NCBI GenBank assembly: GCA_031271405.1
Contig: JAISVT010000032.1
Span: 1 to 62,379 of the forward strand
DNA length: 62,379 nucleotides
Reading direction: 5' to 3'
DNA from: Candidatus Endomicrobium macrotermitis
Lineage (GTDB): Bacteria; Elusimicrobiota; Endomicrobiia; Endomicrobiales; Endomicrobiaceae
Under the pieces are notes generated by a model. The model was not told the origin of the DNA. It ran no database searches and saw only the letters and a program-made list of their open reading frames with translations. Positions 1 through 62,379 of the stretch are shown piece by piece. The translations under genes and the position numbers were made by a program. Position 1 is the first letter of the stretch; every line of letters begins with the position of its first letter.

Positions 1-2545
1 ACGCTTAACTTAACGGGAAATAATGCGGGCTTTACGGGAGCGTTTAGCCAGAGCACGGGAACGACAAATGTTTCGAGCGGAACGCTTTTCGGCGGAGCCA
101 ACAATATAAACGGCGGCGTGTTAAATATGAATAACGGAAGCGCGTTGGCATCAAGCAGTACGGTAGCGCTTTCCGAGCCTGCGGTGATGAACATAAATCA
201 CAGTACGGGCGCGTTGAACGTAAACGGCCGGATAAGCGGAGCCGGAACGATCAACAAAACGGGAGAAGGAGATCTTAACTTAACCGGAGATAATTCTCGT
301 TTTAGGGGAATCTTCAACCAGAGTTCCGGAACGACAAATTTGAGCAGCGGAACGTTTTTCGGCGGAGAGTCATATATAAGCAGCGGGACGCTTAATCTTA
401 ATAACGGAAGCGAGCTTTCGGCGTTAAGCATGATCATGCTCAGTTCTCCCGCAGTTATGAATGCGAATACGAGCTCCGGAAATGCGCTTGGCATTAACGG
501 ACAGATTCGCGGCGAAGGCACTTTCAATAAAACGGGCGAAGGAGAGTTGAATTTAATAGGAAATAATATGAACTTTACCGGCGCGTTCAACCAGAGCGCG
601 GGAACGACGAATGTCAACGGAATATTTTTCGGAGGCGCGTCGAATATCAGCAGCGGCACGCTGAATATGAATAACGGCAGCGAATTTTCCAATACGGGTA
701 CTATAGCGCTCAGCTCGAACGCGGCAATGAATTTGACCCACACCGCCGGCAATGAGTTGTCGCTTAACGGCCGTGTATCGGGAGACGGAGCGGTAAATAA
801 GACGGGAGACGGAACGCTTAACTTGACGGGCGACAATTCGGTATTGACCGGAACGTTTACGCAGACTGCGGGAACGACAAACGTATCAAGCGGAACATTC
901 TTCGGCGGAAAGTCGAATATCAGCAGCGGCACGGTAAACTTCAATAATGAAAGCGCGCTGTCATCAAGCGGAACGGTAGCGCTATCGACGCCTGCCGTAA
1001 TGAATATAAATAACAGCACGGGAAGTTTTGCGATAAACGGCGGCCAGGTAAGCGGAAGCGGAGCGTTAAATAAGACCGGAAACGGAACACTCGATTTGGC
1101 GGGAGACAATTCCGTATTAAAAGGAACATTTACGCAGACGGCGGGAACGACAAACGTATCAAGCGGAACTTTCTTCGGCGGGAAATCGAATATAAGCAGC
1201 GGAACGCTTAATATGAATGACGGAAGCGCGTTAGCGTCAAGCAGTACGGTAGCGCTATCGACGCCTGCGGTAATGAACATAAATAACAGTACCGGAAGTT
1301 TCGCGATAAACGGCGGCCAGATAAGCGGAAGCGGAGCGGTAAATAAAACGGGAGACGGAACGCTTGATTTGGCGGGAGACAATTCCGTATTAAAAGGAAC
1401 GTTCACGCAGACGGCGGGAACGACAAACATATCAAGCGGAACGTTCTTCGCAGGCAGGTCTAATATAAATGACGGGACATTAAACTTCAATGACGGCAGC
1501 AAACTTGCGTCGAGCAGTACGGTAACGCTTTCGACGCCTGCGGTAATGAATATAAATCACAGCAGCACGTCTTTTGAAGTAAACGGCCAGGTAAGCGGAA
1601 CGGGCACGGTGAATAAGACGTCTTCGGGGACGCTTAACTTAACGGGAAACAATTCTCGTTTTACGGGGTCGTACAATCAGAGCACGGGAACGACAAATGT
1701 CTCAAGCGGAACAATGTTCGGCGGCCGGTCAAATATAAACGGCGGCGTGCTGAATATGAATAACGGAAGCTCGCTTGTAAGCGGAAGTACGGTAACGCTT
1801 TCGACGCCTGCGGTAATGAACGTAAATAACAGTACGGGAGCATTGAACGTAAACGGCCAGATAAACGGAACCGGAACTGTGAATAAGACGTCTTCCGGAG
1901 CTCTTAACTTAACGGGAGACAATTCGCGTTTTACGGGAGCGTTCAACCAGAGTTCGGGAACGACCAACGTTTCAAGCGGAACGATGTTCGCGGGGAGATC
2001 AACAATCAGCAGCGGAACGCTGAACTTCAATAACGGAAGCGCGCTGTCATCTTCGGGAACGGTGGCGCTCGGCACTTCTGCCGTAATGAACGTAAATAAC
2101 AGTACGGGAAGTTTTGCGATAAACGGCGGTCAGGCGAGCGGAAACGGAGCAATAAATAAGACCGGGGAAGGAACGCTTAACTTAACGGGCAACAATTCCG
2201 TTTTAACGGGGACGTTCACGCAGACAGCGGGAACGACAAACGTATCAAGCGGAAGTTTCTTGGGCGGCGCGTCAACAATCAACAACGGAACAATAAACTT
2301 TAACGCGGGCAGTTCGCTTGTGCCCGCAAGCAGGCTGCTCCTTAACACGCCCGCTATTATGAATATTACGCAAAGCACGGGAGTATTTAATATTGCCGGG
2401 CAGGTCAGCGGTACCGGCACGATAAATAAAACTGCCGGATCAACGCTGAATCTGACCGGGAATAATTCGAATTTCACCGGCACGTTCAACCAAAGCACCG
2501 GAACCACCATAGTAGGCGCAAACGACAGAATGTTCGGCGGAACAA
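1..2545 (+). repeat. tandem 270/273-bp repeat array in adhesin passenger
   Basis: The motif encoding NKT(G/S) recurs at 253, 526, 796, 1069, 1342, 1612, 1882, 2155 and 2425, giving spacings of 273, 270, 273, 273, 270, 270, 273 and 270 bases. The units at 796-1612 are nearly identical over long stretches (for example the segment encoding FTQTAGTTNVSSGTFFGG), while those at the edges are more diverged. Each unit encodes one or two beta-helix coils. The array continues to the left edge, so the full copy number cannot be seen. Confidence 0.95.
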
Positions 2546-5500
2546 ATAATATCAACGGCGGAAACCTGCAAGTCACTTCGAGAGACGTACATTACGACGC
2601 CAACATCGGAAGTTCCGCCTCTTTGACGCATATGTCCGTAAGCACCGGCAGCGTTGACCTGTCGGGTTTGATTATGAAATTTTCCGGCACCGGCGGAAGT
2701 ATGACGTTTACAAACGCTCCCGCCGTATCGACCGCAGCGGCGCGGTATACTTTGAACAGCAAGATAGATAACGGAAGCGACAATACCGTTACTTTCAGAA
2801 ATTCCGTGCTCAGGCTGGGCAGTACCGATTTTACCGGATCTACGCAATATAATCTTGAAAACGTTAATCTTGATTTGCGCAATAACTTATTACAGACCAC
2901 TTCTTTCACGAATTTGAGAGTCGGTTCGGGTTCGAAATTGTTATTCGATATCGATTTGGAAACAATGCTCAGCGACAGGCTTACGATATCGGCTCCTGCC
3001 GGACAGACCATAGATATAGCCGGAATAAGGCTTTTATCATTGAACGGTTCGAGCACAACTTATACTTTTGACGTGTTAAACGGTATAACTTTCAGCGGAA
3101 TTATCGATTCGTCTTCGACTCTTATTACGACAAACGTTTATCAATACGCCGTGTCGGCCAGCGGAACAAGGCTGACCCTGACGGCGAACGGTTTTGCCCA
3201 GAGCAATAACAGCCTTGCCATACAAACGTCATCTACTACCGGAGACAGGTCTTTTGACTTCGGCGTTTATAACAGCAACCCGCAATACGAAGGCAATAAC
3301 GACGCCGTTGTTTACAAAAACAACTCCGCTTTGAATGCCGTTTCGGAAGGAACTCTCAGCATTGTAGGCAGAAGCTTGGAAGATCCGGGCGCAAGCGTTA
3401 TTGACGGCGGGCTTAACGGAGGCGGATACGGCACGCTGTTCAATATGGATAAGGCCGCCAACCTTGTCACGAAAGACATTACTATCCAAAACGTTAAGAC
3501 CTCTTCCGCGGACGGCGGAGTTTTGAACATAAGGCATTCGTCGGCTACGGCAACTCTTGAGAATACGACTGTGACCGGAAACGAAGGAAGAAGAGGCGGC
3601 GCGATTTATAATGACGACTCGGTACTCAGGATAGCGGACAGCCGGTTTACAAATAATCAGGCGTCCGACCGCGGCGGAGCGATTTACAATTCCGGCGTAT
3701 TGTTCCTGACAGCCGGAGATAAAGGCATAGTTTTCTCAAGCAATACGGCGGCGGGAAGAGCCAATGACATTTACAATGAAGGCACGGTCTATATCAACGG
3801 CGCCGGTACGGTAACGGTAAACAGCGGTTTTAGCGGCGTTGCCGGGGAAATTGAGCTCAGCAGCGGCCCGGCCGGCCGCGCAGGCACGCTGAACCTTGCC
3901 GGTTCGAATGACGGCTATACCGGAATCTTCAATCAGAAAGGCGGCACGGTGTCCGTAAGCAGCGGAACATTCTTCGGCGGCGAGTCTAATATCTTTGAAG
4001 GAAATTTAAACTTTAATAACGGCAGTTCGCTTGCGTCAAGCGCAGCGATAATACTTTCGACGCCTGCCGTAGTAAACATAGCGCAAAGCACGGGAACTTT
4101 TGATGTCAGAGGGCAGATAAGAGGAGCCGGAACAATAAATAAAACGGACAGCGGCACGCTCAGTCTGGGCGGAGATAATTCCAACTTTACCGGAGCGTTC
4201 AACCAAAGTTCCGGCACGACCGTTTCAAGCGGCACCCTGTTTAACTCGGCTATGTCCATAAACGGAGGAGTTCTTGAACTTACCGACGGGGCCGCTGCGG
4301 CTCAAAATACGGTCATTAATACGGGTCCCGAGGGCGTGTTAAATATTACAAACAGCACGGCAAGCGTCGTAAGATTAAGCAGTTCGAATATTACGGGAAG
4401 CGGCACGATAAACAAAACCGGTTCGGGCGTATTTAACCTGTCCGGCGATAATTCCGGGTACAGCGGAATATTTACCCAAAGCTCGGGAACGACTCTTGTC
4501 GAAGCCGGCTCGAAACTTTTCGGCACAAACTCAAATGAAAACATCATTAAAGGCGGAGATCTCAGAATACACGCAAGAGACTCGGGCGATTTCAACCAGT
4601 ATGTTACGCTTGACGGCGGCCAGTTAACGTTTATGTCGCAGACAAACTCTGCTCTGGGCATAGATAAGAGCAACTTCGGCAATATTGTCGTATTGTCAAC
4701 CGGCTCTACCACCACTTTCGGCTCGGCCGAAGGAAATCCTTCAAGCAAGTACAGGCTGAATGAAAACCTGACAGCGCCCGGAAACACAAATACCGTTGTG
4801 GGTTTTAAAGACAGCGAAGTAATGCTCGGCGTAAGGGACTATACCGGCAGCACGACATATTCGTTTACCAATTCCGTTTTGAACTTGTCTTCGTCGGTCG
4901 CTACTTCCGGCACGGTCGCGGATTTTACGTTCGGCAATGTTTTGTTTGACTCATCGACAAAAGTCAATCTTGACATAGACATTCAAAACTCTTCCGCGAC
5001 TGCGGATACCGTAAGAAGTTCGAATACCGCGAGAGTTGATTTGGGGCTGATCAGCTTCCACCATTCCGCGGATAACGACCCGGTCGGCACGCGGTATAGC
5101 GTCAACGTGCTTAACGGCGGGCTGACATTTGCAAATACCAAAATTGTAACGTATGCTACCGGCCTTGACACTTATGCGGTGCGCGCGTCTTCGGGCAGCG
5201 GCGATATTACGGTGATTTTGAGAGCAAAAGCAACCGCGCATACTCTTTATGAGTTCAACGGCACTCCGGAAACTCCGGAAAGAGTGTTCTCTTTGTCGGC
5301 CATAACGGACCCGCAGTACACATACTATATTGACAGTTCGCTCGGCAATACTTCAAGCGGTACTTTTACCGTTGCGGGAAAAGGCGCGCAGGCATCCGCC
5401 ATATCCGGCGCGCTTGTGAATTCAAGCGGTACATTTACCGGAGAAAACGGTTCATTCTTTAAACTTGTGGATACTGCCGGCACTACGGCTCTTGCCATAC

Positions 5501-8500
5501 AGGATATAACGATCAGAAATGCCAGAGCTGCCGGCATTACCGATACCGGAAGCGGTTCCGTGCTGTACCAATCGAACGGTTCTACCGTAACATTGAAAAA
5601 TGTCGTGATTTCATCAAATACTTCCGCAAGCAGCGGCGGCGCGATCAACAACCAGAAAGGCAATGTCGAAGTTTCCGGTTCGGCCGTGTTTGGCAATAAT
5701 ACCGTACAGCGCGGCTCGGGCGGCGCGATATTCAACGGCGATAACTTAAGTCTTGTTGCCGGCGCGGACCAGGCCATAACTTTTACGGGCAATACGGCAA
5801 ACGGGAGAGCAAACGATATTCACAATGCGGGAAGGCTTACCGTCAGTGGAGCGGGCGCGGTAAATATCGGCGGCGGTATCAGCGGTTCGGGCAGTATCGA
5901 CAAATCCGGGCCGGGAACATTGAATATAAACGGCAACAGTTCGGACTTTACCGGCAGATTTATACAAACCGGCGGAACGACAAGCGTTACGGCAGCTTTC
6001 TTTACCGGCGACAATGTCATAAGAGACGGAGGTTTGGTTTTCTCCGGTTCCGGCTCGCAAACCGGCGGAATGATAGCTATTGAAAACGGAACGGTACAGT
6101 TAAATGACAACAGCAGTTTATCGAGGGCTATCGTCAATCAAAACGGCGGCCGGGTGACGCTTGCCGGTTCTTCGCATGCCGATAATACGGATTTCGACAT
6201 TTCAGACGGAATAATGTCTATCGGGACAAATGCCTCGATTACGGGCAACAGCAGAATTGTTCAGTACGGAGGCACGGTAAACATTGCCGGCTCTCTGAAT
6301 GATAATATGGATGCGATGCAGTTCGCGGGAAATCTGAATTTTCAAAACGGCGCTTCTTTTAACGGCGGAAGGCTTTGGCTTCGCGGCGGTACGGCGCAGT
6401 TTGACTCCGGAAGCCGCTTTGAAAGAGGTACGATTGAGAATACGGGCGGAGAGATTTTGTGGAACGGCGCAACAAAAAATACGGGAATGACCCTGTTGTC
6501 GTCCGGCGGCATTTTGCATGTTCTCAATACTTCCACTCTGACGCTTAACAATGCGGGCGATATCGTTGAAGCCAATACGCAGATTATCGTAGATAAGCGC
6601 GCGACGATACTGAATCTGGCGGGCAATTTGACGGTCAATGCATTAGACAGCATCGAAGGCTGGATCGTCAACGGAAGCATCGTTACTTTTGACGATTGGG
6701 ATATGGACTACTCAAGGCCGTATGACCCGTACAACCAGACAATAAGCACTAACGCGCAGTTAAACATAATCAACGGTTCGAATATCAGAACCGGAATAAA
6801 TTCGGCGATAACGCTCGGAACTATAAACGTAGGCAACAGCGTTTCGACGGATTCATGGCTGACTATCGGCGCGGGCGGCCCGGACTCGGTATCCGGCGCG
6901 ATAGGCTCAAGCGTTACGGTAAACGTATATAGCGGCAACTTTTTTATAGTTGACGGCGGTATTGCCACGCTTTCTTCCGGAACCCTTAACGGTACGGCAA
7001 GGCTTATTTCCGGAACTCTCAATACCGCGGGAATCGTAAACAACGGCTTGTTTACCGCAACAGGCGGAAATCTCAATATGCAGTCCGGCGTTTTAAGTTT
7101 ACTCTCGTCCGGCAGCGTTATTGAGGCCGCGGTCAATGCCAATATCGGCCGAAATGCCGAGTTAAGGATAAGCTCCGGCGCGGCGGCCGTGCTTAATGCC
7201 GGCGACATATGGAACGGCAAGGTGAATATCTTAAACGGCGGAAGGATTACCCTTAACGCTTTCACTTATGACGGTTCAGGCGCGTTTGAAATGTCCGGCG
7301 GAACGCTTACGATGCAAAACAATACGAATTTCACCATGCCCGGCAACGCGGTCTTGGAATCCGGCTCGAACATCGAAGTGCTTAATTCCGTTATCAACAT
7401 ACCGGCCTCTTCAAGTTTTAACTCTTTCGGAAGGCTTTCGATGAACAACGGCACGTTAAGCACCATGAACGGCGCTATAGGAAAATACAGGATAAACACT
7501 CTTAATGTGGAAGGCACGGCCAATTTCGCGGTCGATATTCACGGCGACCCGGTCAATTTCGACGGGTTCGATATAGGAAACCTGACCGGAACCGGAAATA
7601 TAAACATTTCCAACTTTAACGTACTCAGCGCGCCTACGCAGCTCAGCACGACGCTTCATATATTCAACGCTCCCGATTACGGCAGAATAACGTTTACGCA
7701 GACGGCGGGCGTAATCCATACCGGAATTTTTGACTATAACCTTGTTCCCGGCAGCAACGGAAACTATACCATAACCCGTTCCGGAAACGACACGCAGGAC
7801 TTAAATCTGCAGGTTTCCCGCGGTCAGGCGTCCACCCTTGCGGCATACCGCAACCAGCAGGCTTTTACAAGCATGATATTTGACCACGTTTATTTGGACA
7901 GCGCCGATTCCGCTCACGGATCGTTCAGGCCGTGGCAGTTTAGAGAAAGAGGCGGAGGCGTATGGATAAAGCCGTACGCGTCGTTCGGTAAGTTTTCTAT
8001 GGGCGGGATATTCGGCTCTATCGATAATAATTCTTACGGAGCCGCCGCCGGCATAGACCTGCCCGCTCTGAAAATGAAAAACGGCTGGAAGTTCCTGCCG
8101 ACTTTATTCGGCGCTTATAACGGCAGCGAACAAAGTCACTCGGGAGTCTATACAAAACAGTACGGCAACCAGACGGGTTTTGTCGGCAGCATGTCAAAGG
8201 ACAATTTCATCGTTTCCGGTATGGGCTATTTCGGTTCTTATCAGGCCGATATGAACGTAGCCGGATTTAACGACAATATAGATAATTGGTTCTTCGGCTT
8301 TGCGGCCAAGGCGTCTTATAATTTCGTCCTTTCGAAAAATTTTGCCTTGCAGCCCAGCCTGCTTGCTTCTTTCAATTCTTACGGCAAACAGACCTGGAGA
8401 AGCGGATTCGGCAATGTTAATTTTGAAACAGGACATATTCACGGATACAATATCGAGCCGGCGTTAGCCTTTGTTTATAAACAGCCGAAATGGAACGGAT

Positions 8501-8724
8501 ACGGGGAAATTTCGTATATAGGCAACTCCAACGGCAGCATAACCGGACGTGCCGACGACATACTCTTGCCGAAAACCGATGCCGGCGCGGGATACTTTAA
8601 GTACAGCCTGGGAGCCGCAAAGGATTTAAGCAATGCGTTTTCTTTAAACGGAGCGGCAATAGTTGAGTCGGGCAACGGCGTTGAAAGCATAGGCGTTCAG
8701 ATGGGTATGACCTGGAAATATTAA
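1..8724 (+). CDS. giant autotransporter adhesin, 5' end outside window
   Basis: The frame is open from base 1, so the true start and signal peptide lie upstream; at least 2907 residues are visible. From 1 to about 2540 the passenger consists of 90/91-residue units of the autotransporter-associated beta-strand type (NKTGxGTLNLTGDNS ... SSGTFFGG). Two stretches of Pmp-like GGAIYN/FxxN motifs follow (about 3590-3700 and 5630-5740), then a less regular beta-helical region. From about 7840 to the end is an autotransporter beta-barrel of roughly 290 residues, starting near GGGVWIKPYASFG and ending MTWKY with an aromatic last residue. Known role of the family: type V secretion, with the barrel in the outer membrane and the passenger on the cell surface, usually in adhesion. 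The Ser/Thr/Asn/Gly-rich passenger fits this. It is followed 45 bases later by a second autotransporter, probably co-transcribed. The ligand is unknown. Confidence 0.93.
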   Translation, partial: TLNLTGNNAGFTGAFSQSTGTTNVSSGTLFGGANNINGGVLNMNNGSALASSSTVALSEPAVMNINHSTGALNVNGRISGAGTINKTGEGDLNLTGDNSRFRGIFNQSSGTTNLSSGTFFGGESYISSGTLNLNNGSELSALSMIMLSSPAVMNANTSSGNALGINGQIRGEGTFNKTGEGELNLIGNNMNFTGAFNQSAGTTNVNGIFFGGASNISSGTLNMNNGSEFSNTGTIALSSNAAMNLTHTAGNELSLNGRVSGDGAVNKTGDGTLNLTGDNSVLTGTFTQTAGTTNVSSGTFFGGKSNISSGTVNFNNESALSSSGTVALSTPAVMNINNSTGSFAINGGQVSGSGALNKTGNGTLDLAGDNSVLKGTFTQTAGTTNVSSGTFFGGKSNISSGTLNMNDGSALASSSTVALSTPAVMNINNSTGSFAINGGQISGSGAVNKTGDGTLDLAGDNSVLKGTFTQTAGTTNISSGTFFAGRSNINDGTLNFNDGSKLASSSTVTLSTPAVMNINHSSTSFEVNGQVSGTGTVNKTSSGTLNLTGNNSRFTGSYNQSTGTTNVSSGTMFGGRSNINGGVLNMNNGSSLVSGSTVTLSTPAVMNVNNSTGALNVNGQINGTGTVNKTSSGALNLTGDNSRFTGAFNQSSGTTNVSSGTMFAGRSTISSGTLNFNNGSALSSSGTVALGTSAVMNVNNSTGSFAINGGQASGNGAINKTGEGTLNLTGNNSVLTGTFTQTAGTTNVSSGSFLGGASTINNGTINFNAGSSLVPASRLLLNTPAIMNITQSTGVFNIAGQVSGTGTINKTAGSTLNLTGNNSNFTGTFNQSTGTTIVGANDRMFGGTNNINGGNLQVTSRDVHYDANIGSSASLTHMSVSTGSVDLSGLIMKFSGTGGSMTFTNAPAVSTAAARYTLNSKIDNGSDNTVTFRNSVLRLGSTDFTGSTQYNLENVNLDLRNNLLQTTSFTNLRVGSGSKLLFDIDLETMLSDRLTISAPAGQTIDIAGIRLLSLNGSSTTYTFDVLNGITFSGIIDSSSTLITTNVYQYAVSASGTRLTLTANGFAQSNNSLAIQTSSTTGDRSFDFGVYNSNPQYEGNNDAVVYKNNSALNAVSEGTLSIVGRSLEDPGASVIDGGLNGGGYGTLFNMDKAANLVTKDITIQNVKTSSADGGVLNIRHSSATATLENTTVTGNEGRRGGAIYNDDSVLRIADSRFTNNQASDRGGAIYNSGVLFLTAGDKGIVFSSNTAAGRANDIYNEGTVYINGAGTVTVNSGFSGVAGEIELSSGPAGRAGTLNLAGSNDGYTGIFNQKGGTVSVSSGTFFGGESNIFEGNLNFNNGSSLASSAAIILSTPAVVNIAQSTGTFDVRGQIRGAGTINKTDSGTLSLGGDNSNFTGAFNQSSGTTVSSGTLFNSAMSINGGVLELTDGAAAAQNTVINTGPEGVLNITNSTASVVRLSSSNITGSGTINKTGSGVFNLSGDNSGYSGIFTQSSGTTLVEAGSKLFGTNSNENIIKGGDLRIHARDSGDFNQYVTLDGGQLTFMSQTNSALGIDKSNFGNIVVLSTGSTTTFGSAEGNPSSKYRLNENLTAPGNTNTVVGFKDSEVMLGVRDYTGSTTYSFTNSVLNLSSSVATSGTVADFTFGNVLFDSSTKVNLDIDIQNSSATADTVRSSNTARVDLGLISFHHSADNDPVGTRYSVNVLNGGLTFANTKIVTYATGLDTYAVRASSGSGDITVILRAKATAHTLYEFNGTPETPERVFSLSAITDPQYTYYIDSSLGNTSSGTFTVAGKGAQASAISGALVNSSGTFTGENGSFFKLVDTAGTTALAIQDITIRNARAAGITDTGSGSVLYQSNGSTVTLKNVVISSNTSASSGGAINNQKGNVEVSGSAVFGNNTVQRGSGGAIFNGDNLSLVAGADQAITFTGNTANGRANDIHNAGRLTVSGAGAVNIGGGISGSGSIDKSGPGTLNINGNSSDFTGRFIQTGGTTSVTAAFFTGDNVIRDGGLVFSGSGSQTGGMIAIENGTVQLNDNSSLSRAIVNQNGGRVTLAGSSHADNTDFDISDGIMSIGTNASITGNSRIVQYGGTVNIAGSLNDNMDAMQFAGNLNFQNGASFNGGRLWLRGGTAQFDSGSRFERGTIENTGGEILWNGATKNTGMTLLSSGGILHVLNTSTLTLNNAGDIVEANTQIIVDKRATILNLAGNLTVNALDSIEGWIVNGSIVTFDDWDMDYSRPYDPYNQTISTNAQLNIINGSNIRTGINSAITLGTINVGNSVSTDSWLTIGAGGPDSVSGAIGSSVTVNVYSGNFFIVDGGIATLSSGTLNGTARLISGTLNTAGIVNNGLFTATGGNLNMQSGVLSLLSSGSVIEAAVNANIGRNAELRISSGAAAVLNAGDIWNGKVNILNGGRITLNAFTYDGSGAFEMSGGTLTMQNNTNFTMPGNAVLESGSNIEVLNSVINIPASSSFNSFGRLSMNNGTLSTMNGAIGKYRINTLNVEGTANFAVDIHGDPVNFDGFDIGNLTGTGNINISNFNVLSAPTQLSTTLHIFNAPDYGRITFTQTAGVIHTGIFDYNLVPGSNGNYTITRSGNDTQDLNLQVSRGQASTLAAYRNQQAFTSMIFDHVYLDSADSAHGSFRPWQFRERGGGVWIKPYASFGKFSMGGIFGSIDNNSYGAAAGIDLPALKMKNGWKFLPTLFGAYNGSEQSHSGVYTKQYGNQTGFVGSMSKDNFIVSGMGYFGSYQADMNVAGFNDNIDNWFFGFAAKASYNFVLSKNFALQPSLLASFNSYGKQTWRSGFGNVNFETGHIHGYNIEPALAFVYKQPKWNGYGEISYIGNSNGSITGRADDILLPKTDAGAGYFKYSLGAAKDLSNAFSLNGAAIVESGNGVESIGVQMGMTWKY
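2555..5935 (+). repeat. two diverged ~2-kb super-repeats in adhesin passenger
   Basis: Segment 2555-3890 and segment 4550-5935 encode the same order of motifs. Each opens GGNLQVTSRD / GGDLRIHARD. Each then has an LxLGxxDxTGSTxY stretch and a VLNGxxF stretch, followed by ITIQN / ITIRN and GGAI motifs. Each closes with FSSNTAAGRANDIYN / FTGNTANGRANDIHN. The displacement is about 2.0 kb. Beta-strand repeats of the 270-base type lie between them. Protein identity is low to moderate, so this looks like an old duplication. Confidence 0.75.
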
Positions 8725-8769
8725 GCGGCAAGAGCAAATGGCAGATAGTGAAAGGGATAAGGATTTTGA

Positions 8770-11700
8770 ATGCATATCAGAACAGGCATGATTATTTTGC
8801 TTATATTTTTTCTGCGTTCAACCGCGTCTTTTGCCGCGGATATCATTGTCTATGACGAAAATACCCTTCGCAGCGCGATGGCCAATCCGGGTACGGGCGA
8901 CAGGATCCTTTTTGACCGGTCGGGACGGGCTCATTTGTCCATTACTCTTTCCGGTCCGCTTTCCGACGCGTCGAGCGATTTTATTCTTGACGGCGGCATT
9001 GTAAACGGGAGGACCGGAGTAATCACGCGCAACACGGCTTCCGGCGCGCCGGAGTTTTACCTTATCAATATAGGAGTCTCCAATATAGATGCCGTGCAAA
9101 ATATAGAAATGAGCAACGGCATAAGCTCCGAAGACGACGCCGGCGGAGCTTTTACCGCGGGAGATATTTTACAGGCGGTAACAAACTCTTCGTTCAGAAA
9201 TAACATATCGTCGTCAACCCCGGGCGGAGGCGCGCTGTATCTTGGAAGTTCGCTCAGCGGAAACATAACGGACAATACCCGGTTTGAAGACAATAAAGCA
9301 TTGAGAGGCTCGGGCGGAGCCGTTTATGTCGATTGGGTAATTCTCGGGAGCATAGGCGGATCCGGAGCGGCCGTGCGTTTTGACAGAAATACGGCCGCGC
9401 AGAACGGCGGCGCGGTATTCGCGCGCGGCAATTTCGGGGTAAGCGACATTTTTTCAAATATTTCGGAAAGTTACTTTGCGTCGAACAAAGCGCTTGGCGG
9501 CTCGGGCGGCGGCATATATATCGGCCGGTCGTTTAACGGCGCATTCGGGAATAATGCCGTTTTTGACAAAAACACGGCTTCCGTTTCCGGCGGCGCGGTA
9601 TATGTTTCGGAATCTTTTAACGGAGACATACGGCGGTCGCGGTTTACTGAAAATGAGGCGGGAGTTTCGGGCGGCGGGCTGTATGTCGGCCAATCGTTTA
9701 ACGGCATTATAAGCAACAGCATATTTACATCAAACAAAGCCCAAAGTTCGGGCGGGGCAATAAACCTGCCGGGCGTTCTGCAAGGCAATATCGACAGTAC
9801 GGCTTTCATATCCAACCGGGCGGTTACGGGTTCGGGCGGCGCGGTAAACGCCGCAGTCATAAACGGAGTCTTCAGCGCGGTCACTTTCAGCGCCAATACC
9901 GCGGGCGGTGACGGAGGCGCTGTCAATGTTTCGTCATTTTCCGGCAGCATAAGAGTAAGTTTGTTCAGCGATAATACCGCCGGCGGCCGGGGAGGCGCGC
10001 TTTTCGGTCTGCCTCAGCTGACGGAAGCCGTAACTTTTATAGGCAACGGCGCGGCACAGTCAGGCGGAGCCGTCTATGCCTCAAGCGGCATCCGGTCGCA
10101 AATGCGCAATGTCAGCTTTTCCTATAACAATGCCGGCTCGGGCGGAGCCGTTTACGGTTCCGGCGCATCGCTTGACATAAGCGCCGCTGAATTCAGCCGG
10201 AATGCGGCGGATGTTTACGGAGGCGCTCTTTATTTAAATGCCGGTTCAAGCGTCACGCTTACAAACGTGTCGTTTACAGAAAACACGGCGGGCGAATCCG
10301 GCGGAGCCGTTTATATGGCGCCGGGCGCGGGAAAAGTTTTGAACATAGGCCAAACTTTAACCGGAATTGAAAATGCCGGAAGATTCAGGGGCAATAAGGC
10401 CGCCGGCATTTCTAACGCCGTACATATGGCGGGCAATTCCGTTATCGATTTCAATATGGCCGAAGGCTCGCATTTTTATGTGTCCGACGATATAACATCG
10501 TCGGGAGCGGGAAATGTAATAAATTTAAAAGGCTTGGGAACGCTTCACGTAAACTCGGGCGGCGCGCCCGATAAGCCCGCGCAAAGCGTAACCGTCAGCG
10601 TCAATACGTTTAATGCCGACGCGGGTTCGAATCTCAGCCTTATGGCTTTTGCCGACGGGAGCAGTGACAGGATTATAGCTTCCGAAGGCGGCGTTTTGAA
10701 CGGAAAATTAAACGTGATCGCCGGGGCCGGAATTTACGGCGAAAAGGTTTACTATCTTATATCGTCGCCGCAGCCGTTATCGGGCGAGCTTGCGGATGAC
10801 GTCATAAAAGAAAACCCGGTTCTTGCCTCGCTTTATTCGGGTTCCGCAAATACGGAAAAACTTACTTACAAATTCGGGCGCACGGCAAACGGCATAATGC
10901 TTACTTTAACGGGACAGATAAGCAGCAAATTAGACAATAATCTTGTGCATATGTCTTACAATCAAAGGCAGATAGCGAAAAATCTTGACTTGGTTTCCGC
11001 AAAAATAAACACAGGCATTTTTCATGATATGATAAACAACATTATGTTTAAGGCCGTATCCGAACAATTGCCGGCTTTTGCGGAACTTTCGCCCTACTTT
11101 TCGGCAAACTTGAAAATGAATTCGGTAATTGACAATTACAGGCCGGATTTGTACGCGAAAATGGAAAGCCGCGGCGAAGAAGAAACGTCTTATTCGGGTT
11201 TGGGTTCAAACGGCGGGGTCTGGCTGCAGGCCTCGGGCGGCTTGACGAAGTTCGGCGCGGATGAAAATTCGCCGCATGATTTTAAAGCGGATTCTTACGG
11301 AGCATTATTCGGCATTGACGGATATTTTTCCGGAAAAAACGTTATTTTGGGTTTGTACGGGAAATACGGAAAAACAGACGCTTACCGGCAGGATGCGTCC
11401 GGCACGGTCGAATCGTATAATTTCGGCGTTTACGGCGGGCTTACCGGGCGCAAAGCCGATTTGCGCGGTTCTGTTTCCGTAGGCGCAAACAAATATGAAT
11501 CTTCAAGAAAAGTAACCTTTCTCAACGAAACCGAAAAAGCCGATTTTACCGGATATGCCGCGGACTTCGACATAGAAGGCGGAATCAATTTTGATTTGTT
11601 CGAGAGAGCGTTAAAGTTAAGGCCTTATGCCGGCATATCGCTGGGCGCGCTTAATTACGGGAAATATTCCGAATCCGGCGGAACGGCGGCGCTTAACGTT

Positions 11701-12027
11701 TCGGGCGGCTCTTATTTAAGAACCGTGCCGAGGATAGGTTTGGAGACCGGCAAGGAATATAAAAGATTCAAATGGCATGCGGGCGTTTCGGGGCAGTTTC
11801 TGGCGACGGGAGAATATCTTGAAACGGAAGCGTATTTTAAAGAGGGGACCGGCGACAGGTTTAAAAGCAGGAGCGTAACCCGGGACAGATTGTTTTACGG
11901 CGCGAACGCGGGCTGCGGCGTCGATCTCGGCAAAAACTGGTCTGCCTATACCGATTGGTCTTACGATATGGATAAAGATTTTAAAAATTTAAAAGGCAAT
12001 GCGGGCGTACGGTATTTTTTCCGGTAA
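8770..12027 (+). CDS. Pmp-like autotransporter
   Basis: 1085 residues. An AAGGA site precedes the ATG, and a signal peptide ends at SFA (residue 22). The passenger (about 120-560) carries the chlamydial polymorphic-membrane-protein signature. I count fourteen FxxN tetrapeptides (FEDN, FDRN, FASN, FDKN, FTEN and so on) alternating with fourteen GG(A/G)(I/L/V) motifs, as expected for a right-handed beta-helix. A linker (about 700-810) leads to a beta-barrel at about 814-1085, beginning NGGVWLQASGG. It ends in RYFFR, so the final residue is Arg rather than the usual Phe, but aromatics lie just before it. The protein is predicted to be on the cell surface or inserted in the outer membrane. It lies 45 bases after the giant adhesin and 48 bases before a secreted phosphodiesterase, so the three may form one unit. 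The ligand is unknown. Confidence 0.93.
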   Translation: MHIRTGMIILLIFFLRSTASFAADIIVYDENTLRSAMANPGTGDRILFDRSGRAHLSITLSGPLSDASSDFILDGGIVNGRTGVITRNTASGAPEFYLINIGVSNIDAVQNIEMSNGISSEDDAGGAFTAGDILQAVTNSSFRNNISSSTPGGGALYLGSSLSGNITDNTRFEDNKALRGSGGAVYVDWVILGSIGGSGAAVRFDRNTAAQNGGAVFARGNFGVSDIFSNISESYFASNKALGGSGGGIYIGRSFNGAFGNNAVFDKNTASVSGGAVYVSESFNGDIRRSRFTENEAGVSGGGLYVGQSFNGIISNSIFTSNKAQSSGGAINLPGVLQGNIDSTAFISNRAVTGSGGAVNAAVINGVFSAVTFSANTAGGDGGAVNVSSFSGSIRVSLFSDNTAGGRGGALFGLPQLTEAVTFIGNGAAQSGGAVYASSGIRSQMRNVSFSYNNAGSGGAVYGSGASLDISAAEFSRNAADVYGGALYLNAGSSVTLTNVSFTENTAGESGGAVYMAPGAGKVLNIGQTLTGIENAGRFRGNKAAGISNAVHMAGNSVIDFNMAEGSHFYVSDDITSSGAGNVINLKGLGTLHVNSGGAPDKPAQSVTVSVNTFNADAGSNLSLMAFADGSSDRIIASEGGVLNGKLNVIAGAGIYGEKVYYLISSPQPLSGELADDVIKENPVLASLYSGSANTEKLTYKFGRTANGIMLTLTGQISSKLDNNLVHMSYNQRQIAKNLDLVSAKINTGIFHDMINNIMFKAVSEQLPAFAELSPYFSANLKMNSVIDNYRPDLYAKMESRGEEETSYSGLGSNGGVWLQASGGLTKFGADENSPHDFKADSYGALFGIDGYFSGKNVILGLYGKYGKTDAYRQDASGTVESYNFGVYGGLTGRKADLRGSVSVGANKYESSRKVTFLNETEKADFTGYAADFDIEGGINFDLFERALKLRPYAGISLGALNYGKYSESGGTAALNVSGGSYLRTVPRIGLETGKEYKRFKWHAGVSGQFLATGEYLETEAYFKEGTGDRFKSRSVTRDRLFYGANAGCGVDLGKNWSAYTDWSYDMDKDFKNLKGNAGVRYFFR

Positions 12028-12075
12028 CCTGATTTTAAATTCTTTAAATTTAAGACGTACAATGAGAGGCTTTGT

Positions 12076-12864
12076 ATGAAGAAAGCGTTTATTTTAATGT
12101 TTTTTGTGATTCTTTCGGCAGGCGCCGCGTATGCTACGGAGATAATTTCCCACAGAGGCTACTGGGATACCGCCGGCAGCGCGCAGGATTCCGTAACTTC
12201 GCTTACAAACGCGCACAATATTAAAGCTTACGGTTCGGAAATGGACGTTTATATAACTACCGATAACGTCGTTGTCGTAAACCACGACGCCGCTCTTTGG
12301 GGCATTTCGATAGAAAACAACAGTTGGGACAGAATTTCCCAAACGCGCCTGCCCAACGGCGAAGATTTGCCGACTTTTGAAAAGTACATATCCGCGCACA
12401 AGGAGCTCGGCGGAGATACAAAGCTTATAATCGAAGTTAAGCGCAACATAAATTCTCAAAACGACAAAAGAGTCGTTGACGCGGTTCTTGCGCTTGTAAA
12501 GAAATACGGCGTTGAAGATAAAGTGGAATACGCTTCCCTGGGAATAGATATATGCGATATGATAGCCGCCAAAGCCCCGAAAGGAACCGCCGTAGTGTAT
12601 CTTGCGGGAAATTTGTCTCCTAAAAAGTTAAAAAAACACCGCGTGACCGGTTTTAATTATCCTGCCGAAGTTATGATGCTTAATCCCAACTGGATAAAGC
12701 AGGCAAAAAAGCGGGGGTTAACAAGCGGCGCGTGGACGGTAAACGACAGGGAAAAACTTCAGTGGTGCATAGACCGCAAAGTGGATTTTGTAACTACCGA
12801 TAAACCGGTTCTTTTGCGCGAGATGATTGAAAATAAAAAAGTGAAGAGCGGAAGTGAAAAGTGA
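12076..12864 (+). CDS. secreted glycerophosphodiester phosphodiesterase
   Basis: 262 residues with a signal peptide (residues 1-20, ending AAYA) preceded by a GAGAGG site. The GDPD motifs are in order: SHRG (about 25-28), EMDVYIT with the metal-binding Glu/Asp, VNHDAALWG, LPTFEKYI, LIIEVKR, and the C-terminal WTVND and VDFVTTDKP. The family hydrolyses deacylated phospholipids (glycerophosphodiesters) to glycerol-3-phosphate and an alcohol with a divalent metal. Here the enzyme is probably periplasmic and salvages host or self lipid head groups. It follows the autotransporter closely. The last residues (KSGSEK) and the TGA come from an AGTGAA repeat element that begins in the gene's 3' end. 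Confidence 0.92.
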   Translation: MKKAFILMFFVILSAGAAYATEIISHRGYWDTAGSAQDSVTSLTNAHNIKAYGSEMDVYITTDNVVVVNHDAALWGISIENNSWDRISQTRLPNGEDLPTFEKYISAHKELGGDTKLIIEVKRNINSQNDKRVVDAVLALVKKYGVEDKVEYASLGIDICDMIAAKAPKGTAVVYLAGNLSPKKLKKHRVTGFNYPAEVMMLNPNWIKQAKKRGLTSGAWTVNDREKLQWCIDRKVDFVTTDKPVLLREMIENKKVKSGSEK

Positions 12865-12935
12865 AAAGAACGGGTTTTTGCAAAGCAGGAACATATTAAT
12901 AGGTGTCGGCTTTGCCGAAACGCAATATCTTCACT
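12840..12935 (+). repeat. palindromic intergenic element, copy A
   Basis: It starts with AGTGAA at 12840 inside the end of the phosphodiesterase gene and supplies that gene's TGA. The centre is a TCGGC-TTT-GCCGA hairpin at 12906-12918. It ends with TTCACT at 12930-12935, just before the converging outer-membrane protein gene. It shares termini and core with copies at 54868-54941 and 55555-55612. Confidence 0.7.
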
Positions 12936-12940
12936 ATGTT

Positions 12941-13618
12941 TTAGAGCCTTATTCTGTACATCAAGGCTATTCCGAGTTTGCTGAACGTCATATTTTTGGT
13001 TCCTGACTCGCCCGTTGTCCAGTCTATGTTTATTGACGAATAATATTTGTTATACGAAACTTCGACGCTCCAGTCTTTAGTTACGGTGACTCCGGCCGCA
13101 AATCCCCATGTAAAACCGTTGTTTCCCGCGCTTATTCTTGTATAAGGGTTCCGGTCATTTTCAAAAAAGAAAAAAGAGTAGCCGGCATTGAATTTAAAAA
13201 ATATTCCGGGCAAAAACCACAAAGGATTTGCCTGAACTACGGCGTAAACCGGAACGTATGATATTTTTCCGTCGGCCGACCTGTAACCGTCGGTTTCTCT
13301 TTGGGTAATGTACTGGGCGCCTCCGCCGAAGCGGAACATCGTGCTTACGGGAAATATGTATTCCGCCCCCAAAGAAACGCCCGTATCGGGCACGGATGAA
13401 TAGTCAAAGCCGCCGACCTCGTCTCCGCCCATATAAGAAACGCCCGATAACGGGTCAAACCCTATGCGTATGTCGATTTCGCCGTGCGGCGGCGTTGCGG
13501 TTCCTTTAAGATAACCGTAAAGCTGGTCTATCAATGACTGCTCGTCCATTGCCAGCGCGAAGGCTTGCGCGGAAAAGAGCAGCAAAACCGCCGAAACGGA
13601 CAAAAGAAGTTTTTTCAT
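12941..13618 (-). CDS. outer-membrane beta-barrel protein
   Basis: 225 residues. The start was set at the ATG at 13618 because it is preceded by AGGAG and begins a clear signal peptide (MKKLLLSVSAVLLLFSAQAFA); the frame is open further upstream without such features. The rest shows alternating hydrophobic and polar residues with many aromatics and glycines, and it ends in LMYRIRL, as in small porin-like barrels. No specific family was recognised, though it resembles generic outer-membrane barrel proteins. It is transcribed alone, divergently from the oxidoreductase at 13784. Confidence 0.8.
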   Translation of the reverse strand: MKKLLLSVSAVLLLFSAQAFALAMDEQSLIDQLYGYLKGTATPPHGEIDIRIGFDPLSGVSYMGGDEVGGFDYSSVPDTGVSLGAEYIFPVSTMFRFGGGAQYITQRETDGYRSADGKISYVPVYAVVQANPLWFLPGIFFKFNAGYSFFFFENDRNPYTRISAGNNGFTWGFAAGVTVTKDWSVEVSYNKYYSSINIDWTTGESGTKNMTFSKLGIALMYRIRL

Positions 13619-13712
13619 AAGATATTTCTCCTTGTTTAGAGAGTAAGGAAGTAAGAATAACTCGCAGTGACGGACTGCATAGGAGGTAATGTCGTGCCGG
13701 GCCGACACAATC

Positions 13713-13718
13713 ATTATA
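13713..13718 (-). promoter_or_regulatory. extended -10 promoter for the outer-membrane protein
   Basis: On the minus strand TGCTATAAT (extended -10, TGnTATAAT) lies about 95 bases upstream of the start at 13618. No good -35 is visible, which is common with an extended -10. Assigned from the motif only. Confidence 0.45.
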
Positions 13719-13783
13719 GCAAAATTAACCGGGAACAAGTTTTGGTATTTTCACGGCAGCGCCATATTTTAAGGAGGATTCAT

Positions 13784-14869
13784 ATGAGCAAAAAATTGAG
13801 AATCGCGCAGTACGGATGCGGCAAAATGGCAGTCTATTCGATGCGTTACGTTTATGAGAAAGGCGGGGAAATAGTTTCGGCTTTTGACATAAACCCGCAG
13901 GTGATAGGCAAGGATATCGGCGATATAATGAAAACCGGCAAAAAAGGCATCATAGTGCAAAACGCTTCCGATGCGGGCAAAGCGTTCAAAGCCGATCGCC
14001 CCGACGCATGCATTATTACCACGCTCAGCCTTTTTAAAGACGTTTTCGACGCTTTTAAAGTGTGCGCCGAAAACGGCGTAAACGCCATTTCCACATGCGA
14101 AGAAGCGTTTTATCCTCAAAATTCAAGCCCCGCATTGACCGCGCAGCTCGACGAAATAGCCAGAAAAAATAACTGTACCCTTTGCGGAAGCGGGTATCAG
14201 GACGTTTTTTGGGGCAACCTTATCACCGTGCTCGCGGGCGCAACGCAAACCGTTAAAAAAATAAGAGGGCGTTCAAGCTACAACGTTGAAGATTACGGTA
14301 TAGCTCTTGCCAAAGCGCACGGCGCGGGACTTGATTTGGACGCGTTTGCCAAAGAAATTTCCGCGTCCGACAATATAAGCGAAGAAGCGAGAAAGAAACT
14401 TATAGACGAAGGGACTTTTCTTCCTTCTTATATGTGGAACGTAAACGGCTGGCTGTGCGCACGGCTCGGTTTGACGCCGGTCAAACAGGTGCAAAAAACC
14501 GTTCCGCAGACTTATAAGGCCGACCTTAAAAGTTCTACGCTTAATATGACTATACCTTCGGGACACGCCACGGGAATGTCCGCCGTGGTCACTACGGAAA
14601 CCGAAGAAGGGATTGTTATCGAAAGCGAAAGCATAGGCAAAGTTTACGCTCCCGAAGATTTTGACCAAAATGACTGGACATTGGAGGGAGAGCCTTCCAC
14701 GCAGGTGATTATTAACCGCCCCGCGACGGTAGAGCTTACCTGCGCTACGGTAGTAGGCCGCCTGCCTGACCTTATCAACGCCGAGCCCGGATACGTTACC
14801 ACCGACAAAATGCAGGCTCCGGTTTATAAGCTGAAAACTTTGGATGAGTACGCGGCCGCTTCGCGGTAA
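13784..14869 (+). CDS. DapB-like / 2,4-diaminopentanoate dehydrogenase-like oxidoreductase
   Basis: 361 residues. The ATG at 13784 was chosen for its AAGGAGG site 7 bases away. The N-terminal half is a Rossmann fold (RIAQYGCGKMA, then SAFDINPQVIGKDIGDIM) of the dihydrodipicolinate-reductase type. The C-terminal half has VVGRLPDLINAEPGYVTTDK, close to what I know of NAD(P)-dependent amine dehydrogenases such as 2,4-diaminopentanoate dehydrogenase of the ornithine Stickland pathway. The partner genes of that pathway (ortAB, oraSE) are not nearby, so the substrate is uncertain. It could be another amino-acid or amine dehydrogenase of the same family. It stands alone and is closed by a strong hairpin. 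Confidence 0.75.
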   Translation: MSKKLRIAQYGCGKMAVYSMRYVYEKGGEIVSAFDINPQVIGKDIGDIMKTGKKGIIVQNASDAGKAFKADRPDACIITTLSLFKDVFDAFKVCAENGVNAISTCEEAFYPQNSSPALTAQLDEIARKNNCTLCGSGYQDVFWGNLITVLAGATQTVKKIRGRSSYNVEDYGIALAKAHGAGLDLDAFAKEISASDNISEEARKKLIDEGTFLPSYMWNVNGWLCARLGLTPVKQVQKTVPQTYKADLKSSTLNMTIPSGHATGMSAVVTTETEEGIVIESESIGKVYAPEDFDQNDWTLEGEPSTQVIINRPATVELTCATVVGRLPDLINAEPGYVTTDKMQAPVYKLKTLDEYAAASR

Positions 14870-14893
14870 TGCATTGATGCAGGGAATTTGTCG

Positions 14894-14922
14894 CCCTGCG
14901 GGGACAATCGTCCCCCGCAGGG
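14894..14922. terminator. GC-rich hairpin between convergent genes
   Basis: CCCTGCGGGGA pairs with TCCCCCGCAGGG across a short loop, with one bulge. There is no clear U-tract, so termination is inferred from its position between the stop codons of two convergent genes (14869 and 14930). Confidence 0.5.
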
Positions 14923-14929
14923 TCTATGG

Positions 14930-16594
14930 TCAAAAAGCTATTCTTTCTATTTTCGCATCCGAATTAATCAAATACAAACCTTTTTCATACGGCTGATAAT
15001 AATATATGTTTTTATATTCTCTTACGGTTTTCCCGTTTTCGTCATAAACATATATCTTAAAGTGATTGCCCGTCGATTCGCGAATGGCAGATTCGGAAGA
15101 TGTACAATATACGATATTTTTATCTATGTAATAAATATTGTATATCATTACATTTGTATTATTTTCAATGCCGATAAAATCATCAAGTTTTTTTAATTTG
15201 AAAGGCGTGTAATCCAATTTATATACTAAATTTTTATTATCGTTACGTCTGTATCCTCTATATACGGTAAATACAATTCCGTTTTCATTGTAAGAATATT
15301 TTAATGTAGAAGAAAACGAAATATTAAGCGCAACGGAATCAATTACTTCATGAGATGTTAAAGATATCTTTTTAATTTTTCCGTAATTATCTTCGGTTCT
15401 TTCACTGTCAAATATATAGACGAAGTCTTTATGCACTCCTAAACTTGTGATAAATCCTTCGCTTTTGTAAATTACATCTTTTCCCAGATATAGCTTGCTA
15501 TTATGTTCGCCGCTAACGTACACTATTTGATTTTTATAAAGCGTATATGCATTAGAGCGGTCCCCTATTATTTTGTAATGATCATCATTTATTGCTTTTA
15601 AATCATCCGGCAGTACAATATCGTCAAAATAAAAAACCATATCTTCGGGATTGTTTATATTTACCCTGAAAGGCTCACCGTATATATTTCTAAAATATAT
15701 ATAATCATTAACGATAAAATATATTCTGCTTATCTTTGTTTCATCTCCGGTAAATTGATTCTTAACGTCTTCTGATTTTACAATGGTTTTTATATTTTTA
15801 ACGTTCAAATCAGAAACAGCTAAAGACGTTCTAAACGCCCTGTTCTCTGCTATAAAATATATCTTATCTTTATATATGACAGGCGCAAAATTGCCGTTCC
15901 CGAATAAGGTGTTTAATTTATTCCTCGGGGCTGAAGATGTATCGGCAGTATTTGTGCCGAATCGTTTTTTTGGCGCGGGTAAATGCGCTGCCATTATTCC
16001 CGACCCTGCCAGCCATACTGCTAATATTGCAGATATCAGTCTTTTTCCGATTTTGTTGTTTTTATAGGTTAGTAAAAAATTTAATAAAATAAATATAACA
16101 AATAGCGATAGTTCGATATAAAACGGAACTATATAAGATATAAGGCCGCTGAGTTCGCTGATGCGCGGATAGATAGGAACCCATATCGTTATGTGCAATG
16201 CTGCGGATAACAGAATCGCATAAAAAACGGCTGAATTATTTATAAAATTACTGCTTAAATTTGATGTTTTTAGCCTTACCAGAAGAATATATATCAAATA
16301 AGTAATCAATACAAAAACTATCCCGAATATTATTAAAACCACAAGTCCTGCTGCAAGTAGTCCCAGCCAAAAGCCTGAAGATGACAGCGGCCCGAAAAAT
16401 TCCATTGCCGGTTTAAAATTTAAACCAGAAATAGAAAAGAAAAAAGTTATCAACAGAATAATAATTAAAGTAATAAATACCAGTGAAAGCGTCCGTACTT
16501 TTTTCCACCAATTTAAATCTATATCCCGCCATTGTTGCTCTGTTTCTATCTGAATGTCTTCTTCACTTTTTTTTAAAGCTTTTAATTTATCCAT
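14930..16594 (-). CDS. membrane protein with extracytoplasmic beta-propeller-like domain
   Basis: 554 residues. The start ATG is preceded by a GAGGAC site. About five transmembrane helices (roughly 36-58, 75-103, 118-138, 150-172, 182-202) are followed by a 350-residue beta-rich domain. That domain has repeated KDKIYFI / DYIYFRN / KNQIVYVS-type strands, as in DUF5050-like or WD-type propellers. I do not recognise the family. The gene is clearly more AT-rich than its neighbours and stands alone, which hints at later acquisition. A sensor or binding role outside the membrane is possible but is only inferred from the architecture. Confidence 0.8.
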   Translation of the reverse strand: MDKLKALKKSEEDIQIETEQQWRDIDLNWWKKVRTLSLVFITLIIILLITFFFSISGLNFKPAMEFFGPLSSSGFWLGLLAAGLVVLIIFGIVFVLITYLIYILLVRLKTSNLSSNFINNSAVFYAILLSAALHITIWVPIYPRISELSGLISYIVPFYIELSLFVIFILLNFLLTYKNNKIGKRLISAILAVWLAGSGIMAAHLPAPKKRFGTNTADTSSAPRNKLNTLFGNGNFAPVIYKDKIYFIAENRAFRTSLAVSDLNVKNIKTIVKSEDVKNQFTGDETKISRIYFIVNDYIYFRNIYGEPFRVNINNPEDMVFYFDDIVLPDDLKAINDDHYKIIGDRSNAYTLYKNQIVYVSGEHNSKLYLGKDVIYKSEGFITSLGVHKDFVYIFDSERTEDNYGKIKKISLTSHEVIDSVALNISFSSTLKYSYNENGIVFTVYRGYRRNDNKNLVYKLDYTPFKLKKLDDFIGIENNTNVMIYNIYYIDKNIVYCTSSESAIRESTGNHFKIYVYDENGKTVREYKNIYYYQPYEKGLYLINSDAKIERIAF

Positions 16595-16893
16595 ATTGTC
16601 CTCTATATATTTTATTTAAATAAAGAAACAAAAGAGCTGTTTTTAGCAAAATCGGCAAGGTGATGCCGGAAACAGCGTTCCGGCGATTCGTAAATAGAAA
16701 AACTCTCGATGATAATATTATTTCGGACATTTATTGCCTTTATATAGCAAGGCTACTCAATACAATGAGTTGTTTGCTCATAATACAGTTTAATTATTAT
16801 GAATTCAAGGGGGGCAGTTTAGTTTGCACTGGACTTTACGGCAATTATAAGGTAAAATAACGGCAATTTAGCGGCAATGTCGCGGAGGTTAAA
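16595..16893. other. gene-free spacer before fic
   Basis: 299 AT-rich bases between the divergent membrane-protein and fic genes. They hold a perfect 7-bp hairpin (GCCGGAA-n6-TTCCGGC at 16665-16684), a candidate fic promoter and three CGGCAAT boxes. A 66-codon frame at 16660-16860 lacks a ribosome site and recognisable features; I do not call it a gene. Confidence 0.6.
16830..16878 (+). promoter_or_regulatory. candidate fic promoter with CGGCAAT direct repeats
   Basis: TGGACT (16830-16835), a 17-base spacer and TAAAAT (16853-16858) match sigma-70 moderately. CGGCAAT occurs at 16839, 16861 and 16872, in the spacer and just downstream, placed as operator boxes would be. Confidence 0.45.
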
Positions 16894-17976
16894 ATGCCAT
16901 ACAAGCCCACTTTTATCATAACGCCTAAGATGACAAACGCTCTTATGAGGATAGAAGCGTTAAAGGAAATCATTAAGAACTTGCCTATCACTCCCGGGGT
17001 TATGAAAACCCTGCGTGAAACTGCCCGTCTGCAATCAACACACTATTCTACACGGATTGAAGGTAACCGCCTTACACAAAAAGAGGTAGAACAGGTCATC
17101 AAGAACAAAGAAAGTTTTACGGGCAGAAAACGCGATGAACTTGAAATTAAAGGCTACTATCTTGCTTTGGAATGGCTGGAAAACAATGTCGCTCAACCTT
17201 TAACCGAAACAACAATCAAAACAATTCACTCTCTTGTTGAAGGCGGCGGCAGAAAACAGGTTACGCCCACGCAATACAGAGACGGACAGAATGTTATCAA
17301 AGACAGCGCGACAGGTGAAATAGTTTATCTGCCGCCGGAATCAAAAGACGTAGCCGAACTTATGTCTGAACTTATTGCTTGGATTGGCGACAATAAGACG
17401 GAACTTCCTTGTCCAATATCTGCGGCTATTGCTCATTATCAGTTTGCTACAATCCATCCTTACTACGACGGTAACGGAAGAACCGCAAGACTTTTGGCTA
17501 CTCTGGTCTTGTATCAAGGCGGATACGACTTGAAAGGGCTTTTCTCGTTAGAAGAATACTATGCCCGCGACCTGCAAGCATATTACAACGCCATAAGCAG
17601 AGGCAATCATCATAACTACTATTTCGGACGAGCAGACGCAGACATAACGCGTTGGATTGAGTATTTTGTGTCAGGTATGCTTGATTCTTTTGAACACGTC
17701 AAGAAACGCGCAGAGGAAGCGCAGACGAAAGGCAAGACGGACAAGTCAAAACTTATGCGCGCCTTAAATCCAAAGCAACGGCAGGTTTTGACGCTGTTTG
17801 AAGAACAGGACATTATCACATCAAAAGACATAGAAACATTATTTAGTTTCAGCGCTCGTTCCGCAAGATTGTTATGCAGCGCATTTATAAAAGAAGGATT
17901 CTTGCAAGCGGCAAGCAGTGCCAATAGAAACAGGACATATAGGCTTGCAGAAAAGTATAAGGTTCTTATTGGTTAA
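16894..17976 (+). CDS. Fic family AMP-transferase
   Basis: 360 residues; a GGAGG site precedes the ATG. The Fic core motif HPYYDGNGRTAR starts at H188, with the catalytic His and the phosphate-binding GNGR intact. Near the N terminus STRIEGN (residues 52-58) matches the inhibitory (S/T)xxxE(G/N) helix, so this is a self-inhibited Fic with the motif on the N-terminal side of the Fic core. The C-terminal 80 residues look like a winged helix (QDIITSKDIETLFSFSARSARLL), found in Fic proteins that may bind DNA. The family transfers AMP from ATP to hydroxyl side chains of target proteins. The gene is alone, next to tRNA-Ser, and ends at a strong terminator. The target is unknown. Confidence 0.93.
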   Translation: MPYKPTFIITPKMTNALMRIEALKEIIKNLPITPGVMKTLRETARLQSTHYSTRIEGNRLTQKEVEQVIKNKESFTGRKRDELEIKGYYLALEWLENNVAQPLTETTIKTIHSLVEGGGRKQVTPTQYRDGQNVIKDSATGEIVYLPPESKDVAELMSELIAWIGDNKTELPCPISAAIAHYQFATIHPYYDGNGRTARLLATLVLYQGGYDLKGLFSLEEYYARDLQAYYNAISRGNHHNYYFGRADADITRWIEYFVSGMLDSFEHVKKRAEEAQTKGKTDKSKLMRALNPKQRQVLTLFEEQDIITSKDIETLFSFSARSARLLCSAFIKEGFLQAASSANRNRTYRLAEKYKVLIG

Positions 17977-18000
17977 CAATAACATATATCCGTGAAATAG

Positions 18001-18040
18001 AAAGCCCCGGCTGATTAGGAACTCAGCCGGGGCTTTTTTT
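18001..18040 (+). terminator. rho-independent terminator after fic
   Basis: AGCCCCGGCTGA pairs perfectly with TCAGCCGGGGCT across an 8-base loop and is followed by a run of seven T. A strong intrinsic terminator 25 bases after the fic stop. Confidence 0.95.
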
Positions 18041-18113
18041 GATGCTTTGTAAGAATATGGCGAGAAAAGTTTTAGAAAACAGATTTCTCTCGTCGCTGTT
18101 AAAAAATGCCGGA

Positions 18114-18200
18114 CGGAGAGAGAGGGATTCGAACCCCCGGTAGGATTTCTCCTACAGTAGTTTTCAAGACTACCTCCTTAAACCGCTCGGACATCTCTCC
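18114..18200 (-). tRNA. tRNA-Ser(UGA)
   Basis: Read on the minus strand, GGAGAGA pairs with TCTCTCC (7 bp). The D arm, a long class II variable arm (GTAGGAG/CTCCTAC-like) and a GGTTCGAATCC T arm are present. The anticodon loop CTTGAAA gives anticodon TGA. The discriminator is G and CCA is not encoded. Confidence 0.95.
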
Positions 18201-18377
18201 ATTCGTTTCATTTAAAAAATCGATTCCCGATAAAGACGCTCGGGAATGACAATCGTTATTGTGAGGCTTGCCGATCAAAAAGCTTAAGAATTATATCAAA
18301 TATGTTCAGCTGCGTTCAAGGAAAGGCTCAGAAAACGGCGACCCCTTCGTCCGCAAGGAGCGGCGGGGAACGGCTTC

Positions 18378-19571
18378 TCAAATTAAACAGGCGGTTTCGT
18401 CGCTTTTGAAGATTTTCCGGGTTTTGTCTTCCACTATTCTTGCCAAAACATAGCATACCGCCGAAAAAACAATCAGGCCGGCGGCAGGCATAACGGCGTA
18501 GCTTAAGGGGACGTCCCCCAAAGTAAAAAGCCTTATATAAGTCGCCGCGTATGTCGAAGGGAAAAGATAAGAAACGATTTTTAATACCGGCGGAAACGCC
18601 TGATGCGGCCAGGCAAAGCCGGACAATAAAAACGTCGGCAGGGCGTAAAACATCAGAACGGCCATAGCCATTTCCGGAGAGCGGAACAATGCGGATATAA
18701 GTATCGCAAAAAACACTACGGCAATTATAAACGCCGTTGACAATATAAGCACGCCCAAAACGGAATGCGTAAAAATCGCGTCTGTAGGAAGTATTATGAA
18801 AGTATTAAAAGCGTTTAACGCCGTTCCTATAATAATGTACGGCGCGGCTTTCCCGAAAAAAACGTTCGCAAAGCTGCATCCTGCCGTTTTGTAAAGTTCT
18901 TTTTCGGTTTTATCGCGTTTTTCCGAAGATATCGTCGTGCCGACAGCCACCAAAAGTATCTGCTGCAAAACCGCAAGAAGAAGGCACGGAAGAAGAAAAT
19001 CGGAATAGTTCATTCTTGTGTTGAAGAGGTATGAAGAACTGCTTTGCAGCGGAGCATATGCGGCCAGCGCAGAATTGTACGAATAGCCTTTATCGACAAG
19101 AATTTTAGTGAACTGCTTTTTTGGGAAATCTGCGGAAATAAGCGCGAGAGTTTTAGAAACGTTGCTGGCTATTAGAAAGTTGCTCGAGTTTGACGCGTTA
19201 AAAACGGAAACGCTTTTTCCTTTTTTTAAATCGGCTCCGAAATGCTTCGGTATAAGATAAAACACTCCGAGATTGTTTTTGAAAATTCCCGTAAAAGCTT
19301 CGCGGGGGGAAATATACGATACGTCTGTTTTAAGTTCCGGAGCGGCGTCTATGTTTCTGACAAGCGTTCTTGACATCCGGCCGTTGTCGTTGTTAATTAT
19401 GCCTATTTTTATGTCGAACGCCCTTTCGTGCGAATATAAATACGCAAACATAAATGCGTAAACAAAAGGCGCGATAAGGCATATCATGATCAAATCTTTC
19501 GACGAGAATATGCGTTTAAATTCCCGTACGATTACTTTAATCAAAGGCTTTTTTGCAATGTTAATTTTCAT
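18378..19571 (-). CDS. ABC-2 type transporter permease (second)
   Basis: 397 residues of the ABC2_membrane_3 / YbhR-YhhJ type. There is one N-terminal transmembrane helix (about 25-45), then a large periplasmic domain (IGIINNDNGRMSRTLVRNIDAAPELKTDV ...). Five more helices follow from about residue 185 to 385. It overlaps the end of the preceding permease by 11 bases, so the two are translationally coupled and likely form a heterodimer. It is the last gene of an operon with an outer-membrane factor and an HlyD adaptor, so the system should export a drug or lipid-like substrate across both membranes. No ATPase is encoded in the operon. Confidence 0.9.
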   Translation of the reverse strand: MKINIAKKPLIKVIVREFKRIFSSKDLIMICLIAPFVYAFMFAYLYSHERAFDIKIGIINNDNGRMSRTLVRNIDAAPELKTDVSYISPREAFTGIFKNNLGVFYLIPKHFGADLKKGKSVSVFNASNSSNFLIASNVSKTLALISADFPKKQFTKILVDKGYSYNSALAAYAPLQSSSSYLFNTRMNYSDFLLPCLLLAVLQQILLVAVGTTISSEKRDKTEKELYKTAGCSFANVFFGKAAPYIIIGTALNAFNTFIILPTDAIFTHSVLGVLILSTAFIIAVVFFAILISALFRSPEMAMAVLMFYALPTFLLSGFAWPHQAFPPVLKIVSYLFPSTYAATYIRLFTLGDVPLSYAVMPAAGLIVFSAVCYVLARIVEDKTRKIFKSDETACLI

Positions 19572-20718
19572 TTTTTTTATTCCATAAATAAACAGCCGCG
19601 TAAGAAACCGAAAAGTAAACCATCCCCATAATTATCAGATGAAGCGCGAAAGGGAAAACGAAAGCTATGCCCAAATCCTGCTGGTAAATTTTTCTGAATC
19701 CTTCGAGGAACGGCGTAAGGGGTATGATCTGCACGATAAGTTTTAAAGGCGCGGGAACCTGATCGAGAGGCCATGTGTAGCCCGACATCATAAAAGCCGG
19801 AGCGGAAATCAAAAGGCAGCCTTTTAAGGCGTCGAGCCTTGTTTTCAATGCGGCCGAAAGAAGAAATCCCAAAGATATCGCCGAAAACGCAAAACACATG
19901 CTTAAAGCCATAGCCGCGCTCGCCGAATGCGCTATCGGTATGTCGAACGCCGGGAAAATGATCCTGTATAAAACTTCAAAATGAATGTATGCCGCCGACA
20001 TATATACGATCATTTTTCCTAAAAAAGCGTTTGCAAGGCTGCCGTTTGCCGCGGCCGTCATGGTCTTGATTTTTTTGAAATCGAATTCCGTGCCTATCGT
20101 CAAAACGCCTACGAGTATAAGCATCTGGTGCAAAACGGAAAGCCAAAGTCCCGGGGTTAGATATAAATTGTAGTTCAGAGCGGGATTGAAAAGCCTTGCT
20201 CCGTCGTTTTTCACGGGCTGAAGCAGCTGCATGGCCTGTTTCGGCGGAACGCCTTTTTTTGTGAGGGAAGAATATTTTATTCCGCCGCCGATTGTTGCGA
20301 TAATCGTCTGAGACGTAAGATCGGTTATGTTTCCCGTTATGTAGTTTGACGAATTTACAAATAACGTTACGGTTTCCTGTTTTTGTCTTTTAATGTCTTT
20401 TTGCAGGTTTTTCGGGATATAAACGCCCAAAACGGCTTTCTGCCTGAAAAACAAATCTTTGAGTTCGTTAATATTTTGCAGCCTGTATTTTACTTCCATG
20501 TCGGGCGTCGCGTCTATGTAGCGGACAATCGTCCTTGAAATTTTCGAATTGTCGTTGTCTATTACCGCTACGGGAATTTCAGTGAGGTTCCCGGAAATGT
20601 AAATGCCTCCGAGAAAAACGCAGTCTATGACGGGAAAAGCAAACATGGCCAAAACGTAAAGCCTGCTTTGCAAAATGTATTTGATTTCCCTTATGATGAT
20701 ATTAAGGACGCCTTTCAT
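19561..20718 (-). CDS. ABC-2 type transporter permease (first)
   Basis: 385 residues with the same layout as its downstream partner: an N-terminal helix, a periplasmic domain (VAVIDNDNSKISRTIVRYIDATPDMEV) and five C-terminal helices ending YLWNKKNEN. The IDNDNSKISRTIVRYIDATP segment is shared in diverged form with the second permease, indicating duplication. It overlaps the HlyD gene by 4 bases. The family normally works with a cytoplasmic ABC ATPase (as in YbhF-YbhS-YbhR), which is not present in this window. Confidence 0.9.
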   Translation of the reverse strand: MKGVLNIIIREIKYILQSRLYVLAMFAFPVIDCVFLGGIYISGNLTEIPVAVIDNDNSKISRTIVRYIDATPDMEVKYRLQNINELKDLFFRQKAVLGVYIPKNLQKDIKRQKQETVTLFVNSSNYITGNITDLTSQTIIATIGGGIKYSSLTKKGVPPKQAMQLLQPVKNDGARLFNPALNYNLYLTPGLWLSVLHQMLILVGVLTIGTEFDFKKIKTMTAAANGSLANAFLGKMIVYMSAAYIHFEVLYRIIFPAFDIPIAHSASAAMALSMCFAFSAISLGFLLSAALKTRLDALKGCLLISAPAFMMSGYTWPLDQVPAPLKLIVQIIPLTPFLEGFRKIYQQDLGIAFVFPFALHLIIMGMVYFSVSYAAVYLWNKKNEN

Positions 20719-21515
20719 TTTTTATTGTCTTGGATGACTGCGGTCATTCCCGGCCTTAAATCTTCAACGGGAATTTTGCTTTTTAAGCGCACTTCGAAAG
20801 TTTTTAAGTCGTAATTTCCCTGCCTGTCGGAGGGTTTCCACGAAGCGAAAGAGCCGAGCGCGGATATATATGTCGCTTCCATTTGTATTTTTTCGCCGAG
20901 CGCCGGGATAAAAACTTCGTAGGTTTCGCCTTTTCTCACGTTTTTCAAATCGTCTTCGCGGATATTGAAAACAGCCCATTTGTCCCAGGTGTTCATTATT
21001 GTAAAAATCGGGTATCCTGCCGCTACAAGTTCGCCGGGGTTGGATATTATCTGCACCACTTCCCCGTCGATCGGGGAAATCATGGTAAGTTCTCCGTAGT
21101 ATGCCAGCACTTCGTCCCTCTGGCCTTTTACCGCCAAAACTTTTTGTTTTGCGGCATTGTATTTGTAGTCTGTTTCGTCAAACTGCTGCTTGGGAATGAC
21201 ATCCGTTTCGTAAAGGCTTTTTATGCGCGCGTAAGTTTTTGCCGCAAGCAGGCTTTGCTCTTCCGCTTCTTTTAACGCCGCGTTTACGGTTTGAAGTTTG
21301 GCGTCGAGTTCTTTGCTTTCGAGCCTCCCCAAAATCTGCCCTTTCGTTACGCTTTCGCCTTCGGCCGCGTATATTTCCGCGATTCTTCCCGGAACTTTTA
21401 CGCCGACGTCTATTTCCGAAGCGTCTATTTCGCCGGAAATTATTTTTTCTCCGGGCGAGCATGAAAAAATGACAAGCGGCGTTAAAAGAACGGCAATAAT
21501 CTTTATGAATTTCAT
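20715..21515 (-). CDS. HlyD-family periplasmic adaptor lipoprotein
   Basis: 266 residues. A lipobox LVIFSC puts the lipidated Cys at residue 19. Biotinyl-lipoyl-like halves (GVKVPGRIAEIYAAEGESVTKGQILGRLES and ISPIDGEVVQIISNPGELV) flank a short coiled-coil hairpin of about 75 residues, followed by a beta-barrel domain. The family bridges the inner-membrane pump and the outer-membrane channel. It overlaps the outer-membrane factor gene by 4 bases and the permease gene by 4 bases. Confidence 0.92.
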   Translation of the reverse strand: MKFIKIIAVLLTPLVIFSCSPGEKIISGEIDASEIDVGVKVPGRIAEIYAAEGESVTKGQILGRLESKELDAKLQTVNAALKEAEEQSLLAAKTYARIKSLYETDVIPKQQFDETDYKYNAAKQKVLAVKGQRDEVLAYYGELTMISPIDGEVVQIISNPGELVAAGYPIFTIMNTWDKWAVFNIREDDLKNVRKGETYEVFIPALGEKIQMEATYISALGSFASWKPSDRQGNYDLKTFEVRLKSKIPVEDLRPGMTAVIQDNKK

Positions 21516-22927
21516 TTAGTATCCTCCGGAGCAAAGCCGATATTTTCCTCCTGCGCGGCGGCGCAGACGTTTAAGAGATTGGCGTAAGCGCCGTTGTATT
21601 CAAAAACGGCTTTTTCCCTGTCCAGCTTTATTTTGGTAAGCGCGAGTTCCGAGTCAACCACTTCCAGAGAAGTCGCAAGCCCTTCGGCAAACGACGCTTT
21701 GTAAAGTTTCAAGTTTTCTTCGGCAAGCTTTTGCGCGCTTTCGAGAGCCTCATAATCTTTTTTTGCGGTTTCGCAGCGGTGGTAAAAATTTTTAACGGCG
21801 GTATATATCAGATCTTTTACATTTTCGCTTTGCGATTTGACGGCTTCGATCCCGGCTTTGGCCGCCCTGATTTCGTGAAAATCCGAGCCGCCTCCGAAAA
21901 CGTTTACGGAAGCGGTAAGCCCCAGCGCCCATTCCGGCTCCAAATCCGTAAGTTTGTCCCGCAAAATCTGGTATTGCCCTACGGCGGCGACAGCAGGCAG
22001 AAAATTTCCGGCAGCCGCTTTATGTTTTTGTTCGAGCATTTCTTTTTTAGCGTCCAGCAGTTTAAGAGAGAGATTGTTTTGCAGCGCTTTTTCTTCGAAA
22101 TACGCGCAGTCTTTGCCCGCGCCTATCATTTTCATAGGGGATGAAAGTTCGGGCATTCCTGTTTTGATTCCGAGAGTGTTTGTCAAAAGCACTTCGGCGA
22201 GTTCTTTGTCCATAAGCGCTTTTTGATATTCTTTTTTTGCTTCCGCCAAAGCTACTTCCGCTTTTAAAAGGTTCGCTTTCGAGATGATTCCGTTGTTGAA
22301 AAGTTTTTTTGCGTTCGAAACGTGCCCTTCGATATTTTTTTGTAAATCTTTGCGGATTTCCGTTACGCTCGCGGCCAGTTTGGTCCGGTAATAATCTTCT
22401 ATCGTAGCTGTTATGACGGCGTTTTTGGCGTTTTCGTAGTTTATTTCGCCGACGGTTTTTTCGAGTTTTTTTACCTTCGCGTTTGCCGAAATTTTAAAGC
22501 CCGTGAAAATAGGCTGCGTTACGACCGCCATCAGCCTTACGAAAGTGTCGTCCAAAACTTTTTTCTCAAAAGACGGGATCGAGCTTCCCAGGCTTTGCGT
22601 AAAGGCGGGCACGTTCGCGCCTGCTCCGGCCGCGCCGGCATAAGCCGCGGCGCTCGCGCCTATTATGGCGGTGCGGATGTCGTTAAAGTCCAAGGTCAGC
22701 GGGTCGTTCATTTTTACGGCGACGGCGGTCACGTCTATGCGCGGAAGATATTTGCCTTTCGAGGCTGACGCGCCCAGCGCCGCGCTTTCCGAATTTTTCT
22801 TTGCGGCTGCTACCGACGGATTGTTTTTTAAAGCGGTGCTTATTGCGGATTTCAAATCGAGAGGGCTGTTTTGCGCAAAAACGCCTGCCGCGTAAAACAG
22901 CATTGCCAGAGCCGTAAGTTTTTTCAT
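21512..22927 (-). CDS. TolC-like outer-membrane efflux protein
   Basis: 471 residues with a signal peptide (residues 1-18, ending GVFA) after an AAGGA site. Two OEP-type repeats of long coiled coil are visible (about 25-230 and 265-450), with the typical NxxLGI turn (LTNTLGIKTG) and an ANLLNVCAAA end. It is expected to form a trimeric channel through the outer membrane and periplasm. It is the first gene of the four-gene export operon. Confidence 0.93.
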   Translation of the reverse strand: MKKLTALAMLFYAAGVFAQNSPLDLKSAISTALKNNPSVAAAKKNSESAALGASASKGKYLPRIDVTAVAVKMNDPLTLDFNDIRTAIIGASAAAYAGAAGAGANVPAFTQSLGSSIPSFEKKVLDDTFVRLMAVVTQPIFTGFKISANAKVKKLEKTVGEINYENAKNAVITATIEDYYRTKLAASVTEIRKDLQKNIEGHVSNAKKLFNNGIISKANLLKAEVALAEAKKEYQKALMDKELAEVLLTNTLGIKTGMPELSSPMKMIGAGKDCAYFEEKALQNNLSLKLLDAKKEMLEQKHKAAAGNFLPAVAAVGQYQILRDKLTDLEPEWALGLTASVNVFGGGSDFHEIRAAKAGIEAVKSQSENVKDLIYTAVKNFYHRCETAKKDYEALESAQKLAEENLKLYKASFAEGLATSLEVVDSELALTKIKLDREKAVFEYNGAYANLLNVCAAAQEENIGFAPEDTK

Positions 22928-22955
22928 TTATTTTCCTTATTCGGCCGTTTTAAGC

Positions 22956-22961
22956 ATTATA
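22956..22961 (-). promoter_or_regulatory. candidate promoter of the export operon
   Basis: On the minus strand TATAAT lies about 28 bases upstream of the efflux gene start. A TTGATC 15 bases further upstream is a weak, slightly close -35. Confidence 0.45.
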
Positions 22962-22994
22962 CAAAAGAAAAAAGCCGATCAAGCCATAAAATGC

Positions 22995-23000
22995 TATAAT
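22995..23000 (+). promoter_or_regulatory. extended -10 promoter of queF
   Basis: TGCTATAAT is an extended -10 (TGnTATAAT) 29 bases upstream of the queF ATG. No clear -35 is seen. Confidence 0.55.
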
Positions 23001-23028
23001 ATCCGAAATTTAAAATCGCGGAGTTCAT

Positions 23029-23412
23029 ATGGTAAAAAATATGCCTGTTTTTGACAAAGTCACGCCTTCTTTGCTTGAAGCAATGCCTTATCAGTATGCC
23101 GGAAAAGACATAAACGTCTGCATAGAAACCGAAGAATTTACATGCCTTTGCCCGTGGACGGGGCTTCCCGATTACGCGTATTTGGTCATAAACTACACGC
23201 CGGACAAAACCGTAGTGGAACTGAAATCCCTGAAAATGTATTTGCAGACGTACAGAATGGTCGGCATGGTGCACGAAAGCGTCGTCAACAGCATTTTGAA
23301 CGATTTGGCGAAAGCCGTAAAACCTAAAAATATGACTATCGAGCTGGAATTCGGAATACGCGGCGGAATAACGACGACCGTCAGCGCGGAATACCATAAA
23401 AAGGCAAAGTGA
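23029..23412 (+). CDS. queF: NADPH-dependent preQ0 reductase
   Basis: 127 residues, the usual size of the short (type I) QueF. It reduces 7-cyano-7-deazaguanine to preQ1 for queuosine in tRNA. LCPWTGLPD holds the catalytic Cys41 and Asp48, with the same 7-residue spacing as Cys55 and Asp62 of the Bacillus enzyme. The family signature VELKSLKMYLQTYR follows. A GCGGAG site precedes the ATG. The other queuosine genes are not in the window. Its TGA lies in an AGTGAA repeat motif. murC begins 33 bases later, so transcription may continue into the cell-wall cluster. Confidence 0.93.
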   Translation: MVKNMPVFDKVTPSLLEAMPYQYAGKDINVCIETEEFTCLCPWTGLPDYAYLVINYTPDKTVVELKSLKMYLQTYRMVGMVHESVVNSILNDLAKAVKPKNMTIELEFGIRGGITTTVSAEYHKKAK

Positions 23413-23445
23413 AGAGAGAAGATACTTTTTTTGCGGGAGTTTAAA

Positions 23446-24798
23446 ATGTTCGGAAAAAAACAAAATATATACTTTGTCGGCATCGGCGGTTCGGGCATGT
23501 CGGGGATTGCGGAAGTTTTGATAAATTTGGGGCATAACGTTTCCGGGTCGGACTTAAAAAAAACCGACGTTACCGAACATTTGAAGGCAATAGGCGCGAA
23601 AATTTATATAGGCCATAATGAAAAAAATATAAAAAACGCCGAAGTCGTGGTCACTTCTACCGCCGTAAGCAGAAGCAATCCGGAAGTTGCGGCCGCTTTG
23701 AAAAATAAAATCCCTGTTATACCCAGAATCGAAATGCTTGCCGAACTTGCCCGTTTAAAATATGCGGTAACCATAGCCGGGACGCACGGAAAAACCACAA
23801 CCACTTCTTTAACCGCACTGGTGCTTGACGAAGGCGGGTTTGACCCCACGATAGTTATCGGAGGCCGTCTTAAAAACCTCAAAACGAGCGCGCGTTTGGG
23901 GCGCGGCGAATATCTGGTGGCTGAAGCCGACGAATCAGACGGTTCTTTTTTGAGGCTTTCCCCGGTTATTACCGCGGTCACAAACATAGACAACGATCAT
24001 CTTGACTATTACGGCGATATGAAAACCCTCAAAGAGGCGTTTGTAAAGCATATAAACAGCGTTCCTTTTTACGGCGCGGCGGTTATTTGCGCGGACGATA
24101 AAAATATCCGCGAAATTATTCCTAAAATAACAAGAAAATATATTACCTACGGGCTTGACGGAAAGCCGGACATCAAAGCCGAAAATATTAAAGTTTTAAA
24201 AAACTGCACGTCTTTCGACGTTTTTTACAAAGGCAAAAAGCAGGGCAGCGTCTGCATAAGAATTCCGGGGAAACACAATATTTTAAATTCTCTTGCCGCT
24301 ATAGGCGCCGGGTTATGGCTCGGCGTGCCTTTCAATCTGATTGCCGAAGCGATAAATAAATTCGACGGCGTTGGCAGGCGTCTTGAAATAAAAGGCGAAA
24401 AAAACGGCGTTACCGTTATAGACGATTACGGCCATCACCCGACCGAAGTTGCCGCCACTATTAAAGCCATAAAGCATTTTTGGCCTAAAAGAAAACTTAC
24501 CGTTTTATTCCAGCCTCACAGATATACCAGAACGCAAAACCTTTATAAAGAATTCGGAAAAAGTTTTTTTGACGCGGATTTTGTGAAAGTTCTTGAAATT
24601 TATTCGGCCGGCGAAAAGCCGATAAAAAACGTAAACTCCGGGCTGATAATCAAAAGCCTTAAAGAAAACAAATGCGATGCGGAAAAATTTGAAACCGTAG
24701 AAGCGGTAGCCGCAGCGCTTCCGGCGCAAAGCGTGCTGTTGACTCTGGGCGCGGGCGACGTATGGAAAAAAGGCGAAGAATTTTTAAGGATTCCCTGA
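23446..24798 (+). CDS. murC: UDP-N-acetylmuramate--L-alanine ligase
   Basis: 450 residues. The ATG at 23446 was chosen for its GGGAG site 5 bases away; a TTG 15 bases upstream is possible but less likely. The nucleotide motif GIGGSGMSGIAE is at the N terminus. The Mur ligase P-loop GTHGKTTTTS is near residue 112, and HH-type C-terminal motifs (DDYGHHPTEV, FQPHRYTRT) follow. It adds L-Ala to UDP-MurNAc with ATP in the cytoplasm. First gene of the murC-murB-ddl-ftsQ-ftsA-ftsZ cluster. Confidence 0.97.
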   Translation: MFGKKQNIYFVGIGGSGMSGIAEVLINLGHNVSGSDLKKTDVTEHLKAIGAKIYIGHNEKNIKNAEVVVTSTAVSRSNPEVAAALKNKIPVIPRIEMLAELARLKYAVTIAGTHGKTTTTSLTALVLDEGGFDPTIVIGGRLKNLKTSARLGRGEYLVAEADESDGSFLRLSPVITAVTNIDNDHLDYYGDMKTLKEAFVKHINSVPFYGAAVICADDKNIREIIPKITRKYITYGLDGKPDIKAENIKVLKNCTSFDVFYKGKKQGSVCIRIPGKHNILNSLAAIGAGLWLGVPFNLIAEAINKFDGVGRRLEIKGEKNGVTVIDDYGHHPTEVAATIKAIKHFWPKRKLTVLFQPHRYTRTQNLYKEFGKSFFDADFVKVLEIYSAGEKPIKNVNSGLIIKSLKENKCDAEKFETVEAVAAALPAQSVLLTLGAGDVWKKGEEFLRIP

Positions 24799-24800
24799 AA

Positions 24801-25706
24801 ATGACAAAAAACACGATTAAAAAACTGGCGTCTTCGGGCTGCATAATTTTGGAAAACGAACCGCTTTCCAAACATTGCTCTTTCAAAACGGGCGGTCCCG
24901 CGGATTTTCTTGTAAATATTCCGAACGAACGGGCGCTTGAAGCTTTTTTGGGCGAAAAGCCCGATTTTTTTATTTTGGGAGGCGGAACCAATATTTTATT
25001 TTCCGATTCCGGCTACAGGGGAATAATCGTAAAACTCGTCGGCGAATTCGAAAAATTTTCCATAAACGCAAACAAAGGGGATTCGGCGGAACTTTCCTGC
25101 GGGGGCGGCGCTCATACGGCGGCGGTCGTAAGAGCCGCGGCGGAAAACGGACTGTCCGGGCTTGAATGCTGCGCGGGGATTCCGGGAACAATCGGCGGCG
25201 CGGTTTTCGGAAACGCCGGAACAAAAGACCGCTGGATAGGCGATGTCTTGGAAAGCGCCGAAATTTTCATAAAAAACTCAAGCGGAGTTTATGAAAAACG
25301 GGTTTTGAAAGGCTGCGAAATCCCTTTTGAATACAGAACAAGCGGGCTCGAAGACTGTATTATCTCAAAACTCGATTTTACCTTGAAAAAAGAAGCTGAA
25401 AATGATATTTTAAAAGAGATTTTCGAGAGTATAGAAAAACGTAAAAAGTCGCAGCCTCTTAACTTTCCGAATGCCGGGTGTATTTTTAAAAATCCCGGAG
25501 GGCTCAGCGCCGGAAAACTTATTGACGACGCAGGTTTAAAAGGAAAGAAAAAGGGAGGAGCGGAAATTTCGGAAGTTCACGCGAATTTTATAGTAAACAA
25601 CGGAAACGCAAAAGCGTCCGACATACTGGACCTGGTATATTGCGCAAGAAAAACCGTAAAAGAAAAGTTCAATATAGATCTGGAACTTGAAATCAAAATT
25701 TTGTGA
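24801..25706 (+). CDS. murB: UDP-N-acetylenolpyruvoylglucosamine reductase
   Basis: 301 residues. The ATG at 24801, two bases after the murC stop, is preferred (AAGGA upstream); an in-frame ATG at 24762 would lie deep in murC. FAD-binding motifs are CSFKTGGPADF, ILGGGTNILFSD and GLECCAGIPGTIGGAVFGNAG. The late motif is NAGCIFKNP, so Cys occupies the position of the proton-donor Ser of the E. coli enzyme, as in a number of type II MurBs. Together with the missing third-domain insert this marks it as type II. It reduces the enolpyruvyl group with NADPH to give UDP-MurNAc. Confidence 0.96.
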   Translation: MTKNTIKKLASSGCIILENEPLSKHCSFKTGGPADFLVNIPNERALEAFLGEKPDFFILGGGTNILFSDSGYRGIIVKLVGEFEKFSINANKGDSAELSCGGGAHTAAVVRAAAENGLSGLECCAGIPGTIGGAVFGNAGTKDRWIGDVLESAEIFIKNSSGVYEKRVLKGCEIPFEYRTSGLEDCIISKLDFTLKKEAENDILKEIFESIEKRKKSQPLNFPNAGCIFKNPGGLSAGKLIDDAGLKGKKKGGAEISEVHANFIVNNGNAKASDILDLVYCARKTVKEKFNIDLELEIKIL

Positions 25707-25717
25707 AAGATATCAAA

Positions 25718-26626
25718 ATGACAATCGAACAGCTTAAAAATAAGAAAATAGGCGTTTTATACGGCGGTTTGTCGAGCGAAAGGGAAATTTCGATTAAGTC
25801 GGGAAAAGCCGTTTTGAACGCTCTTAAAAAATTGAAATTTAACGCCGTAGGCATTGACGCCGGTAAAAACGTTTCGCAAAAAATAAAGAAAGAAAAAATA
25901 GATTTCGCATACATAGTTTTGCACGGACAGTTCGGCGAAGACGGCACTATTCAGGGCATGCTCGAAGTTATGGGTATTCCTTATACCGGATGCGGGGTGT
26001 TTGCAAGCTCGGCTTCCATGGATAAAGACGTTTCAAAAAGGCTTTTTAAATGCGCGGGCGTTTTGACTCCGGGCTGGTTTGCCTTGAAAAAATTCGAAGC
26101 CGTTCCCGAAATAAAAAAATATCCGGTCGTCGTAAAACCGTCGCGCCAGGGGTCGGCTATAGGCGTTTCCATAGTGGAGTCGAAAGCGGATTTTGCGAAA
26201 GCGGCCAAAGAAGCGTTTAAGTACGGCGATGAAATCATAGTCGAAGAATTTGTGAAAGGAACGGAAATAACCGCCGGCATTTTAGACGGACAGGCTTTGC
26301 CGGTCGTTGAGATAATTCCGAAAGGCAAATTTTACGATTTTAAGTCTAAATACCAAAAAGGCGGATCCAGGCATTTGATTCCCGCAAGGATAAGCAAAAA
26401 AGCTTACGCGCGGGCTCAGGCGGACGCGAAAAAGATTTTCGATACGTTTAAATGCCGCGCCGTATGCAGGGTGGACATGATCGTCGATTCGCAGGATAAA
26501 GTCTGGACGCTTGAAAACAATACGGTTCCCGGGATGACCGAGACTTCTCTGCTTCCCGACGAAGCTAAAGCCTGCGGCATAAGTTTTGAAGAACTCGTAT
26601 TAAAAATAATGGAATGTTCATTGTAA
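25718..26626 (+). CDS. ddl: D-alanine--D-alanine ligase
   Basis: 302 residues from the ATG at 25718. A GTG at 25703 that overlaps the murB stop is an alternative start giving five more residues; neither has a strong ribosome site. ATP-grasp motifs: YGGLSSEREIS, HGQFGEDGTIQG, VVKPSRQGSAIGVS, EEFVKGTEITAG, and the metal-site NNTVPGMTETSLLP. It makes the D-Ala-D-Ala dipeptide of the peptidoglycan stem. Its place between murB and ftsQ is typical of the cluster. Confidence 0.95.
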   Translation: MTIEQLKNKKIGVLYGGLSSEREISIKSGKAVLNALKKLKFNAVGIDAGKNVSQKIKKEKIDFAYIVLHGQFGEDGTIQGMLEVMGIPYTGCGVFASSASMDKDVSKRLFKCAGVLTPGWFALKKFEAVPEIKKYPVVVKPSRQGSAIGVSIVESKADFAKAAKEAFKYGDEIIVEEFVKGTEITAGILDGQALPVVEIIPKGKFYDFKSKYQKGGSRHLIPARISKKAYARAQADAKKIFDTFKCRAVCRVDMIVDSQDKVWTLENNTVPGMTETSLLPDEAKACGISFEELVLKIMECSL

Positions 26627-26630
26627 AGCT

Positions 26631-27434
26631 ATGGTGAAAAAAAGAAAATATTCTTACCGCAGGAGAGTGTCGGTTTCCGCGTCGGGGAAAAAAAGAAAGA
26701 CCGGCAGGTTTTTTCTTTTTACGTTTCTTGCGGCTGCGGTTTTGGCGGCTCTTTATCTCGGCGGGAAAACGCTTGTCGGCTATGCCTACGCTTCCGACGG
26801 TATGACCATACGGGATATAGAAATTTCGGGCTGCAAAAACGTGACAAAATCGGAAATAAGGGAGCTTCTTCCTTTTAAAGTCGGCGACAATCTTCTGAAA
26901 ATAGATTTGTCCGAAGCCGAAAACGAGATAAAAAAGGTCAAGCCCGAACTTAAAAATATTTCCATAAACAGGCGCTGGCAAAAAGTTACCGTGAAACTTT
27001 ACGAGCGCACGCCCGAAGCTTTTGTCGCAGGCAAAGACGGCATTTTGGGCGTAGATTTCGAAGACAGGCCGTTTCCGCTGCGCGGGTTTATGAGCGGAAT
27101 GAAAGTCCCGAGGCTTAACTGCAAAACCGATGTCGGAAGAGGCGAACTTTTAAATTTCGTAAAAGCGTTTAAGCCCGTCTGCAAAGATTTTTTAGACAAT
27201 ATCGAAGAGATAAAATTCGGAACTTACGGCGACATAGTTTTTGTCATGCACGACGGGACCGTCGTTTACTGGGGCGACGCGAGAAAAGAGCGCATGGAAC
27301 GCAGGTTTGACAAGTTCGGCAAAATTTACGTGGACGCCATGTCTAAACATAAGAAAGTGGAATTTATAGATATGACCTATTACGATTCGGGCAGGGCGCT
27401 GGTAAAGCCCGTAATCGAAGAAGCGGGCGCTTAA
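26631..27434 (+). CDS. ftsQ: cell division protein FtsQ (POTRA domain)
   Basis: 267 residues. A very basic cytoplasmic N terminus (KKRKYSYRRR ... KKRK) leads to one transmembrane helix (about 26-45). The POTRA domain is at about 58-125 (IRDIEISGCKNVTKSEIRELLPFKVGDNLLKIDL) and the FtsQ domain follows. It is a bitopic inner-membrane protein of the divisome. It begins 4 bases after ddl. Confidence 0.9.
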   Translation: MVKKRKYSYRRRVSVSASGKKRKTGRFFLFTFLAAAVLAALYLGGKTLVGYAYASDGMTIRDIEISGCKNVTKSEIRELLPFKVGDNLLKIDLSEAENEIKKVKPELKNISINRRWQKVTVKLYERTPEAFVAGKDGILGVDFEDRPFPLRGFMSGMKVPRLNCKTDVGRGELLNFVKAFKPVCKDFLDNIEEIKFGTYGDIVFVMHDGTVVYWGDARKERMERRFDKFGKIYVDAMSKHKKVEFIDMTYYDSGRALVKPVIEEAGA

Positions 27435-27470
27435 TAAACCGGCGAAAAATCGGACAATTACGAGGGAAAA

Positions 27471-28712
27471 ATGGCAAAACAAACTATTATAGCCGGTCTT
27501 GATATCGGAAGCAGCCAGGTTTGCTGCGTCGCCGGAGTTAAAGACGAGGAAAAAAGGCTTATCAAAATTTTGGGCTCTTCCGTCGTTCCGTGCAGCGAAG
27601 GAATAAAAGCCGGCGCGGTCATAAACATACAGGAAGCCGCGGTGGCGATATCGAGAGCTTTTGACGAGACGGAAAAAGCCGTCGGAAGCCAGATAAACGA
27701 TATTGCGGCCGCCATAAGGGGCAGTTTTGTCGAGGCTAAAAATTCGTCGGGTTCGGCGGACATAAACAATTCCGAAAAAGAAGTTACTCCCGAAGTCGTC
27801 GCCAACGTTTTAGACAGCGCGAGAAACAAAATAAGAATAGATTCGGAACACCAGATCCTGCAGATCGTTCCGAAAGAATTTACTTTGAACCAGCAGAAAG
27901 ACATACGCATACAAAACCCTATAGACATGAAAGGCTCGTTTATAGAGGTTGACGTTCACGCTCTTATAGCTTCAAGCGGCAATATAGGAAACATAATGAA
28001 AGCCATAGACGAGGATGTCGACGTAAAAATTTACAGTTATCTTGCCGCCAGCGAAGTTCTCGTTACGAAAGAAGAGAAAGAGCTCGGCTGCCTTGTCGTG
28101 GATTTCGGCGGGCTTACGACCGGGCTTGTTCATTATACCGACGGAATTTTAAGATATACGGGCGAAATTCAGGTGGGTTCCGATTATATAACCAGAGACA
28201 TTATGCATAGGCTGAGGGCTTCTTTTGCGGTATCAAAAGAAATCAAGGAAATGTACGGAACGGCTTTCGCGTACCCCGATCTTAAAAACGAAGAGTTCGA
28301 ATACCGCGGCGCGGACGGAAAAAGCATGAAAAAATACGATAAGCGCCAGCTTGTGGAAATCATACAGTCGAGAATAGATCAGGTATTGTCGGCCGTAGAA
28401 AGCAAAATGAAAGCAAGCCCCTGGGGCAGCCAGTTTTTGTCGGGCGGGATAATCCTTACAGGCGGCGGGTGTCTGCTTGCCGGAATGCAGGAAGCAGTGG
28501 AAAAATATTTCGGCTGTTCCGTGCGCATAGGCATTCCGAATTCCGAAAAAGTCATAGGCCAGAGCGAAATAATTTCAAGTCCCGTTTATACGGCCGCTAT
28601 AGGCGCTGCCGTATCGACTCTTTCGGAAAATTACGGTTCGTATATGCCGAAAAAATCTTCCGGGAACGGTTTTTTTTCCAGAGCCGTAAGATGGTTTGAG
28701 GAAACTTTCTGA
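27471..28712 (+). CDS. ftsA: cell division protein FtsA
   Basis: 413 residues with a GAGGG site. Actin-fold ATPase motifs are AGLDIGSSQVC (phosphate 1), LVVDFGGLTTGLVHY (phosphate 2) and GIILTGGGCLLAG (adenosine). The C terminus GFFSRAVRWFEETF is the amphipathic membrane-targeting helix that tethers FtsZ to the membrane. It starts 36 bases after ftsQ and ends just before ftsZ. Confidence 0.96.
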   Translation: MAKQTIIAGLDIGSSQVCCVAGVKDEEKRLIKILGSSVVPCSEGIKAGAVINIQEAAVAISRAFDETEKAVGSQINDIAAAIRGSFVEAKNSSGSADINNSEKEVTPEVVANVLDSARNKIRIDSEHQILQIVPKEFTLNQQKDIRIQNPIDMKGSFIEVDVHALIASSGNIGNIMKAIDEDVDVKIYSYLAASEVLVTKEEKELGCLVVDFGGLTTGLVHYTDGILRYTGEIQVGSDYITRDIMHRLRASFAVSKEIKEMYGTAFAYPDLKNEEFEYRGADGKSMKKYDKRQLVEIIQSRIDQVLSAVESKMKASPWGSQFLSGGIILTGGGCLLAGMQEAVEKYFGCSVRIGIPNSEKVIGQSEIISSPVYTAAIGAAVSTLSENYGSYMPKKSSGNGFFSRAVRWFEETF

Positions 28713-28713
28713 T

Positions 28714-29826
28714 ATGCCGATGAAAATAATTTTACCTTCCGACAGTTCAAATAACGGGCAGCCGGCCGTGATAAAAGTCATAGGCGTCGGCGGCGGCGGC
28801 TCGAACGCCGTAAACAGAATCATAGCGGCGAACGTTTCGGGAGTCGAATTTATCGCCGTAAACACTGATATTCAGGCTTTGAGGGGTTCGACTGCTCCGG
28901 TAAGAGTGCAGATAGGCGAGAAAACCGCCAAAGGGCGCGGAGGCGGGGGAGATCCTCTGATAGGGCAGAAAGCGGCCGAAGAAAGCGAAGATATTTTGCG
29001 CGAAACGGTGAGGGGCGCTGATATGGTTTTTGTCGCGGCCGCAATGGGCGGAGCGACGGGTACGGGCGCGGCTCCGGTCGTAGCGCAGATTGCCCGTTCC
29101 GAAGGCGTTTTGACTATAGGCATAGTAACGAAGCCTTTCGAATGGGAAGAAAAGCAGAAAATGGATATTGCCGAAGAAGGCATAAAAAAATTAAGGGGAT
29201 TTACCGACGCTTTGATAATAATACCCAACGAGAGGGTTTTTAACGTTGTGGATCCGACTATGCCGTGGAACGTGTTATACGAGTTTATCGACGGTATTTT
29301 AAGGCAGAGCGTTCAGGCGATAACTGACGTAATAACGCAGTCCGGCGAAATAAACGTAGATTTTGCGGACGTGAAAAATATTCTTACGGATTCCGGAACG
29401 GCTTTGATAGGTATAGGCGAAAGTTCCGTTTCCGGAGACGTCAAAGACGCCGTCAAAAAAGCTATTACCAGCCCTTTGCTCGGAGACATAGATATTTCCC
29501 TTTCCAGAAAAATGCTTGTGCACATTACCGCAAACTCCAATCTTTCCGTAGGGCAGTTTAAAGAAATTACCGACACGATAAAAAGTTACGGGATGCAGGG
29601 GCATATAAAATACGGGCAAAGAACCGATAACAGAATCGATGACAAAATCAGAGTCATTATTATAGCTACGGGTTTTGAAGACGAGGCCGCCAGGGAAGAC
29701 GAAAAGACCGGACAAAGAGTTTTTTCTTTGGATGACAACGCGCCTGCCGCGCCTGCGGAACAGCCCGAAGAAATAGATTTTTCAAAGCCCGCTTACACGT
29801 ACTGGAAATCGAAAAAATTGAAATAG
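28714..29826 (+). CDS. ftsZ: cell division GTPase FtsZ
   Basis: 370 residues from the ATG at 28714, one base after the ftsA stop; a TTG at 28696 or the ATG at 28720 are alternatives, and TGAGG lies 14 bases upstream. The tubulin signature GGATGTGAAP begins near residue 112, and IGVGGGGSNAVNR and the T7 loop (NVDFADV) are present. The C-terminal linker is short. The tail DFSKPAYTYWKSKK replaces the common DIPxFLR type peptide that binds FtsA. It forms the division ring. Confidence 0.97.
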   Translation: MPMKIILPSDSSNNGQPAVIKVIGVGGGGSNAVNRIIAANVSGVEFIAVNTDIQALRGSTAPVRVQIGEKTAKGRGGGGDPLIGQKAAEESEDILRETVRGADMVFVAAAMGGATGTGAAPVVAQIARSEGVLTIGIVTKPFEWEEKQKMDIAEEGIKKLRGFTDALIIIPNERVFNVVDPTMPWNVLYEFIDGILRQSVQAITDVITQSGEINVDFADVKNILTDSGTALIGIGESSVSGDVKDAVKKAITSPLLGDIDISLSRKMLVHITANSNLSVGQFKEITDTIKSYGMQGHIKYGQRTDNRIDDKIRVIIIATGFEDEAAREDEKTGQRVFSLDDNAPAAPAEQPEEIDFSKPAYTYWKSKKLK

Positions 29827-29883
29827 AGAAAATAAAAGCCGGGAAGATAAGAGGGTAAGCATAGATACAAACGGTTGTAAAAT

Positions 29884-30537
29884 ATGAAAGGCAAAATTAT
29901 TTTTGAACCTGCATTTTCGGATAAATGCTTTACTGCCGCGAAAGAGTGCGGAAATATGAAAGAGGCGGCGGCAAGAGCCTCTTTTTTTCATTGCGCGGGA
30001 TTAGACCCTGATAAGCTTGTTTTGGCAAATCAGGTGCACGGCAATACCGTAAAAACGGTTGACGCGTCAGCCGCCGGAACGATAATCGGCGACTGCGACG
30101 CTTTGATCACCCGCGAAAAAGATTTGATTTTGGGGATTTTTACCGCGGACTGCATGCCTGTTTTTATAGTTTGCGAAAAAAGCGGAGCAAAGGCCGCCAT
30201 ACATGCGGGCTGGAGAGGGCTGGCTTCGGGGATTATAGAAAATGCCGTTTCGGCAATGGTTAAAGAATTTAAAGTTTTGCCGGAAAAGTTAAAAGCTTAC
30301 ATAGGGCCGCATATACGCGAATGCTGTTACGAAGTGAAAAAAGAAACTGCGGATATTTTTAAAGCTAAACTTATCAACGACAGGCTTTGCTTGTCAGAAA
30401 TAGCCGTCCGCAAACTGCAAAAAAACGGCTTGCAAAATATTTTTGCAAGCGAACACTGCACTTTCTGCAGAAAAGACTTGTTTTTTTCCTACCGAAGAGA
30501 TAAAACCGAAGAAAGGCAAATCAATTTGATTTTTTGA
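29884..30537 (+). CDS. pgeF: peptidoglycan editing factor PgeF (laccase-domain family)
   Basis: 217 residues, slightly shorter than the usual ~240. Metal-site motifs: NQVHG, TADCMP, IHAGWRG, GPHIRECCYEV and the end motif FFSYRRDKTEERQ. The family removes wrongly incorporated residues from UDP-MurNAc precursors and also shows purine nucleoside phosphorolysis in vitro. Its place right after ftsZ agrees with the cell-wall role. Its 3' end overlaps the converging gene by 17 bases. Confidence 0.92.
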   Translation: MKGKIIFEPAFSDKCFTAAKECGNMKEAAARASFFHCAGLDPDKLVLANQVHGNTVKTVDASAAGTIIGDCDALITREKDLILGIFTADCMPVFIVCEKSGAKAAIHAGWRGLASGIIENAVSAMVKEFKVLPEKLKAYIGPHIRECCYEVKKETADIFKAKLINDRLCLSEIAVRKLQKNGLQNIFASEHCTFCRKDLFFSYRRDKTEERQINLIF

Positions 30538-31468
30538 CCTTAGAAAACGAATTTTCTGTTGAGCCGGGATCGATATTTTCAATCGCTTTGTACGTATGTT
30601 TATTTATGTGTACTTCCATATTTTCCGTAAGTTTTTCGAGTTCGCTGCTTATTCCGGAGACGCGGCCAAGGATGTCTTTCTCAAATATCTTCGGCAGCTT
30701 TTTCGCCTTTTGAAAGCTGTACGTATATTTTTGCAGTTCGGCAGGATTAAAGTTTTTAATGTCAAAGACGACTTTATGAAGAGCCGCGTTGACGGCAAAT
30801 TCATTCAGTTGTTCATTTTCGGTTACATGTGAATTTTCAAAAGAGAGAAAGTCATGAATTTTTCCTTTCGCAACCATAACACACAACAATAATACCAAAA
30901 TCAGAAATAATATGGATATTTTTCTGTCTGAAATGGCGTAGTTTTCCGTAGGAAGAATATGTTTTGTGAAAAAAATAAAAAATAGCATGGCCGTCACAAA
31001 AGCCGATAAAAGGGTCACGAGCAGAATCGTCATAGAATCGCCTCTGGCGGCGGATGCTAAAATATGCAGTGCTCTGGATACTAAACTGTCTGTCTGTATA
31101 TTGCGTAAAAAAATACTATGCAAAACATGATATGTAAACTGTATGTAGAAAATCAGCAAAAACGATAAATTGTAATAGGATTTAAAAATCGATATGAAAA
31201 ACGACGATACTTTAGAGGCATTGAGTATAGGAAATAAAAACAACAACAGGATTACCGGCAGATTGACATATGCAAGCGCAGAAACGGAAAAACGGATATT
31301 GCTGAAAAATACTTTTATTATGTCGATTTTCGCGGATTCTTTAAGCAAAGGGAAGTCGTAAGCTATAAGAAAAAAGCAGGAAAGGGCCGTTAAAATGGTG
31401 ATAAATATAATGTTTGCGAGCGCTATGCGTTTGATAAGAGATTCGAAATCTTTAGAATCGTTTTCCAT
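30521..31468 (-). CDS. membrane protein of unknown function
   Basis: 315 residues with about five transmembrane helices (roughly 15-36, 60-80, 92-112, 145-168, 182-203) and a C-terminal soluble part of about 110 residues (FNPAELQKYTYSFQKAKKLPK). No family was recognised. The sequence is AT-rich compared with the neighbouring pgeF. No clear ribosome site precedes the ATG. It lies 54 bases downstream of the Mg2+ ATPase on the same strand, so it may be read through from it. Its last 17 bases overlap pgeF, which converges on it. Confidence 0.75.
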   Translation of the reverse strand: MENDSKDFESLIKRIALANIIFITILTALSCFFLIAYDFPLLKESAKIDIIKVFFSNIRFSVSALAYVNLPVILLLFLFPILNASKVSSFFISIFKSYYNLSFLLIFYIQFTYHVLHSIFLRNIQTDSLVSRALHILASAARGDSMTILLVTLLSAFVTAMLFFIFFTKHILPTENYAISDRKISILFLILVLLLCVMVAKGKIHDFLSFENSHVTENEQLNEFAVNAALHKVVFDIKNFNPAELQKYTYSFQKAKKLPKIFEKDILGRVSGISSELEKLTENMEVHINKHTYKAIENIDPGSTENSFSKVKKSN

Positions 31469-31522
31469 TGCAATATTTTAGTAATTTATAAAAAAAAAGT
31501 AAAAAATCCCGGCACGCGTAAT

Positions 31523-34204
31523 TTATAAAAGCTCGGCGTATTTGCGCACAAAGGTTTTTTTTGCCGCGGTTACAAGCGTCATATACGCAAGTATCGTAAG
31601 AATAAGCCACATGAAATATTCCAAAGGAAGCGGCGTCATTTCTAAAATTTTACCGGCCTGCGTATAAGGCAGTACCGTTCCGAACGCTATGCCGCAAGTC
31701 GTGAGGAGCGTCAACTGCCAGGAAGCGCGGCTTTGTATGAAAGGAAGTTTCGGCGTACGTATCATATGTATGACCAAAGTCTGCGACCAGAGAGATTCTA
31801 TAAACCAGCCCGTATGAAATATCGACATAAAAATCAGCTGCTGTCCGGCTCCGAGAGTGTGAAAGCTGCCTCCCGTGATGGCGGGGCATATCAGATAGAA
31901 CATTAAAAGGTATGTGGTTATGTCGAAAATCGAGCTTGTCGGCCCCAGCCACACCATAAACTTCCCTATGGACGAAGCCTTCCAGTCTTTAGGGGTTCTT
32001 AAAAATTCATTGTCGACGTTATCCCACGGAATTGTCACGCAGGAAATATCGTATATGAGATTCAGCACCAGTATCTGGATTGGGAGCATCGGAAGAAACG
32101 GCAGAAACGCGCTTGCCGCAAGAACGGAAAACATATTCCCGAAATTGGAGCTTGCCGTCATTTTTATGTATTTTATGGTGTTTCCGTAAGTTTTTCTGCC
32201 TTCGATGACCCCGTTTTCCAAAACCATCAGGTCTTTTTCAAGAAGAATAATGTCGGCCGACTCTTTGGCGATGTCAACGGCAGTATCTACCGATATTGCC
32301 ACATCGGCTTCCTTCATCGCCGGCGCGTCGTTTATCCCGTCGCCCATAAAACCTACGATATGTCCGCTTTTGCGCAAAATATTTATTATTCTGGATTTTT
32401 GCTGGGGGGAAAGTTTTGCAAAAACGTTTGTGTTTTTTACGGCTTCCGTAAGATCCGCGTCGGACATATTTTCTATGTCCGCGCCCAGAAGCAGGCTGTC
32501 AATGGTTATTCCGACTTTTTTGCATACGAAACGCGTTACCGCGTCATTGTCGCCGGTAAGAATTTTGACTTTGATCCCGTAATCGAAAAGGGCTTTAACG
32601 GCTTTTTCCGCCGACTCTTTCGGCGGGTCAAGAAAAGCGAGATAGCCTATAAACGTCATATCCGATTCGTCGGCTACGGAAAATGTTCCGCCGTCGGCGA
32701 CGCCGGTTTTGTTTGCCAAACCCAAAACTCTCATCCCGTCTTCGTTATACCTCTGGGCTATGGATAAAATTTCTTTTTTTATTTCTTCGGTAAGCGGCAC
32801 TATCCGGCCTTTGGACTCGGCTTTAGTGCAGACTCCCAGCATTTCTTCGATCGCGCCTTTTGTGATTATTTGGGCTTTTTTATCTTTATCGCCGACGACA
32901 ACGCTCATTCTTCTTCTGTTGAAATCGAAGGGGATTTCGTCCACTTTATGATAGTCCTCTTTCAGGAAAGTCATATTGTCTTCGATTTCATGGTTTATTA
33001 CGGCTATGTCCATCAGATTTTTAAGGCCTGTCTGGTAATAACTGTTCAAAAAGGCGAGCTGAAGTATCTTTGCGTCTTTGTCTCCGTCGGTGTTAAGGTA
33101 ATATTCCAAAACGACTTTGTCCTGCGTGATAGTGCCCGTTTTATCGGTGCACAAAATGTCTATGGCGCCCAAATTCTGTATGGCGGCAAGATTTTTGACT
33201 ATGACTTTTTTCTTCGACATCGATACCGCGCCTTTGGCGAGGTTTGCCGAAACTATCATGGGGAGCATTTCCGGGGTAAGCCCTATGGCTATCGATATTG
33301 CGAAAAGAAGCGATTGCCCCCAGTCTCCTTTCGTGAAGCCGTTTATCAAAAGCACTGTCGGCGCCATAATCATCATAAACTTTATAAGCAGCCACGAAAC
33401 CGAACTGACGCCTTTTTCAAAACTCGTTACGACTTTTTTCTTAACTATTTGTTTGGACATTGAGCCGAACAAAGTGTTGTCGCCGATATTTACGACGATT
33501 CCTATTCCGGAACCGCTGACGACGTTGCTTCCCATAAAAACCAGATTGTTAAATTCGAAAGGGCTGTGTTTTTCGATATCTTCGGTTTTTATTTCGTCCG
33601 AAAATTTTTCTACGGGTTCGCTTTCGCCGGTAAGGGAGGATTGGCTGACGAATAAATCTTTTGTGTGGAGCATTCTCATGTCGGCGGGCGCCATGTCTCC
33701 CGCTGCCAGATGCACTATGTCGCCGATTACGAGTTCGCGTATAGGGAGTTCCGTTTTGCCGGTTTCTTTTCTTTGCACGCTTATGGTAGTGCATACCATT
33801 TCGCTCAGTTTCGCCGCGGCTTTTCCGGAGCGCGCTTCCTGTATAAAGCGCATAAAACCGCTTATCGCGATCATTACGGATATGATGATAACGGCTCCGT
33901 AATCTTTGTCGGTTACGTAAGATATTACGGCAAGAGCCGATAAAACAAGGGTAAACGGATTTATGAAAGCGTCGCGAAGCCGCGTAAATACGCCGTCTTC
34001 GTTTTTGCGGGTGATTTCGTTTTTGCCGTACTCGTCGCGCATGATTTCGACGTTTTCTTCGTCAAAACCCAAAAAATCGTTGTCATATTCGGAAAGCAAA
34101 GCCTTTTTGGTAAGCATCGCGGCCCTGTTGAGGGTTTCTTTGTTCTGCGCCGCTTCATATATAAGGAACGAAAAATTTCTCAAAGGCTTTTTTGAAATAG
34201 CCAT
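31523..34204 (-). CDS. mgtA: Mg2+-importing P-type ATPase
   Basis: 893 residues, the usual size for the MgtA/MgtB (P3B) family. It has [10 protein letters not shown] in the actuator region and the phosphorylation site DKTGTITQD near residue 354. TGDNDAVT and [19 protein letters not shown] are in the P domain. The family segment [17 protein letters not shown] and about ten membrane helices are present. The ATG has an AGGA site. It imports Mg2+ across the inner membrane at the cost of ATP. The gene has its own near-consensus promoter and a leader of only about 20 bases. Confidence 0.96.
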
Positions 34205-34231
34205 AATAATCCTGCCGGTAATTTTTTTGAA

Positions 34232-34260
34232 ATTCTATTCTTTTCGGCACTTATTGTCAA
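34232..34260 (-). promoter_or_regulatory. sigma-70 promoter of mgtA
   Basis: On the minus strand TTGACA (34255-34260), a 17-base spacer and TAGAAT (34232-34237). Transcription should begin about 20 bases before the ATG at 34204, which leaves no room for a Mg2+-sensing leader. Confidence 0.8.
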
Positions 34261-34563
34261 CTGACAAAAGCAGGTTGTAATTACGCATTTTTGTCATCCC
34301 GTTGCAGACTGATGAGGAAAAACATCTTTTAAAATATCGGGAAATGACGGACAGGGCAAAAGCCGCGGCAATATCCATAGATTCCGCGGCGGAGTTTACA
34401 CTGCACGAAGCTGCAGGGCGCAGACAACAAACGGATACCGGTTTTCACCGGTATGACAAGCATAATTACTGTCCTTGCCGTTGCAGTTTTGCATTAACGC
34501 GAGTCTATGAGAGGCAGTTTTTTGCATACTTTTTGAACGTCTGCAAAAAATACGGAGGAGGCT

Positions 34564-34583
34564 GGGAGGCGCAGCGCTCCCTA
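34564..34583 (+). repeat. 20-bp dispersed repeat, copy 1
   Basis: GGGAGGCGCAGCGCTCCCTA; its exact reverse complement occurs at 49021-49040. The unit is itself a hairpin (GGGAG-CGC-n2-GCG-CTCCC). Confidence 0.85.
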
Positions 34584-34590
34584 AAACGGG

Positions 34591-35493
34591 TTACCACGGC
34601 ATTATTTTTTTCCACCATGAACGGCTTTTGGATTCCAAAACTTTAAGAACCGCGCCGCCGTTTATTTTGGCAAGCCCGGTTACGGAGGGGGTGTAATTGA
34701 GATGTATTTCAAAATCGTTGTTTTTTGCCGCTATTTTTTTTACAGTAGCCGGCAGCGGAATCATTATGCCGTCTTTTCTTCCGCCTATAAGATGGGCAAG
34801 GTAATGCGCTATATCCCTTTCGTCCGTTATAAGCGATAAAACCGTGTCTCCCTCGGATATTTTTCTTACGGGTTTTCCGTTTGAATCTTCCAGGATTTCC
34901 GCGTCAAGTTTTATAAACCCCAGCTCGTATCCGGTAAAAAAAGTCTCGTTTTGTTTTAAAGCGTAATCGGGCAGCTTTTTATACTGCGTAAGGCTGAGCT
35001 CTTCTCCCACGATTTCCGCGCTGATTTGCTTGGGGCTGAAGAAAGACTCCGTTATTTTTCTTATTTCTTCCGCATTTATCACCGGAATTGCCTTTATGGC
35101 TTTTTCAGTGTGGATTTTAAAATTCTCTTCTATGCTTTGCGTGTAGCTTTCCATGGCGCCCGCGTCAAGCCTTGCCGAGAAAATGGCTTTTTCAAAAGAA
35201 AACCAGTCGGATCGGGCGGAAATTTCATACACTGCGGGATTATGCGAAAACACTTCGCTGAAACGCAGAATTTCCCCGGTTTTGACGTTGACAGCTATAT
35301 GGATAAGTCCGTAAACGTTTTCTTGCGGGAAAATCAGCTTGATTTTAAAGGCGGTTATAAACCTGAGCAGAAAACCTATGGCGGAAATGGCTTTCTCCAG
35401 ATTGCCGCCCGAAACCGACAATGCGAATTCTGCTTCGGAACGGTCGCATCCGGTTTCTTCCGTTAATAATTGTATATTGTCTTTTTCTTTCAT
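34591..35493 (-). CDS. unknown protein with N-terminal UBA-like domain
   Basis: 300 residues. The first 42 (LTEETGCDRSEAEFALSVSGGNLEKAISAI) match the UBA-like three-helix fold found at the start of EF-Ts and NAC proteins. The rest is alpha/beta without a family I recognise; it includes GEIVGEELSLTQYKKLPDYALKQ-type segments and ends WWKKIMPW. There are no membrane helices or signal peptide, so it should be cytoplasmic. No clear ribosome site precedes the ATG. It lies downstream of dprA-topA-xerC on the same strand, 93 bases after xerC. Confidence 0.75.
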   Translation of the reverse strand: MKEKDNIQLLTEETGCDRSEAEFALSVSGGNLEKAISAIGFLLRFITAFKIKLIFPQENVYGLIHIAVNVKTGEILRFSEVFSHNPAVYEISARSDWFSFEKAIFSARLDAGAMESYTQSIEENFKIHTEKAIKAIPVINAEEIRKITESFFSPKQISAEIVGEELSLTQYKKLPDYALKQNETFFTGYELGFIKLDAEILEDSNGKPVRKISEGDTVLSLITDERDIAHYLAHLIGGRKDGIMIPLPATVKKIAAKNNDFEIHLNYTPSVTGLAKINGGAVLKVLESKSRSWWKKIMPW

Positions 35494-35586
35494 CGTATTT
35501 TAGACGCATGAATGCGCGGATGCGCAGCAACGGCCTTTATCCCCGCCATGCGTCTATGCCTCTGTGCATCCGGCCCTCCGCAGTTT
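35494..35586. repeat. intergenic inverted repeat with ATGCGTC motifs
   Basis: GACGCATGAATGCGCGG on the left is mirrored by CCGCCATGCGTCTATGCC on the right, and the tract also holds GCGCAGCAACGGC. Similar ATGCGTC/GCAACGGC pieces occur at about 43895-43915 and 62095-62145, so this looks like a dispersed element. Confidence 0.5.
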
Positions 35587-36516
35587 TTAGCTTCTAGGAT
35601 GCGCTTTCTCATAGACTTTTTTCAGGCTTTCTATGGTAACGTGCGTGTAATGCTGCGTTGTCGAAAGGTTTTTGTGGCCGAGCATTTCCTGAACGCTTCG
35701 CAGATCGCAGCCCCTGTCGAGAATATGCGTGGCGAAAGTATGCCTTAAAGTGTGCGGGCTGACTTTTTTCGTAATCCCCGCTTTTATAAACCAGTTATGC
35801 AAAACTCTTCTGGCCGTTCTTTGTTCGAGCCTTACTCCGCGGACGCTTAAAAATACGGGGGAGTTTCTGTCAAACGCAAGCCCTCCGGCTCTTCTTTCGT
35901 CTATGTAATTTTTTATCGCCGCAAGGCAGTTGTCGCCCACAGGGACAATGCGCTCTTTGTTTCCTTTTCCCGTCACGGTTACGGTATTCGATATAAAATC
36001 TATATTTTTGACGTCAAGGCTCATAAGCTCTTCTATGCGCAGGCCGCAGGAATAAAGAAGCTCTATCATAGCCCTGTCGCGCAGTTTTAAATCCGGGATT
36101 TCAAATAAGGAGCGCATTTCAGTTTCGGTCAAAAATACCGGGACTTTTTTTTCTTTTTTTGGTCCGGTCATATCCGCAAGAAAACTTTTTTCGACCGAAT
36201 CGTTTATAGTAAGAAATTTGTAAAAGGTTCTTAAAGACGCGAATTTTCTGGTAAGCGAAGATTTTCCCAGGTTTTTTTTATTGAGGGCGCCCATGTATTC
36301 CCTGAACAGGTGCTTGTCCGCCGCGGCAAAGCCGGATTTTCTGCTTTTCAAAAACAAAGCGAAATCCGTAATGTCGGATTCGTATGCCCTTAAGGTATGT
36401 CCGGAAAAATTCCGCTCGGCTTTGAGATACTTCAAAAAAGATTCTATTTCTTCTTTGAAGTCTTCTTTTTTTGCGGTTCCGGTTTTTGAGTCTTCTCTTT
36501 TTTCAGGGTTATCCAT
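35587..36516 (-). CDS. xerC: tyrosine recombinase XerC/XerD type
   Basis: 309 residues. The ATG at 36516 has AGGA 7 bases upstream; the earlier ATG at 36531 has no such site. The N-terminal SAM-like core-binding domain is FKEEIESFLKYLKAERNFSGHTLRAY. The catalytic domain has LLYSCGLRIEELMSL (Arg), HTLRHTFATHI (His, Arg), LGHKNLSTTQHYTHV (His and nucleophile Tyr). It should resolve chromosome dimers at dif. XerC versus XerD cannot be decided from sequence alone, and some phyla use a single Xer. The gene begins 73 bases inside the end of topA. Confidence 0.9.
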   Translation of the reverse strand: MDNPEKREDSKTGTAKKEDFKEEIESFLKYLKAERNFSGHTLRAYESDITDFALFLKSRKSGFAAADKHLFREYMGALNKKNLGKSSLTRKFASLRTFYKFLTINDSVEKSFLADMTGPKKEKKVPVFLTETEMRSLFEIPDLKLRDRAMIELLYSCGLRIEELMSLDVKNIDFISNTVTVTGKGNKERIVPVGDNCLAAIKNYIDERRAGGLAFDRNSPVFLSVRGVRLEQRTARRVLHNWFIKAGITKKVSPHTLRHTFATHILDRGCDLRSVQEMLGHKNLSTTQHYTHVTIESLKKVYEKAHPRS

Positions 36517-38654
36517 TGTAGATTCCTGCATTTCGGAAACGCCGAACAGGTAAGAAACGGCCCTCTTTTCCCGATCCTTTTAAGCATCATCGAGCCGCAT
36601 TTTTCGCACTTTATGTCGGTTTTTTCGGGTTCGGGCTTTAACACTTTGTTTCCGTTTTTGTCTATATTATATGTAGTTTTGCATTCGGGATAGTTTTTGC
36701 ACGCAAGATAAGCTTTGCCCCTGAAACCTATTTTTTTAATAAGAGGGCTTGCGCATTTATCGCATTTCATATCCGTTTCTTCGGCATCAGGCATTGCTTT
36801 GCCGTCTTTTCCCAGCCGCATGGTGGTTTTGCATTCGGGATATCCCGAACAGCCGAGAAACTGTCCGCTTCTGGAATCTCTTATGACCATCGGCTTTCCG
36901 CACTTGGGGCAGACTTCGCCGCTTTTTTGCGGCTCTATTTTCTGCCTTTCAAGATTTTTTTCGGCTGCGCTTAAATCTCTTTCAAAAGGTTCGTAGAAAT
37001 CTTTTAAAACATTCTGCCATTCGGTTTTGTTTTCGGCTATGTCATCGAGTTTTTCTTCTATGCCGGACGTGAATTTTATGTTTATAATGCTTCCGAAATG
37101 TTTCTTTAAAACGTCGTTGACTACGATGCCGAGATTTGTCGGCATGAATTTCTTGTTTTCAAGCCTTACGTAAAGCCTGTCGAGAATGGTTTTTATCGTA
37201 GGCGCGTAGGTCGAAGGCCTGCCTATGCCGTTTTCTTCAAGCGCTTTTATTAAACTCGCTTCGTTATAGCGCGGGGGCGGTTCGGTAAAATGCTGCTGGG
37301 GAAGAAGCTTGTTTAAATCGAGAATTTCTCCGGCGGTCAAATCCGGAAGTTTGGCGTCCTTTTCGTCGTCATCGATATTATATACTTTTAAAAATCCGTC
37401 AAAAACCAAAGTGCTGCCGGAAGCCCTGAAAATATAATCGTTTGCCGAAATGTCCGCGCTTACAGTATTGTATATCGCGTCCGACATCTGGCTTGCGACA
37501 AATCTTTTCCATATCAAATCGTAAAGTTTGAATTCGTCCGGAGAAAGAAACTGCTTTATTGACGCGGGAATCCTTTTAGGGGATGTCGGCCTTATCGCTT
37601 CGTGGGCTTCCTGCGCGCCTTTTGATTTTGTTCTGTAAAAGCGGGGCGTTTCCGGCGCAAAGTTTTTGCCGTAATTTTCGCCGATAAACTTCAGCGTTTC
37701 GCCCTGTACGCTTTTTGCTATGTTTAAAGAGTCGGTTCTCATATAAGTTATAAGACCCGCGCCGCCGTCGCCTCCGACATTTATGCCCTCGTACAGTTTC
37801 TGGGCTATCATCATGGTTTTTGAAGCCGAAAACCCCAGGCGCCTCGAAGCGTCCTGCTGCATTGTGGAAGTGGTATAAGGCCCGTAAGGGGAACGCCTGC
37901 GCTGTTTCGATTCTACGGATTTGACGGTATATTTTGCGCCTTCAAGCTCTCTTAATATGGAGTCGCTTTCCTGTTTGCTTTTAATTGAAAGTTTATCGTA
38001 TTTTACTCCGTTTTTTGAAGAAAGCGCTGCGGTAAAAAGATTTTTTGAGCCTTCTTGTTTCGAAAGTTCCGCTTCCACGCTCCAGTATTCTACGGGAACG
38101 AATTTCTTTATCTCTTCTTCCCTGTCGCAAATTATCATTACGGCGACGGATTGAACTCTTCCCGCAGACAATCCTATTTTTATTTTTTTCCACAAAAGAG
38201 GCGAAAGTTTATAGCCCATTATTCTGTCAAGGATTCTTCTTGCCTGCTGGCTGTCAACCAGGGCGTAATCGATTTTTCTGGGGTTTTTTACGGCTTCTTT
38301 TATGGCTTCGGGGGTTATTTCGTGAAAAGTTATTCTTGAGATTTTACCGTCCGGCAAGCCGAGCGCTTCTTTCAAATGCCACGCTATCGCTTCTCCTTCG
38401 CGGTCAAAGTCGGTTGCAAGATAGATTTTATCGGAATTGCCGGATGATTTTTTTAAATCGGAAATAAGCTTTTTAGCTTTCGCGATATTTACGTAAGTCG
38501 GCTCAAAATTATGCTCTACGTCTATGCCCAGCTTGCTTTTAGGCAGATCTCTTATATGCCCGAAAGAACTTTTTACGGTAAAATCTTTGCCTAAGATTTT
38601 TGAAATCGTTTTTTCTTTGGCCGGCGATTCGACTATTACGAGATATTTCGGCAT
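36444..38654 (-). CDS. topA: DNA topoisomerase I
   Basis: 736 residues. It has an N-terminal Toprim domain (LVIVESPAKEKTI, ATDFDREGEAIAWHL) and a catalytic Tyr304 in ITYMRTDS. Three C-terminal four-cysteine zinc ribbons follow (CPKCGKPM ... CSGYPEC, CDKCASPL ... CKNYPEC, CEKCGSMM ... CSAFPKC), then a basic Lys-rich tail. It relaxes negative supercoils behind RNA polymerase. It sits between dprA and xerC, a common gene order. Confidence 0.97.
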   Translation of the reverse strand: MPKYLVIVESPAKEKTISKILGKDFTVKSSFGHIRDLPKSKLGIDVEHNFEPTYVNIAKAKKLISDLKKSSGNSDKIYLATDFDREGEAIAWHLKEALGLPDGKISRITFHEITPEAIKEAVKNPRKIDYALVDSQQARRILDRIMGYKLSPLLWKKIKIGLSAGRVQSVAVMIICDREEEIKKFVPVEYWSVEAELSKQEGSKNLFTAALSSKNGVKYDKLSIKSKQESDSILRELEGAKYTVKSVESKQRRRSPYGPYTTSTMQQDASRRLGFSASKTMMIAQKLYEGINVGGDGGAGLITYMRTDSLNIAKSVQGETLKFIGENYGKNFAPETPRFYRTKSKGAQEAHEAIRPTSPKRIPASIKQFLSPDEFKLYDLIWKRFVASQMSDAIYNTVSADISANDYIFRASGSTLVFDGFLKVYNIDDDEKDAKLPDLTAGEILDLNKLLPQQHFTEPPPRYNEASLIKALEENGIGRPSTYAPTIKTILDRLYVRLENKKFMPTNLGIVVNDVLKKHFGSIINIKFTSGIEEKLDDIAENKTEWQNVLKDFYEPFERDLSAAEKNLERQKIEPQKSGEVCPKCGKPMVIRDSRSGQFLGCSGYPECKTTMRLGKDGKAMPDAEETDMKCDKCASPLIKKIGFRGKAYLACKNYPECKTTYNIDKNGNKVLKPEPEKTDIKCEKCGSMMLKRIGKRGPFLTCSAFPKCRNLQWITLKKEKTQKPEPQKKKTSKKK

Positions 38655-38732
38655 AATTGCTTCCTTTTATCAATAATTTTATAAATAGTTTCGTTTAAGC
38701 GGTGCAAGGGCGGCGTTTGTTTTTGCCGCCGA

Positions 38733-39842
38733 CTAATCTTCCGCTGTTCTGACTGCCGTATAAAACTGTCCCGGCTCCGATTTTATAAGCCCTTCAAGCT
38801 CAAGTTTGAAGATTATAGCCGCAATTTCGGGAATTTCAATATTTAATTTTTGGGCTATTATGTCGGAATGCAGCCCTTCATCGCAATTTTTTATGAGTTC
38901 AAGCGTCTTTTGTTCGTTTCCGGAAAGCAGAGGCAAAGCTTTTTTCGCAATAGTATCATTATTATATGTAACATACGGCATCTGCCCAAGCATATCCTGC
39001 GGGTTTAAAGCCAAAAACGCGCCGTCTTTTATAAGGCCGTTCGTTCCTTTTGAAAGCTGCGAGTAAACGCTTCCGGGAACGGCGAAAACGTCTTTTCCGT
39101 ACTCCGCGGCAAACCTTGCGGTGATTACCGCTCCGCTTTTTTGCGCGGCTTCCGTGACAAGTGTCGCTTTGGAAAGGGCGGCTATGATTCTGTTTCTTCT
39201 TGGGAAAGTCCACACATCGGGTTTCTGTTCCAGCGGAAATTCGCTTATAACCGCGCCGGATTCGGATATCTTTTCCTGAAGTTTTGCGTTTTCGGGCGGA
39301 TAATTTACAAAAAGGCCGTTTCCCAAAACCGCAGCGGTTCTTCCGTTGTTTTTAAGAGCGGCCGCATGCGCTTCCGTATCTACTCCCCTTGCAAGCCCCG
39401 AAATTACCGTTATGCCTTTTTTTGCAAAATGTCCCGCGAATTCGCATGTAACGGTTTTTCCGTAGTTTGTAGGTTTTCGCGAACCCACTATTGCTATAGA
39501 GTTCAAATCTTTTTCCGTTAAATCGCCTTTTACGTACAAAGCTACCGGCCTGTCCGCAAAATCTTTTAAAACGCGCGGATATTCTCCGCTGTCAGCCAAA
39601 AGTATTTTTATATTGCTTTTACGGGCTTTTTCCAGCTCTTTTTCGGCTTTTTTTGAGTTTTTGATATTTAAAATTTCGTCAGCGGTCTTCAGGCCTATGC
39701 CTTCAACCTGCAAAAGTTCGGTTTTTGAAGCGTTAACCGCGGACTTGGCGCTTCCGAACTTTTCGATAAGGCCCGATAAACGCTTGATTCCTATATCCGC
39801 TGCCAAAAAAAGTTTGAAAACCGATAATTCTTCTTCATTCAT
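38733..39842 (-). CDS. dprA: DNA processing protein DprA
   Basis: 369 residues. An N-terminal SAM/HhH-like region (ELLQVEGIGLKTADEIL) precedes the Rossmann-like DprA domain. That domain has IAIVGSRKPTNYGKT, VISGLARGVDTEAHAAAL, TAAVLGNGLFVNYPPEN, FPRRNRIIAALSKATLVTEA and GTNGLIKDGA. A C-terminal winged helix (NCDEGLHSDIIAQKLNI) completes it. It loads RecA on incoming single-stranded DNA in natural transformation. First gene of the dprA-topA-xerC block, with its own promoter. Confidence 0.96.
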   Translation of the reverse strand: MNEEELSVFKLFLAADIGIKRLSGLIEKFGSAKSAVNASKTELLQVEGIGLKTADEILNIKNSKKAEKELEKARKSNIKILLADSGEYPRVLKDFADRPVALYVKGDLTEKDLNSIAIVGSRKPTNYGKTVTCEFAGHFAKKGITVISGLARGVDTEAHAAALKNNGRTAAVLGNGLFVNYPPENAKLQEKISESGAVISEFPLEQKPDVWTFPRRNRIIAALSKATLVTEAAQKSGAVITARFAAEYGKDVFAVPGSVYSQLSKGTNGLIKDGAFLALNPQDMLGQMPYVTYNNDTIAKKALPLLSGNEQKTLELIKNCDEGLHSDIIAQKLNIEIPEIAAIIFKLELEGLIKSEPGQFYTAVRTAED

Positions 39843-39880
39843 GCGGTTTTTGCCTTATAAAATTATTTTTGCGGACTTTA

Positions 39881-39908
39881 TTTATACAAATTATTAAAAT
39901 TTTGTCAA
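39881..39908 (-). promoter_or_regulatory. sigma-70 promoter of dprA
   Basis: On the minus strand TTGACA (39903-39908), a 16-base spacer and TATAAA (39881-39886), about 40 bases before the dprA ATG. The -10 lies inside a 19-bp repeat that is also found at 40023. Confidence 0.7.
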
Positions 39909-39976
39909 AGTTTGCTTTTTCGTTTTATTCAAAGGGCAGGGCTCATTGTTAAAGGAATTTAAAGCAAAAAATATAA

Positions 39977-40005
39977 TTGACTAATTACTGCAAAAAATAT
40001 AGAAT
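39977..40005 (+). promoter_or_regulatory. sigma-70 promoter of the DUF4912-GH57 operon
   Basis: TTGACT (39977-39982), a 17-base spacer and TAGAAT (40000-40005). The leader is about 58 bases and ends in a strong GGGGAAGGAGG ribosome site. Confidence 0.75.
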
Positions 40006-40069
40006 AGTTCGGAAAATTCAATTTTATTTATACGAATTATTTGTATCATAAAAGGGGAAGGAGGCCTCA

Positions 40070-40942
40070 ATGAGCGAGAATTTGAGCTCTAAAATGCAGG
40101 GCGGCAAAAAAGATGTTTTATCCATAAACAAATCGGGTCTTCCCGATTCCTATAATGAGACAAAAGTGGTTTTACTCCCCAGAGATCCGCTTTGGATATA
40201 CGTTTACTGGGATATCTCTTCGCAAACCAAAAATGAATTTTCAGACAAATACAAAGACATTTTTGACGATTCATCGCTGACTATAAGGGTTTATGACGTT
40301 ACGGACGTCAATTTTGACGGTTCGAACGCAAACAGATTTTTTGACGTTAAAGTCAATCATAACGCTTTAAGCTGGTATATAAATGTCGGAGAGTTTAACC
40401 GTTCCTGGTGCGTTGACGTAGGCTATGTGCTTAAAAACGGCGAATTTGTGACGGTTTCAAGATCAAACGCGATGGCTATGCCCAGGCACGGCGTTTCCAA
40501 TATTACCGATGAGCAGTGGGCTCTTTTGCAGATTGAATTTGAAAAACTTCTCAAAATATCGGGCGCGGGCGGTCTCGGCAAAAGCTCTTACGATTTGGTA
40601 AAGCTTATGCGCGAGCGCTGGGAAGAGATAACGAAGCTTCCGACAAGCGGCATTTTGGGCGGAGCGAGTTCTTCTTCTTTCAGAAAAAAACAAGCCGCGG
40701 ATAAATCAAAAGATAAAACGTTTTGGCTAAAAGCCGATACGGAAATAATAGTTTACGGAGCAACAGAACCCGACGCGACGCTTACAGTTCAGGGAAAAAA
40801 TGTTCCGCTTGCGCAGGACGGTTCTTTTACCCTTAGATTTTATCTTCCCGACGGCGAACAGAATTATCCGATAGAAGCGGTTTCTTCCTGCGGAACAATG
40901 TCGCGCAGAATCACGTTTAACGTTAAAAAAGAGACAAAGTAG
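40070..40942 (+). CDS. DUF4912 domain protein
   Basis: 290 residues with a very strong ribosome site (AAGGAGG). The DUF4912 core is at about 20-120 (TKVVLLPRDPLWIYVYWDIS, then WCVDVGYVLKNGEFVTVSRSN). A Ser/Lys-rich linker near 200-220 leads to a C-terminal beta domain (LKADTEIIVYGATEPDATLTVQGKNVPL). There is no signal peptide. In known genomes this family stands next to GH57 alpha-glucan enzymes, as here, and may bind glucan; that role is an inference. It is followed 56 bases later by the GH57 gene. Confidence 0.85.
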   Translation: MSENLSSKMQGGKKDVLSINKSGLPDSYNETKVVLLPRDPLWIYVYWDISSQTKNEFSDKYKDIFDDSSLTIRVYDVTDVNFDGSNANRFFDVKVNHNALSWYINVGEFNRSWCVDVGYVLKNGEFVTVSRSNAMAMPRHGVSNITDEQWALLQIEFEKLLKISGAGGLGKSSYDLVKLMRERWEEITKLPTSGILGGASSSSFRKKQAADKSKDKTFWLKADTEIIVYGATEPDATLTVQGKNVPLAQDGSFTLRFYLPDGEQNYPIEAVSSCGTMSRRITFNVKKETK

Positions 40943-40998
40943 GGAAATTTCTCCCTTTCTTGACATAAAAAATCGCTTTCCCGTTTGAGGTATATATA

Positions 40999-42582
40999 AT
41001 GGATCCCAAAGGCTACTGGTGTTTGCAGCTTCACGCTCATCTTCCCTATGTCCGCCATCCCGAATATCCGGATTTTTTAGAGGAGGACTGGCTTTACGAA
41101 GCCATTTCCGAAACATATCTTCCGCTCCTTTCGGTTTTTGAAAATTTTGTAAAAGACGGTGTTGATTTCAGGCTTACCATGACGATAACCCCGTCGCTTG
41201 CGAATATGCTTGCCGACCCGCTTTTGCAGTCGCGGTATTACGAAAGGCTCAATAAACACATAGAACTTGCCGAAAAGGAACTTTGGCGCACAAGAAATAT
41301 CGGCGAATTTCAGCCTGCCGCGCAAATGTACGACAGCCGTTTTAAAGAATGTAAAAGGCTTTGGGAAAAATACGGCGGAAATATTTTGCATGGTTTTAAA
41401 AATCTTCAGGATATGGGCAAACTTGAAATTATCACATGCTGCGCTACGCACGGATTTTTGCCTTTAATGAACAATGAAAAAGCGCAGAGAGCGCAGATAA
41501 AAGCGGCTTGCGACGATTATGAAAGGCATTTCGGAAGAAGGCCGAGGGGAATGTGGCTTGCCGAATGCGCGTATTATCCCGGAATAGATAAACTTTTAAA
41601 GGAAGAAGGTATAAGATTTTTCTTTCTTGAAGCGCACGGTATTCTTTACGGTACGCCCCGCCCGAAGTACGGAGTTTTCGCTCCGGTATACTGCCCCAGC
41701 GGCGTAGCGGCGTTTTCAAGGGATATGGAAACCGCGCATCAGGTATGGAGCGCGGAGACCGGTTATCCGGGAGACCCCGATTACAGGGAGTTTTACAGGG
41801 ATTTGGGATACGACTTGGAGTACGAATACGTAAAACCTTATCTGCATTCCGATGGCATAAGAAGAAATATTGGACTAAAATATTACAGGATAACCGGGAA
41901 AGTTCCTTTACATGAAAAACAGCCCTATATTCCCGAATGGGCAAGAAATAAATCCGCGGAACACGCCGGAAATTTTTTGTTCAACAGGGCGAAACAGGTT
42001 GAATATTTGGCGGATGTTTTAGGCAAACAGCCTCTTGTGGTGTCGATGTATGACGCCGAGCTTTTCGGACACTGGTGGTTCGAAGGCCCCGATTTCATAA
42101 ATTTTCTTTTCAGAAAAATGCATTATGACCAGGATGTCATTAAGCCTATAACTCCGATCGAATATCTCGACAAATTCCCCGTAAATCAGGTTTTGACTCC
42201 GGCGGCTTCATCGTGGGGCGACAAAGGCTATTACGAAGTGTGGCTGAACGGTTCGAACGATTATATTTACAGGCATTTGCATAAAGCGGCGGACAGAATG
42301 GTTGAACTTGCAAATCAGTTTCCGGATTCCGAAGGGCTTTTGGAAAGAGCTTTGAATCAGGCGGCGAGGGAACTGCTTTTGGCGCAATCTTCGGACTGGG
42401 CGTTTATAATGACTACCGGAACCATGGTCGAATACGCCGAAAAGAGAACGCGCGACCATCTGGTAAATTTTACGAATATTTATAATCAGATAAAAGGAAA
42501 CTCTGTCGACGGGGGGTATGTAGCCGATCTGGAGAGCAAAAATAACATTTTCCCCGAAATCAATTACAGGGTTTATAAATAG
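40999..42582 (+). CDS. GH57 1,4-alpha-glucan branching enzyme (DUF1957)
   Basis: 527 residues, the size of TK1436-type branching enzymes. The N-terminal beta/alpha barrel begins WCLQLHAHLPYVRHPEYPDF. The nucleophile Glu189 lies in MWLAECAYYP and the acid Asp352 in MYDAELFGHWWFEGP, close in number to Glu183 and Asp354 of the Thermococcus enzyme. The helical DUF1957 domain forms the C terminus. It makes alpha-1,6 branches in glycogen-like glucan in the cytoplasm. It is in an operon with DUF4912, and the HD-GYP gene starts 3 bases later. Confidence 0.93.
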   Translation: MDPKGYWCLQLHAHLPYVRHPEYPDFLEEDWLYEAISETYLPLLSVFENFVKDGVDFRLTMTITPSLANMLADPLLQSRYYERLNKHIELAEKELWRTRNIGEFQPAAQMYDSRFKECKRLWEKYGGNILHGFKNLQDMGKLEIITCCATHGFLPLMNNEKAQRAQIKAACDDYERHFGRRPRGMWLAECAYYPGIDKLLKEEGIRFFFLEAHGILYGTPRPKYGVFAPVYCPSGVAAFSRDMETAHQVWSAETGYPGDPDYREFYRDLGYDLEYEYVKPYLHSDGIRRNIGLKYYRITGKVPLHEKQPYIPEWARNKSAEHAGNFLFNRAKQVEYLADVLGKQPLVVSMYDAELFGHWWFEGPDFINFLFRKMHYDQDVIKPITPIEYLDKFPVNQVLTPAASSWGDKGYYEVWLNGSNDYIYRHLHKAADRMVELANQFPDSEGLLERALNQAARELLLAQSSDWAFIMTTGTMVEYAEKRTRDHLVNFTNIYNQIKGNSVDGGYVADLESKNNIFPEINYRVYK

Positions 42583-42585
42583 AAT

Positions 42586-43824
42586 ATGAGCGGCGTCGCA
42601 ATTGTTATCATTTTCGGAATTGTTTTTGTCGCAACCATCATGTGGCTGGAGATTTCGCGTTCCAAAGCGAATTCACGCCGCGAGGAATCTTATCAGAAGC
42701 AGATTCTCGAGCTTCTGGGCAAACTTCAGTCAAATACCATGGATTTGGACAATCTTCTCGTAATGCTTGTCGGGCTTCATGAGTTCGGCATGTCGGCTAC
42801 GGATATAATAAGCAAGGAAGAACTCGCCGAATCCGTAATAGACGTCTCCTGCAAACTTATACATTCGGACGCAGGATCTCTTATGCTTATAGATCAGGAC
42901 AATAACGAGCTTTACATAGCCGCTTCAAGAGGTTTGCCTTCCGAAGTAGTGTCTTCCGTAAGAATGAAAATAGGGCAGGGCATAGCCGGGAGAGTCGCTC
43001 AAACCGGGAAACCGATTTTTGTTGAAGATATAGAGTCCGATATAAGATTTTTAAGGCCTAACAGCGATGAAAGGTATGAATCTAAATCCTTTATTTCGGT
43101 CCCGTTGAGGATAAAAAACAAAGTTGTCGGGGTTTTAAATATAAACGCCCCGCGCGAAATCAAAAGTTTTGAAGACAGAGATGTCCGCCTTTTGACTGTC
43201 CTTGCCGATCAGGCCGCGATGACTTTGGAAAATATAGAGCTTTACAATAATCTTCAGAGTTTTTATTTCGAAATGATACAAACTTTGGCAAGGGCTATAG
43301 ACGCGAAAGATTCTTACACTTTCGACCATGCCGACAGAGCCAGACATTACGCGAAACTTATTGCCGAAAGAATGAATTTGCCCCAGGCCATAGTGCGTCA
43401 TGTCGAATTTGCGGCTTTAATGCATGACGTCGGAAAAATCGGAATAGAAGACAATATTTTAAGAAAACCCGGTAAGCTTACCACCGAAGAGTTTGAAATT
43501 ATAAAAAAACATCCCGTAATAGGAAACAACATAATTTCTCCGGTAACTTTTCTTGCTCCGGTCGCGCCGATGATTTTGTACCATCAGGAATGGTATAACG
43601 GAAACGGTTATCCCGAGGGACTCAGAGGCGAAGAAATTCCGCTCGGTTCCAGAATAGTGGCGGCGATAGACGCTTATGACGCTATGACTTCAGACAGGCC
43701 GTACAGAAAGGCTCTCCCGAAAGAATATGCCATTTCAGAGCTTATACGCGGTTCCGGAACGCAGTTTGACCCCGCGGTCGTGGAAGCTTTTGTAAGCATA
43801 TTGAAAGACGAAAGCATGCACTAA
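42586..43824 (+). CDS. membrane GAF/HD-GYP phosphodiesterase
   Basis: 412 residues. One N-terminal helix (about 3-22) is followed by a short coiled coil and a GAF domain (about 80-215: DAGSLMLIDQDNNELYIAASRGLP). The HD-GYP domain (about 225-405) keeps HD at 280-281 in MHDVGKIGI, HQEWYNGNGYPEGLRG with GYP at 341-343, and DAYDAMTSDRPYR. All metal ligands of active c-di-GMP phosphodiesterases that I can check are present. It begins 3 bases after the glucan branching enzyme, so its expression is tied to glycogen genes. It is the likely counterpart of the two GGDEF cyclases near 59-61 kb. Confidence 0.93.
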   Translation: MSGVAIVIIFGIVFVATIMWLEISRSKANSRREESYQKQILELLGKLQSNTMDLDNLLVMLVGLHEFGMSATDIISKEELAESVIDVSCKLIHSDAGSLMLIDQDNNELYIAASRGLPSEVVSSVRMKIGQGIAGRVAQTGKPIFVEDIESDIRFLRPNSDERYESKSFISVPLRIKNKVVGVLNINAPREIKSFEDRDVRLLTVLADQAAMTLENIELYNNLQSFYFEMIQTLARAIDAKDSYTFDHADRARHYAKLIAERMNLPQAIVRHVEFAALMHDVGKIGIEDNILRKPGKLTTEEFEIIKKHPVIGNNIISPVTFLAPVAPMILYHQEWYNGNGYPEGLRGEEIPLGSRIVAAIDAYDAMTSDRPYRKALPKEYAISELIRGSGTQFDPAVVEAFVSILKDESMH

Positions 43825-43928
43825 AGAAATACGAGGCCGGGAAGTTTGTATGCGCAGGCATAGCTGAGAAACAAAAGCAAAAAACAAAGTCCGCTGCCAT
43901 GCGTCAATGCGTCTAATTTTCTCATAAT

Positions 43929-44630
43929 ATGACCGGAATTTTATACGTCGTACCCACTCCTATAGGAAATCTTGAAGACATCACGTTAAGGGCGCTTCGC
44001 ATTTTGAGAGAATGCGATTTTATTGCTTGTGAAGATACCCGCCAGAGTTTGAAACTTCTTACGCATTTTGAAATTTCAAAACCGCTTGTAAGTTTTTATT
44101 CTTACAATCAGCAGCACAGATTGCCGCAGATAATAGAAAAGCTGTTAAACGGAAAAAAAGCGGCTTTGGTTTCGGACTCCGGGACGCCGGCTATTTCGGA
44201 TCCGGGCTATATTCTTGTAAAAGAAGCTTTGGAAAAAGGAATAAAAGTCGAAGCTCTTCCGGGAGCAAACGCGGCTGTAACCGCTCTTGTCGCTTCGGGG
44301 CTTCCTACGGACGGTTTTATTTTTTGCGGTTTTTTGAAGAGGAAACCCGGAAAAATGAAAAAAGAGTTATCGGAATTTTTAAATCTCGGGAAAACCGTAG
44401 TTTTTTACGAATCTCCGCACAGGATTTTAAAAACAGTTGAAATCTGCCTTGAAGTTTTCGGCGAAAACGCGAAAATGTGCCTTGCGAGGGAAATGACGAA
44501 AAAGTTTGAAGAATTTATAAGGGGAAGCGTCAAAGAAGTGCTTGAAAACATAAAAAACAGGCAGAATTTGCCCGGAGAATTTGTGGTTTTAATAAATAAT
44601 GAAAATGAATCGGGAGATGTAAATGATTAG
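43929..44630 (+). CDS. rsmI: 16S rRNA 2'-O-ribose methyltransferase RsmI
   Basis: 233 residues, somewhat short of the usual ~280 because the C-terminal extension is reduced. Tetrapyrrole-methylase fold motifs: [56 protein letters not shown] and [10 protein letters not shown]. It methylates C1402 of 16S rRNA at the ribose with SAM. It overlaps argC by 8 bases, so the two are coupled. Confidence 0.95.
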
Positions 44631-45645
44631 AGCGGGAATTGTCGGCATAACGGGTTATACGGGCGAAGAACTTTTAAAAATTTTATCGAAACATCCGCAG
44701 GTCAAAATATCCGGGCTGTACGGGCGGGTAACTTCGGAAACAAGGGATTTAAAAGACATTTACCCCGGATTTTCCGGATTGAATTTAAAAATCGAGCCTC
44801 TTGATGCGCAAAAAATTGCCGCTACGTGCGATGTCGTTTTTCTCGCTTTGCCGCACGCTGTGGCTTTTGAAGTGGTCCCGCATCTTTTGAACGCGAAAGT
44901 AAAAGTGATAGATTTATCTGCGGATTTCAGGCTTACAAGGCCCGATGTTTACGAGAAATGGTATAAAGTAAACCACACGGCAAAAGAATTTATAGAAAAA
45001 TCCGTTTACGGTTTGTCCGAACTTAACTCGGACAGGATAAAAAACGCGTCCCTCATTGCAAATCCGGGATGCTATCCCACCACGATTATTTTAGGCTGCG
45101 CGCCCGCCGTGAAAAACGATATAGCCGATTTAAACGGAATAATAATAGATTCGAAAAGCGGCATATCCGGAGCCGGCAGAAAAAGCACAAAGGAATATTA
45201 CGAGAAAGAGCATCCGAATTTCAGGGCTTATAAAATTGCCGGCGGACACAGGCATATCCCTGAAATCGAACAGGAACTTTCGATTTTGTCACGCCGGGAC
45301 GTGACAATAAGTTTTACTCCTCATATTATGCCTGTAGAAAGAGGTATGCTTTCTACCATATACGTAAACCTTAAAAAGAAAATATCTACTGCGGAAATCA
45401 TAGAAACATACAAAGATTTTTATAAAGGGAAGGCATTCGTAAAAATCCTGGATGAGGGCGTTTTGCCCGGAATCAAGGACGCGGTAAACACGAATTATTG
45501 CGAAATAGGGATGAAAGCCGACGCGAGAACAAACAGGCTTGTCATAGTTTCGGTTATAGACAATTTGATAAAAGGCGCTTCCGGACAGGCCGTACAGAAT
45601 ATGAATATTATGTTCGGGCTGGAAGAAACGGAAGGGCTTTTGTAA
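44623..45645 (+). CDS. argC: N-acetyl-gamma-glutamyl-phosphate reductase
   Basis: 340 residues. The N-terminal NADP site is [14 protein letters not shown]. The catalytic Cys150 lies in ANPGCYPT, and [12 protein letters not shown] carries the conserved His. [10 protein letters not shown] is the substrate loop. It carries out the third step of arginine synthesis: reduction of acetylglutamyl phosphate to the semialdehyde. No other arg genes are in the window. An AGTGAA repeat follows directly after the stop. Confidence 0.96.
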
Positions 45646-45651
45646 CGGCAG

Positions 45652-45664
45652 AGTGAAGAGTCGG
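45652..45664 (+). repeat. AGTGAA half-element after argC
   Basis: CGGCAGAGTGAAGAG directly follows the argC stop and matches the left end of the element at rph (CGGCAGAGTGAAAAG). No partner hairpin is seen before the next gene. Confidence 0.5.
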
Positions 45665-45699
45665 GAGCGGGAAGTAAAAATAACGGCAGAAAATATTAA

Positions 45700-46311
45700 A
45701 TGAAAATCAGAATACATGTTTTATTTTTACCGGTTTTAATGTTATTTTTTTGCGGTTTGTCTTTCGCAAAAAAAGGACCGGTAAATATCAATTCCGAATC
45801 GGATATAGCCGATTTGAAAAAAGACGCCGAAAACAACGACAGGGGCGCGCAGTACGAATTGAGCATGGTTTACGCTTACAAGAAAGACGCGGAAGAATCT
45901 CTTAAATGGCTTCTGAAATCCGCGGAAAGCGGTTTCGGGAAGGCGGGGTATGTTTTATCGAATTTGTACTTCGAAGGAAACGCGGCGGTAAAAAAAGATT
46001 TTGATGCGGGATTGAAATGGCTTACAAAGTCCGCTGAAAACGGTTATGCTAAAGCGCAGTATAATCTCGGAGTTTTACATTATAAAGGCGAAAAGCCGCT
46101 TAAGAAAAATTATGCCGAAGCTTTAAAATGGCTGGCCGCTTCCCAAAAATCAAAATATAACGGCGAAAATACCGATAAAATGATTGCCGACAGCGAAGCA
46201 AACATAGAATCCGAAAAAAAGGCGCTTGCAGAGAAGAAAAAAGCGCCTAAAGAAAAGAAAAAAGCCAAGAAAAATAAAAAAAGCGCCGGCAAAAATAAAA
46301 AGAAGAAATAA
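45700..46311 (+). CDS. secreted Sel1-repeat protein
   Basis: 203 residues with a signal peptide (1-23, ending LSFA). Three Sel1-like repeats span about 45-145 (AQYELSMVYAYKKDAEESLKWLLKSAE, AGYVLSNLYFEG ..., AQYNLGVLHYKGEKPLKKNYAEALKWLAAS). The last 45 residues are almost all Lys, Ala and Glu. Sel1 proteins act as interaction scaffolds in the envelope; the basic tail could bind acidic polymers, which is an inference. It heads a run of three small exported proteins. Confidence 0.88.
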   Translation: MKIRIHVLFLPVLMLFFCGLSFAKKGPVNINSESDIADLKKDAENNDRGAQYELSMVYAYKKDAEESLKWLLKSAESGFGKAGYVLSNLYFEGNAAVKKDFDAGLKWLTKSAENGYAKAQYNLGVLHYKGEKPLKKNYAEALKWLAASQKSKYNGENTDKMIADSEANIESEKKALAEKKKAPKEKKKAKKNKKSAGKNKKKK

Positions 46312-46358
46312 AATGCCGTTGAAAGAGAAAAAATAATAAGTTAAAATAGGAAAACTAT

Positions 46359-46859
46359 ATGAAAAAATTTTTTGCCGTCGCATTATTCTCGTTGGTTTTA
46401 AACGTTTTGCCGTTATACGCGCAGGAAAATAGCGAGCTTTTCCGAATAGAACGCAATAAAAACTCAAATATTGTCCGCTATGACGCGGATATGAGCGGAG
46501 GAGCCATAGATTCAAAAAATCCCGTTGACGCTTATTGGGTTTTATACGCCGCCAAAGGCCAGAGGGCGGAATTGAGTTCTTTTGACAAAAAGGCTTACGG
46601 CTATAAAGTGGACTATAATGACGGCGGATACTACGATTTGACGCTTAAAGCCGTGCCTGACAGAAATATTAAAATTGTTACCGCCAACGGCGAACCTAAA
46701 GCGGAAATTTTGATAGATAAGAAAGAAGCCTATCTTTCAAAAGTCTATGTTTTTGCGGAAGACGGTTTTTTGGGAATTCCCAGGGTTGCGTATTACACTC
46801 TTTACGGGACTGACATAAATTCGGGAGAAAAAATTTCCGAAAAAATAGACGTTAAATAA
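46359..46859 (+). CDS. exported DUF4833-like protein
   Basis: 166 residues, with an AGGAAA ribosome site and a signal peptide (1-21, ending PLYA). LFRIERNKNSNIVRYDAD and PVDAYWVLYA resemble DUF4833, an all-beta family of unknown function. The C-terminal half (KIVTANGEPKAEILIDKKEAYLSKVYVFAED) fits the same domain. Probably periplasmic. The next gene begins 13 bases later. Confidence 0.8.
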   Translation: MKKFFAVALFSLVLNVLPLYAQENSELFRIERNKNSNIVRYDADMSGGAIDSKNPVDAYWVLYAAKGQRAELSSFDKKAYGYKVDYNDGGYYDLTLKAVPDRNIKIVTANGEPKAEILIDKKEAYLSKVYVFAEDGFLGIPRVAYYTLYGTDINSGEKISEKIDVK

Positions 46860-46872
46860 AACGGGAGGGAGT

Positions 46873-47337
46873 ATGAAAAAAGTAAGTCTTGCGTTGGCTC
46901 TTGCAATTGCAGTATCGGCCGGTTCGTATGTTTTTGCCCAGGAAAAGAAAGAAGGAGTGCAGGAAAAACCCGCTGCCGCGGCACAGGAATCCGCTTCAAA
47001 AGATTCCGCGCCGAAAAGCAGTTTGACGGTTTCGGATTCTGCTCTTGCTACCGCTATCGCGGACAGGCAGCCTGAAGGCAAAGCGACCGAATTTTCAAAA
47101 GATATAGAAAAAATTTATTATTGGACAAAAATCGAAGGCGCCAAAGAGCCGACTACCGTAAAGCACGTATGGTATTCGGGAACTACGGCGATAGGCGAAG
47201 TGTCTCTTAACGTAACGACTCCGTCTTTCAGGACATGGAGCAGCAAAACCCTTTATCCCGGCCTTTCGGAAATGTCGGTTGAAGTTGTAGACGCCGACGG
47301 CAACGTATTGAAGAAAGAAACTTTTACGATAAAATAA
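46873..47337 (+). CDS. exported DUF2914 protein
   Basis: 154 residues with a strong GGGAGGGAG site and a signal peptide (1-22, ending YVFA). An Ala/Glu/Lys/Ser-rich linker precedes the DUF2914 domain (about 55-154). Its signatures are IADRQPEGKATEF, IYYWTKIEGA, TVKHVWYSG, FRTWSSKTLYPG and VEVVDADGNVL. The function is unknown. An intrinsic terminator follows 50 bases after the stop, so it ends the small exported-protein operon. Confidence 0.9.
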   Translation: MKKVSLALALAIAVSAGSYVFAQEKKEGVQEKPAAAAQESASKDSAPKSSLTVSDSALATAIADRQPEGKATEFSKDIEKIYYWTKIEGAKEPTTVKHVWYSGTTAIGEVSLNVTTPSFRTWSSKTLYPGLSEMSVEVVDADGNVLKKETFTIK

Positions 47338-47387
47338 AAATAGAATATAGGGATGATATTTTTATCAGCCTGACTAGACTGAAAAAA

Positions 47388-47425
47388 TAAAAACAACCGC
47401 GTTTTTGCGGTTGTTTTTATTTTTG
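47388..47425 (+). terminator. rho-independent terminator after DUF2914 gene
   Basis: AAAACAACCGC pairs with GCGGTTGTTTT across GTTTTT, with flanking A and T runs, so it may act on both strands. Confidence 0.9.
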
Positions 47426-47462
47426 TATATGAGAATCGCCGGCAATGCCGGCAGTGATGACT

Positions 47463-47545
47463 TGCTGAGGACGGGATTTGAACCCACACACCCTTGCGGG
47501 CACAGGCTTCTGAGACCTGCGTGTCTGCCGTTCCACCACCTCAGC
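47463..47545 (-). tRNA. tRNA-Leu(CAG)
   Basis: Minus strand: acceptor GCTGAGG/CCTCAGC and a D arm with GGAACGGCAGAC. The anticodon loop CTCAGAA gives CAG. A long variable arm (GCCCGCAAGGGT) and a GGTTCAAATCC T arm are present. The discriminator is A and CCA is not encoded. Confidence 0.95.
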
Positions 47546-47597
47546 ATTGACCGGAAATTATTTACGTTCGTATATTATATCAAAACTTGCTTCAATT

Positions 47598-48998
47598 TTA
47601 ACCGTCTATTATGTCCATTTTTATAACGCGCATTCTTTTCCATTTTCCGGTTTTATACCTTAAATAAAAAGAAACCGCCAACACCAAAACGTAAACGACA
47701 AAAACGCTCCAGCCGGTATACAATCCGAGCTTAAAAACTATGACTATAAGATAAACCGGTATTGCCACGGCAAAAACCGATGAAACCGCAAGAAGTTTCA
47801 TTACAAATGCCGTGTCTCCCGCGCCTTTTATGGCGGAAGAAAAAATTATGTTCATAGGATCGAATAGCGAATACAAAGCCACAAACCGTAAAAGATTTAC
47901 GGCAAGGGGTTTTACCTGGTCTATTATAAGCGCTTCCGAACCTTTTGAAAAAGGATATATGAAAACGCCGGGTATAAAAATAAAAGCCAGAATTACGACT
48001 GTCACATAAGCATATACCACATGCATAGCGGTCTGAACGCATATCTGCGCTGCAGAAGCTTTGTTTCTTCCCAGATACTGTCCCACCAAAATAGAAGTTG
48101 TTATTCCGCAGCCTACAAGAGGCATAAAAGCCAGCAAATTTATATTCAAAGCTATATTGGTCGCGGAAAGTTCAACCGTCCCCAAATGCCCTATCACAAA
48201 TATAAAAAACGTAAAACCCGCCATATCGAAAAAGAACTGAACGCCGTTCGGAAAACCGAATTTTAAAAGCCTTTTGATAAAGTCAAAATCGGGCTTCAGC
48301 ATCTTCGTATTGTAAATCTTATTGTTCTTTTTTGAAGTTATGAGCAATATCAGTATGACCGTCATTGTGACCGAGCCGATAATGCTTGCCATTGCCGCGC
48401 CTTCGATGCCGAGTTTCGGGAAACCGAAATTTCCGAAAATCAGAATGTAATCGAAAATAATATTTATCAAAATTCCCGTAATGTTTACGTATAAAACCAC
48501 TTTGGTTTTGCCTCTGCCGGCATAAAACCCGGATAATGCCGCCGCGGCAAGAGCCGGAAGTGCCCCGTAACATAAAACCCTGAAATATTTTATTTCTTCG
48601 GCTATCACTTCGGGCGAGTGTCCGGCAAAATTGAATATTTGTTCGGAAAAGAATGAAATAAACAATATGATAAAAGCCCCGAAAAAAGATAAATGAAAAC
48701 TTTGCCATACGGACGGGCCTATGGAGCGGTATTCTTTTTTGCCGTAATACTGCGAAACAAACACGTCAACGTAACTTAAAGTTCCGATAAAAATACTCAT
48801 TATGGAAAAATTGAGCGTGCCTGCCGGCAAAGACGCCGCGAACGCTTCCTGCGAGTGCCAGGCAAGGAAAAATCTGTTTATGAAACTCTGTATGGAACCT
48901 GCGCCCGTTGAAATTATAAGAGGCAGGGCGATTTTTAAAAATTCAAGATAACCGCCCTTAGAGTTCCATCTTCTGGAAATATACTTAAAAATATTCAT
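47598..48998 (-). CDS. MATE family multidrug/Na+ antiporter
   Basis: 466 residues with twelve predicted helices in two homologous halves, the standard MATE length. Family features: PLIISTGAGSIQSFINRFFLA, the first-half loop FVSQYYGKKEY, and the second-half TSILVGQYLGRNKASAA. It should export cationic compounds or lipid-like substrates in exchange for Na+ or H+. It stands alone, and the substrate cannot be told. Confidence 0.93.
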   Translation of the reverse strand: MNIFKYISRRWNSKGGYLEFLKIALPLIISTGAGSIQSFINRFFLAWHSQEAFAASLPAGTLNFSIMSIFIGTLSYVDVFVSQYYGKKEYRSIGPSVWQSFHLSFFGAFIILFISFFSEQIFNFAGHSPEVIAEEIKYFRVLCYGALPALAAAALSGFYAGRGKTKVVLYVNITGILINIIFDYILIFGNFGFPKLGIEGAAMASIIGSVTMTVILILLITSKKNNKIYNTKMLKPDFDFIKRLLKFGFPNGVQFFFDMAGFTFFIFVIGHLGTVELSATNIALNINLLAFMPLVGCGITTSILVGQYLGRNKASAAQICVQTAMHVVYAYVTVVILAFIFIPGVFIYPFSKGSEALIIDQVKPLAVNLLRFVALYSLFDPMNIIFSSAIKGAGDTAFVMKLLAVSSVFAVAIPVYLIVIVFKLGLYTGWSVFVVYVLVLAVSFYLRYKTGKWKRMRVIKMDIIDG

Positions 48999-49020
48999 AA
49001 TCCGTCAATTATACAATATT

Positions 49021-49123
49021 TAGGGAGCGCTGCGCCTCCCAATCTCTGCCGCACTTAAGGGGCGAGGGAGTAAAGGTCTTTGCTGTCATGCCGGTGAAGA
49101 CCGGCATCCTTGTTAAAACCGGC
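49021..49123. repeat. intergenic repeats upstream of valS
   Basis: 49021-49040 is the exact reverse complement of 34564-34583. A second unit, GTCATGCCGGTGAAGACCGG at about 49084-49103, forms a hairpin (TGCCGGT/ACCGGCA) and is related to 34431-34459 and 18220-18250. Confidence 0.7.
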
Positions 49124-49177
49124 TCCCCGATTACGAATTTCGCGGAGAACAAACAAAACAAAGATTAAAAAATTTGA

Positions 49178-49183
49178 TATAAT
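49178..49183 (+). promoter_or_regulatory. -10 element upstream of valS
   Basis: A consensus TATAAT lies 38 bases before the valS ATG in an A/T-rich stretch. No convincing -35 is seen. Confidence 0.5.
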
Positions 49184-49221
49184 CTCGTTTATTGTGTAAA
49201 AATGTGTTTGAGGGCGCAAAA

Positions 49222-51981
49222 ATGGAAATGGAAAAAGTTTATAATTCGAAAAACGTTGAAGAAAAATGGTACAAATATTGGATAGAAAACAAAACGTTTT
49301 CTTCAAAACCCGATGAAAGCAGAAAACCTTTCACTATAGTCATACCTCCTCCGAACGTCACGGGCTCTCTTCATATGGGGCACGCTTTGAACAATACTCT
49401 TCAGGACATTATTATAAGATTCAAAAAACTGCAGGGTTTTAACGTGTGCTGGGTTCCGGGGACGGATCACGGCGGGATAGCCACGCAAAACGTTGTTGAA
49501 AAACTTCTCAAAAAAGAAGGCAAAACAAAATACGATCTGGGCAGGGATAAATTTCTTGAAACTATGTGGAAGTGGAGAGTTGAGACCGGCGATACCATTC
49601 TTGACCAGCTTAAAAAGCTGGGCTGCGGGCTTGACTGGGACAGAACGGCTTTTACCATGGACGAAACCCGCTCTAAAGCGGTAAAAAAAGCGTTTATAGA
49701 GCTGTTTGACAAAGGCCTGATATACAGAGGCAAAAGGCTTGTAAACTGGTGCTCGCGCTGCGGTACCGCGCTGTCCGACATAGAAGTCGAGTACGAAGAC
49801 GAAAAAAGCAATTTGTGGCATATAAAATACCCTTTCAGGGATTCCGACGGTTATATAATAGTTGCGACCACAAGGCCGGAAACAATGCTCGGCGATACCG
49901 CGGTCGCGGTTTCGCCTGACGACGAAAGATATGCGGACGTTATAGGTAAAACCATAAATCTTCCTTTAGTAGACAGGGAGATAAAGGTCGTTTCGGACTA
50001 TATAGTCGATAAAGCGTTCGGCACGGGCGCGGTCAAAGTTACGCCCGCTCATGACGCTACGGACAATGAAATAGCAAAAAGAAATAATCTTGAAACAATA
50101 GAAATTATAGATATTTCAGGCAAAATGATAAACGTGCCGGAAAAATATTCGGGGCTTAGCGTTGTCGAAGCAAGAAAAGCCGTTGTGGCCGATTTGGAAG
50201 CGCAGGGGCTTCTTATAAAAACCGAAGATTATTCGCATTCCGTAGGCAGATGCTACAGATGCGCCACGACAATAGAGCCTTTGATGTCCGAACAATGGTT
50301 TTTAAACGTCAGCGGAATGTCGAAAAAAGCCGTTGACGCGGCAAATGAAGAAAAAACTAAGTTTTACCCGCAGTCGTGGAAAAAACCGTACGTTTTATGG
50401 CTTGAAAATTTAAGAGACTGGTGCATAAGCAGACAAATTTGGTGGGGACACAGAATTCCCGTTTATTATTGCGTTGACGAAAACGGACAAAGAAAGCCGG
50501 ACTGCAAACCTGTCGCGGATTTTGAAACGCCCAAAGAATGCCCTGATTGCAAAGGAACGAAATTCTTTCAGGACGAAGACGTTTTGGACACGTGGTTTTC
50601 GTCCGCGCTGTGGCCTATCAGCGTTTTCAACTGGGGCGAAGACGAAAATAATGAAGATTTAAAATACTTTTATCCGACTTCCGTGCTTGTGACCGGACAC
50701 GAAATACTTTATTTGTGGGTCGCAAGGATGGTGCAGTTCGGCATAGAGTTTATGAAAGACATTCCTTACAGCCATGTTTTTATACACGGAATCGTGCGCG
50801 ACAAAAGCGGTAAAAAAATGTCTAAATCGCTCGGCAACGTAATAGACCCGCTGGGGATTATGGACAAATTCGGCACCGACGCTTTAAGATTTGCGCTCGC
50901 GCAGGCCGCCGCTCCGGGAAGAGATATGCAAGTTTCGGACGAATCGTTTTTGGCGGCCAGAAATTTCGCCAATAAAATATGGAACGCTTCAAGGTTTATA
51001 ATAATGAACCTTGAAGGCATTGATAAACTTGATGATAATATAAAGCCCGCGGAGCTTGCGGATGATTGGATATTGGCTGAACTTCAAAAAACATATAATA
51101 AAGTTTGTTCGGCTTACGAAACTTACGATATGGATTCTGCCGCCAGAGAACTTTATGATTTCTTTTGGACTAAATTCTGCGATTGGTATATAGAGCTTTC
51201 TAAAATCCGTATGACTTCAGCCGATTTAAAAGTGAAAAAGCAGGTTCTTGAAATTTTAGTTTATGTTCTTAAATCTTTCCTGCAGCTTGCCTCGCCCGTA
51301 ATGCCTTTTATAACGGCTGAAATATGGCAAACGCTTAACAAACAGAGTGAAGAGTGGGGAGTGAAGAGTGAAGATAAAGGAATAATTGCCGAATCATCTT
51401 TGCCTTTCATCGCGGGGAAGGACAAAGTCCTGACGCGGCAGTCCGGGGTTATTCAAGGAATGAATACGAATGGGGCAGAACCGGCCTTAAAACAATTACA
51501 AACTATTGAAAAAATGAAATCCATTCAGGATATTATCACAAAAATCCGCACGATACGAAGCGAAATGAATATTTCTCCCGCGGCGCAGATAAATGCGGTT
51601 TTTAACGTATCGGATAACGGCAATGAAAGCGTTTCTTTTGCAAAAGACAATCAGGACTATATAAAACGCCTTGCAAAGCTGGAAACGGTTTCTTTTGAAA
51701 AAGACGCGAAGCGTCCCAAAAATTCCGCTCTTGCGGTCGCAGGCGGTCTTGAAATTTTTCTGCCTTTGGAAGGACTTATAGACATAGAAAAAGAAAAGGC
51801 AAGGCTTGCAAAAGAAATCGCGCTTGCCGGACAGGAAATCGAAAGGACGAAATCAAAACTTTCCAATGAAAATTTTGTCAAAAGGGCGCCGGAAGCCGAA
51901 GTCGAAAAAATAAAAGAGCGCCTTAAAGAAGCGGAAACGAAAATAGAGAAAATAAACGACAGTTTAAAGTTTTTAGGGTAA
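49222..51981 (+). CDS. valS: valyl-tRNA synthetase
   Basis: 919 residues. The ATG at 49222 was chosen for a GAGGG site 8 bases away; a TTG at 49192 is also in frame. Class Ia motifs: PPNVTGSLHMGHAL (HIGH), the editing domain (RPETMLGDTAVAV), WCISRQIWWGHRIPVYYC, and KKMSKSLGNVIDP with K532. A coiled-coil arm (IDIEKEKARLAKEI) ends the protein. Between the helix ending IWQTLNK and the conserved IRTIRSEMNI lies an unusual stretch encoded at 51344-51520. It contains the AGTGAA repeat (SEEWGVKSED) and a second foreign-looking segment. The frame stays open. Confidence 0.96.
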   Translation: MEMEKVYNSKNVEEKWYKYWIENKTFSSKPDESRKPFTIVIPPPNVTGSLHMGHALNNTLQDIIIRFKKLQGFNVCWVPGTDHGGIATQNVVEKLLKKEGKTKYDLGRDKFLETMWKWRVETGDTILDQLKKLGCGLDWDRTAFTMDETRSKAVKKAFIELFDKGLIYRGKRLVNWCSRCGTALSDIEVEYEDEKSNLWHIKYPFRDSDGYIIVATTRPETMLGDTAVAVSPDDERYADVIGKTINLPLVDREIKVVSDYIVDKAFGTGAVKVTPAHDATDNEIAKRNNLETIEIIDISGKMINVPEKYSGLSVVEARKAVVADLEAQGLLIKTEDYSHSVGRCYRCATTIEPLMSEQWFLNVSGMSKKAVDAANEEKTKFYPQSWKKPYVLWLENLRDWCISRQIWWGHRIPVYYCVDENGQRKPDCKPVADFETPKECPDCKGTKFFQDEDVLDTWFSSALWPISVFNWGEDENNEDLKYFYPTSVLVTGHEILYLWVARMVQFGIEFMKDIPYSHVFIHGIVRDKSGKKMSKSLGNVIDPLGIMDKFGTDALRFALAQAAAPGRDMQVSDESFLAARNFANKIWNASRFIIMNLEGIDKLDDNIKPAELADDWILAELQKTYNKVCSAYETYDMDSAARELYDFFWTKFCDWYIELSKIRMTSADLKVKKQVLEILVYVLKSFLQLASPVMPFITAEIWQTLNKQSEEWGVKSEDKGIIAESSLPFIAGKDKVLTRQSGVIQGMNTNGAEPALKQLQTIEKMKSIQDIITKIRTIRSEMNISPAAQINAVFNVSDNGNESVSFAKDNQDYIKRLAKLETVSFEKDAKRPKNSALAVAGGLEIFLPLEGLIDIEKEKARLAKEIALAGQEIERTKSKLSNENFVKRAPEAEVEKIKERLKEAETKIEKINDSLKFLG
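51344..51380 (+). repeat. AGTGAA repeat tract in frame inside valS
   Basis: AGTGAA occurs at 51346, 51360 and 51367, as AGAGTGAAGAG followed by GTGGGGAGTGAAGAGTGAAG. This is the same sequence type that starts the elements at 12840, 23409, 45652 and 54868. It adds about 12 residues without breaking the frame. A 13-base dyad (AGGAC-AAA-GTCCT, about 51419-51431) lies in the foreign-looking segment after it. Confidence 0.7.
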
Positions 51982-51993
51982 CCGGAGTTTAAA

Positions 51994-54165
51994 ATGAACA
52001 GGTATTTTTACGGCATAATCGTTAAAGCGCCTCTTGCGGTTTTGGCCGCGGCATTGTTTTTTTCATATGCTTACGCGGACGATATTCAGTATAACGGAGA
52101 ACAAACAACAGTGGCCGCCGGAGACACCCTTATACTTTACGGCGATTCGCCTTTCAATAACATACTTGCGAACATAAACGATGCCGGCAATTTGACGGGG
52201 ACAATTTCCGTTTTGGGGCGGATAGATTCTTATCAGCAGATTTTCATCGACAATCTTATAATAAGTTCAGGCGGTTTCATCTCGGCAGACCTGTCGCAGG
52301 ACGCCGCGACTTCGGTTTTACGCATGTCTTCAAAAACCGTGGTAAATAACGGAGTATTTATGGTGACCGGCGACGGTTCCGTTTTTGCCGACCGAAAAAG
52401 CGATATTTCTTTTACCGGGGCAGGCGAAATCTTATTAAACGGCTCCGCTTTGGATATTATAAATACGGCCGTGATAGAGCAAAGCACTCTGACGATAGCT
52501 GCCGGAAAACTGACGGCCAATTTTGAAGATTTGCGGGTAAATGCCATAATAAACAACGGATCTCTGCAAATCAGCAGCGGGAATATAAACCGTATAATTT
52601 ACGGAACGGGAAACTTGATTTTAGATTCTTTGATAACTAACGTAAGTTCGAGCGTGTCGAATTCGATAAGGCTTTCATATTCGCAGGTAACCGTTCAGGA
52701 CGCATGGCTTGCGGGAAATATTGTCGCGGAAAGCAGCGGCAACACTATAGCTTTCCACGGGCTGTTTTCCGGTATTGACGCGGATATGACAGGGTTCGGA
52801 AACGTTTCGGGAAATACGGTAAACCTTACCGGCGGAATTTTGAAGTTAGGCCCTGCCGCTTCGTTTTTTACCGGCGTAACGTTTAATATGCTTTCCGATA
52901 CTCTTCTTGATATGACTAACGGAAAAATAGATTCCGTTTCGGTGGATTTGAACCTTCCGGATTCTGTCGGGCCGTCTTATGTAAGCATTGACGCGGATTT
53001 GCGCAACCGTCAGGCGGATAACTTTTTGGGTTCAGCGCTGGGACACAGCTCCGGAAGCATTGTGATAAGCCAAATCAATATACTAAACGTGCCGAAAAAG
53101 CTCGGCGGCGACGCCATAACCGTTGAAATCGCGGACGATCCGGCATTAATGAGCGCCATTACGCTTGACGGTTCCCAAAAAATAGTTATGGGGGAAATTT
53201 TCCAATATTATGCCGATTACGGCAACGGCCTTTTGAATTTCAGGTGGACAAGCGATTATAATCCGTCGGTTTTTATAGTTCCGGTGACAATGCAGATAGG
53301 CGGTTTTTTGGGTCAGCTGAATTCTTACGCTCACGGCCTTCAATTTCTTGAAAATGTTATTTCCGGAGATGAAAAAGAAAGAAAGGGCCTTTGGGTTAGA
53401 CCCTACGGTTATAATGAAGACGTTCCTTTGAATTCCGGCCTTACCGTATCGAATAACGCTTACGGAGTTTATTTCGGCTACGACAGCGCTTCCAGAGAAT
53501 TGGGGCGTTACGATATGTACGGAAGCGTTTCGCTGTACGGTTCGTATAACGGCTCCGCGCAGAAATACGAAGGAGCCGAAATTAACCAGGACGGCGGGAT
53601 ATTCGGAGTGTCGGCCGCCCTGTATAAAGAAAGATTTTTCGCGGGATTTACGGCAAATATCGGCATTATAAGCGAACACGGGCAGGGGCCGTCAGGCAAA
53701 GACAATTTTATGATGTACACGAAAGGCATGTCGGCAAAAGCCGGTTATAAAATAGACGTATCAGGCGGGGAAACGTTTAAACTTCTTCCTACGCTCGGCT
53801 TTTCTTATTCTTCAATCGAGACCGCGCCGTACACTCACGGCCGAACCAAAGTAGCGGTTGACGGCGGTTTTGCTCCTTTGCATCTGGAACCGGCTTTAAG
53901 GTTCAGCGCGGAGCTTGACGATAATTTCCGGACATACGCCGACGTGAGTTACGTGTGGAGTTTTATGGATAATGCGGTTTTTATGGCCGGCGATACGGAG
54001 CTTCCGCAATTGTCCATAGAGCCTTATTTGCAGTACGGCGTTGGTTTGAGCAAAATTCTCGGCGAAAACTTAAGCGCCTCGGCTGAAATTTACGGAAGGG
54101 GCGCCGGCAGGCGGGGCGTCGGCGGCCATCTTAACGTGCGCTGGAGTTTCGGCGGGGGAATATAA
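51994..54165 (+). CDS. autotransporter (third)
   Basis: 723 residues. A GGAG site precedes the ATG, 12 bases after valS. The signal peptide ends SYAYA (residue 28). The passenger (about 30-440) is beta-rich and less repetitive than the two upstream (SVLGRIDSYQQIFIDNLIISSGGFI). A beta-barrel of about 260 residues begins at GLWVRPYGYNED (about 465). It ends LNVRWSFGGGI, so the last aromatic is five residues from the end. Predicted surface protein. It is packed between valS and rph with no gap, so it is probably translated from the same message as these housekeeping genes. Confidence 0.92.
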   Translation: MNRYFYGIIVKAPLAVLAAALFFSYAYADDIQYNGEQTTVAAGDTLILYGDSPFNNILANINDAGNLTGTISVLGRIDSYQQIFIDNLIISSGGFISADLSQDAATSVLRMSSKTVVNNGVFMVTGDGSVFADRKSDISFTGAGEILLNGSALDIINTAVIEQSTLTIAAGKLTANFEDLRVNAIINNGSLQISSGNINRIIYGTGNLILDSLITNVSSSVSNSIRLSYSQVTVQDAWLAGNIVAESSGNTIAFHGLFSGIDADMTGFGNVSGNTVNLTGGILKLGPAASFFTGVTFNMLSDTLLDMTNGKIDSVSVDLNLPDSVGPSYVSIDADLRNRQADNFLGSALGHSSGSIVISQINILNVPKKLGGDAITVEIADDPALMSAITLDGSQKIVMGEIFQYYADYGNGLLNFRWTSDYNPSVFIVPVTMQIGGFLGQLNSYAHGLQFLENVISGDEKERKGLWVRPYGYNEDVPLNSGLTVSNNAYGVYFGYDSASRELGRYDMYGSVSLYGSYNGSAQKYEGAEINQDGGIFGVSAALYKERFFAGFTANIGIISEHGQGPSGKDNFMMYTKGMSAKAGYKIDVSGGETFKLLPTLGFSYSSIETAPYTHGRTKVAVDGGFAPLHLEPALRFSAELDDNFRTYADVSYVWSFMDNAVFMAGDTELPQLSIEPYLQYGVGLSKILGENLSASAEIYGRGAGRRGVGGHLNVRWSFGGGI

Positions 54166-54879
54166 ATGAGAAAAATTAAAATAGAAAAAAATTATTTAAA
54201 GCACGCGGAAGGCTCCTGTATGTTTTCGATGGGAGAAACGAAAGTTTTATGCGTCGCTTCGGTCGAAGAAAAAGTCCCTCCTTACATTGAAAACAAAGGC
54301 GAAACGCACGGCTGGATTACCGCGGAATACGCGATGCTTCCGCGTTCGTGCAATGAAAGGTCTTCAAGGTCAAAACTTTCAAACGGCGGCAGGGCGCAGG
54401 AAATATCCCGCCTCGTAGGCAGGGCTTTAAGAGCCGGAGTAGATTTGAAAAATCTCGGAAAAAGAACGATAACCGTAGACTGCGACGTTATAAGGGCGGA
54501 CGGCGGAACGCGCACCGCGTCGATAAACGGCGGTTTCGTCGCTCTTATGCTTGCGCTTATGAAATTAAAAAAAGACGGCAGGCTTAAAGAAATTCCGGTA
54601 AGGGATTATGTCGGCGCGGTAAGCGTCGGGATATACGATAACGGCAAAAAAGTTTTGGATTTGTCCGCCAAAGAAGACAATAACGCCGATGTGGATATGA
54701 ACGTCGTAATGACGGCCGCCGGACAATTTATAGAAGTGCAGGGAACCGCCGAAGGCGAACCGTTTTCAAGGAAAGAACTTGACGAACTTTTGGATATGGC
54801 AAAACAAGGGATAAAGCAGATAACCGCCGCGCAGCAAAAAGCGTTAAAAATAAATTTAAAACGGCAGAGTGAAAAGTGA
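54166..54879 (+). CDS. rph: ribonuclease PH
   Basis: 237 residues. The ATG directly follows the stop of the autotransporter, with GGGGGA upstream. RNase PH motifs: KHAEGSCMFSMGETKVLC, EYAMLPRSCNER, LVGRALRAGVD, ITVDCDVIRADGGTRTASI and ADVDMNVVMTAAG. It trims tRNA 3' ends by phosphorolysis. The usual first ~12 residues (RxDGRxxDxLRP) are missing, and an in-frame stop directly upstream rules out a longer start. The C terminus RQSEK and the stop come from a repeat element. Confidence 0.95.
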   Translation: MRKIKIEKNYLKHAEGSCMFSMGETKVLCVASVEEKVPPYIENKGETHGWITAEYAMLPRSCNERSSRSKLSNGGRAQEISRLVGRALRAGVDLKNLGKRTITVDCDVIRADGGTRTASINGGFVALMLALMKLKKDGRLKEIPVRDYVGAVSVGIYDNGKKVLDLSAKEDNNADVDMNVVMTAAGQFIEVQGTAEGEPFSRKELDELLDMAKQGIKQITAAQQKALKINLKRQSEK

Positions 54880-54941
54880 AAAGCGGAGAGCGGAGATAAT
54901 GTGTTTCGGCTTTGCCGAAACCGCGCTTTCAATTTTTCACT
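54868..54941 (+). repeat. palindromic intergenic element, copy B
   Basis: AGTGAAAAGTGAAAAG at the left supplies the last codons and TGA of rph. A perfect 8-bp hairpin GTTTCGGC-TTT-GCCGAAAC lies at 54903-54921. The right end is TTTTTCACT (to 54941). Confidence 0.75.
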
Positions 54942-54965
54942 GCTTGTTTTTTCATAAAGGTTTTT

Positions 54966-55559
54966 ATGATAAAAGAAATAATTGTTGCAACGGGCAATAA
55001 GCATAAAGTGGAAGAAATCTCGGAGATTTTGAAAGGTCTGGACATAAAAGTTATTCCGATGACAAGTTTTCCGGAGTACCCTGAAACCGTTGAAGACGGA
55101 GCGGTACTTGAAGAAAACGCTTCAAAGAAAGCTAAAGAAGCGGCGGCGTTTTTTAAAAAATGGGTCATAGCCGACGATACCGGCCTTGAAGTCGATTTTT
55201 TAAACGGCGAGCCGGGCGTGTATTCGGCGCGTTATGCCGGAGAAAATTGTTCTTACCAAGACAACAATAATAAACTGCTTGAAAAACTCAAAGACGTCCC
55301 GTACGAAAAAAGAACTGCAAAGTTCAGATGCGTTATAGCGGTTTCAAGCCCGGAAGGCGAGGTGTCTTTGGCTGACGGTCAAATTTTTGGTATAATAAGC
55401 GGCACTTTGGCGGGAGTAAACGGGTTTGGTTACGACCCCGTTTTTTTTGTTCCGGAATACAATAAAACTTTTGCCGAACTTAGCCCGGAAGTAAAAAATA
55501 AAATAAGCCACAGGGCAAAAGCCCTTCAAAAGGCGAAAGAAATAATAAAGGCAAAGTGA
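54966..55559 (+). CDS. rdgB: dITP/XTP pyrophosphatase (RdgB/HAM1)
   Basis: 197 residues. The ATG at 54966 was chosen because it starts the family domain and has AAAGG upstream; the frame is open 54 bases further up. Motifs: IIVATGNKHKVEEI, ADDTGLEVDFLNGEPGVYSARYAG, GFGYDPVFFVPEYNKTFAEL and KNKISHRAKAL. It hydrolyses non-canonical purine nucleoside triphosphates to keep them out of DNA. The rph-rdgB pairing is common. Its stop lies in the AGTGAA end of element copy C. Confidence 0.95.
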   Translation: MIKEIIVATGNKHKVEEISEILKGLDIKVIPMTSFPEYPETVEDGAVLEENASKKAKEAAAFFKKWVIADDTGLEVDFLNGEPGVYSARYAGENCSYQDNNNKLLEKLKDVPYEKRTAKFRCVIAVSSPEGEVSLADGQIFGIISGTLAGVNGFGYDPVFFVPEYNKTFAELSPEVKNKISHRAKALQKAKEIIKAK

Positions 55560-55612
55560 ATGATCAGTTTCGGCTTGCCGAAACACAAAATCTTCACTCT
55601 TCAATCTTCACT
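55555..55612 (+). repeat. palindromic intergenic element, copy C
   Basis: AGTGAA (with the rdgB TGA), a perfect hairpin GTTTCGGC-TT-GCCGAAAC at 55567-55584, and TTCACT at 55593 and 55607. It ends 11 bases before tRNA-Pro. Confidence 0.75.
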
Positions 55613-55623
55613 TTGTATTTAAT

Positions 55624-55700
55624 CGGGGAGTAGCGTAATTGGCTATCGCGCCTGCTTTGGGAGCAGGAGGCTGCAGGTTCAAGTCCTGTCTCCCCGACCA
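55624..55700 (+). tRNA. tRNA-Pro(UGG), CCA encoded
   Basis: Acceptor CGGGGAG/CTCCCCG, anticodon loop TTTGGGA (anticodon TGG) and a GGTTCAAGTCC T arm are followed by ACCA. CCA is encoded here, unlike the two other tRNAs of the window. Its 3' part (55683-55693) recurs at 57597 and forms the left end of a small island. Confidence 0.96.
55683..55693 (+). repeat. putative attL within tRNA-Pro
   Basis: GTCCTGTCTCC in the T-arm/acceptor part of tRNA-Pro, repeated exactly at 57597-57607, 1914 bases away. It is placed as for integrases that use tRNA 3' ends. Confidence 0.55.
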
Positions 55701-55708
55701 TTATATAG

Positions 55709-55743
55709 AAACACTGAAAATGTATATTTTTCAGTGTTTTTTT
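55709..55743 (+). terminator. rho-independent terminator after tRNA-Pro
   Basis: AAACACTGAAAA pairs with TTTTCAGTGTTT (12 bp, 6-base loop) and is followed by a T run. Confidence 0.9.
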
Positions 55744-56040
55744 ATTTTACAGCCGATGATTATGCTTTGTTTCTTTTGGTTGCTTTTGGCTTTTTTGGGG
55801 TTAGTGAGACTAAAAGTTCAGGTTATCTACACTGTTTTTTAGACGCTCTTCGCTTAGGTGGGCATATATCCTCCTTGTTTTTTAGGTATAAGAAAGCACG
55901 TCCGGTATCAAACCTAACAGATGTTGAAATGCTGAATCGTTCTTAACGGTAATACGGAGACTTGCTTAAACCGTATGCAGTTATCATTATTTGCGTATGG
56001 TTTAGACAATGCATGTACAATTGAACTGAGTGCAGATGGC

Positions 56041-56076
56041 TTGATTGTGACACTCATTTAAGTTACAATATGAGTG
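56041..56076 (+). promoter_or_regulatory. abiE promoter with overlapping operator
   Basis: TTGATT (56041-56046), a 17-base spacer and TACAAT (56064-56069). A perfect inverted repeat CACTCAT (56051-56057) / ATGAGTG (56070-56076) spans the -10. AbiEi antitoxins are known to repress their own operon by binding inverted repeats, so this is the likely operator. Confidence 0.7.
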
Positions 56077-56095
56077 CAAGAATCAAGGACTATTT

Positions 56096-56680
56096 ATGGA
56101 CAAACTTAAATCTTTACTTAAAAAGAAAGACGGTATTCTTACCACAGCAGAGGCAAACGCCGTCGGTATATCTAACGAACGCTTACGGTTGCTTGTTAAG
56201 GGCGGTGCTCTTGAGCGCGTTGCTAATGGCATTTATGCTTCGCATGATGTTTTGCCCGATAAGATGTACTTTCTTCAAAAACAAAGACCTAAGTTAATCT
56301 ACTCCCACGAAACCGCATTATTTCTTCATAATCTTACTGACAGAGACCCTATAAACTACAGCGTTACAGTTCCGTCGGGACATAACAATAAAAATATTAG
56401 AAAAGACGGATTGCGTATCTTTTACATAAAACCTGAGTTCTACAAAAAAGACATCGTAATAATGGAAACAATTTTCGGGCATAAAGTGTCCGTCTACGGG
56501 CTTGAAAGAACGATTTGCGACTGCATAAGAAGCCGCAACCAAATGGACATAGCCGTTGTCACGCAGGCGCTTAAAGAATATTCAAAACGTAAAGATAAGA
56601 ATCTTAGCTTACTTATGAAGATAGCCGGAGAGTTTGAGATAACGAAGATTTTGAGAGGATACATGGAGGTCTTGTTGTGA
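56096..56680 (+). CDS. abiEi: AbiEi-type antitoxin
   Basis: 194 residues with an AAGGA site. The N-terminal winged helix (about 1-50: KKDGILTTAEANAVGISNERLRLLVKGGALERVANGIYA) is the AbiEi_4 DNA-binding domain. The rest (YSHETALFLHNLTDRDPINYSVTVPSGHN ... VYGLERTICDCIRSRNQMD) is the antitoxin domain. The family neutralises the AbiEii toxin without direct contact (type IV toxin-antitoxin) and represses the operon. It overlaps abiEii by 4 bases. Confidence 0.93.
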   Translation: MDKLKSLLKKKDGILTTAEANAVGISNERLRLLVKGGALERVANGIYASHDVLPDKMYFLQKQRPKLIYSHETALFLHNLTDRDPINYSVTVPSGHNNKNIRKDGLRIFYIKPEFYKKDIVIMETIFGHKVSVYGLERTICDCIRSRNQMDIAVVTQALKEYSKRKDKNLSLLMKIAGEFEITKILRGYMEVLL

Positions 56681-57504
56681 AGACATCTTCGCAGTTAAAA
56701 GCTCTGATAAGAAACTTGGCCGAGAAGAAAAATATTACACCTGAAATCATCTTGCGTAACTTTATGTTAGAACGCTTGCTTGAACGCATTTCAGTTTCAA
56801 AGTATAAAAGCAATTTCATACTCAAGGGCGGTATGCTTATATCGGCAATGGTAGGTATAGACACTCGCGCTACTATGGATATAGACACGGTTCTCAAGAA
56901 AAAGAATTTCTCGGAAGCAGATATCAAGGCAGTAATCAAGGAAATCTTAACCATTCCCGTTGAGGATAATGTTAAGTTGACCTTCAAAAACATAGAAGAG
57001 ATACGCGAAGATGCAGACTATCCCGGATACCGTGTTTCCATTGAAGCGATTTTAGATAAGACGAAACAGATGATAAAGATAGATGTCAGCACTGGCGATT
57101 TTGTAACGCCCAAAGAAATCAAGTACGACTTTCAGCTAATGCTTGAGGACAGAAGCATATCTGTTATGGCCTATAACGTGGAAACGGTTCTTGCAGAAAA
57201 ACTTGAAACCGTTATCGCGCGCGGTATCACTAATACCAGAATGAGAGACTTCTACGATATCTATGTCTTAACCAAAACCCACAGTTTTGACAAAAAGATA
57301 TTTAGGAGTGCGTTAGAAAAAACTTCCGAGAACCGCAACACCGCTTTGCAGATGGCGGAGGCAGACGATATAATAGAAACCATTGAAAAGAATTCTCTTA
57401 TGGTTGACTTATGGAAAAGATACCAGAAGAAATACTCTTATGCGGCGGACATATCTTGGCAAATGGTAATGGACTCTGTTAGGCAGTTAAGACGAGAGAT
57501 TTGA
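56677..57504 (+). CDS. abiEii: AbiEii nucleotidyltransferase toxin
   Basis: 275 residues. It starts at a GTG that overlaps the antitoxin stop (GTGA), with a GGAGG site 8 bases upstream. The nucleotidyltransferase fold is intact: motif I LKGGMLIS (49-56) and metal-site TMDID with Asp68 and Asp70. Later motifs are IKIDVSTGD and LAEKLETVIARGITNTRMRDFYDIYVL. Relatives block growth by adding nucleotides to tRNA or similar acceptors with GTP/CTP and abort phage infection. All key residues seem present, so the toxin is probably active. Confidence 0.94.
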   Translation: MKTSSQLKALIRNLAEKKNITPEIILRNFMLERLLERISVSKYKSNFILKGGMLISAMVGIDTRATMDIDTVLKKKNFSEADIKAVIKEILTIPVEDNVKLTFKNIEEIREDADYPGYRVSIEAILDKTKQMIKIDVSTGDFVTPKEIKYDFQLMLEDRSISVMAYNVETVLAEKLETVIARGITNTRMRDFYDIYVLTKTHSFDKKIFRSALEKTSENRNTALQMAEADDIIETIEKNSLMVDLWKRYQKKYSYAADISWQMVMDSVRQLRREI

Positions 57505-57596
57505 AAACCGGCTACATAATAACAGGTATAGGCAGAGGAAAGGTCAGGCGACAAGACTAAAATGAGACTAAAACGTGACTAAATGAGAGTGAAGTT

Positions 57597-57607
57597 GTCC
57601 TGTCTCC
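57597..57607 (+). repeat. putative attR, copy of tRNA-Pro 3' segment
   Basis: Exact 11-base copy of 55683-55693, located 92 bases after abiEii. Three (A)TGA(G/C)ACTAAA-like boxes (57553-57585) precede it, as might be arm sites of an integrase. Confidence 0.5.
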
Positions 57608-57621
57608 GCTATATTTTAAAT

Positions 57622-57665
57622 AAAAAGCCCGTGTTTAGCGTTATTGCTATATGCAGGCTTTTTTT
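57622..57665 (+). terminator. terminator-like hairpin after the AbiE island
   Basis: AAAAAGCC pairs with GGCTTTTT across a 26-base loop and is followed by a T run. The ATG of the next gene (57651) lies inside the loop, so the hairpin may influence that gene's start. Confidence 0.55.
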
Positions 57666-58283
57666 CTAAAATATATCATCGCGTTTAAAAGATTAAGAAC
57701 GGTCCGCGTTTGTAAGGTTTCAAAAGTTCTTGCGGTGCTGGCTGCCGTTTTGCCGGTTTGCGTTGCGGCTTATGCGGACACGGAAATCAAAGTTACGGAT
57801 TTGGAGAAAAACGCGGACGGGTACAGCGTGGTTTTAAACGGAGCGTTAAAAATATCCGGCATAAAACTTAAAAAAACAAACTCCGGAAGCGAAATAGAGT
57901 TTCCGCGCTACGTAAGCAAAGGCGCCGTTTACAGGCAGATTTCGGTTTTAAACAGGGATTATAAAAAGTATCTGACGGATATTATTGAAAATGTTTTACC
58001 GCCGGAACCTGAAAGCGCAGGCATAGCCGTAAGCCGTAAAATAAATAAGTTTAAGGTCATAAACAATCACCGTTCGGTAAAAGCTTTTATGTCGGTTATT
58101 TTCGGCGGATGCGTGGAAGCGGAATGCCGCATTATGAACGGCAAATACGGAACATGGGTCGCATGGCCTGCCGTTAAAAAAGAATCGCGCCGGGTTAAAA
58201 ATTTTGAGTTTACGGATTTTAATTTAAAAAAAGAAATCGAATCGGAGCTAATCGGATATTATAATGAAAGAAACGGAAGATAA
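57651..58283 (+). CDS. exported protein with two SpoVG-like domains
   Basis: 210 residues from the ATG at 57651, which lacks a ribosome site and sits in a terminator loop; a GTG at 57735 is the next option. A basic stretch (KRLRTVRVCKVSK) and a hydrophobic stretch ending AAYA (to about residue 42) look like a signal peptide. Domain 1 (about 44-115) has LNGALKISGIKLKK and GAVYRQISVLNRDY. Domain 2 (about 125-205) has KINKFKVINNHRSVKAFMSV, ECRIMNGKYGTWVAWPA and FNLKKEIESELIGYY. Both resemble SpoVG, a cytoplasmic nucleic-acid-binding regulator. Its 3' end overlaps the first GGDEF gene by 20 bases. Function unknown. Confidence 0.7.
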   Translation: MQAFFLKYIIAFKRLRTVRVCKVSKVLAVLAAVLPVCVAAYADTEIKVTDLEKNADGYSVVLNGALKISGIKLKKTNSGSEIEFPRYVSKGAVYRQISVLNRDYKKYLTDIIENVLPPEPESAGIAVSRKINKFKVINNHRSVKAFMSVIFGGCVEAECRIMNGKYGTWVAWPAVKKESRRVKNFEFTDFNLKKEIESELIGYYNERNGR

Positions 58284-59643
58284 AAAAGACGGCGACAGTA
58301 TTTTAGATATTCTGACATCCGTAGGGCTGCCCGTTATTTCGGGAGCCCTTTTTATTGTATGGTTTATTAATTTTCCTAAAGATCCGGTTATCGCGTTTCC
58401 GCTGATATTGACGCTGGTATTGGTGCTATACGCTTTTTCCGGAAACGTTTACAGCGGAATTCTGGCGTGTTTTTCGATTGTCGCGGCTATTATAGGGTTG
58501 ATTTTTATAGAGGATTCTTCACAAATCGTATATGTGCTGGCAGAGTGCGCGCTTATAGTCGGCTTTTATTTTGTTTTTGACATGTACAGGGAAAGATATA
58601 ACGCGATGAAAAACGCGAAATCCGAAGAGTACGAAACGCTTGACAGGGAAATAGCGATTAAAGATTCCGAACTTATGGAAAATAAGAAAAGAACCGCGGC
58701 CATGCAGCAGCAGATGAGGAACTTCCAGCAAATCGGGCGAATGCTGCAGACCTTTCAGGTTTCTCTTGACGAAAAAGAAATTATCGCAAAGACAGGCGAC
58801 ATAGCGGGGCAATTTATCGGAAGCGGCAACTGGAAACTCAAGAAAAGCGTTCACGGAGACGTTTTTGCGAAATACATAAAAGACACAGGGCTTCCGTTGA
58901 TCGTGACCGACGTTTCAAAAGACCGGCGTTTTGAATTTGTCAAAAACAGATACTTGTCGGTTATAGCCGTCCCTATAGAAGTCAACGGGAATTTTTGGGG
59001 AATAATAAAAGGCACTTCTTACAAAGCGAATAATTTTAACGATTCGGATTTGAGGCTTCTTTCGATTTTGTCGGGCATAGCGAGTACGGTATTAAATAAC
59101 GTTCATCTCTACAAAAAAGTCAGCGAACTTGCCATAACCGACGGGCTTACCGGGCTTTTTACGCAAAGCTATTTTAAGGAAAGGCTCCGGGAAGAAATAA
59201 ACCGTTCGAGAAGCAACAAAGTGTCTTTAACGGTGGGAATTCTGGACATAGATTTTTTCAAAAAGATAAACGACACTTACGGGCATCAGGCCGGAGACGT
59301 TATTTTGCGCCAGCTCGCGCTGCTTTTGAGGGGAAGATTCAGGGAAACCGACTTAATAGCCAGATACGGCGGCGAAGAGTTCGGCGTGATAATGCTGCAT
59401 ACCGACCCCAAAGAAGCTTTTAAAGTTTTGGACGAAATAAGAAAAACCGTAGAAAAAGAAAGATTTTTTATTCCGGCGGAAGGCTATTCGCCGGCGCAGG
59501 TGAAAGTCACCGTAAGCATAGGTTTTGCCGAACTCGGAGAATATAACATTTCGGTCGAAAGCGAACTTATAAAACACGCCGACAGCGCTTTGTACGAGGC
59601 GAAAAATTCGGGAAGGAACAGGACGGTTGAATTTGCAGATTAA
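58264..59643 (+). CDS. membrane GAF-GGDEF diguanylate cyclase (first)
   Basis: 459 residues. Four transmembrane helices (about 17-35, 40-58, 62-80, 85-105) lead to a coiled coil (110-155), a GAF domain (about 155-290) and a GGDEF domain (about 295-455). The active motif is GGEEF at 369-373 with the inhibitory I-site RETD five residues before it, so it should make c-di-GMP and be feedback-inhibited. LDIDFFKKINDTYGHQAGD is intact. It overlaps the SpoVG-like gene by 20 bases and the next cyclase by 17. Confidence 0.93.
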   Translation: MKETEDKKDGDSILDILTSVGLPVISGALFIVWFINFPKDPVIAFPLILTLVLVLYAFSGNVYSGILACFSIVAAIIGLIFIEDSSQIVYVLAECALIVGFYFVFDMYRERYNAMKNAKSEEYETLDREIAIKDSELMENKKRTAAMQQQMRNFQQIGRMLQTFQVSLDEKEIIAKTGDIAGQFIGSGNWKLKKSVHGDVFAKYIKDTGLPLIVTDVSKDRRFEFVKNRYLSVIAVPIEVNGNFWGIIKGTSYKANNFNDSDLRLLSILSGIASTVLNNVHLYKKVSELAITDGLTGLFTQSYFKERLREEINRSRSNKVSLTVGILDIDFFKKINDTYGHQAGDVILRQLALLLRGRFRETDLIARYGGEEFGVIMLHTDPKEAFKVLDEIRKTVEKERFFIPAEGYSPAQVKVTVSIGFAELGEYNISVESELIKHADSALYEAKNSGRNRTVEFAD

Positions 59644-60982
59644 AAAAACAGCGATTATTATTGCGTTTTTGGCAGTCATTTTGCCGCTTTATTTCGTTGC
59701 TCATAACGGCGTGGGGACAATAGTCTGGGCGTATATGCTGGTTCTTGCCGGAATATACTGCGCGCAATTTTACGTAAGGATTCCCCTGATTTGCGGCATT
59801 GCCGCGTCTTTGGCCGTATTGAAATATTTCGACGTTTATCCTTACTATGTTTTGATAACCGTCGCATTTTTTCTTTCCGTAGCGGCGCTTCCGTATTACT
59901 ATTCGGTTAAAACCGAAAGCGAAGAAAAGGAATTGTCGGAGCGCAATGCAAAGTTAAGAAACGAGTACACCGAAGTTTTGTCCGCGCATTCCCACGCTCT
60001 TACGGAGAGACAAAAATACGAAGAAATGACCGAGCGCATAATGCAGCTCTACATTATAGGCAGGGATTTGTCCAAAAATATGCTTGCCGACGATTACGCG
60101 CACACTCTGGTCAGGTATCTTTCGTCAAGGACGGGCGTCATAAGCGTAAATATTTTCAACAGGGCAAAAAACGAATGGGAAGGCGTGGCTTTTTCAAAAC
60201 CGTACCAGGAGAAAGACTGGGAAATGTACATGCAGTTCAGCAAACCTCTTGAAAACGAAACGAAATATATCGTTATAGACAATCCGACTTTCTGCTCGCG
60301 CGACTACAATACGGTTTTTTGGCCTTTGAGAATAGAAAATGAGCTTTTAGGCTGCATCATAATAGTTTGTGAAAAAGCATACGCGTCAAGATATATTCAG
60401 GAAGGCGCTATTTTCGGCCCGCAGATAGCTTTGGGTACTAAAAGGGTAAAACTTTTCAGCGAAATAAGCGAAAAAACAAGAACGGACGGGCTTACCGGCT
60501 TGTATCTCAAACGTTATTTCATGGAAAGGCTTCAGTCCGAAATCCAGAGAGAAAAACGCTATTCCGGCGGTTTTTACATTTTGATGCTCGATATCGATTT
60601 TTTCAAAAGCGTCAATGACAAGTACGGGCATCTTATCGGAGACAAAATTTTATTCTCGATAGCCAAAATACTGGTGGATTGCGCAAGGCCCGGAGATTTG
60701 GTCGGAAGGTACGGCGGGGAAGAGTTTATAATATTTATGCCTTTGGCTTCTAAAGACGAAGCGGTTTCCGTAGCCAAAAAGATTATTGAAACGACCGCGT
60801 TAAAAAAATACCGCGAAAACGGCGAAGAATTCAGCGTTACGATAAGCGTTGGTTTGAGCAGCTATCCTACCGACGCCCAAAATACCGATCAGATAATAGC
60901 CGCGGCAGATAAGGCTTTATACAAAGCGAAACAGGAAGGAAGAAACCGTCTTATCATTTATGATAAAGACTTAAGGCTTTAA
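59627..60982 (+). CDS. membrane GAF-GGDEF diguanylate cyclase (second)
   Basis: 451 residues starting at a TTG (59627, or TTG 59633) inside the previous gene; AGGA lies just upstream and no ATG exists early in the frame. Layout as in its neighbour: about four helices (8-90), a coiled coil (92-135), GAF (135-275) and GGDEF (280-448). GGEEF begins at residue 363 and the I-site RPGD stands five residues before it. LDIDFFKSVNDKYGHLIGD is intact. The two cyclases look like an old duplication. The TTG start suggests coupled, lower-level translation. Confidence 0.93.
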   Translation: MNLQIKKTAIIIAFLAVILPLYFVAHNGVGTIVWAYMLVLAGIYCAQFYVRIPLICGIAASLAVLKYFDVYPYYVLITVAFFLSVAALPYYYSVKTESEEKELSERNAKLRNEYTEVLSAHSHALTERQKYEEMTERIMQLYIIGRDLSKNMLADDYAHTLVRYLSSRTGVISVNIFNRAKNEWEGVAFSKPYQEKDWEMYMQFSKPLENETKYIVIDNPTFCSRDYNTVFWPLRIENELLGCIIIVCEKAYASRYIQEGAIFGPQIALGTKRVKLFSEISEKTRTDGLTGLYLKRYFMERLQSEIQREKRYSGGFYILMLDIDFFKSVNDKYGHLIGDKILFSIAKILVDCARPGDLVGRYGGEEFIIFMPLASKDEAVSVAKKIIETTALKKYRENGEEFSVTISVGLSSYPTDAQNTDQIIAAADKALYKAKQEGRNRLIIYDKDLRL

Positions 60983-61104
60983 GTTTTTGCTCCTGAGGCG
61001 GGCGCGGGATGTGAGCGCACGATCCTCTATATGGTTTTGGGCAGTTTTAAAAAACTTGCGTGCTTCGCGCACTCGGACATTAATTATTTCTTCAGGAGAA
61101 AATT

Positions 61105-62067
61105 ATGGCAAAAAAAGTGGGCATTATAACTTCCGGAGGCGACGCTCCGGGAATGAACGCCGCAGTCAGAGCCGTGACAAGGTACGGGATTTATCTGGGA
61201 TACCAAATGATAGGGATCCGGCGCGGGTTTAAAGGGCTTCTTGAAGACGAATTTGTTACCCTGACATTGCGTTCCGTAAGCGGAATAATCAATTCCGGAG
61301 GAACGATCCTTCATACCGGGAGATGCCCCGAAACCAGAACGAAAAGCGGAATGAACAGGGCTGTAAAGACCGTTAAAGAACTCGAACTCGACTGTCTAGT
61401 AATCATCGGCGGAGACGGTTCTCTCGCGGCCGGAAACGCGCTTACGAAACACGGGATAAAAGTCATAAATATTCCCGCTTCCATAGATAACGATATTTAC
61501 GGGACCGACGAAACGATAGGCTACGATACGGCGTTAAATACGGCCGTCGAAGCCATAGACAAAATAAGAGATACCGCCACAAGCCACGACAGGATTTTCG
61601 TCGTGGAAATAATGGGAAGGGAACATGGATTTTTGACTTTGGACGTCGGCATTGCCGCGGGATGCGAATTCATTGTGGTTCCGGAAATAAAGCCGGATAT
61701 GAAAAAGCTCGCCGTTGAACTTACCAAAGGCAAAGAAAGGGGAAAAACTTCGGAAATAATAGCTTTTGCCGAAGGCTGCGGCTCTTCGACGGATTTTGCA
61801 AAACAGGTCGCGTCTATGACCGGTCTTGAAGTCAGGGAAAGCAATCTCGGTTATATACAGCGCGGCGGAAGACCCACTGCAAGGACAAGGATTTTGGCTT
61901 CAAAGTTCGGCTATGCCGCAATGCATATGTTTCACAGGGGCGAGTTCAACAGGCTTGTAGTGATTAAGGACGGAAAAATCTCTTCCATTCCTATCAGTCA
62001 GGCCGTATCGCGCACGAAGAAGTTTGACGACAGATCTCTTGCCGTGTTAAAAAGTTTGTCGGTATAG
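61105..62067 (+). CDS. pfkA: ATP-dependent 6-phosphofructokinase
   Basis: 320 residues, the standard bacterial PfkA length, with a CAGGAG site. Motifs: [30 protein letters not shown] (102-106 GGDGS), [33 protein letters not shown] and [14 protein letters not shown]. Gly in GGDGS and the absence of Lys before TIDND point to ATP rather than pyrophosphate as donor. It commits fructose-6-phosphate to glycolysis. Confidence 0.96.
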
Positions 62068-62161
62068 CAAGGCGGAAAAAAGTCAGAGAGACAGATGCGG
62101 ACGTGCGCGGCAACGGCGGTTATGCGCCGACGCTTGCGGGCATAAGAAAGAGGAATATTTA
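62068..62161. other. pfkA-tyrS spacer with hairpin repeat
   Basis: GATGCGGACGTGCGCGGC and GTTATGCGCCGACGCTTGC carry the GCGCGGCAACGGC motif seen at about 35525. No gene or promoter is evident. Confidence 0.4.
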
Positions 62162-62379
62162 ATGAACGAAGTTCTTGAAAAAATAAAACGCGGCACAAAC
62201 GAAATCATATCGCTTGAAGAGCTTGAAAAAAAACTCGCTTCGGGCAAAAAACTCAGGGTAAAACTCGGCGTTGACCCTACCGCTCCGGACTTGCATTTAG
62301 GGCATACGGTAATAATAAACAAACTGAAAACTTTTCAGGATCTGGGGCATCAGGTCGTTTTTCTTATAGGAGATTTTAC
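62162..62379 (+). CDS. tyrS: tyrosyl-tRNA synthetase, 3' part outside window
   Basis: The first 72 residues are visible, from an ATG preceded by [27 protein letters not shown] contains the class I HIGH motif (HLGH) in the form typical of the TyrZ-like bacterial tyrosyl enzyme, followed by [18 protein letters not shown]. The frame is open to the right edge. Closely related tryptophanyl enzymes differ in this region, so the call is firm. Confidence 0.93.

Follow-up and report, generated by a model that had tools for sequence, protein, structure and literature searches.

SpoVG is known as a cytoplasmic regulator. In the YfiR/YfiN system, a small, exported periplasmic protein controls a membrane cyclase that is encoded next to it. 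SpoVG binds both DNA and RNA (PMC3688583, PMC4959528), and a pair of adjacent basic residues, K50-R51 in S. aureus and R53-R54 in B. burgdorferi, is essential for DNA binding (PMC3688583). The fold of the family (PF04026) is represented by the structures from B. subtilis (2ia9) and S. epidermidis (2i9x/2i9z). Literature searches brought up SpoVG and the stem Elusimicrobi- together only through a list of SpoVG sequences used, and yielded nothing relevant on a periplasmic SpoVG or on c-di-GMP in Endomicrobia.

The locus described here is part of a window of 62,379 nucleotides, the whole stretch of DNA that was analyzed, from Candidatus Endomicrobium macrotermitis. It encompasses a gene for a predicted exported protein with two SpoVG-like domains, hereinafter the tandem protein, followed by two genes for membrane diguanylate cyclases (DGC1 and DGC2; Table 1). 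Each half of the tandem protein has the fold of the SpoVG family in common with the known structures; the protein differs from that family in the presence of two domains per chain and of an export signal, and in the loss (domain 1) or reduction (domain 2) of the basic dyad. Similarly to YfiR, it appears to be a small exported protein encoded beside a membrane cyclase; unlike in YfiR/YfiN, the cyclases lack a periplasmic domain and the tandem protein also occurs without cyclases. With moderate confidence, we favor the reading that the tandem protein is an envelope protein of Elusimicrobiota in which a Sec-type signal precedes two SpoVG folds and whose gene was joined to a cyclase operon in the Endomicrobium order. 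Under this reading, the protein is derived from SpoVG, probably no longer acts as a nucleic acid regulator and is co-expressed with the cyclases secondarily.

Table 1. Features of the tandem SpoVG-cyclase locus and its upstream region (window coordinates)
Feature	Coordinates	Strand	Remarks
tRNA-Pro(TGG)	55624..55700	+	In close relatives, immediately precedes the tandem gene
Inserted AbiEi/AbiEii stretch	55701..57607	+	Between tRNA-Pro and the tandem gene; outside the conserved operon
Intrinsic-terminator hairpin of the upstream tRNA-Pro	57622..57665	+	Contains the annotated ATG
Gene for the tandem SpoVG-like protein (predicted to be exported)	57651..58283	+	210 codons from the annotated ATG; true start uncertain, maybe further downstream
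Predicted export-signal coding region	57651..57770	+	Hydrophobic core between a basic n-region and an AYA-D/T junction; overlaps the tRNA terminator in its first part
SpoVG domain 1	57780..57983	+	PF04026, 16.2 bits; basic dyad lost; Pro-x-Tyr and Tyr conserved
SpoVG domain 2	58050..58265	+	PF04026, 24.5 bits; GxW[VI]AWPxxK; conserved Cys; one of the two DNA-binding basic positions kept
DGC1, membrane GAF-GGDEF diguanylate cyclase	58264..59643	+	459 aa; GGEEF; RETD inhibitory site; 20-base overlap with the tandem gene
DGC2, membrane diguanylate cyclase	59627..60982	+	451 aa; GGEEF; RPGD inhibitory site; TTG start; 17-base overlap with DGC1

Two SpoVG-like domains behind a predicted export signal

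The complete tandem protein matches PF04026 in two stretches, with an E-value of 2.4e-9 and a score of 37.6 bits against the Pfam gathering cut-off of 29.6, and these two halves of the ORF at 57651-58283 are the only PF04026 matches in a search of the whole genome. The same family is matched by 55 of the 56 tandem homologs; in the homolog from genome G053, domain 1 alone clears the Pfam cut-off. An AlphaFold2 model of the mature protein, obtained with 55 homologs (pLDDT 93.6, pTM 0.88), displays the same order of strands and helices twice. The PDB entries that Foldseek matched to this model with high probability (~1.0) are all SpoVG chains, from B. subtilis and S. epidermidis, with TM-scores on the target of 0.63-0.79 and E-values (0.04-0.26) that alone are not significant, and the profile of the tandem family matched three SpoVG sequences in the PDB and nothing else (E-values from 1.6e-6 to 6.3e-6). 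The two successive SpoVG-like domains that the earlier note had read from the letters are borne out by the Pfam match, the model and the SpoVG structures as best PDB matches, with structure prediction and the PF04026 profile both placing a SpoVG fold in each half; the ORF is thus predicted to encode two such folds.

The tandem protein falls far from the NCBIfam equivalog of SpoVG (NF009749), with 20.4 bits against a cut-off of 108 and with two domains instead of one. Canonical SpoVG proteins of Elusimicrobiota, which belong to the same fold family and the same phylum, are single-domain proteins that score ~110 bits and are encoded in loci separate from the tandem gene. In the genome analyzed here, the whole-genome PF04026 search detected no canonical SpoVG. 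The possibility that the tandem protein replaces a lost canonical SpoVG was considered and rejected as a general rule, given that, of the 80 relatives searched, about 24 have both. In G001, a single-contig genome of the same genus, the canonical SpoVG gene (L116, G001:C1:1446254-1446501) is matched as two adjoining pieces, as if frameshifted.

The dyad positions of both domains were aligned to SpoVG by the shared proline in 58 sequences, such that the SpoVG motif GLFVAMPSKR corresponds to the signature of domain 2. In domain 1, both basic residues are lost, with Tyr in 56 of the 58 sequences and a variable residue in their place. In domain 2, the two positions hold a variable residue (Arg in 18 sequences) and Lys (51/58); this domain also has Trp in place of the Phe and the Met of SpoVG, a Pro that does not vary, and a Cys shared by 55 of the 58. 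The complete dyad of canonical SpoVG (K50-R51 of S. aureus) is absent from the tandem protein, and SpoVG-type DNA binding seems to have been weakened or lost, judging from these two residues only; nucleic acid could still be bound via other surfaces, and one of the two basic residues persists in domain 2.

In each of the 57 homologs whose N-terminus is readable, the first SpoVG strand comes after a basic n-region, a hydrophobic core and a junction of small residues. All 57 are scored as carrying a Sec signal peptide by a lenient rule, which asks for the basic and hydrophobic parts and for a permissible cleavage site with a small residue at -1. Divergent tandem proteins from other families mostly have signal-like N-termini as well, and a tandem SpoVG protein from a groundwater bacterium of unstated phylum (L111:6001-6462) has a signal of the lipoprotein type (MLTAC). 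The tandem protein is accordingly predicted to be exported, as the earlier note had suspected from its apparent signal peptide; orthologs that start downstream of the hydrophobic stretch, which would have spoken against this, did not turn up among the 57, and the exact start is left uncertain. The start is uncertain because the annotated ATG lies on the 3' arm of the terminator hairpin of tRNA-Pro (-17.2 kcal/mol, z -4.8), in a stretch that shows no coding conservation in close relatives. In the close relative G003, this hairpin directly follows a tRNA-Pro-like sequence on the 3' side, as its terminator. The hydrophobic N-terminus was also considered as an artefact of a wrong start; this was rejected, because the hydrophobic stretch is conserved and the residues upstream of it are not.

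Two membrane cyclases as the only GGDEF proteins found

The overlaps of 20 and 17 bases and the TTG start of the second cyclase, as initially described, are exact. Both cyclases contain the GGDEF domain (PF00990; 140 and 156 bits), with the active-site motif also present in the orthologs, and both retain the RxxD inhibitory site; these sites are common to other membrane GAF-GGDEF cyclases, from which DGC1 and DGC2 differ in forming an overlapping pair behind the tandem gene and in being the only GGDEF proteins found in the genome. The initial assignment of both genes to the GAF-GGDEF type stands by Pfam for both domains of DGC1 and for the GGDEF domain of DGC2; the GAF domain of DGC2 has no Pfam match and is seen only in the secondary structure of the model and in matches to phytochrome-cyclase structures. 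The model of DGC2 contains membrane helices separated by loops of a few residues and a GAF-like stretch, its best structural matches are bacteriophytochrome-cyclase and other cyclase structures, and its pTM is only 0.45, at which the placement of the domains is not meaningful. Four membrane segments joined by only short loops seem to make up the membrane part of each cyclase, judging from the sequence for DGC1 and from the model for DGC2; no outside domain is apparent, nor is the periplasmic sensor domain that is the target in a system of the YfiR kind.

The genome assembly (1.89 Mb, 64 contigs) is 99.66% complete. In a search that covered GGDEF, EAL and PilZ, DGC1 and DGC2 were accompanied by two PilZ proteins and no EAL protein. 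Because these cyclases are the only GGDEF proteins found, the two PilZ proteins presumably read out their product. In termite-gut Endomicrobium, the tandem gene accordingly accompanies the whole of the c-di-GMP synthesis detected in the genome, which makes for a small, tractable signaling system; pilins are the sole cell appendage reported in this non-motile lineage (PMC11257099).

Distribution, gene neighborhoods and candidate roles

The tandem protein is present in 61 of the 80 relatives searched; among named genomes, the homologs come from Endomicrobium, Candidatus Endomicrobiellum and other Endomicrobia. A search of genome contigs with the single protein as the query gave no matches; an alignment of closer homologs did. 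The predicted exported double form of SpoVG is spread over much of Elusimicrobiota, more widely than the window alone shows, and conservation of a signal-bearing double SpoVG across the phylum would indicate reuse of this fold outside the cytoplasm.

The survey of related genomes suggested by the earlier note revealed a conserved neighborhood within the order: the tandem gene precedes the DGC1 ortholog in 31 of the 36 genomes that have DGC1 (with one gene in between in G053), and overlapping reading frames are seen both in the window and among its closest relatives. The remaining genomes include one with a degraded first cyclase behind the tandem gene (G047), one with the tandem gene and the cyclases at separate places (G035) and three in which the cyclase pair is present and no tandem gene is detectable (G049, G051 and G054). 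In G035, an ORF similar to the 3' end of the tandem gene precedes the cyclases, and an intact tandem gene is located on another contig (L115, L047). Conversely, a search at an E-value of 1e-4 detected no GGDEF gene in nine genomes that bear the tandem gene; among these, G010 and G025 are 99% complete, and in G016 the tandem gene is cut at the contig end. Outside the order, the tandem gene is preceded by genes for PorV-like outer-membrane proteins in several families and adjoins a large helicase gene in another. Divergent tandem genes of further families (L122-L127, L129-L131), with predicted exported products, are located near the gene for elongation factor P, and most of them also beside a HAD hydrolase gene and the gene for a large exported protein. 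Except for PorV, these neighbors are named from reading of the sequences and not from a family search. Altogether, the tie of an exported double SpoVG to c-di-GMP synthesis, which the earlier note had put forward, is real, as reflected in the conserved overlapping arrangement, but is limited to one order and dispensable in both directions.

The SpoVG identity, the export signals, the loss of the dyad, the persistence without GGDEF proteins and the envelope-type neighbors elsewhere count in favor of an envelope role. The signal would be cleaved and the mature protein would work in the periplasm, possibly as a non-enzymatic binding protein that uses the conserved Trp and Tyr positions and not contacts with DNA. 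Within the order of Endomicrobium, the tandem gene would have become part of one operon with both cyclase genes, so that the envelope protein and the c-di-GMP enzymes would be made together, without the tandem protein being an obligatory subunit of the cyclases.

The alternatives to this reading overlap in part and are not mutually exclusive. One of them involves a family of membrane proteins of ~265 residues, with seven apparent membrane segments (by eye), for which Pfam gave no match and NCBIfam none of weight. The tandem protein could be an outside subunit of these proteins, in which case the cyclases would have taken over or joined the partnership in the Endomicrobium order. The gene for the membrane protein is directly downstream of the tandem gene in five families (G053, G069, G081, G242 and G243), and the gene order in G053 is tandem, membrane protein, DGC1, DGC2; this adjacency is confined to the five genomes. 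Among 341 genomes of the phylum, 65 encode both proteins, against 10 with the tandem protein only and 30 with the membrane protein and no clear tandem protein, which amounts to an odds ratio of 51 for genomes that are related, so that the p-value is not to be taken at face value and shared ancestry alone could account for the co-occurrence. The first membrane segment of the family shows a weak profile match to that of DGC1 (29 columns, probability 30%), and the member encoded in the genome analyzed here (L118:2202-2996, minus strand, G000:C10) is two genes away from a PilZ gene. Considering the genomes in which either protein occurs alone, we regard this subunit role as rather unlikely.

The gene order might also have been inherited by hitch-hiking, the tandem protein and the cyclases being functionally unconnected. 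Survival of each without the other and the broken operon of G035 are compatible with this possibility; the retention of the adjacency across several families of the order and the overlap of the reading frames in close relatives argue against it, and we find it likewise rather unlikely.

By analogy with YfiR-YfiN, the tandem protein could be a dedicated periplasmic sensor or inhibitor of both cyclases that conveys an envelope signal via their membrane segments. Its position in front of the only cyclases found in the genome, in 31 of the 36 genomes of the order that have DGC1, and the overlapping frames are in line with such a role. A dedicated sensor or regulator of the cyclases, as the earlier note envisaged, is nevertheless hard to reconcile with the nine tandem-bearing genomes that lack a detected GGDEF protein, the three cyclase pairs with no detectable tandem gene, the different neighbors in the rest of the phylum and the short loops of both cyclases. 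We consider a dedicated sensor unlikely because the tie to the cyclases is limited to one order and dispensable both ways. The tight overlap and the conserved position could, all the same, reflect a closer tie to the cyclases than envelope function with secondary co-expression allows. Equally unlikely in our estimate is a broader scheme in which SpoVG was turned into an extracytoplasmic ligand binder. This protein would relay an envelope signal via a membrane partner and, within the order of Endomicrobium, via the only two cyclases of the cell; if true, host-associated gut bacteria would here possess a c-di-GMP circuit of minimal size.

Finally, an uncleaved anchor that would keep the SpoVG domains in the cytoplasm as a membrane-bound nucleic acid regulator, the other role proposed initially, accords with the nucleic acid binding of SpoVG and the basic residue retained in domain 2 and is highly improbable, because the basic residues in front of the hydrophobic core in all 57 homologs predict that the domains are outside, the junction has small residues, the groundwater homolog has a lipoprotein-type signal, and, of the DNA-binding dyad, domain 1 has neither residue and domain 2 only one.

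Surroundings of the operon

The gene next to DGC2 on the downstream side encodes phosphofructokinase. Upstream of the tandem gene, the window contains genes for an ITPA-like protein (named from reading of the sequence) and RNase PH, followed by tRNA-Pro and the AbiEi/AbiEii stretch, which is absent from the close relative G003. A 10-base copy of the 3' end of the tRNA (TCCTGTCTCC) is found at 57598-57607, at the far end of the AbiE stretch, with 0.08 matches to TCCTGTCTCC expected by chance in the window. This arrangement resembles the outcome of integration at a tRNA.
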